From assembly GCA_963662155.1 (NCBI GenBank), contig OY759263.1, positions 36,289,573-36,353,572 on the forward strand: a stretch of DNA of 64,000 nt, given 5' to 3'. Source of the stretch: Lamellibrachia columna. Taxonomy: Eukaryota; Annelida; Polychaeta; Sabellida; Siboglinidae. Below are positions 1 to 64,000 of the stretch, in pieces; position 1 is the first letter of the stretch, and the number at the start of each line of letters is the position of its first letter. Below the pieces are notes generated by a model. The model saw only the letters and a list, made by a program, of their open reading frames with translations. It was not told where the DNA came from and searched no databases. Position numbers and translations under genes: made by a program.

Positions 1-1525
1 TAGCTTTATTGACGAACTCAACAATCTCCTGGTTGTTAACTACGTACCGTTGGACTAGCTTTATTGACGAACTCAACAATCTCCTGGTTGTTAACTACGT
101 ACCGTTGGACTAGCTTTATTGACGAACTCAACAATCTCCTGGTTGTTAACTACGTACCGTTGGACTAGCTTTATTGACGAACTCAACAATCTCCTGGTTG
201 TTAACTACGTACCGTTGGACTAGCTTTATTGACGAACTCAACAATCTCCTGGTTGTTAACTACGTACCGTTGGACTAGCTTTATTGACGAACTCAACAAT
301 CTCCTGGTTGTTAACTACGTACCGTTGGACTAGCTTTATTGACGAACTCAACAATCTCCTGGTTGTTAACTACGTACCGTTGGACTAGCTTTATTGACGA
401 ACTCAACAATCTCCTGGTTGTTAACTACGTACCGTTGGACTAGCTTTATTGACGAACTCAACAATCTCCTGGTTGTTAACTACGTACCGTTGGACTAGCT
501 TTATTGACGAACTCAACAATCTCCTGGTTGTTAACTACGTACCGTTGGACTAGCTTTATTGACGAACTCAACAATCTCCTGGTTGTTAACTACGTACCGT
601 TGGACTAGCTTTATTGACGAACTCAACAATCTCCTGGTTGTTAACTACGTACCGTTGGACTAGCTTTATTGACGAACTCAACAATCTCCTGGTTGTTAAC
701 TACGTACCGTTGGACTAGCTTTATTGACGAACTCAACAATCTCCTGGTTGTTAACTACGTACCGTTGGACTAGCTTTATTGACGAACTCAACAATCTCCT
801 GGTTGTTAACTACGTACCGTTGGACTAGCTTTATTGACGAACTCAACAATCTCCTGGTTGTTAACTACGTACCGTTGGACTAGCTTTATTGACGAACTCA
901 ACAATCTCCTGGTTGTTAACTACGTACCGTTGGACTAGCTTTATTGACGAACTCAACAATCTCCTGGTTGTTAACTACGTACCGTTGGACTAGCTTTATT
1001 GACGAACTCAACAATCTCCTGGTTGTTAACTACGTACCGTTGGACTAGCTTTATTGACGAACTCAACAATCTCCTGGTTGTTAACTACGTACCGTTGGAC
1101 TAGCGTTATTGACGAACTCAACAATCTCCTGGTTGTTAACTACGTACCGTTGGACTAGCTTTATTGACGAACTCAACAATCTCCTGGTTGTTAACTACGT
1201 ACCGTTGGACTAGCTTTATTGACGAACTCAACAATCTCCTGGTTGTTAACTACGTACCGTTAGACTAGCGTTATTGACGAACTCAACAATCTCCTGGTTG
1301 TTAACTACGTACCGTTAGACTAGCTTTATTGACGAACTCAACAATCTCCTGGTTGTTAACTACGTACCGTTAGACTAGCTTTATTGACGAACTCAACAAT
1401 CTCCTGGTTGTTAACTACGTACCGTTAGACTAGCTTTATTGACGAACTCAACAATCTCCTGGTTGTTAACTACGTACCGTTGGACTAGCTTTATTGACGA
1501 ACTCAACAATCTCCTGGTTGTTAAC
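1..1525. repeat. 55-bp satellite array, homogeneous part
   Basis: Head-to-tail copies of a 55-bp unit, about 27 in this window, running off the left edge. The sequence at 661 repeats position 1 exactly (12 x 55 = 660), and copies up to about 1,100 look identical. From 1,101 onward single-base variants appear (tagcTttatt to tagcGttatt; gttGgac to gttAgac). The unit contains the palindromic core GTTAAC. No reading frame or RNA gene resembles anything I know. This looks like a recently homogenised satellite whose true length lies outside the window. Confidence 0.97.
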
Positions 1526-1855
1526 AACGTACCTTTAGGTTAGATTATTGACGTGTTATTGACGAACTTAATGGGATCCAGATTGTTAACAACGTACCGT
1601 TAGACTAGCTTTATTGACGAACTCAACAATCTCCTGGTTGTTAACAACGTACCTTTAGGTTAGATTATTGACGTGTTATTGACGAACTTAATGGGATCCA
1701 GATTGTTAACAACGTACCGTTAGACTAGCTTTATTGACGAACTCAACAATCTCCTGGTTGTTAACAACGTACCTTTAGGTTAGATTATTGACGTGTTATT
1801 GACGAACTTAATGGGATCCAGATTGTTAACAACGTACCGTTAGACTAGCGTTATT
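1496..1855. repeat. 120-bp compound repeat, 3 copies
   Basis: Three copies of a 120-bp higher-order unit, phased exactly with each other (lines starting 1,501, 1,621 and 1,741 coincide). Each pairs one near-canonical 55-bp monomer with a diverged monomer of about 65 bp carrying GGGATCC. It is a second homogenisation level at the array edge, made by duplication of a dimer. Confidence 0.9.
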
Positions 1856-2205
1856 GACGAACTCGATGGGCTCCAGACTGTTATAAATGTACCATTAGAC
1901 TAGAGTTATGGGCAAACTCAATGGGCTCCAGACTGTTAACAACGTACCGTTAGACTAGCGTTAATGACAAACTCGATGGGCTTCAGTTGGCAAATTGTTA
2001 ACAACGAACCGTTAGACTAGCGTTATTGACGAACTCAATGGGCTCCAGGCTGTTAAAAACGTACCGTTAGACTAGCATTATGGACAAACTCAATGTGCTC
2101 CAGACCGTTCACAACGTACTGTTAGTCTAGCTTTATTGACGAACTCAGTGGGATCCTGATTATTAAAAACGTACCATTAGACTAGCGTTATTGACGAACT
2201 CAACG
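1856..2205. repeat. Degenerate edge of the satellite
   Basis: About six strongly diverged relatives of the 55-bp monomer, recognisable by gttattgacgaactc, gggctccag and accgttagactagc blocks. Decay rises towards the flank, as expected where unequal exchange no longer homogenises copies. Unique sequence starts near 2,205. Confidence 0.85.
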
Positions 2206-3449
2206 AAGGCACAGCCTCTTGGCTTCGACGTGTCCTTAACTGTCAACATTCGCACGTCTTTGACACCGCCTGCAAATAAGCAAGTACATACGTTGAAATG
2301 AGACTCTGGTGGTGGCATGCTGCGATGCGCCACAGCTCAAGTTTATAGAGAACCATTAGGAATCAGTACAAGGCTACGGAACATAGGATTGGGGAGAGAT
2401 TGAGAAGGGTGTGGACAGATGGGAAATGGGAAGAGAGCGGAAATTGGGAGATAGGAACCTTTTTGAAATACTCATTAAATAACGAGCTAGCCAACTGAGA
2501 AACAAAAAACGTATATGGGCCTACAATTTGATGACGTAAGCAGCACGAGAAGACATGTCCACAATAAGCCTCGCTGTCAGCTTCCCAATACAAGTAGGCC
2601 TACAGCAGACTATTGACGAGACTGGGTAGTCCGTAGCCCGGTGTAATATGTACAAGTCACTAACAAGTGAATACGCGCACAACAAAAGCAACTCGTTTGC
2701 ACAGTTTTAATAATGAAAGGGCTCTTTAATTGTCAAGTTTCCCCTCACTAGGACACCACCGTATCCTAGGACACCACCGTGTCCTCCTTGCAGAAATGCA
2801 ATTGTGGCGTGTGCACACATTAGTGAACAAGGTATCTGGATCGATACATCGATGTATCAAACGAGGGTAACCGCTAGCAGCCACACAAAGACGCGCTAAG
2901 TAGCGCCAACCATACGGCCACGTCATAAAGAACATTTTAACGGACGCCGTAATTTGTCGTCGTCGCATTAATCGCAATGACAGCGCAGGTGCCGGCGATT
3001 GCAAGTAGCTAATGAAATCTGTCGGCTTCTCGTGCGGGTGACGCGGGCCCCGGCAAACGTATGTGCGCAGACAATGTCAACGAGCAATGAATATCGGCCG
3101 GTAGGAAACCACGAGAGGCTGCGTCGCGCCTACGCACACCGGCAAGATCCGACCCAATTCTGACACCGCAGCCAGAAAGTTACCATTAAACAACGACTGC
3201 TAGAAATCACATTATATTACATCTTGCAGTACATTTACCTTTCCACAACACAGAATTAAAAAAAAATTCAATTGGTTAATAATTCCAAATAATACCCTGT
3301 CCTACCGGCCTTTGTGCATATTTTCCCCGCGATTATCGGAAAGCTTCGATTTTGCGGTAATTGTGACTTGGAAACGCAGCGAGATTGGGACTTTCCATTC
3401 ATTCACATATGTTTACAGCGATAGCGGTTGTTTGGAAGCAAGCGTTTAA
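2206..3449. other. Unassigned flank
   Basis: No convincing coding exon, RNA gene or transposon end. A short direct repeat (tcctaggacaccaccgt twice) lies at about 2,745-2,780. Short open frames here have no recognisable motif. Confidence 0.5.
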
Positions 3450-3785
3450 ATGGTTTATTGTGCGGCATTCGATTGTAATGCAAACAGTAGTAAGAATAGA
3501 GTAGCATGCAGATCGTTTAATTCCCTACGCAGCCAACTTTGCTCAATATATGGCTCCCAAAAATGGAGCCTGCAAACTTCAAGCCGACGAAGTTCGGCTC
3601 ACTTCGAGAAAACTTGTTTCTACAGCGACCCGGAGTAGATGACATCCCTGGATTATCCTGGTGCTAAAATATCTTTGAAAAAGGATGATGTGCCAACATT
3701 ATTCCCAGTAGTGGAAGCTATGTTGACGCCATCAATCCGTAGAACCGGAATGCAGGCAGCGATGACAACGTCGCTCGGGTCGAAG
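3450..3785 (+). pseudogene. THAP-domain exon, frameshifted (THAP protein remnant)
   Basis: The start MVYCAAFDCNANSSK matches the N-terminus of THAP zinc fingers (C2CH DNA-binding modules related to P-element transposases). The rest of the domain continues in other frames: FPTQPTLLNIWLPKMEPANF then FKPTKF in one, SAHFEKTCF in the first. Together these give the THAP order of N-terminal Cys pair, FP, W, P and HF. After an in-frame TAG at about 3,636 the typical post-domain stretch KKDDVPTLFP follows. The exon ends in a good 5' splice site (aag|gtaagc at 3,786). Two frameshifts, a stop and loss of the third zinc-ligand Cys make it a pseudogene, unless the assembly is wrong. No further exons were found. 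Confidence 0.65.
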
Positions 3786-3849
3786 GTAAGCGGGCCTCGC
3801 AAACGGACTGTCAACACTGTCAGCGCGATAATTTACTTTCTGACATAAC

Positions 3850-4098
3850 CATGAAAACGACCACCTAGAGCCGCCAAACATCTCATAAATCTAACATACA
3901 TATATACACATGTCACGCTGTCAAAAAACTAAGACACAAACTCGCCATATGAAGCTAGGCGTAGGAGATGGTGAGTTTTTTTTAAATTATTTTTGTAAAT
4001 TTTGATCGTTCTGTGAAAGTAATTTTTTACCACGTGACATGTGTACATGTATTTTAGATATATGAGAAGTTTGGTGGCTCTATGTGGTCGTTTTCATG
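3850..4098. repeat. Foldback element, 68-bp inverted arms
   Basis: The left arm (3850-3917, starting catgaaaacgaccac) is the diverged reverse complement of the right arm (4032-4098, ending gtggtcgttttcatg), with about 114 bp between them. The arms differ at several positions and no clear target duplication is seen. It may be a MITE-like hairpin. It lies 65 bp downstream of the THAP exon donor. Confidence 0.75.
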
Positions 4099-5363
4099 AT
4101 CCGATGATCCGAAAGAGCCCAATTCGAAGATTATTATGCGGTATCATTAATCGAAATCGTTACATTTTGTTTTGTATTCTGGAAAACTGTCATCGCCACC
4201 ACTGTCCACAGTGACGCGAGTGAAACTGTACTGAAGCAGTGCATAGAAAGCACTGACTGAATGTAAGCGAATGTCACAAGTGACGTCACAAAATCACGCG
4301 ATCGCCCATCTTATTAACTTCGAATTAACGCGCGCTTTGCGAGTGAGACGCATTAAACGTCTAATTTTACCTATAAATAAATGCTTCTGTTAAATTTTGA
4401 CGTTGGAATATAGTACATACAATATTAAACTTTGTGAACACACCGAAAAAGCATTTTAGCTAGTGCCTAGTTGTCATTCCCTTTAATGGGAATAACGCCG
4501 ACACCGGGGTATTAAAAGTATAACATGGACTTTTTGTCTAGATTTCACTACGCGGTAAATCTGTCGACGAACATAACTGCCGTCATATATTCTGACACGC
4601 ACAGTTTATTGATCACATCAGAAGATTTTTTTGCGCATCAAAAAATGCTCAATGCATTTGAACGCCTTTCAACTGTCATATATAACGTACAGTAGATTGG
4701 AAAGAGGTGTTTATGTTGTGCAAACAGGTAGAGCCGTTCTCTTTAGCATTCTGGGTCTGGTCGTCCATGTTCATCGACGCAGTCAGGCCAGTCATGGCGT
4801 CACTTCATAAAGTTATATTAATAACACTTAAGTATTCTATTTTATTTGTTGCTCCACACAATTAAAATGGTGAAACATCTACTTTAACAAGCTTCACACA
4901 ATTGACTTAAAACACGACAGTAACAAGATTTGGAAAGGGACTGTTTAACAGAACATTAACAATACCACGAGCAATCATAATTACCATCTCTAAATATATG
5001 TTTAGCAAAATTATCAGATGTTTTTGAACAAACATAAATATTGCACACCAATATTAATTATGTTAGGCTTTGTCCAATGGCATGCTTAGAACCCCATCAT
5101 GACGTTAGCCAGAACCGCAACTATTCCCGTTCAAAATATAGCATCAACGCAATATCTTTTAAACTGTTTTAAGTCAAAGTTCATAATAAAAAATTGTGCT
5201 GTTTGATTAGCTTTGATGCACTACACCTGCCAATGCAATTCTTTTTAAGAACCTGTAACATGGTGGTGATATATTCACAAGTTAAAATCGTAGTCATTAT
5301 GAATCTATAATATAAAAATGAAATCAGGCATGATAACTTAAACAACACAAAGCTGAGGGCAGG
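4099..5363. other. AT-rich stretch without a supported gene
   Basis: No supported gene. On the minus strand at about 4,720-4,798 a short open stretch begins MTGLTASMNMDD, but no splice partner or homology supports it. Confidence 0.4.
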
Positions 5364-5672
<309 letters not shown>

Positions 5673-5699
5673 GTTTTATATATAAAGGGCCACTTCATG

Positions 5700-6418
5700 G
5701 GATAAATTAATCTGCGCAGGGCTCCAATAGTGAGGGAGGATTGGCATAATAATGGGTGTGGTATTTTCTTGGAAACATTAGCCCCACATTTGCAACCTTG
5801 AGGTAATTGGTCGTAGATGCTGGGAATATTAATTATCTAATTGCCCTTTCCTGTGAAATAAATAACTTTTCTGACATTTACGCTTTGACATTTACACTTT
5901 ACGGATCATATGGAACCGCACATGATACAATACTTTAACTTTCATAAACTTTGCCATTTTATATCATACTGCAATACAAATTTGACCCTGTAATTCAATA
6001 TGGTCACGGCTGACCTATAATGGATGAACATCATTAAACTGCACCAACCAATCAATTAATCACCCTAATTCATAGGTCAACACCAACATATATTACATGT
6101 CTGCTCCATGGATATTAAATTGTAACATTGTGTGGACCGCGTGACGGCAATAACGGTGGCCTCTTCAATAGGTTGAACAAACTCGCCCATAAAGGCAACA
6201 GCAGTTGCACCAATAAATGAAACTATCAATCAAATAATGATTCGTGGCAAACCATCTTTGTTAAGAAAAGTAATCAAACTGGAATAAATAGCTTAGCGTG
6301 TCTTTCTTAATTATATTAATACATTCGATAAAATGCAATACTTGGGTAAAGCCATTTTTAAAAACAACAAATAATACAACAAATATATGTTAAATAAAAC
6401 CACTTGTTTGTCTCATAC
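5700..6418. other. Expected 3' part of the RRM gene; no certain exon
   Basis: The exon carrying RNP1 should lie in minus-strand order below 6,419, but none is clear. A phase-compatible minus-strand stretch at 6077-6222 follows an AG and includes AVAFMGEFVQPIEEA, which only loosely resembles the RNP1 half of an RRM. It is not annotated as coding. Confidence 0.3.
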
Positions 6419-6934
6419 CTTCCTTGTTGAAGTGCCACTTGACGTCTTCCTCTTTCACGTCATATGGCAGATTCCCAACAAAGGCAATATATAGTTTTGG
6501 AAACTTCCCCTTTTTCTTCTTCTGTCCGGGTTGTTGTGAGTTCTCGTTGATGGGTCCATCCGCCTGTCCAGTGGCTACAGCAGATGTCTTCAGTGGTTTT
6601 ATCGTACATTTCGTCTCTTCCACACCTGAGCTTTTGTCGCTTGCCTTTGCATGAAATTCATCTTTGATTTCTACAGACAGTGAGCACACTGTCGATGTTT
6701 CTTGGCTTTGGTAAAGTTTAAGTTTTTGTAAACGTTTCCGTCTTTTTGCAGCCTTGCTTTCTTTTGGTGTATCTTTTTGTTCCACTTTTTGCACCTTGCA
6801 TACCACTTCAGTATTTCCCACAACCGAGGACCGTTTCCTATTTTCCCCCTTGACTCCACTAGTTGGCACTGACTTCTGACAGACAGTGTCAGTAGATTCT
6901 CCTGTATCTGTTATTTCAAGCATGACGTCTGCTT
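6419..6934 (-). CDS. RRM gene exon: Lys-rich linker and RNP2
   Basis: Acceptor ttttag| at 6,935 and donor gaag|gtatga below 6,419 give 516 nt, entering and leaving in phase 1. Encoded features in order: acidic start ([13 protein letters not shown]), Lys/Arg clusters likely to act as nuclear or nucleolar signals, then [19 protein letters not shown], the beta1-alpha1 part of an RRM with RNP2 (AFVGNL). The exon stops in alpha1, so another exon must supply RNP1. Confidence 0.8.
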
Positions 6935-9900
6935 CTAAAAAGTACCAGCAACATTTTACATGAAACAATTAGATGCATGTCAATAGGGTTGGGTTAAATT
7001 ACAATTACAGAGCATCGTGAAAGCTCAGTTATAATTGCATCGCTTAAAAAGTCAATTACAAATACAGTGCTTCCTAAAGGATAAACTGTAATGGTTCCCA
7101 GGTTGAGTACCAGTACATTGTTTTATAAAAAGAAGACTACATACACCAATACTGTTCATTTTAAAATAGGGTTTCAGGTAAATTTGTGTTTTCTTGCTGC
7201 CAGGTTTAGTTACAATGATCAATTACAATTTGTAAAAGCTCAATTACAATTACACAACACTGTAAATGCTCAATTACAATTACACAACATTGTAAAAGCT
7301 GCATTATAATTAGAGCATTCTAAAAAAGTTTAATTACAACTACACTGTAATTAATTAACAATTACACAATTACAAATGAAACCAACACTTGTAAGAGAAT
7401 GTTTTAACAATTTAAATCTAGTAGAATTCTCTACCAGAAATACTAAATGTAATTGTGTTCTCTAAAAACATTTACTAAAAATGAAAATATGTTCTTTCCA
7501 TATTGTTAGTAGATATGTTACTTATATTTTGTTGTAAATTAACTGGCATAGTAACTATTTAGGAGTACATAATGTTGTAATTATGTACGAGTAAATACTT
7601 AGATGTACATATTTAGATATGCCAATATTATGTTTGTTCATCAAAAGAAAATGTGTTATTGGCATTTATGTTGTAAATATTTATGTATATGGTATTGTAT
7701 TAATATCCATAAAAGGCCAATATGCTTTTACTGTAAATGTATACACGTACGATAGGCCACTTGCTTGACAAGGAATTGCTTGTCAAGCAAGTGGCCCACC
7801 CTTATTTTTTCATTTGATTATATTTGTATTTTGTATTATGTTATAGTTGGGTAAATGAAGTATTACTATAACTAATAATTTATGAATATTAATATTTGTT
7901 GTTACTTAAATTAATATTTGACATACTTGCGCAGAAACCAGTGGGTTATACAGATGGTGAAACAACAGAACATTTTATTAGTTCTTTCATAAACTCATAA
8001 AGTTGCTGGCAACCACAAAATGCAGCCTACATAATTTTAATGCACACAAATATTCAAATACCACTGGATGTAATAAAATGTTTACTAGAAAAAATATCAA
8101 AGTACAATTTTTTAAAGAACATTTATCCACAAGCAATTGGAGAAACCATAAATGTGCACGTGACTACCATCCTGCATCAGCCAACTGCTTTGTGTGACCC
8201 TGCTGGCAATGTGAGACCATAACTCAGTGAAACCACCATGTTTGGTTGCCTGGTGTTTGTCACCATAAAACAATCAACAGCTGTAGCTATTACGACCGCT
8301 GATTAGATTCCCATATGACGTGCAGAGTGTTCGATACAGCACAGATACGCTGGCAGCAAGCAGTTACCTGTCTGATTTGTGATGGCTCATGTTTTGTATA
8401 GGTGCCACCTGTCATCATTCAGCAGGTAATAATAATTGTAATTTTTTGTATGGCGCCACATCTAATGCAGTTGATGTTTTACAGATAATCTGTTTAAATC
8501 GTATATTGTAGAAAAACCAATACCTGTATACCTGTAATATCATAATAATGTGCTCTTCCTCCTTGTTCCCTGCTGTACAGGGGTGAGGGTCAGGTAAAGT
8601 ATTATCGAGCCACTCTTTCTGTTCTTTCTTTCCATAGTTATTTATATATATTTCAATAAAAAAATCATGATCATGTAAATATAATCATGAACCATAATAA
8701 AGGCAGCATGACATAAAATGTCATAAGATAAAATAAGTTAGGTTGAATATAAAACAAATAAAGAAACTGAAATATATGTAAGCATAAAAAAGTTAGGCTA
8801 AAATGTTGCTAGGCTTACTACGTTAGGCTAAAATGTTGCTTGTTATGTTAGGCAAAAAAGTATAAAACAAAATTTAACAAATAAATAAACTAAGATAGGC
8901 TCAAATGTAGCAGCAGTGAAACATGTATAAGCCGCAGTAAATAGGTGTATCCTCTAGGCTGACCTGAATGACTCCAGTGAGTAGGTGTGTCCTCTAGGCT
9001 GGCCCGAATGAGTCCAGTAAATAGGTGTGTCCTTTAGGCTGACCTGAATGACTCCAGTAAATAGGTGTGTCCTTTAGGCTGGCCCGAATGACTCCAGTAA
9101 ATAGGTGTGTCCTTTAGGCTGACCTGAATGACTCCAGTAAATAGGTGTGTCCTTTAGGCTGACCTGAATGACTCCAGTAAATAGGTGTGTCCTTTAGGCT
9201 GGCCCAAATGACTCCAGTAAATAGGTGTGTCCTTTAAGCTGACCCGAATGACTCCAGTAAATAGGTGTGTCCTTTAGGCTGGCCTGGATGACTCCAGTAA
9301 ATAGGTGTGTCCTTTAGGCTGACCCGAATGACTCCAGTAAATAGGTATGTCCTTTAGGCTGGCCCGAATGACTCCAGTAAATAGGTGTGTCCTTTAGGCT
9401 GACCTGAATGACTCCAGTAAATAGGTGTGTCCTTTAGGCTGACCTGAATGACTCCAGTAAATAGGTGTGTCCTTTAGGCTGGCCTGAATGACTCCAGTAA
9501 ATAGGTGTGTCCTTTAGGCTGGCCTGAATGACTCCAGTATATAGTTGTGTCCTCTAGGCTGACCTGAATGACTCCAGTAAATAGGTGTGTCCTCTAGGCT
9601 GACCTGAATGACTCCAGTAAATAGGTGTGTCCTTTAGGCTGGCCCAAATGACTCCAGTAAATAAGTGTGTCCTTTAGGCTGACCCGAATGACTCCAGTAA
9701 ATAGGTGTGTCCTTTAGGCTGGCCTGGATGACTCCAGTAAATAGGTGTGTCCTTTAGGCTGACCCGAATGACTCCAGTAAATAGGTATGTCCTTTAGGCT
9801 GGCCCGAATGACTCCAGTAAATAGGTGTGTCCTTTAGGCTGACCTGAATGACTCCAGAAAATAGGTGTGTCCTTTAGGCTGACCTGAATGACTCCAGTAA

Positions 9901-12900
9901 ATAGGTGTGTCCTTTAGGCTGGCCTGAATTACTCCAGTAAATAGGTGTGTCCTTTAGGCTGGCCTGAATGACTCCAGTAAATAGTTGTGTCCTCTAGGCT
10001 GACTTGAATGACCCCAGTAAATAGGTGTGTCCTCTAAGCTGACTTAAATAACTCCAGTAAATAGGTGTGTCCGCTAAGCTGACCTGAATGACTCCAGTAA
10101 ATAGGTGTGTCCTCTAGGCTGACCTGAAAGACTCCAGTAAATAGGTGTGTCCTCTAGGCTGACCTGAATGACTCCAGTAAATAGGTGTGTCTTCTACGTT
10201 GGCCTGAATGACTCCAGTAAATACATTTTGGTTCTGTGTTGATTTGAATGATTCCAGTGAGGTTTTGCACAAAGCATTCCATACCCCAGCTGTTGTTTGC
10301 ACGAATGTGCAGTCATTGTTTGTACAAAGGACCATTTAGCGTCTGTACATGGTCTTTCTCTACTGCTGATGACTGACTGCTTGGATGCTAGCTTAAATTG
10401 CATGATGACAAGACAGTGGTATTACAGAGTTTAGAATGTAGATGAATACATGATGACCGGCATTACAGAGTTTAGAATGTGGAGGAATACACAGTGACTG
10501 GCATTACAGAGTTTAGAATGTGGATGAATACATGATAACTGGCATTACAGAGTTTGGATGAATACACGATAACTGGCATTATGGAGTTTAGAATGTGGAT
10601 GAATACATGATAAATGGCATTACAAAGATTAGAATGTGGATGAATACATAATGACTGGTATTACAGAGTTTAGAATGTGGATGAATACATGATAACTGGC
10701 ATTACAGAGTTTAGAATGAGGATGAATACATGATAACTGGCACTACAGAGTTTAGAATGTGGATGAATACATGACGACTGCCATTACAGAGTTTAGAATG
10801 TGGAAGAATATATGATGACTGGCATTACAGAGTTCAGAATGTGGATGAATACATGATGATTGGCATTACAGAGTTTAAAATGTGGATGAATACATGATGA
10901 CTGGTATTACAGAGTTTAGAAAGTGGATGAATACACGATAACTGGCATTACAGAGTTTAGAATGTGGATGAATACATGATGACTGGTATTACAGAGTTTA
11001 GAATGTGGATGAATACATAATGACTGGTATTACAGAGGTTAGAATGTGGATGAATACATGATAACTGGCATTACAGAGTTTAGAATGTGGATGAATACAT
11101 GATGACTGGTATCACAGAGTTTAGAATGTGGATGAATACACAATAGCTGGCATTACAGAGTTTAGAATGTGGATGAATACATGAATGGCATTACAGAGTT
11201 TAGAATGTGGATGAATACATGATGATTAGCATTACACCGTTTATAATGTGGATGAATACATGATGACTGGTATCACAGAGTTTAGAATGTGGATGAATAC
11301 ATGATAACTGGCACTACAGAGTTTAGAATGTGGATGAATACATGATTGGCATTACAGAGTTTAGAATGTGGATGAATACATGATTGGTATTACAGAGTTT
11401 AGAATGTGGATGAATACATGATAACTGGCATTACACAGTTTATAATGTGGATGAATACATGATGACTGGTATCACAGAGTTTAGAATGTGGATGATTACA
11501 CAATAACTGGCATTACAGAGTTTAGAATGTGGATGAATACACGATTGGCATTACAGAGTTTAGAATGTGGATGAATACATGATGATTGGCATTACACAGT
11601 TTATAATGTGGATGAATACATGAAGACTGGTATCACAGAGTTTAGAATGTGGATGAATACATGATAACTGGCACTACAGAGTTTAGAATGTGGATGAATA
11701 CATGATTGGCATTACAGAGTTTAGAATGTGGATGAATACATGATTGGTATTACAGAGTTTAGAATGTGGATGAATACATAATGATTGGCATTACAGAGTT
11801 TAGAATGTATATGAATACATGATGATTGGTACTACAAAGCTTAGAATGTGGATGAATACATGATGATTGGGATTATGGCGTTTAGAATGCGGAAGGCTAC
11901 ATCATGATTGGGACTGCAGTGTTTAGCAATATGCAGAACAGCCTAAAAAATACCTGTCTCCGTAGTGGCTGGGCCAGGGTCTTCCACACATTCTTGCTGT
12001 GTACCGACTGGATCACTGCTGCCACCTGGTGTAGTAGTCAGAAGTGCAGCAAGTTTTATTTCATGAAGAAACATTGTGAACATCTGTTTTATTAATTAAT
12101 AGCTAGCAACAATCGGTTGTATGTTTTTTTTATCTGAATGGCCATATTTTTTTCTCACAAAAATCTGCCTGTATTTTTAAATGTTATGGAATATGTGTTC
12201 CACCCAAATAAATCTCTGGAATTGGGACTATACAACTAAATTGCACCATTTTGGAAATCTTAGCTTTGATGGTTTGTTTTAGCCATATAAACAAAACATG
12301 TTTAACTGCAGATATTGACAATTATTTTACACCATGTTACAGCACATCAGAACAATTATTTGGATGGAAAGCTATACAAGACATTATTATTATTATTATG
12401 CAAGATTGTTAGTATGATACATAGATGTTAACCATCATGATATTAAGGTGGCCGATTACCCTGAATTAAAAGTAATGACATTTTAAAGGTTGTTTGAAAT
12501 CCATTAGACCGCAAAAAAACAAAAAGTTGGTAACAATAACAGCTACGTCACCAACAAAATTAACAAAATATTGTACTCTAATCATAGTCAGTAATAACAT
12601 GACATTTATCTACTATTCAAATATCAAAGTTACAGGAATATTGTAATTTTTTCGTTTTATGTAATTTATTAAATCACAGAAAAAAACACAGTTTAGGTCA
12701 ATTTCGACAATATTAAATATTTGACCCACAAGGGGTAATGTCACTTCAGTAAAACTTGGCAGAAATTATAATTTATTATTTATATCTATAAAAAGGCAAA
12801 ACAAAAGTAGGGGGGTCCTGCGCAATTTTTTTATATTTAACATAGTAATAGCTATGTTAATTTATTAGTTATCTCTACACACATAGAAACAAAATCATGA

Positions 12901-15900
12901 AGTGCCAACCAAAAATTTAGGTTTTGCTACAGGTGTCTCTTGAAATCACACTCCAAACAAAAAGCTATATTGCTTATATATAGCGTTTAATTTATAATGG
13001 CTTTGGTTCTTATTAATGTTCTTTTACCAATAAATGTATCATTTGTATTTACTGTTGGCATCATGGACGTAGTTTCAATTGACAATATAACTTTTATGTT
13101 GACTTAATCATTGTCCTAATAATGATGCGCAGCTTAATTTCAGAGTAGTCGGCCACCTTAATTAGTTAGTTTAATGACATATCACATTTTGGCAGAAACA
13201 CATTTATGCTGTTTTATCTCCCAAAAGACCACCACTCAGCCAGGTCAGTGAGCATGCAAACAATTTAACAATATTAATTATGCAGCATAACCTAAAGAAA
13301 TACCTGTCTCCGTAGTGGCTGGGGCAGGGTCTTCCACACATTCTTCCCGCGTGCCAACTGAATCACTGCTGCCATCTGGTGGAGTAAGAAGAACCTCATT
13401 GGTAACCCCAACTGATGTGCATTGAAAGAAGCTCGAGCTGGATTCAACCACATGCAATCACAAGATGTACTGTTTGAATGATTAAAATATAAACATCATT
13501 ATTAAAGGTACAGAGTCTGATGATCTTATTGTAAAATCATGTTACAGAGTATAAACTATATCCATTTGAATGCGAGTCGATACATTAAAATGCAAATATT
13601 TGAAATTATTCAAAACCAAGTGTACCCGCACATGATTGCATTTAAATGCAAATGTTAAAAAATTTATTCAAATGCAAATGCAGCTAGCTATGCATCTCAA
13701 TAGTTTTCAAATGTTTTTGTGTGAAAAAGGCAACAAAACACAAACCAGTTTACATAAATTTTGGTTCTATTCTATTTGGTTTTGATTCTATTCTATTCTA
13801 GTATCTTGACTACCTAAATGTTCCTTAATGAACCACATGTTTGTTAACGTTGACATAGCAATACAAAATGTGTCCGTATTCATACAACTTGCTAATATTA
13901 AGGATGATGATAAATATGCCAAACACTTATCAGTAACACCTTGTTGGTTTAAGATGTGACAGATTTTAAATCATTCATCATCAATTACTGAAGTAACAAT
14001 TCCAGCACATTTCATTAAGTTTTTGTACGTCAAAAATATGTATGTTCTACAGATCGAACATAAATATGTATGGTATCTGGCATAAATTATACTATGTATT
14101 CAGACGTAGACACCAATTAGAATATGTCAATTGTTGATGAAATAAGAACATTCAAGACAATGTCTCAGATCAAAGAGAAAGAAGGATTATTCAATGGGCA
14201 TCCATCGACCAGTGCATGGATATATCTCTTTACTGTACACTGTATTAGTATACTCTATTCATTGTACGATTTGTATGTTATTGTATTTTTTAAATAAGAT
14301 TATATGCATAAGAGGTGTTTCTTTTGATGAATATGATTGACTTAACATTGTGAACATCAGATCTATAACCCCATTTGATAAATTAAATTATGAGATATCA
14401 AGAATATCAAGGTATTCATAATGCAATATGTGATATAAATGCCAAGTGGCGATTCATTTTATACCAACAAAGAAGTTAATTCTGAATGAATAAAAAAAAT
14501 TTGTGAATTGGAATTGAATTAATCAAAACACATTGAATTGGAATTGAAGTCCACAAATTGAGTTGAATTGAATGAATTGATCAATCTGTATAAAACGGTA
14601 CATTTTTCTACATCAATTTACACATACAAATGACTTCCACTTTCAATGATAAGTTGTGATGAGCTTATTTTGAAGTCAATACAGGTTGTAGCACCTAAGC
14701 AAACATACTATGTCTGCATACAGAGATCTGAAACCTTGCCATTTGTGGGGCAACACAATGAAATGGAGTAATTAGCTTACTAATCTTTGAGCAGGTATTT
14801 TCTGAAGTCATAAACTTATCAGCCTACAGGTCTTCCTTCCATGTTGTTTGAGTAATGGCTTAGCCATTGTTTGTGCCCTGTCTACTGCTGTCTGGCTAGT
14901 ACCAGATATACTAACAATTGGAATAAGATACAAATAATAAAAAATATTGTGCTGATGATTGATGGTTGATTTGAGTGCATGCCTATATATGCTGTGATTC
15001 TGATCTATATGAGGTATTAGTTGCAAATGCTATTTGTGTGCTAGTTTTGTCAAAGTTGGTTTACTAGTTACAAATGCTGCTTGTATGCTAGTTTTGTCAG
15101 TTGGTTTACTAGTTGCAAATGCTGCTTGTATGCTAGTTTTGTCAGTTGGTTTACTAGTTGCAAATGCTGCTTGTGTGCTAGTTTTGTCAGTTGGTTTACT
15201 AGTTGCAAATGCTGCTTGTATGCTAGTTTTGTCAGTTGGTTTACTAGTTGCAAATGCTGGTTGTGTACTAGTTTCGTCAAAGTTGGTTTACTAGTTGCAA
15301 TTGCTGCTTGTGTGCTAGTTTTGTCAGTTGGTTTACTAGTTACAAATGCTGGTTGTGTACTAGTTTCGTCAAAGTTGGTTTACTAGTTGCAAATGCTGCT
15401 TGTGTGCTAGTTTTGTCAGTTGGTTTACTAGTTACAAATGCTGGTTGTGTACTAGTTTCGTCAAAGTTGGTTTACTAGTTGCAATTGCTGCTTTTGTCAA
15501 AGTTGGTTTACTAGTTGCAAATGCTGCTTGTGTGCTAGTTTTGTCAAAGTTGGTTTACTTGTTGCAAATGCTGCTTGTGTGCTAGTTTTGTCAAAGTTGG
15601 TTTACTAGTTGCAAATGCTGCTTGTATGCTAGTTTTGTCAAAGTTGGTATACTGTCTATAGAGTTTTATATGTAATGCACATATTAACTGATATTTCTGC
15701 TGCTTGATGATGCTACTATTACAATCTTCCACTATGCAGCATAGTGTTAATTAAGTGATGTTGCTAATTTGCGAATTTAATTGGATATGATTAAAAATGA
15801 ATTGAAATTTATTCTTTTTGTCAGTACATTGAATTGGAATTGATCCTTGATACATCACCTCACCTATCCTCTTCTTAACTTAAAAGCCCATGGTATCGGT

Positions 15901-18900
15901 GATGGAATTATTGACTGGATAGAACAATGGCAGACTGACAGAAGACAGCGTGTTGTAGTAGAAGGAAAGGTTTCAAACTGGAAATCAGTTTTGAGTGGGA
16001 TATTATGAGGATCAGTATTAGGACCTTTATGATTCTTAATATATATCAATGACTTGGACGACAATATAACAAGCAACGTACTGAAATTTGTGGATGACAC
16101 AAAAGTGTTTAGAAAGGTTAACACTGATTTACACAACATTTACAAAATGATCTAGACAAATTAGTTAAATTGTCTGAAAAATGGCAGATGATATTAAATT
16201 TTTGGAAATGGAAATTCCTACATACAGAACATGGGAACTTGGATGTAAACAATAAAATTGGAGATATTGTTCTAGGAAGAAAAGGACTTAGGAATAACAA
16301 TAAGTGCTGATATGAACGTTTTAGAGCAGTGTGGTATTGCAGCTTCAAAGGGTAATTAAATTCTTGAGTTGATTAGGAGAAACATAACATACAAGGAAAA
16401 AAGCTAATTATACCTCTGATTAAAGCAATAGTTAGACCTCATTTAGAATACTGTATTCAAGCATGGAGACCATATCATAAGGATATAGATATGCTTGAAC
16501 GCATACAGAGGAGAGCAATTAAAATGATTCCAGAACTGAGAGACCTTAGTTATGAAGAATGCCTGAAAGAATGTGGTTTAACAACTCTAGAGACAAGGAG
16601 GTTAAGAGGAGATCAGATTGAAGTTTTTAAGATATTGAATGGGTATGAAAAGAAAGAAATATAGTAGAACTAGAGGGTATGAGGTAAAATTAGGAAAGGA
16701 TCAGTGTAGACTGGATATCAGGAAGTACTCATTCTCACAGAGAACAATAAATTAATGGAACAAATTGTATACGGATTGTGTAACTGACACATATTTCAGG
16801 AGGGCGGATTACACGTAGATGAACATTGTTGGACTCTCGATAAGCCAATGGTCCACTTGCCATATGGGCCTTTGGCTTGGATGGTAAATCTTGTTAAATC
16901 TCTAGTTTGCTCTGTCAGCTGCTATGCAGCTGGCCTTTTTTCAACAGTTCCACCTCAGTACTCATCTTTCATTTCCAACAGTTGATCGCCATGTAGTCTT
17001 TGGTTGACCAACCTTTCTTCTACCTTTGGACATCCAAGTCAACGCCGTCTCACATTTACTGTTCTTGTCCATTCGTAGGATATGTCCTACCCATTTCCAT
17101 CTTCTAAACTTGACCTCGGTGCTGATTGTCTTAAATCTTGTTTTTGCAAGAATATTTTTATTTGATACAACATATGGCCATCTAATTTGTAGGATTCGTC
17201 TTAAGTATCTGAAAAAAAATGTATCTACCTTTCTGTTGTCACCTTCGTTTACTTTCCATGCTTCACTTCCATACAACAACACTGGTTTATCAAGTGTGTT
17301 AAAAAGCCTCAATTTAGATCTCAATGTGTATATATTTGAACTCCATATTTGCCTTAGCTTCATGAAAGATACCCTAGCTTTATGAATTCTATTAACAATG
17401 TCATCGCCGCCTCCTCCTTGCTTACTGACATTAGCACCCAGGTAGTTATACTTGTCCACTTCCTTTGATCATCAATTAGTATTCTGTTTTTGCACTTGCT
17501 GTTTATCTTCAATATATGAGTTTTCTCTTTATTTATTCTTAGTCCTGTCCTTGATTCAGTTGTCTTGTCTTTGTTTCATGTGTGTGTAGCATGATGACAT
17601 GAGTGCTATGTCGTCGGCAAAGTCCAGGTCCTCTAGTTTTGACATGACGTTCCATCTGATCCGTTTTATTTCCTGCTGTTGTGTTTCTCATTAGTAACCA
17701 GTCCACTACCATCAAGAACTTGTTTAACTCCGGTTTTAACCTTGAACCACTCAGATTCCTCACCTTCGTCTAACACTGCACATTCACTATCTTCGTATAA
17801 CATCTGTACCATGTGGATTATCTTGCGTGGAATTCCACAGCTCGCCATGATTTTCCATAGATCTCTTGGTCCACTGAGTCAAACACTTTTTTGAAGTCCA
17901 CAACCATGATGTATATAGTTGCCTGCCATTCCATTACCTGTTCTATAATATCTCTCAAAATAAATATATGTTCAACTGTGCCTTTCCCACTTCTGAAACC
18001 TGCTTGTTCATCTCTCAACTTGCTGTCAACACCATCTCTTCTGAATACTTTACTAGGAACAGATGTCAAAGTAATTCCTCTTCAATTCCCACACTCTGTA
18101 AGATCACCTTTCTTTGGTATTTTAACAATCAGTCCCTGCTTTCACGTTTTTGGTACTTTTTCATGTTCTCAAAATGTTCTGAATAAGTTTACAAGCCATT
18201 TTTCTGTTGTATTCATGTCTGCTTTTAATAATTCTGCTGTAATTTCGTCCTTGCCCACTGCTTTCCCGTTTTTCATCTTCCTTAGCGCTGTTCTAATTTC
18301 TGCTTTTATTACTAGGTCAGTGCTGATTTCATATGTGATCGGATCTATCTCTACATCTGTACAGGTTCATCAGGGATAGGTCTATTAAAGATGTCTTCAG
18401 TGCTCTTTCCATCACTCCCTTCTGACCAGTCCACATTTGTCTTTCACTGCATTTGTTGCTTACGTTTGTCATTACTGAGGGTTTTTGTAATATAATACAC
18501 TTCTTTCATTCTTACATTATGTGCTGCTTCCTTTTCATCTTCTATGACAAGGATTCTTGATAAATACATTTGAATTGGAAATGAATTGGAAATAAATTTA
18601 CCCCAGGTCTGATTATCACTATTGTTGAAGGATACTTCTTTCATAATTTTTTACACCTTAGATTAGAAATATGGTGTGTGGCAGATGTTGACAATAAAAT
18701 AATACCCTTCAAACTGTATATACCACGGTACTCTGGTTAGTTGAACTTTAAAGGTAAGTTAAACCAATCACATTTATTCGTCAGAATAAACATTCTTCAA
18801 TGCGTTTACAAAATTAAAAAATTAGGTACAACAAATAAAGGATGCCTGTATCAGTTGTATACTTATCGACATACACATGTTGTATGATGGACATCTGTCC

Positions 18901-21900
18901 CTAACCTGCTGTTCAGTGCATTTATGTGTTTACTGCGTTGTAGTATTTACACCTACCGTGACTTTTTGATTTAGCCCGTCGAAGTTTCCACCAATCTTTG
19001 CGCTTTGACTGGCGTGCAGTTAGACCATTTGATTCTGAAACCTAAAAATACTGACAAATAATCTTCAGAGTTCACACATGTAATATTATTTTTTGTTCTG
19101 TTTTTCATTGTGGGGATAATCAACAATTTACAATGAAAACCAATGCATGCGCAGCCTCACATATGCTTAGACCGCCATGATAAAGTTATGGCTCACGTAT
19201 ACCTAGACACTTCGTTCATGCAAATAGGCATGTTAAGTAATTTTTTTCCAAACTTCAAACTGTTGACCACCTATGTATTTTCCAGATCGCACTAGTCTAA
19301 AGAATAGACCAGTTTTCCACTTAAAATAAAACACATTTAAATGGTAAAATCCAATAATTTATCATCACCTAAGTGTATGGACGTTATGTCACAAATCACA
19401 TTATGTCGTAGATGATATATCACAAAACGCTTGGAAGATTTATCACAAATTTCTTTTAATGCTAATTTTGTTGTTAACGAATTGTAATGTATTCGAGATA
19501 AAACCATGGTTATTTGTAATAACATTGGTCTTCTTTTATTTTTGGGCAACAATGGCAATCGAATGAATCAATGCCTGTGAATGGTTTGAGCGGTGGTCTA
19601 ATGGTTAGATCACACCCACCTGTCGCTCAAGAGGATGGTGGTTTGATTGGGTGTCGGATGTTTCGGCCCATAAACCAAACCAACCAATGTCGCGACCGGT
19701 GAATTATGAAGCATATACATGGTCTCATTCAATTAGCCAGCCCTTTTCAGAACATTAGACAAGGACCCTCTTAAATAAACCCTCAGCGCAATATCCTAGT
19801 AGGACTTTGTTGAGTAATTATCCAGATCTAAAACGGTGACTATGAGTTGGCATCCAGGCCATCCCAGCATCAGGCATGGCTTCTATTACAGACAATCTAT
19901 TACTTCTTACTGTTTCTATTATTATTACATTAAGTCTAATCTATTACTATTACCAGGATATCTATTACTATTACTGGGTCATCATTACTATCGATGAATG
20001 TCAATTAACTATTTTTTATGGGTCTGTGAACCCTAGAATTACTTATGAAATGTCTTTGTAGTACTAGCTAAATAATACATTTGTACACCATTTGAAGAAC
20101 TGAGGTGAGAACATTTGATTTAAGCCAAACTTCCAGATAGTGCGGGGAGGAACAACGAGTTAATTGAGATGGTTGCTGTGTTATATTTATATAGCATACT
20201 GAGGCATGCTTTCTTTCTATGGGTTTGGAGGGTTTGCCAGTTTAGTGTGTCTAGCATAGATTCTACAGAGGAAGTGTGCTCTCCTTTGAATCTTCTCGAG
20301 GGCAGTCACACCTTTGGTGGTGGTGGGATCCCAGACTGAGCAGCCGTATTTCAGGACAGGTCTTACCAGGGCTTTGTATGCTGTTTCTTTGATTGTCCTA
20401 TTTCCTATTTTGTCCGCTTAGAGAGGTCGTTAATATAAAAGAGAAAGAGGGTAGGTCCAAGTACTGAGCCCTGGGGGACTCCTGAGTCCACCGACGTGAA
20501 AGTTGACTTGCTGCCTTCGAACATCACTGTTTGTACTGTCCCGGAGGAAGCTTTGGATCCAGAAATTGGTGTTGCCATTGAACCCATAGCGTCGCAGCTT
20601 GTGGATTAGCAAACAGTGGTTCACTTTATTGAAGGCTTTGGAAAAGTCCAACACTATCACTTCACCCTGCACTCCTCTCTCCATATTTTCTGTAATTTCA
20701 TCAATGAGACCTGATATTTTGGTTTCACATGAATGTCCTTTATGGAAGCCATGCTGTTCGGGTCTTAGGATGTTTTGTTTTTCTGCATGGTGTGGCTAAC
20801 AAGGATATGCTCCATTATTTTGCATGGGACACTAGATAATGATATGGGTCGATAGTTTTCAGCTTTGTAGTGTTCTCCCCTTTTAAAGACAGAGGTGACA
20901 TATGCGTTTTTCTAATCTACAGGAACAATTCCTGTGTTCAATGATGATTTATGAAGTGTGGTGAAGACTGGTGCAATCTCCTTGGCTATCATCTGTAGTA
21001 CTCTTGGGCTGAGTCCATCTGGTCCCTGTGCTTTGTTGGAGGTAAGGTTCTTGGGGAGTTTCTTCAATCCCTTTACTCTTATTTCGGGGTTGTTGCAGGA
21101 TGGGTAGATCGGACTGTCTGGGGCCAACAGGCATCTCAGGTGGAACTCTTCCTCAGAAATCTGGTCTTTGGGGCTGAAGACCGAATTGAATTGTTTGCTG
21201 AGTAGTTCCGCTCGGTCTTCTGCATCTGTGATGAGTTTTCCTCTAATCGTCAATGCAGATACACCCATCCCCTCCATTTTATTTTCGTAGACTTTATGTA
21301 GGTCCAAAACTTTTTATTGAGTTGTGATTTCTCTGTCTGGTCTTCAGTCTAGACACACTCTAGTTTCATCAAATGATTGTTGTCTAGATATTTCTTCTGA
21401 AAGGTAATTGTAGGCGGAGTTAATCATTTGAAGCCCCATATAACTTTCACACATCAGTTGTGTGGTGTGGAAAGCTCACTGTCTTAAGATTTAAAGTAAA
21501 TCCTCTACATAAAGTTTGCTTGATGTGAGCAAAACCCGATTTAACTCACACATGAAAGCTAATTGCTCTCATTCAAGTATAAGCTATTGGGAGTTAATCA
21601 GCAGAAAGCTAACTGTCCTCATCTAGGTATAGGCTACTGGGATAAGCAGTGCCACTAGCCCCCCCTCCATTAGTGCCAGTAGCCCCTGTGGGGGGGACTA
21701 CTGGCACTGGGGCTAGGGGTATTAAACCATTTCATTGAGCAGGTATTTCTGAATGCATCAAATTATCAGCCTACTGGTCTTTTTATATTGTTTGAATAAC
21801 AGCTCAGCCATTGTCTACTAGCAGTTGGAATAACATGGAAACAAATCTGATCTTTTTGTAAGTTTGCGGCAATATATGTAATAGAAAAGTAATAGACTAT

Positions 21901-22431
21901 TATATATTACTTTAGGATCTATTACTACTACTTTAAAAAAATATCATCTATTACCTATTACAATTACATATTACCATTACCCCATGCCTGCATGGCATAA
22001 CTAGAAAACTAAACACGCATGTATTTGAAGATACCAACAAGTTTTAACCATATTTACTTCCATAATTGTGATTAGTACAAATCGTCCTTTCTGAGACATA
22101 TCGTCCAAGAGTTGTGACATAAGACAAGTGACGTGGGACATTTATTTAGCGACTTGTAACTTGTAACATATTCGTTTCCCGATTTGTCAATTGGTCTGAT
22201 TAAATCATCAAGAGTATTTTGCCGAGTAGGTTATACATAACTTAGGGGGAGAATATACTGACAAAACACTGCTGTTTAAACATAGTAAAGTAATGAAAGT
22301 GTACATCTGAAGAAAACGCATGATTTTGGGCGATATTATAAGGTATTCGTAAAGTTAACTTGCAGAATATCCGCAATTTATTTCTACACCATCCATCAAT
22401 ATATTGATTTCGTGTATCTTACCGCAACCAT
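6419..22431 (-). CDS. RRM-containing basic protein, 5-exon partial model
   Basis: Minus-strand gene rebuilt from splice sites: 22423-22431 (ATG), 18957-19041, 13304-13375, 11954-12025, 6419-6934. Phases are 0, 1, 1, 1 and 1 at successive junctions and all agree. The product starts MVAVSESNG, has a basic stretch ([16 protein letters not shown]), then two copies of an acidic 24-residue module, then a Lys-rich linker ([26 protein letters not shown]), and ends in the first half of an RNA-recognition motif with RNP2 ([10 protein letters not shown]). The RNP1 half and the C-terminus are missing, probably on unfound exons below 6.4 kb. A nucleolar or RNA-processing role is inferred from composition only, and I could not assign an orthologue. 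Introns of 1.3-5.6 kb are filled with repeats and dead retrotransposons. The two N-terminal exons are less certain than the RRM exon. Confidence 0.55.
6970..8934. other. AT-rich intron of the RRM gene
   Basis: Low-complexity caattacaattacac repeats occur at 7,220-7,380 and the perfect hairpin at 7,755. I found no further exon with matching phase or retroelement coding here. Confidence 0.5.
7755..7796. repeat. Perfect 17-bp hairpin
   Basis: The arm ggccacttgcttgacaa is followed after 8 nt by its exact reverse complement. It lies in the RRM gene intron. No transposon end or function is evident. Confidence 0.85.
8935..10260. repeat. 40-bp minisatellite in RRM gene intron
   Basis: About 33 copies of a 40-bp unit (core aataggtgtgtcctttaggc). 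Variants alternate at ctgaCCtg/ctggCCcg. A block from about 9,180 to 9,540 recurs at about 9,620-9,990 with the same variant order, showing a large segmental duplication inside the array. Confidence 0.95.
10415..11900. repeat. About 41-bp minisatellite adjoining a duplicated exon
   Basis: About 37 copies of a 37-42-bp unit (core attacagagtttagaatgtg followed by gatgaatacatga). Length variants lack gatgact. The array ends about 50 bp from the donor of the 72-nt exon at 11954-12025, so it occupies the start of the following intron. Confidence 0.95.
11954..12025 (-). CDS. RRM gene, 72-nt exon copy B
   Basis: Acceptor acaccag| and donor gagacag|gtattt delimit 72 nt, phase 1-1. It encodes [15 protein letters not shown] followed by PGPATTET. 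It is a close copy of the exon at 13304-13375, including the flanking intron bases. Because 72 is a multiple of three and the phases match, either, both or neither copy can be included without a frameshift. Confidence 0.7.
12443..13161. mobile_element. Non-autonomous DNA transposon with TTAA-type ends
   Basis: The ends are inverted repeats: ttaaggtggccgattaccct at the left, and the reverse complement of the right end reads ttaaggtggccgactactct. The imperfect match runs about 27 bp. TTAA at both ends suggests a TTAA target-site element (piggyBac-like or Kolobok-like, inference). The 719-bp AT-rich interior has no coding sequence, so it depends on a transposase elsewhere. It sits between the two copies of the duplicated 72-nt exon. 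Confidence 0.7.
13304..13375 (-). CDS. RRM gene, 72-nt exon copy A
   Basis: Acceptor cttactccaccag| and donor gagacag|gtattt delimit 72 nt, phase 1-1. It encodes [15 protein letters not shown] followed by PAPATTET, an acidic low-complexity module. It joins in phase to the exon at 18957-19041 upstream and to copy B downstream. Confidence 0.7.
13420..14789. other. AT-rich intron sequence with simple repeats
   Basis: Imperfect (ttctat)n occurs at about 13,765-13,800 and gaattggaattgaa-type repeats at 14,490-14,580. The latter motif recurs just beyond the minisatellite at 15,830. No exon or transposon coding was seen. Confidence 0.5.
14790..14935. repeat. Dispersed repeat, copy 1
   Basis: Shares about 100 diverged bases with 21738-21845 in the same orientation: gagcaggtatt, atcagcctac, ggtctt, ttgtttgaataa, cagccattgt and caattggaataa occur in order in both. 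It is an unclassified interspersed repeat. Confidence 0.6.
15020..15655. repeat. 45/47-bp minisatellite
   Basis: About 14 copies of the unit ttactagttgcaaatgctgc plus about 25 bp. Two length classes (gtcagttgg, gtcaaagttgg) are interspersed. Forty-five is a multiple of three, which creates repetitive open frames on both strands that I do not regard as genes. Confidence 0.93.
15858..16830 (+). mobile_element. Decayed CR1-like LINE fragment (RT)
   Basis: Reverse-transcriptase blocks are spread over three frames: [18 protein letters not shown] followed by [20 protein letters not shown] (the catalytic YADD motif is VDD here), and the thumb region [29 protein letters not shown]. There are many stops and frameshifts and no endonuclease, so it is a 5'-truncated dead copy in the RRM gene intron. 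The order and wording of motifs fit the CR1/L2/Rex group. Confidence 0.85.
16950..18650 (-). mobile_element. Decayed non-LTR retrotransposon, minus strand
   Basis: On the minus strand: [62 protein letters not shown], the catalytic [12 protein letters not shown] (at about 17,600-17,640), [13 protein letters not shown] and a C-terminal block with [11 protein letters not shown] and [12 protein letters not shown]. At least five frame interruptions. The same family occurs at 36552-37211. FADD is kept, but the reading frame is not. I leave the clade open. Confidence 0.88.
18957..19041 (-). CDS. RRM gene, basic N-terminal exon
   Basis: A good acceptor (tttttag|gtttcag) and donor (cacg|gtaggt) delimit 85 nt, phase 0 in and phase 1 out. 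It encodes [19 protein letters not shown] and a further basic stretch (LRRAKSKSH). The end phase matches the 72-nt exon at 13304-13375, and the start phase matches an ATG exon at 22,431. No homology was recognised. Confidence 0.6.
19588..19890 (+). mobile_element. tRNA-derived SINE-like element
   Basis: The head carries a pol III A box (tggtctaatgg) and a weak B box (ggtttgattgg) 40 bp later, spaced as in tRNA-derived SINEs. A non-tRNA body and an attact-rich 3' stretch (to about 19,990) follow. The arms do not form a good acceptor stem, so it is not a tRNA gene. Confidence 0.55.
20215..21310 (-). mobile_element. Decayed jockey/CR1-like LINE fragment, internally deleted
   Basis: Minus-strand RT pieces in order: [77 protein letters not shown], and directly after it the thumb [20 protein letters not shown] and [12 protein letters not shown]. 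The FADD region is missing, so a deletion joined ND-L to the thumb at about 20,420. Several frameshifts. Non-functional. Confidence 0.87.
21650..21722. repeat. GC-rich imperfect palindrome
   Basis: tagtgccagtagcccc pairs with ggggactactggcactg across a short G/C-rich loop, in a strongly AT-rich neighbourhood. A dispersed repeat copy follows at 21,738. It may be a transposon end or hairpin; function unknown. Confidence 0.7.
21738..21845. repeat. Dispersed repeat, copy 2
   Basis: Direct-orientation relative of 14790-14935 (see that entry), preceded by the palindrome and followed by an attact-rich stretch to about 21,980 similar to the one at 19,900-19,990. Confidence 0.6.
22423..22431 (-). CDS. 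RRM gene, candidate start-codon mini exon
   Basis: ATG GTT GCG is followed by a strong donor (gtaagata). Phase 0 matches the exon at 18957-19041, giving MVAVSESNG. A three-codon first exon is short but not rare in animals. Sequence above it (to about 22,760) would be the 5' UTR and promoter; I see no diagnostic core element. Transcript data are needed to settle this start. Confidence 0.4.
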
Positions 22432-22769
22432 TGCATGCGTGCAGATGTTGAGTGTCGTTGAATAGCGAACACTGTTTTAACAGAACTGTGCGAATTAGTA
22501 TCAAAGGGCTTATTACCCGTTATAGCGAAACTAAACAATTGATCAATCAGGACAAATTTAATAACCTGAACATTCGCAAGAGCTCACCACTGTCACTTTA
22601 TTTTAATAACTTGCCGAAAGAGGGCGCTCGCAATTAATTTTAGTGGCGTTTCGACGCCGTTGGAAACGTATTTGTAATTGTCTGGCATTTCTACAGCAGG
22701 ACTTATTTCCGGGTATGTAACGCGTGACGAAGTTCATAACTCATTGTGGATGCATGTTTAGTTGAGGTA

Positions 22770-24512
22770 TGCCAATGTTTCAGTATGCATCGCGCATGTA
22801 TTGTACATGGTTACTGTACAAACTGCATGCTAATAACACCGGCGAAATCGAGGTGGGCCCAGATTCTAGACTAGACAAGTGCCGATGTTTCTATGTCTAT
22901 AACTATGACTATGGGATGTTTCGTCACCAGATTTTGCCTTATATTGAGATCTCGCTGAATCATGATACAGTCACTGATACTGTGAGCAGGGAATGAAGTC
23001 CCGGGTGGAGGTGGGGTGGAGTACTGCCATACCAAAGGCAAAGCGCAACCTAAGCTAGGCCTAAGGCTAAGCGGTTGGGGGTGTGCCACCAGAGCCCCAT
23101 GCCATGGAGAATAATTAAACAATTTATCTAATATCTATAAGTGTAAGGTAAGCCCAGGCGGAACGTTTTCGTTGGGAAATTTCCTCTTCGATGAAAGAGA
23201 GAGTTATCAGGTTTAATTGAGGCACAAAGAGAAAATTTACATTTTTTCTATGGACAGATAGAGAAAAATGGCCAAAACAGGTGCATTTGCATGGCATATG
23301 AGCGAAGTCACGAAAAATGGAACAATTGTGTAAAAATTAGGAGTGAATAATTTTCTTTCCTAAAATAATTTCTTTCTCATATAATGTTATAGGGTTGAAA
23401 GTGTACCAAGGTGATAAGTAGAAGATAACTTACTGCCTAAGTCTGCCTTGTTTTTATTATATAAGTTGATGAAATAGACCATTCACATTTTTGTGTAGCG
23501 TCTGTCACACCTATAAATCTATGTGTCCTCCAAAAGTTTCCACAATGATAATTCTTTCTTTTATTTTTAGAGGTGTATTATGATGGTGGTGATAAGACAA
23601 AAACAGAAATGTTAAGTTTTCCATTGAAACTATCGAATGATAGTGCTGACAGTGCAAAATTGTGTCCCTTTTTGAAAATCCAGTTGGAAAAGTTCCACCC
23701 AACATAATTTTTTTGGACAGAGAAATAAATTAATTGTTTGGTTATGTTCTACACCTCACACCTAACCCAGCATACCTCTCATGGGGTTTTTATTTTCATA
23801 GATTCCATTCTGCAGGACAAAAACCCCTGTGTGACAGATGTGACATTAATTGTGACAGACTCTACATAAACGACAAGGTTAATCAAATTAATTTTTATTT
23901 TCAAACTGTCTCTGTACTTGGTTGGGCTGTTGGTTTACATGATTCAAATAAAATTTTCAGAAAATATTATGAAGAAGATTCCAACATAGTAATACCTGGA
24001 AATCTGACTACATGTAAATTGGTATTACCCGGTACCAATCTTTTCATGACGGCATTCAAAGCAGCTATCTTCCTTTCAGCATTTGTGTGCTTGGGACAGG
24101 TTCACTGAATACGATCACTGAACCTTGGGATCCTCACATTTGGCGGACGGAATTTCTTGAATATTGTGACCTTGTAAGGGAAGGCTGGATTTTCATCTCG
24201 CAAGATTTTGGATGCATCTTCAACTGTCATGCTCAGAAGATACTTTGCCTTGTGTTGTTTGAAAGCAGCTGACACTGTTTTCCTTGGTAATAATAATTAA
24301 AAAAATTAATGCACTTTATATTTACACTCATATCCAGAGTACAACTCTGTTCAAGTGGACTAAAATGTGCGTAATAAAATTAAACGTATATGTATAAGGC
24401 TTAAACTTCATTAAAACAAAATGTACTAAGCAAGATAAGCTAAAACTATCAATGTACATACAAAAGCATATGCATGAGTAAATAATTATTTCAATTATTA
24501 CAAAAAAGCAAA
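22770..24512. other. Unassigned intergenic region with dispersed repeat
   Basis: No supported gene. The open frame at 23734-24108 has no recognisable domain. A segment at 23298-23513 is an inverted relative of 31066-31500. Confidence 0.4.
23298..23513 (-). repeat. Dispersed repeat related to 31.1-31.5 kb
   Basis: atatgagcgaagtcacgaaa (23,298) and gcgtctgtcacacctat (about 23,500) occur in reverse-complement order at 31,500 and 31,066. The spacing is about 200 bp here and about 410 bp there. Unclassified family. Confidence 0.6.
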
Positions 24513-25110
24513 CAAGACAGATAGAATACATCCAGAGACGGGCAATACGGATCATCTTCCAAGATAAGTCGTACACCGAAGCCATCACCGCAGCCAATCT
24601 ACCAACGCTGTCAGACCGGAGGGAGAAGTTATGTAGAACACTATTCATAAGCATGCAACAATCTACACAATAAATTACACCATCTTTTGTCTCCCCTCCG
24701 GGAAACTCCGTATACAACTCGAAACACGAGGACTTACTGTGTGCCGCATTGCAGAACTGCAAGATTTCAGAACTCATACCATATGCTTTACGCCACTGGC
24801 AGTAATTATGAACTCATTTATAAATTAATTACTTTTTACATAATAGTAGTAGGCCATATAATTTATTTTACTATAGTATTGCCTGTTTTAAATTTTAATT
24901 TACGATTATGTCCTTCATATTTACCTTGTTTATTTACAAACATAACTTTAAACATGATGTACATGCACCTTTTAAATTTTTTATATTTTAAGTCATATTT
25001 TTGTCTTAATTAATTTATTATCATTGGTTGTTTTACTGTGCCAATTGTATAATTCAACTGCTATAGTTGCCATTTTAATAAAATTATTATTATAAAAATT
25101 ATTATTATCA
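24513..25110 (+). mobile_element. 5'-truncated LINE 3' end (CR1-like)
   Basis: A plus-strand frame reads RQIEYIQRRAIRIIF, SYTEAITAANLPTLSDRREK and LCRTLFISM, the C-terminal end of a CR1/jockey-type RT ORF, then a stop, an AT-rich 3' UTR and an ataaaattattatta tail. Only the last 5-10% of an element remains. It meets the minus-strand element at 25,262 tail to tail. Confidence 0.75.
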
Positions 25111-25261
25111 TTAATAAATAATTAATAAATAATAAAAATAATTAATAAATAATTAAAATAATTAATAAATGAATAAATAATTAAAATAATAAACTAGTAT
25201 AATAGTAGAAAATTAAGAATAATGTTAATAATAAATACTATGATATGAGTGGTATATAGAA
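25110..25261. repeat. (AATAA)-rich tail sequence between two LINE 3' ends
   Basis: aattaataaataattaaa-type microsatellite separates the 3' ends of two convergent LINE copies. LINE tails often expand into such repeats. Confidence 0.75.
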
Positions 25262-25857
25262 CTAAACATTAAAAGCAAGTTTGAAATAGTGAGTCCTAAG
25301 ACGCGCTTTAAAAGTGTCCTTGCAGCCGGTCAGACGCAAGTCTTCTGGTAGAGAGTTCCATAGAGTTGGCCCAGCGCGATAGAATGAACGACGGCCATAA
25401 TGCTCGAGGTTGTGGCGCGGAATGGTGAGTAGGGCACGATCGGCAGATTGTAGAGCGAGGCGCGGAACGTACGGCGTGATGAGCGAGACGAGGTACGCCG
25501 GCGTCCGGTCATGAAGGGCGCAAAACACAATGACGAGTAGTTTGTATTCAATGCGATACTTGACCGGCAACCAGTGGAGTTGTTGCAGCACTGCTGTCAT
25601 GCTTCGCCGGTCGCCCCGCCTAATCCGCAAAACAACTCTGGCCGCCGACCGCTGTACCATCTCAAGATGGTGCAAGAGGCGGTCGGAAATGCCAGTCGAT
25701 CCGCGATGTAATGAGGGAGTGAACAAGAGTCTTGCATGCTGTGATGGTAAGGCTTGTTCATATCTTAGCGATGCGAAATAAATTAAAATAAGCAGCACGA
25801 CAAGCGTTCGATATTTGAGCTGACATGTCGAGTCCGCTGTCAAGTAAAACTCTGATG

Positions 25858-26265
25858 TCACAAACCGGACCCACACACATCGATAGTGGACATAGCAGAA
25901 GGCGAACGGACGGTAGTAGAACGAAAAATGATGGCTTCTGTTTTCATCTCATTGAGTAGGAGATGGTTGCAGTTCAGCCAGCGTCTTATGTCTCGTACAC
26001 ATTCGTCGATTTTCCGTAGTGCGTCAGCATGGTTCAGTGGCGGACACTCAGCGTATAGTTGAGTCTTGTCCACGTATATGTGGTAGCTGATCTGATGGCG
26101 TTCGAAGATGTCCGCGATAGGTAGAATGTACATGTTGAATATCATCGGACCTAGAACCGAGCCCTGCGGAACACCATGATGAATAAGTCTCGCCGCTGAA
26201 GTTGCTTCGCGTATCTTTATTGCATTAGTTCGGCCTGCGAGGCATGATTTGAACCATGTAAGCAC
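25858..26265 (-). pseudogene. LINE reverse transcriptase, palm with mutated YADD
   Basis: Contains [19 protein letters not shown] and YHIYVDKTQLYAECPP. The two catalytic aspartates of YADD are reduced to VDK. It continues in another frame at 25262-25876 (LEMVQRSAARVVL, LHWLPVKYRIEYK, WNSLPEDLR). Confidence 0.85.
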
Positions 26266-26320
26266 TGTCTGGCTTAGTCCAATATCACGAAGTCCAAGCA
26301 GTTGAATGCTGCTCTTAGAT

Positions 26321-27232
26321 CTATATAGTTAGTACAAGCAAAATGCCACGCCGTGAATCAATTGCCTGCGTCATGTCTTTGTGTATTCGGACGAGAGCTG
26401 TCTCCGTGCTGTGTCTCGGCCAGTACGCGCTCTGGAACGAGTCGTTGAAGCCGTTGGCATAAATGTGACGGTGCAGTTCGTTGGCGACATAACGTTCTAA
26501 TATTTTCGAGACAAGACTCAGATTTGATATTGGGTGGTAGTTGGCGAGTGAGTTCACGTCGAGGCCATGGTTCTTAAGTATAGGTGTCACTAACGCGTGA
26601 TTCATGTCTACCGATACGACAACTGTTGCGAGCGATGTGTTGATGATATCAGTTAGGATCGGTGCGAGTAGGTCGATGTTTCCTTTCAGCAAGCTCGTCG
26701 GCATCGGGTCGAGGTCGCAGGATTTCACAGACGACTGGAGAACGATCCGTCTGGTGTCTGCTGTCGTCGCCAGCGTAAGTTGCGCATGTTGGTGTAGACC
26801 TACATCAGACGGCTGTCGATCGAAAGTGTTCGGCTCGGCGCGCAAATCAATGGTCCGACATATATTTAAAATCTTATCAATGAAGAACTGGTGAAATGTC
26901 TCAGCAAGGATTGAGTCATTGCGTGAGTCAGGCAACTGAACTGGTGTAGATCGGCCCAACAGTACATTGGTGACGCCGAACATTGCTTTCATGTTGTGTC
27001 CGGCTTCGTGTATCATCATACAGAAATGATTGGCCTTTGTGGTGGTTAGTTGTCGGCGGTAAGCGTCTCGAAGCATCATATACATCTGTCTGTGGACAGC
27101 GAGTCGCGTCTTTCGCCATTGGTGCTCGGCGCGGTGGAGGTTGCTCTTCGCACTGGACAACTCTTCCGTATGCCATGGTTTCTTCGGACGAACCGTGATG
27201 ACTCGCGTGACAATTGGTGCGTGCCTGTCCAC
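26321..27232 (-). pseudogene. LINE reverse transcriptase, N-terminal half
   Basis: A 303-codon open frame with the EN-RT linker (RPKKPWHTEELS) and RT blocks up to the strand before motif A (DMTQAIDSRRG). It ends at a frameshift, and the palm continues at 25858-26265 in another frame. Confidence 0.8.
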
Positions 27233-27457
27233 GATGGTCGCAATGGCGGCATTGTAGTTCTCGATGAGCCCAACAGTGGTTCCAGCGAATGCGTTGTAGA
27301 TATCAGTCGCTAAAGCCCGCTTGTCGATCGATGAGTACTTTCGATAACACTCGAGTACACAATGATCTGAGTACTCGGCCTTACAGGTGTTGAGAGTAGG
27401 GTAGACGCACGGGGTGTGATCAGTAGATCGAGTGTGTTTCCACTCAGGTGCGTCGCA

Positions 27458-27922
27458 CTAATCACGTGCTGGACAAAACCAGCATTGTCTATGAGAGTAA
27501 TTAATGAGATTCATCGCGCAGATTAAATTGATGTTACCGTAGTGAACATTAAAGTCACCACTAATGATCGATTCATTCGTGTGTGTTGCTGCTGAACTAA
27601 GGGTAGCACCCAAATCATCCAAGAAGTCACGGGGCAGCAATGACGATGGTGGACGGTAAATGAAATATACGCGAACATTGTTGTTTGTTTCCGGACACTG
27701 GAGTGCAACCCTCAGGCCTTCAGATGTGTCAATCGTTAACGGAGTTTTGGAAATCATGTTAAAGGTTGACTTGAATAGGAGTCCGACCCCACCAACGCGA
27801 CGGTTCCTGCGTGGCACATGACAAAGATTGTAGCCGCCTGCCGTCAGCACATTGATTTCCGCTTTGTCATCATGGGAGAGCCAGGTCTCTGTCAGTGTGA
27901 CGATGTCTGTGATGTTCAACAA
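27458..27922 (-). pseudogene. LINE apurinic-like endonuclease fragment
   Basis: EN domain of the element at 25262-28125. It shows LTETWL (metal-binding Glu), GGVGLLF, FIYRPP and SGDFNVH. The reading frame is lost just before the C-terminal SDH motif. The N-terminal strand (FALINTRS) lies in another frame upstream. Confidence 0.8.
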
Positions 27923-28125
27923 TGTAGTCTGATAAAGTCTGCCTTATTTCGGACGGATCGGGTGTTAATTAAAGCAAATTTAGTGTTCACTGTTTTATCT
28001 GCAGACGTCAGCAAATCGATACTGCAAATAATATGTGTGAAATTGTTCATGTTGCTGCTTGGTGTGCTTGTGTGGAGGGTGTTGTTGACACCAGTTTGTT
28101 TACTAACCGAACTGACCTGATGACA

Positions 28126-28545
28126 TGATGCTGACCACCCTGGTTATTGGCCTGGATCATCTTATTCTGGCTTTTGTGCCACATCTAGTGGATGGTCAAC
28201 ACAAATGTAGTCGTTCTATTGTTGCCGTCCACGGGTGACTAGGCGGCTGCTTGCATTTCCTTAGATTCAGCAGCAATGTTCTGGACAGAGACATGCTTCA
28301 GCAGTCGCTACCTCAAGCAGGCAATGTTCCGGTACGGTGAGTGCAGAGTTTGGTAGCCCATGCATGTGTAGTTCAAACCGGTTGAAGTTGATAGCCACAG
28401 CCACGCCTTAGAATAAAGGCCAGTTTAAAAGTCAATGTAAAACGTATTATTAAAAACACAAGCAAGTCACAGACCTTCCAGTTATACTCTTTGGACATTC
28501 ACGATATATAATACACAGCACGTAGACAATCCAGAATCTGAAAAC
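28126..28545. other. Possible LINE 5' UTR
   Basis: No coding signal. It adjoins the 5' end of the minus-strand LINE at 28,125 and has similar raised GC, so it could be its 5' UTR. Boundaries are unclear. Confidence 0.35.
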
Positions 28546-28559
28546 GTTAATAAATGAAG

Positions 28560-29560
28560 ATAACAATCAGACCGGAAGCAGCCGCACACAGCAGTGCTCT
28601 ACAACCTTTTTGGAACTTGGTACAGCTCTGCTTATGTCTTCTCTGAAGAAGAAATCCTGGATTCGATTCATCCATAGTGGGGAAACCCTGCCTTAAATTT
28701 GGCAGTTCCAGCGAGCATGCTAATATCCCTGTACACTTTGCCTTTAGAAACAGCCAGTGTCTTAGCAATTTTTGGAGGTTTTGTTGCATTTTCTTTTGAT
28801 CCTGAGGGCATGATTTGATGATATTTTTCTGCCAATATCCCTGTCCATGACCATCCCTTTAAATTCTGGCATTAAACTATGTTTAGTTGGTGCACTTGTT
28901 TGAACCATAATCCCACATTTCTTGTATGCTTTTCTGGAGGTAGGTGTAGCAGAGAGGATAATAGACTGAAGTGCTTCTGCTCTGTGTGCTCTGTGTGTGG
29001 CATCCTTTCAAGTAGTTTTCTACAGTAGAAATATCTGAGCTGCCTGCTCGTGGTATTCAGTGCTTGGGGACCTTCCTTTTCTTCAGCTGCATCTTCTGAT
29101 ATTATCCCATCATCAGCAACATTGTCTTCTGCCACGCTTTGCTTTACCATTCCTTTTTTCTAACATGATCGTTTTCCTTTAATCTAAGATTTTTTTACCC
29201 ATCAATTATGTTCTACTACACTGCTTCTCATATTCTCTTCTTTCAGCAGGTGTCATCAGTTTTACTTGTTTCTTTACTCTTCTTGATCTGACTGTCCTTC
29301 CCACCCATTCAGTTTTAATCTTTCTATACTTTGGCTGTCTCAGTCTCTTAACTCCTTTATGCTTCCTCTTTCCTCTCTCTGTCATAGTTAGCCGTTTAAC
29401 ATCCCTGTTTTGTTGTTGTGTGGCATCCTTCTTTAAAATTTCCTGAAGTTTTTCTGAATTCTCTTTTAACTTCTCTCTCTGTTACCTTTGGTGCTCTCTT
29501 GCCTTCATCTTTTTCACTTCTACTAGATCAGGATGATCCATTTTGCAGTAAAAATAAAGT
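28560..29560 (-). pseudogene. Broken copy of a Lys-rich invertebrate protein gene
   Basis: Minus-strand pieces in order: MDHPDLVEVKKMKAREHQR then a stop; QREKLKENSEKLQEIL; a basic run (GKRKHKGVKRLRQPKYRK); LTPAERREYEK-like LMTPAERREYEK; SATPTSRKAYKKCG; MPSGSKENATKPPKIAKTLA; and FFFREDISRAVPSSKKVVE. The closing FxRxDISRxxPxxK motif and the SPxSRKA-type block are what I remember from a large, functionally uncharacterised family in corals, arthropods and molluscs (recalled, not searched). Stops and at least three frameshifts make this a pseudogene. It has no introns over 1 kb, so a retrocopy or transposon-carried gene is possible. Confidence 0.5.
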
Positions 29561-30476
29561 AATTTCAGAACAATGTCCAATATGGAGAGTGTAGCACATT
29601 GTTTTATTTAGCCTATCTCAAATCCGGTTCATTGGTGTCCAAATATATAGTGTGTGCATATAATTATGTTATACACATGGTGTGGGTGGCAAAATCAGAT
29701 GTACTCATTTAGCTAGTTGAGGGATCTAATATTCTGTTCATGCGTCTCCACACAAAAATGCCAGGCAAAATATACAGATTTCTTTCATTTGTATGAATTT
29801 ACTTGATAATCAGATATAATATCTGTGACTTTTTGAACAATTTACACCCTTAGATCAGATGATTACAGTACAGATACCCAAAAATGGTGAACAGCTAAGC
29901 TTAGAACTGCTTCCTCAACTTATTTAGCCTATCTCAAATTGCGGTTCATTGGTGTCCAGATATATAGTGTGTGAATAGTTTATGTAACATCTGCAGTCGA
30001 TTTAATAAAAACTGCCTATTTTTGTTCGAATCATAAAAAAATTATTTCAGTTGTTAGATCTGGTAAGGATCCAAATAGTGGATATCCAAAATGTTAAACA
30101 CTGTGTGGGTCAATGATGATCTTGGGCGTGACTTCAATCCTCTCGCCAATCACATGACAAAGTTAAAAAAATTCAATTGAGAAAGCACCTTTAAGATATC
30201 TAAATATTTGGGGTTTGTCTTTTGTTTTACATGGGTAATTAGCATAATGTGCAGTGCCATTTGCACAATAAAGTAACGTTAACAAAACAGCTGTACACTA
30301 CAGCCAACTATGAGTAGATTGCCAGCCAATTGTTGGCAAAATGATGATGTTTGGGACAATACAATAGTGGAAATTTTTCAAAAGTAGGCATCTGTTAGTA
30401 TCTAGTTAATAACATGTCATATTACATGGCTCATGTAGTTTTACTTTGTTATAGTGTAATTTCAACCAAGAGAAAG

Positions 30477-30694
30477 ATATTAAGCATAATTACCTCTCAA
30501 GAAACTTAGTGTTCGTTCTGTATATTATATTTCAACTGCATCTCGCAGTCTTCTTCAGCAGACTGAAGTTACGGATGTGTCACATGACCAATTACATCCG
30601 TAACTTCAGTCTGCTGAAGAAGACTGTGAGATGCAGATGAAATATAATATACAGAACGAACACTAAGTTTCTTGAGAGGTAATTATGCTTAATA
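30477..30694. repeat. Near-perfect 218-bp palindrome (foldback element)
   Basis: Arms of about 101 bp (30477-30577 and 30594-30694) are reverse complements with only two mismatches, separated by about 16 bp. They start attaagcataattacctctc. Such similarity means recent origin, either a foldback/MITE insertion or a palindromic duplication. A transcript would fold into a very long hairpin. Confidence 0.93.
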
Positions 30695-31065
30695 TTAATA
30701 ACCAAGAAACCGGATCATCTATCCATTCAAAGAGAAAGATGGTTTATAACAGTTTAGTTTACTCACAGGTGACATCATCGTGCTCATAAAGCATCTCATC
30801 TGCAACAATCCAATCTTACCATTTGAAAGTGTACTGGCCTAGTAACTGTTTTTCTAAATTAGAATATTTCATACCAAAACATCTGGACATATGCCATTTA
30901 TCGTATAACTGCAAATAAAATTAATTTACCACAGCAAATTGAGCATTCTAGTACTATATGTCGCTTATGTCGCGTCTGATTTTGTATCTGTGAATTGCAA
31001 ATGGTTCAAGCTGTGTATAGCATATTTTTTCATAATTTTCTCCCTCTTACTTTTCTGGGAAAATA

Positions 31066-31500
31066 GGTGTGACAGATGCGACGACATAAGGGGACGGAAT
31101 TTTGCTCAGTTTTCCACTAAAAAAATCTGTATGGCTGCAATAACTCGGCAATGGGTGGGAGTGGGAGTTAATTTTTTCACCCAAATATACCTCGGGGTAT
31201 ATATTCAACACAAAAAATAAAAGGAGGCATCCATACCTTCGTGTAATTTTAATTTTTACACATGAAATGCCATCGTCAAAAGTGTTTACATTTTTATGCA
31301 AAAATACCCCATTCTTAGGCCCTCATATAGCTGTGGAAGAGGCAAATCTTGATGAAACTTGCCAAAGTTGTCTTTGCTGAAAGATAAGATCATTTTTTAT
31401 CCCTAACAAAAATTAAAAGGGGATATCAATCTAAACAACCAAACAGCAAAGCTCACAAGTTTAAAAAATCAAAGTGTTCCATTTTTCGTGACTTCGCTCA
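31066..31500 (+). repeat. Dispersed repeat related to 23.3-23.5 kb
   Basis: ataggtgtgacagatgcgac at the left and ttcgtgacttcgctcatat at the right match 23298-23513 in inverted order. The interior is longer here. Confidence 0.6.
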
Positions 31501-32595
31501 TATACATGTATACCTCAGTATAGGGAGTACCCTCTCCCCCTGGGAATGAAGTCTTAGTCGAGCAATTTTTCATTCTTTTCGATATCCAGGACTACTAGTA
31601 CTAGGCCCGGGCACACTCGTATTCATAATTCAAAATTGTTTTTAATATTTTATTCATATAAATTATAATTATTAACATGCCATTTTATACGCCAATATAC
31701 CTGTAGTATATCCAGTATGCATAGATAATTATATGTAGCTGATTCAAATAGAGTTGGCAAGTTGACTAAACCAACGTTTGGTATAGGGTGAGTTGAGCCA
31801 CAGACCGGCACAGTCCCGTAAGTTGGGTAAATGCTTTATTTGTATTTTTATTTACGTAGGCCTTGTTGGCTTGTACTAAGATTTCACAACTCAGCCAACA
31901 CATCTGCCAATAGGTACAACATGTCTTTGACAAGTCTACATGCTTAATTAATAAGTCACAACCAGTGTAACTAGCCCCGTTTCAACTAGTTTTGTTTCGA
32001 CAATTACAGGTAAGCTTTTTAAATTAACTTCTCATTACATTGATGCATGAAGACGAAGTGATGTAAATAATCTTCTTCCCTGAGCATTGTTAAACCATTT
32101 ATAAGTGCACAGACAATATAATGTCTGGTCACATGTGTTGATAGTTTACACACCAACATACATTAATCACAGTCACAAAAAGTTTAGAAAAATATCAAAA
32201 AACATACTTTTAACTAAAATTTTCTTACCGTTGTGACAAATGTCACTTATTGTACGTTAGTCATGTTCAAATAACATGTTCAATCACTGGGTGGTACCAT
32301 GTAATTGTCGCTGTTGCAGTTTCCTGGGAAACATGGGTGGCTTAACTAACCCTGCCTTCCCCTTTAGATATTGGTACTTTTCTTCAGTCCGGGCCCACAA
32401 TGTTTCCAACCACTTTTTAGTGATAAAATATATTCGTATCTTACACAACCTGTGATGTTGTATGTTTATTCAGTAGTTATTGATCATTTATGCACATTTT
32501 CCCTAGTATTACAGTAACCAAAGTTAACTGTTTAAAAGGGTACAATGCAATTATAAACCCTTATGAAGGAGTATACTGTATTATTAATTTTACAG

Positions 32596-57170
<24,575 letters not shown>

Positions 57171-57199
57171 TTGATTTCTTGTTGTAACATAGTTACAGG

Positions 57200-58100
57200 T
57201 AAAACTTCTATATGTATTATATTGACAGTACAAGTTTGGGACCAGGAAAACACGTTATCTGTGATTTGAGTTGTGTGTCTACACAAGGTGGTGGAGCCAG
57301 GCAGGATCAGGCTCATGGTTCTAGTTATCAAAGTTTCAGTTAACCATACATATGGAAAATTAGTAACGGCCCCGCAGTATTTTGATAACATAATGTTACT
57401 GTCATCCCAAGAATGAACGACTTAGTATTTTCTCAAAGAATTAATAAATATCCTCTCATGTTTGTTAAAATAGAGGCACTCTGAACAATGACTATAGACA
57501 CACACACAATCCTACATATTGTGTTCATATACAATATATATTATACATATACACAGTTATGGTGATCTGTCCGTTTAATCTCTCTTGTAATATTGTGGAA
57601 GTCAGATGACTTGAACTTTGATGTGACATATAAACTGTTAGTTGACATACTGACAAAGCTGTTAAAAACAACATTTATTTATTTATACAAGATTAGCAGA
57701 CAACCAACATGACTGATGCATAAACACTTGAATGCACACATCAAAACGTAATTAATGTCCGTATTCATTCTTTCTATTTATAGTAAGAATATAGGCACAA
57801 TATGACCTATCCAATAAATACGTATAATAGTTTTCTTTTTTATGTAATGCAGATAACACGGACTATATTAAATGCAAGTTATAGTAATTATAGCCAAGAT
57901 GCTGCATCTTAATTAAGATTTTATTACTACATATGTTGCCCTAGTCATTAAGATAGTAACTGTTACGTTGGAAGATTCTGCCAAACAGCATTGGAGTAAA
58001 CAGAATGAACAAACCAGCATTTAGGTAAAAATTTACTGCAAGGGTTTGCACATATCCATGTATATTGGAGGTAGACAAATCTATGGCTTGGTGAGCTATC
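57200..58100. other. Intergenic space between convergent genes
   Basis: AT-rich with short simple repeats (atatac-type at about 57,535). No gene found. Confidence 0.45.
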
Positions 58101-58101
58101 T

Positions 58102-58748
58102 CAGAGGTTCCCAGACTGTTTTCGCTGAGGCTCACCCATGGGGCTGCCAAAACCACTGTATTGCAAACAAATTATCGATACAATTAATGTGCATTTTCAT
58201 TAAGTCAAAATATATTATCTATAATTTTCAGAATCTGTCTCAGTTACCCAGGGAAAAGCAGCAGACGCTTAATTCAATTTGCAGGGTCTAATGGGTTACA
58301 GGATTTTTATGCACAATAAATGTGGACACTGCATTGTCCATTGGGACCACCTTAAACCATCCTGCAGACCACCTGAGGGCCGCAAACCACCTTAAACCAT
58401 CCTGTGGACCACCTGAGGGCTGCGAACCACCTTAAACCATCCTGTGGACCACCTGAGGGCTGCGAACCACCTTAAACCATCCTGCAGACCACCTGAGGGC
58501 CGCAAACCACCTTAAACCATCCTGTGGACCACCTGAGTGCTGCGAACCACCTTAAACCATCCTGCGGACCACCTGAGGGCTGCGAACCACCTTAAACCAT
58601 CCTGTGGACCACCTGAGGGCTGCGAACCACCTTAAACCATCCTGCGGACCACCTGAGGGCCGCGAATCACCTTAAACCATCCTGCGGACCACCTTAAACC
58701 ATCCTGTGGACCACCTGAGGGCTGCGGACCACAGTTTGGGAACCCTTG
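58102..58748. mobile_element. hAT-like non-autonomous transposon with internal array
   Basis: Ends are 17-bp inverted repeats, cagaggttcccagactg and (reverse complement of the right end) caagggttcccaaactg. They are flanked by 8-bp duplications agctatct (58094-58101) and agctagct (58749-58756), one mismatch. An 8-bp duplication and CAGxGGTTCxCA-type ends are typical of hAT elements. There is no transposase. The interior has about ten copies of a 40-bp unit (ccaccttaaaccatcctg, ggaccacctgagggc). Confidence 0.88.
58330..58725. repeat. 40-bp minisatellite inside the hAT-like element
   Basis: About ten copies of accaccttaaaccatcctg plus tggaccacctgagggctgcga. The unit resembles the sub-terminal sequence of the element, so it probably grew by slippage from the transposon end. 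Confidence 0.93.
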
Positions 58749-59116
58749 AGCTAGCTGGATCTTTGATCACTTCATATAGACAAGATCACTTGTATCTATT
58801 CCTCATGTCGAGCTGACGCTGCTAGATGGGACTGTTAAATGTGAACTTTACGAGCATGGTTGGAATACTTAATATATTAGAATACTTGAGTGCACCAATA
58901 CCTCCAGTAATGTATCTGTTGAAGTTATGTTATTTCTTTGATGCTTGATGCTTACTCTAGGCATGTCAAAGAATGGTGGGATCACGCTACATCTGTTTGC
59001 AAATTAATTATTTCTCATCACAGTGAATATTCATACAGCTGAGTTTGGACATACTTCAATAGTAGATGTTCATCTGCTCCATCATGTCAATGGTTCTAAA
59101 TACTTGTGATGGCATC

Positions 59117-59506
59117 CTATATGACTGGTTCAAGAGGGACTACAGCAACTCCCACCCCCCCTTCGTGGGCACACATTGGCCGAGCCAATGTCCATGTCAG
59201 TGTCTCAGGGTCAAACATCTCAACTGAACTGAGATTTGTTGAGCCATCGTAACCTCCAATGGCATACAGTTTTCCACAATTTGCCACCAGTGCAACACGA
59301 CTCCGTTTCATGTTCATGTCTGCGACTTTGCTCCATTTGTTTGTGACTGGATCGAAGCAGTCAACGGTCTTGAGAAAGACATTGCCATCATAACCACCAG
59401 CGATGTAGATCTTGCCATTGAGTGCAGCCGCTCCAAGACGACATCGTTTTGTCAACATCGGGGTTGTTTCAGACCATGTCGCAGTAATGTTGTTGTAGCA
59501 CTCCAC
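59117..59506 (-). CDS. KLHL18: KLHL18 last exon
   Basis: Acceptor ctctccag| and 129 codons to TAG. Contains the last two full kelch repeats and [20 protein letters not shown] at the C-terminus, which closes the propeller. Phase 0 start. Confidence 0.92.
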   Translation of the reverse strand: MECYNNITATWSETTPMLTKRCRLGAAALNGKIYIAGGYDGNVFLKTVDCFDPVTNKWSKVADMNMKRSRVALVANCGKLYAIGGYDGSTNLSSVEMFDPETLTWTLARPMCAHEGGVGVAVVPLEPVI

Positions 59507-62500
59507 CTGGAGAGACAACGTGGAATTACTTCTCATAATTCACAAGAACCAAACACTTAATTTTAACTAACTTTAACTGCAAAAGGTTAAATAATTTGTA
59601 AACAATCTGAAATAATAAATGCAAATTGAATGGCAGTTCAAAATATTTAAAATCAACATGGTCATATATTATGTTGAGAAAGCCTGACATCAGTGTGGTA
59701 GTCTCGGTGTATGGTTTAGAACACTAAATTCTGGGGTGCAAACATTCCACCAAATTATCTTAAAACTTCACGTACATTCTCTCACAAGCTTCTGTTGGAC
59801 AGATGCTTGCATATGACATAGCTATGCACACTAAAATATATTAACATTTTCTTAATTTACTACTAGAATCCATGAGGTGTCTTGTGTTTTGTGGTGAGTC
59901 TGACTTTTGTTTATACCTGCGTATACCTAAGCACAGATAACAGATATAAATGTACAAAGAATATAATTTCTTACAAATTGGGTTCAATTCTGCAGATAAG
60001 AAGTGGAACAGCAGGTGTGGTCATACAAACATCCTTCCAGGTGTGGTCATACAAACATCCTTCCAGGTGTGGTCATACAAACATCCTTCCAGGTGTGGTC
60101 ATACAAACATCCTTCCAGGTGTGGTCATACAAACATCCTTCCAGGTGTGGTCATACAAACATCCTTCCAGGTGTGGTCATACAAACATCCTTCCAGGTGT
60201 GGTCATACAAACATCCTTCCAGGTGTGGTCATGCAAACATCCTTCCATGTGCCTATATTCTCACGTTTAATAGTTATTTGTACGGCAGTAGACAAATAGC
60301 CTACATGTGTTTGTCACACAAAGCTTCATACAATAAATACATGGATGAATTTCAACACAGAAGTTGCTGTCGAAACATTCAAAAGTTGGACCAGCTGGTG
60401 TGGGTATATCACTTTTGTTGACACTAGACACTATTTACTAATACACAATGCTAATATTAACTACTAACTCTATTTGGCCGGGTTCAGAAGGAGCAATACC
60501 ATAACATTTTACACTTCGTGGTTGCAACAAAGTCTGTTGAATACTGCCAGAATGAATCTTACCGAGTCAAAGATCGATAAACCATCATGGCCACCGAGCA
60601 CATAGATCTGTCCGTCCAGGATGGTGACTGCAGCCGCGCTGCGATGGCGGAGCATGTGTGATGCCATGGTCCACTGGTTCTTGATGGGATCGTAGCACTC
60701 GACTGAGCTTAGAGACGAGTTGCCGTCATACCCACCACAAACATACAGCTTGTTCTCCAACACTGCCACTCCGAGAGCACTGAAAACATACAGCTTTTTG
60801 TCCAACACTGTCACTCCGAGAGCACTGAAAACATACAGCTTGTTCTCCAACACTGCCACTCCGAGAGCACTGAAAACATACAGCTTGTTGTCCAACACTG
60901 TCACTCCGAGAGCACTGAAAACATACAGCTTTTTGTCCAACACTGTCACTCCGAGAGCACTGAAAACATACAGCTTGTTCTCCAACACTGCCACTCCGAG
61001 AGCACTGAAAACATACAGCTTGTTGTCCAACACTGTCACTCCGAGAGCACTGAAAACATACAGCTTGTTCTCCAACACTGCCACTACGAGAGCACTGAAA
61101 ACATACAGCTTGTTGTCCAACACTGTCACTCCGAGAGCACTGAAAACATACAGCTTGTTCTCCAACACTGTCACTCCGAGAGCACTGAAAACATACAGCT
61201 TGTTGTCCAACACTGTCACTCCGAGAGCACTGAAAACATACAGCTTGTTCTCCAACATTGTCACTCCGAGAGCACTGAAAACATACAGCTTGTTCTCCAA
61301 CACTGTCACTCCTAGAGCACTGAAAACATACAGCTTGTTGTCCAACACTGCCACTCAGAGAGCATTGAAAACACAGCTTTTTGTCCAACACTGTCACTCA
61401 GAAAGCATTGAAAACACAGCTTTTTGTCGAACACTGTCACTCCTAGAATAATGAAAACATACAGCTTGTTGTCCAACACTGCCGTTTAGAGAGCACTAAA
61501 AACATACAGCTTGTTGTCCAACACTGCCGTTTAGAGAGCACTAAAAACATACAGCTTTTTGTCCAACACTGCCGTTTAGAGAGCACTAAAAACATACAGC
61601 TTTTTGTCCAACACTGCCATTCAGAGAGCACTGAAAACATACAGCTTTTTGTCCAACACTGTCACTCCTAGAATAATGAAAACATACAGCTTTTTGTCCA
61701 ACACATCCATTCAGAGAGCACTGAAAACATATAGGTTTTTGTCCAACACATCCATTCAGAGAGCACTGAAAACATACAGCTTTCTGCCCAACACATCCAT
61801 TCAGAGAGCACAGAAAACATACAGCTTTTTGTCCAACACATCTATTCAGAGAGCACTAAAAACATACAACTTTTTGTCCAACACATCCATTCAGAGAGCA
61901 CTGAAAACATACAACTTTTTGTCCAACACATCCATTCAGAGAGCACTGAAAACATACAACTTTTTGTCCAACACATCCATTCAGAGAGCACTGAAAACAT
62001 ACAGCTTTTTGTCCACCACATCCATTCAGAGAGCACTGAAAACATACAGCTTTTTGTCCAACACATCCATTCAGAGAGCACAGAAAACATACAGCTTTTT
62101 TTCCAACAAATCCATTCAGAGAGCACTGAAAACATACAGACATTTGTCCAACACATCCATTCAGAGAGCACTGAAAACATACAACTTTTTGTCCAACACA
62201 TCCATTCAGAGAGCACTGAAAACATACAGCTTTTTGTCCACCACATCCATTCAGAGAGCACTGAAAACATACAGACATTTGTCCAACACATCCATTCAGA
62301 GAGAACAGAAAACATACAGCTTTTTGTCCAACACTGCCATTCATACAGCACTGAAAACATACAGCTTTTTGTCCAACACTGCCATTCAGAGAGCACTGAA
62401 AACATACAGGGTGTTGTATAACACTGCCACTCCGAGAGCACTGAAAACACAGCTTTTTGTCCAACAATGCCATTCAGAGAGCACTGAAAACATACAGGGT

Positions 62501-63844
62501 GTTGCACAACACTGCCACTCCGAGAGCACTGGAAACATACAGCTTTTTGTCCAACACTGCCACTCCTAGAGTAATGAAAACACACAGCTTGTTGTCCAAC
62601 ATTGCCACTCCGAGACCACTGAAAACATGCAGCTTTTTGTCCAACACTGCCATTCAGAGAGCACTGAAAACATACAACTTTTTGTCCAACACTGCCATTC
62701 AGAGAGCACTGAAAACATACAGCTTGTTTTCCAACACTGCCACTTCGAGAGCACTGAAAACATACAGCTTTTTGTCCAACACTGCCACTCCTGGAGTAAT
62801 GAAAACATACAACTTGTTGTCCAACACTTCCACTCCGAGAGCACTGAAAACATATATCTCTTTGTCCAACACTGCCACTCTGAGAGCACTGAAAACATAC
62901 AGCTTTTTGTCCAACACTGTCACTTTTAGAGCACTGAAAACATACAGCTTGTTGTCCAACACTGCCACTCTAAGAGGATTGAAAACATACAGCTTGTTGT
63001 CCAACACTGCCACTCCGAGAACACTGAAAACATATATCTCTTTGTCCAACACTGCCACTCCGAGAACACTGAAAACATACAGCTTGTTGTCCAACACTGC
63101 CACTCCTAGAGCACTGAAAACACATATCTCTTTGCGCAACACTGCCACTCTAAGAGCACTGACAACATACAGCTTGTTGTCCAACACTGCCACTCCTAGA
63201 GCACTGAAAACATATATCTCTTTGCCCAACACTGCCACTCTAAGAGCATTGACAACATACAGCTTGTTGTCCAACACTGCCACTCCTAGAGCACTGAAAA
63301 CATATATCTCTTTGCCCAACACTGCCACTCTAAGAGCATTGACAACATACAGCTTGTTGTCCAACACTGCCACTCCTAGAGCACTGAAAACATATATCTC
63401 TTTGCCCAACACTGCCACTCTAAGAGCATTGACAACATACAGCTTGTTGTCCAACACTGTCATTCCATGAGCACTGAAAACAGATCTTTTGAAACAACTA
63501 AGTGGTATAAAAAATAAAAATGCTTTATCATGACTTTTAAAGTTTTTCACTACTGTAAAAAGACTATGAACATTTTTATATGAAAAATTACTTTAAATAA
63601 AAAAATATTCATTCCTGATAACACAGTGACATCACACATTTTGTAGATGGAATAGTGCAACAAACAGTTCATTAGAATATAAATAAAACACTGGCATAAT
63701 TTACAACAATCACACTCATGTTCACATACCTTCTTTTGCATATCATACATGCCACTGTTTTCCAACGACGACTTTCGGCATCAAACAGTTCAGCTGTATT
63801 GAGTCTGCATTGCCCGTCATAACCACCAATAGCATACAGCTGGC
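59117..63844 (-). CDS. KLHL18: KLHL18-type kelch protein, last three coding exons
   Basis: Minus-strand exons 63730-63844, 60563-60779 and 59117-59506 (stop TAG) encode the C-terminal part of a kelch beta-propeller. Blades show the GG-Y-DG and W signatures: [96 protein letters not shown]. The end CAHEGGVGV is the hallmark of KLHL18. KLHL18 is a CUL3 E3-ligase adaptor (reported Aurora-A substrate); BTB and BACK domains would lie beyond the right edge. Phases 1, 2 and 0 agree. The intron between the first two exons contains a huge 45-bp array reaching into the exon. Convergent with the lifeguard gene. Confidence 0.9.
59537..60015. other. KLHL18 intron
   Basis: AT-rich, nothing recognised before the 26-bp array at 60,018. 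Confidence 0.5.
60018..60245. repeat. 26-bp minisatellite in KLHL18 intron
   Basis: Nine copies of caggtgtggtcatacaaaca plus tccttc, almost identical. On the plus strand each has caggtgtg, but the gene is on the minus strand. Confidence 0.95.
60563..60779 (-). CDS. KLHL18: KLHL18 penultimate exon (innermost acceptor)
   Basis: With the acceptor nearest the body of the exon (atgttttcag|tgctc, 60,780) the product reads [20 protein letters not shown], exactly the spacing seen in KLHL18. Donor actcg|gtaaga, phase 0. Upstream copies of the same acceptor every 45 bp would prepend [19 protein letters not shown] 15-mers. Two kelch repeats are encoded. Confidence 0.88.
60735..63485 (-). repeat. 45-bp array of 3' splice sites + exon start (~60 copies)
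   Basis: Unit on the minus strand: tgtatgttttcag (3' splice site) followed by tgctctcggagtggcagtg and about 13 more bases, i.e. the first 36 nt of the KLHL18 exon plus its acceptor. Blocks: 60,780-61,350, open in the kelch frame (13 in-frame acceptors); 61,355-61,440, two 43-bp units that shift frame; 61,440-62,700, a subfamily reading ctctGAatgg, which gives a TGA in the kelch frame in most copies; 62,700-63,480, mostly open again, with a 90-bp two-unit higher-order repeat (63,120-63,450) in which every second copy has lost the AG. The outermost copy (gatctgttttcag|tgctcat at 63,48x) borders unique intron. Confidence 0.95.
63730..63844 (-). CDS. KLHL18: KLHL18 kelch exon before the array
   Basis: Acceptor ccattgcag| and donor aagaag|gtatgtg; 115 nt, phase 1 in and phase 2 out. 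Encodes [38 protein letters not shown]. The split Ser codon (AG|T) is completed by the first base after any array acceptor. Confidence 0.9.
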
Positions 63845-64000
63845 CTGCAATGGCAAACAACTGGTATGTTAATTTACTGCTTATACTGTATATAACTACT
63901 GAGTTGCACAGGAGAAAAGGCAGCCACTGTTAGAGCATATGACTTCTTGCACTACCCAGTCAAGTTTTGGTAGGGCAATTCCAGTGGCAACTTCATGACC

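Follow-up and report, generated by a model that had tools for sequence, protein, structure and literature searches.

At NAGNAG and other short tandem acceptors, a few neighbouring sites lying a few bases apart compete with each other. Longer repeats at splice junctions are also on record: introns from tandem arrays were reportedly described by Zhuo in 2007, and a 31-bp VNTR of human CBS is said to have been described by Lievers in 2001. The closest systems, taken here from excerpts of the papers cited, are the mirages of amphioxus (Adh3 and the globins BflGb6 and BflGb9), which are tandem duplications across an exon-intron boundary, 5' or 3'. Their units carry cryptic AG or GT signals and undergo concerted evolution within a cluster, length differences among haplotypes and somatic instability are described for them, regular splicing is reported to be undisturbed, and mirage-like arrays are possibly general in cephalochordates (PMC3087553). 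In human, CBS 844ins68 copies an intron-exon junction, and the more distal of the two sites is strongly favoured so that the extra segment is removed; the 31-bp VNTR of the same gene, c.1444_1467+7(16_21), is a variable tandem repeat over an exon-intron boundary (PMC2630376). In human segmental duplications, minisatellites lying at exon-intron boundaries alter splicing and can create introns (PMC2812944).

How does the array described here, found at an acceptor of KLHL18 in a window of 64,000 nucleotides, compare with these? It is a tandem repeat with the exon-intron boundary inside its unit, and many of its units, not all, carry splice signals, as in a mirage. The kind is already known; the length is unusual. 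The KLHL18 array has 61 copies, whereas the excerpts give 6 and 3 units for two BflGb6 haplotypes, 16-21 copies for the CBS VNTR, which lies at a donor and not at an acceptor, and an average of four 30-bp units for the boundary repeats of segmental duplications (PMC2812944); the units of Adh3 measure 10-72 bp. CBS 844ins68 has one extra copy, and its splicing was studied experimentally in human, while the roughly 60 copies here are known from sequence. Neighbouring acceptors would compete as at NAGNAG sites, but they are many and spaced by 45 bp. Unlike the amphioxus mirages, as far as the excerpted account describes them, the array has 13 consecutive in-frame acceptors. No junction array of this size was found in the literature searched, which included few subscription papers. 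The sequence-only reading, which knew of no array this large, was thus fair as to size, but the kind has precedents in amphioxus and human CBS.

The host probably also differs, although taxon is no structural criterion: the mirages in the excerpted account are from cephalochordates, and our genome is probably that of an annelid. Its mitochondrial contig carries tRNA-tRNA-nad4L-nad4-tRNA-tRNA-rrnS on one strand, which we take to be the annelid gene order, and among the nad4 matches 8b9z and 8esw rank best, presumably both Drosophila. The gene order and these matches indicate that the organism is probably no cephalochordate.

Structure of the array at the KLHL18 acceptor

Exons for BTB, BACK and kelch domains lie in order at the locus, the domain composition of KLHL18. 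The upstream BTB and BACK exons were found by tblastn with five relatives as queries, several of which carry the KLHL18 name from their sources, and Pfam gives five Kelch_1 stretches. In the exon fed by the array, the first 41 nt form the innermost repeat copy, and a DNA search of the one assembly matched this exon once. The junction reads AAA AGA AG|T GCT, and the residues flanking it are adjacent in all five query relatives (query coordinates). The sequence-only reading had correctly placed the insertion between RS and LYVCGG, and its gene, strand and repeated acceptor are right as well. The coordinates are collected in Table 1.

Table 1. Features of the KLHL18 and GRINA/lifeguard-like loci, in positions of the window.
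Feature	Position	Strand	Basis or consequence
Kelch exon of KLHL18 further downstream (limits from protein similarity)	59132..59506	-	Pfam, protein similarity, tblastn
KLHL18 kelch exon fed by the array, 217 nt	60563..60779	-	Pfam Kelch_1, frame, single genome match
45-bp minisatellite across KLHL18 intron-exon junction	60739..63482	-	TRF, unit alignment
Inner units 49-60 and 13 AG-bearing acceptors	60780..61321	-	Each would read open, adding 0 to 180 residues
Middle block, units 18-47	61365..62708	-	Use would give a premature stop
Outer block, units 1-17	62709..63473	-	Open in frame, runs into TGA of unit 18
Outermost, presumably ancestral acceptor (ctgttttcag)	63474..63490	-	Motif scan of 40 upstream bases
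Upstream KLHL18 exon, ends AAAAGAAG at donor	63731..63844	-	Frame, splice scoring, tblastn
Second junction-spanning array, 39 bp x 3.1, GRINA/lifeguard-like gene	34917..35036	+	Repeat search, frame
GRINA exon fed by the 39-bp array	35016..35070	+	Frame, donor GTGAGT

TRF gives a period of 45, 61.1 copies and 88% matches, and wrap-around alignment resolves 60 full units and, in the exon itself, a 41-nt copy. The 61 copies are not a chance match. The unit combines TCAG with 41 nt from the start of the exon, and 57 of the 60 are 45 bp long, units 23, 46 and 47 being 43 bp. TGTTT stands at both edges of the array, once in the intron end and once in the exon; these five bases are what was found there of the motif tgttttcag previously assigned to the unit. 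The earlier count of about 60 tandem 3' splice sites needs correcting: of 61 junction positions, AG is kept at 48 (44 CAG and 4 TAG) and lost at 13 (units 1, 3, 5, 11, 15, 20, 26, 31, 37, 40, 45, 46 and 47).

The array falls into three blocks. At the 13 exon-proximal acceptors (last intron bases 61320, 61275 and so on to 60780) CAG is always present and the frame stays open into the exon; each step outward would lengthen the protein by 15 residues, from 0 up to 180. These are exactly the 13 in-frame sites proposed before. In the middle block the stop lies at one same codon in 24 of 30 units, and AG is lost in 8 of 30. The outer block has a higher-order pattern of 90 bp (two units) with AG lost in 5 of 17, and an ORF at 62699-63592 covers all its units in the coding frame. 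They are non-productive only because onward reading meets the TGA in unit 18. The sequence-only reading assigned TGA, frameshifts or lost AG to the copies further out, but within the outermost 17 units the coding frame stays open. The exon would measure 217 nt from the innermost acceptor, 757 nt from the 13th and 2,911 nt from the outermost.

Mean within-block identity is 95.8% in the inner block (units 48-60), 86.7% in the middle and 86.2% in the outer block, and the exon copy is identical to units 56 and 59 over 41 nt. The exon-side end is thus the most uniform part, and it has spread recently. In BflGb6, as excerpted, the cluster is homogenised inside with its edges excluded, and the high uniformity on the exon side here runs against that pattern.

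Arrays at other junctions

Is KLHL18 alone in this? In the GRINA array of the same window, three acceptors of the form tttgtttgcag|TGAACC are all in frame and would add 0, 13 and 26 residues. A GRINA exon expected within 35,480-39,355 was not found there. A 30-bp repeat ahead of the GRINA exon at 41229 was compared with its surroundings as a candidate for an old array spanning that exon's start; it shows no similarity to the exon side (P 0.85) and weak similarity to the last 20 intron bases (P 0.04). In sampled kelch genes, 10 distinct arrays were flagged near exon cores and eight were viewed (L020 and L025 unviewed). Of these eight, six cross putative junctions as judged by eye, one merely abuts a junction (L019) and one is ambiguous (L017). 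An exact pattern scan of viral contigs gave no match.

Arrays make up 23% of the sequence examined. In the window, 26 array loci were merged by hand, leaving out an (AC)n run. Of 10 acceptors 2 fall within them, and of 9 donors, with approximate positions, none does. With one-unit seeds as the model, 0.11 acceptors are expected (P 0.005 for at least 2), and random placement of whole arrays expects 2.06 (P 0.6). Among the 65 junctions scored in the kelch sample, 6 are inside arrays, a count that includes the doubtful L020 and excludes an acceptor of L022 seen by eye; the expectations are 1.2 (seeds) and 14.9 (whole arrays). Since the two null models bracket the data, no enrichment at junctions is claimed. 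It is very unlikely, in our judgement, that minisatellites are seeded preferentially at junctions and that array length acts as a heritable, fast-mutating splicing dial in many genes, with KLHL18, its 13 productive acceptors and about 30 mostly stop-bearing copies, as the extreme case.

Choice of acceptor and the nature of the array

Which acceptors are used? The array is probably a very large mirage-type minisatellite that is mostly intronic, is spliced mainly at exon-proximal acceptors and serves as no dedicated device. It would have begun with a short tandem duplication that took in the 3' end of the intron together with 41 nt at the start of the exon. This duplication probably arose between two TGTTT copies that lie 45 bp from each other, of which the edges are observed and the mechanism is a proposal. 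Block-wise repeat turnover would then have brought the array to about 61 copies, and the bulk of it would behave as intron. The spliceosome would most likely pick the acceptor closest to the exon, or another among the few innermost, giving a normal protein, while the next 12 would add 15-residue steps and the outer ones a premature stop. The distal-site preference of CBS 844ins68, the amphioxus mirages that reportedly leave splicing undisturbed and the similar arrays elsewhere speak for such a minisatellite. So do the TGTTT edges, the spread at the exon end, the inner units' lack of visible constraint at the protein level, the single genomic match of the exon, the ordered domain exons with adjacent flanking residues in the five relatives, and a relative (P0180) lacking a unit beside the exon. 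The uniform exon end, unlike the amphioxus globin case, speaks against it. So does the weakness of the innermost acceptor, which reaches only the 81st percentile of random AGs in a home-made weight matrix that ranks sites and is uncalibrated.

A further point against the mirage view is the outermost acceptor, which intron definition could favour. Counting motifs only, it is the one AG-bearing array acceptor with yTNAy within 40 bases upstream (at -35), and it gives an intron of 257 nt; the frame entered there runs 258 codons to a stop. Much KLHL18 pre-mRNA might use 63474 or another outer site and then be broken down, making the array a mildly harmful allele. We regard this as unlikely, for sites so distant from the donor of the 217-nt exon need an exon of 2.9 kb, and the exon matches the genome once with the remaining gene present. 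That the copy number or the entire array was made by the assembler seems highly improbable. Tandem arrays are often mis-sized, and one amphioxus mirage was aberrantly assembled in a draft genome according to the excerpted account (PMC3087553), but the distinct blocks, the 90-bp pattern and the three 43-bp units are unlike simple read stacking, and other genes carry similar arrays.

Could the array instead be a splicing rheostat, in which several in-frame acceptors are used in regulated proportions to insert 0-12 extra 15-residue segments and the outer sites set mRNA level through nonsense-mediated decay? AG and frame are kept in 13 of 13 inner sites, while AG is lost in 13 of the other 48 (hypergeometric 0.03, ignoring unit relatedness), and the unit length is a multiple of three, likewise in the GRINA array. 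The motif TNAY at -32 occurs in 9 of 13 inner acceptors against 2 of 35 other AG sites, with two more of the latter carrying it at another position; it might favour several productive sites, though the units are non-independent, and it also counts against the mirage view. We nevertheless consider a rheostat quite unlikely. By the same rough uncalibrated matrix, each of the eight other window acceptors scored outranks 44 of the 48 AG-bearing copies, and the best-scoring ones (units 22, 24, 27 and 30) lie in the stop-bearing block. A relative (P0180) whose exon is 90% identical over 73 residues has no repeat unit beside it, and of the six other junction arrays four have units that are not multiples of three (19, 34, 49 and 61 bp) and two have 39-bp units.

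The added sequence itself gives no sign of amino-acid conservation, with few variants and little power: the distinct variants in the inner 13 units comprise 5 replacements, 1 stop and 1 silent change, against 97:5:33 possible single changes, and the constraint looked for in alternative coding segments was not found. Across the inner block two of the three sense frames are open, as are two antisense frames, so its in-frame openness is nothing special, and an open frame as proof of function was dropped because several frames are open and the variants are mostly replacements. Structure prediction for the 253-residue inner reading frame was uninformative (mean pLDDT 48.8). The earlier suggestion that a graded series of sites could tune isoforms therefore finds no support, as replacements are undepleted, other frames are open and most copies score as weak acceptors.

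Significance of junction-spanning arrays

Several arrays of this sort occur in this genome, which is rich in minisatellites, and the KLHL18 one is probably no dedicated device. Such arrays recur, two in the window and six in kelch genes, and junction arrays, described in the excerpted amphioxus account as possibly general in cephalochordates, are now seen in an apparent annelid. A gene that apparently still works with some 60 splice-junction copies ahead of one exon offers a natural experiment on how the spliceosome chooses among many near-identical sites, and on how introns grow and shift through repeat turnover.

The KLHL18 array and its gene

The intron between two exons of a KLHL18-like gene holds a tandem repeat whose unit, in gene direction, is TGCTCTCGGAGTGGCAGTGTTGGA...CTGTATGTTTTCAG, in which TCAG comes after the first 41 nt of the exon. 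Besides the exon's own copy, the array has 60 full units, three of which measure 43 bp, and AG is kept at 48 of the 61 copied junction positions. The sequence-only reading had described about 60 tandem acceptors, 13 of them in frame. The array is real and was well described, and the count of 13 is exact: only the 13 acceptors nearest to the exon give an open frame, with 0, 15 ... 180 extra residues. Counting from the outermost unit, a stop lies at the same codon in 24 of the 30 units 18-47 (the middle block) and also in unit 48; the outer 17 units are open themselves, but reading continues into the stop of unit 18.

Is the gene itself intact? Kelch_1 matches the three joined exons in five stretches (E 6e-81), BTB and BACK exons of the gene follow in order upstream of the window (fetched locus L010), and a search of all 30 contigs of the genome (879.7 Mb, the window lying at C3:36289573-36353572) gives one match for the DNA of the array-adjoining exon. 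Thus the KLHL18-like gene is most likely working and single-copy.

Features of the window and arrays crossing putative kelch junctions in fetched loci of the same genome
Feature	Location	Strand	Details
KLHL18-like exon	63731-63844	minus	upstream of array, end of window
KLHL18 array	60739-63482	minus	45 bp
KLHL18-like exon	60563-60779	minus	adjoins array
KLHL18-like exon	59132-59506	minus	bounds are extent of similarity
18-bp coding repeat	33839-33917	plus	GRINA N-terminal exon, gives Gly-Pro-Tyr-rich run
GRINA acceptor-spanning array	34917-35036	plus	39 bp x 3.1, no mismatch, unit CATTGTAATGTTTGTTTGCAG/TGAACCAACAAGAAAATA
30-bp array	39707-41218	plus	broken by unrelated stretch at about 40380-41049
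38-bp array	56755-56930	plus	starts in GRINA last codons; coding-end copies reach 3' region
Acceptor-crossing array	L013		34 bp x 16, by eye
Acceptor-crossing array	L022		49 bp x 22, by eye
Donor-crossing array	L015		19 bp x 14, by eye
Donor-crossing array	L021		39 bp x 11, by eye
Donor-crossing array	L022		39 bp x 7, by eye
Donor-crossing array	L023		61 bp x 4, by eye

Acceptor choice and the added residues

Which acceptor is used? With an uncalibrated weight matrix of our own, eight other acceptors in the window score 1.85 to 6.16 and the AG sites of the array -2.3 to 2.8, 44 of the 48 falling under 1.85. The innermost acceptor (-0.5) and the outermost (-1.3) stand at the 81st and 76th percentiles of the 2,742 AGs on the same strand outside arrays, and the best-scoring copies (units 22, 24, 27 and 30) are in the stop-bearing block. 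Among array AG sites, a yTNAy motif within 40 bases before the AG is found at the outermost only; TNAY at -32 is found in 9 of the 13 inner and 2 of the 35 other sites, the units not being independent, and at other positions in two further of these 35. The exon would measure 217 nt from the innermost acceptor, 757 nt from the 13th and 2,911 nt from the outermost, which would leave an intron of 257 nt. Exon size favours the inner acceptors and intron size the outermost one. Exon-proximal acceptors would be expected to win, because the rest of the KLHL18 gene is present and because of precedents. In the human CBS 844ins68 copy the more distal site is reported to be preferred, and a 31-bp repeat crossing a boundary is named for the same gene (PMC2630376); repeats at exon-intron boundaries of human paralogs are the subject of another study (PMC2812944).

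As to the suggestion that the series could tune isoforms, replacement and silent variants in the array units give no sign of protein constraint on the added residues, though the inner block offers few of them. Its 13 units show as distinct variants 5 replacement, 1 stop and 1 silent, where 97, 5 and 33 such single changes are possible. Replacement to silent is 18:4 in the outer block and 27:5 in the middle block. The inner block is open in two of the three sense frames and in two antisense frames.

Arrays elsewhere in the genome

Are such arrays rare in this genome? In 23 fetched loci (217,573 non-redundant bases, picked for their kelch genes or for lying close to the window, not at random), 119 array loci cover 23% of the bases. 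Junctions were placed by protein similarity and splice motifs. By eye, six arrays cross putative splice junctions of kelch exons, and automatic scoring puts 6 of 65 junctions inside arrays, one of them doubtful; 1.2 would be expected with random one-unit seeds and 14.9 with random whole arrays. Thus arrays at splice junctions are not rare here.

In the window, tandem repeats with units of at least 14 bp make up about 23% (14,749 bases, 26 loci merged by hand). A GRINA/lifeguard-like gene lies on the plus strand; its last exon matches Bax1-I, and its other exons were located by tblastn and by eye. The three acceptors of its array are all in frame (+0, +13 and +26 residues), and among the three sense frames the coding frame alone is open. 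The stretch interrupting the 30-bp array contains an open frame which by eye resembles a retrotransposon, and the resumed array stops 10 bases short of the acceptor of the GRINA exon at 41229.

Contig C30 (16,783 bp) is identified as the mitochondrial genome by the presence of nad4L, nad4 and rrnS-like sequence. Its first 3,000 bases carry on one strand two tRNA-like stretches (anticodons Pro and Thr by eye), nad4L, nad4, two more tRNA-like stretches and the rrnS-like sequence, presumably the annelid order over the bases read. Both nad genes are open under code 5; ARAGORN under the bacterial code found no tRNAs. The best matches of nad4 among solved structures are 8b9z and 8esw, both from Drosophila. 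The source animal is probably an annelid.

Origin and nature of the KLHL18 array

TGTTT is present at both edges of the array, once where the intron ends (63478-63482) and once inside the exon (60739-60743), and these copies would be 45 bp apart in the single-copy state; they would suit an initial duplication event between two short stretches of the same sequence. P0180 is a relative for which the only record is a protein predicted from a JGI contig of 2,616 bases; it is 90% identical across the 73-residue exon. In it VKSTCFS immediately precedes the exon residues. Since no repeat unit stands beside this exon, the array probably arose within the lineage of the window; the relative that P0180 comes from could still carry one further upstream. 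Mean within-block identity is 95.8% in units 48-60, 86.7% in the middle block and 86.2% in the outer block, which shows a two-unit higher-order pattern, and the exon's first 41 nt are identical to units 56 and 59. The inner part has spread recently, either out of the exon copy or jointly with it, and this youth alone may account for the intact frames there.

By structure, the array is of the mirage kind, the minisatellites of amphioxus Adh3 and globin genes whose unit spans an exon-intron boundary and which are reported to leave normal splicing undisturbed (PMC3087553). Compared with reported mirages, its size, its 13 consecutive in-frame acceptors and its taxon are without precedent in the open-licence literature searched. 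The most fitting reading is that of a very large and largely intronic mirage minisatellite in a minisatellite-rich genome; a regulated isoform series from the array is possible.
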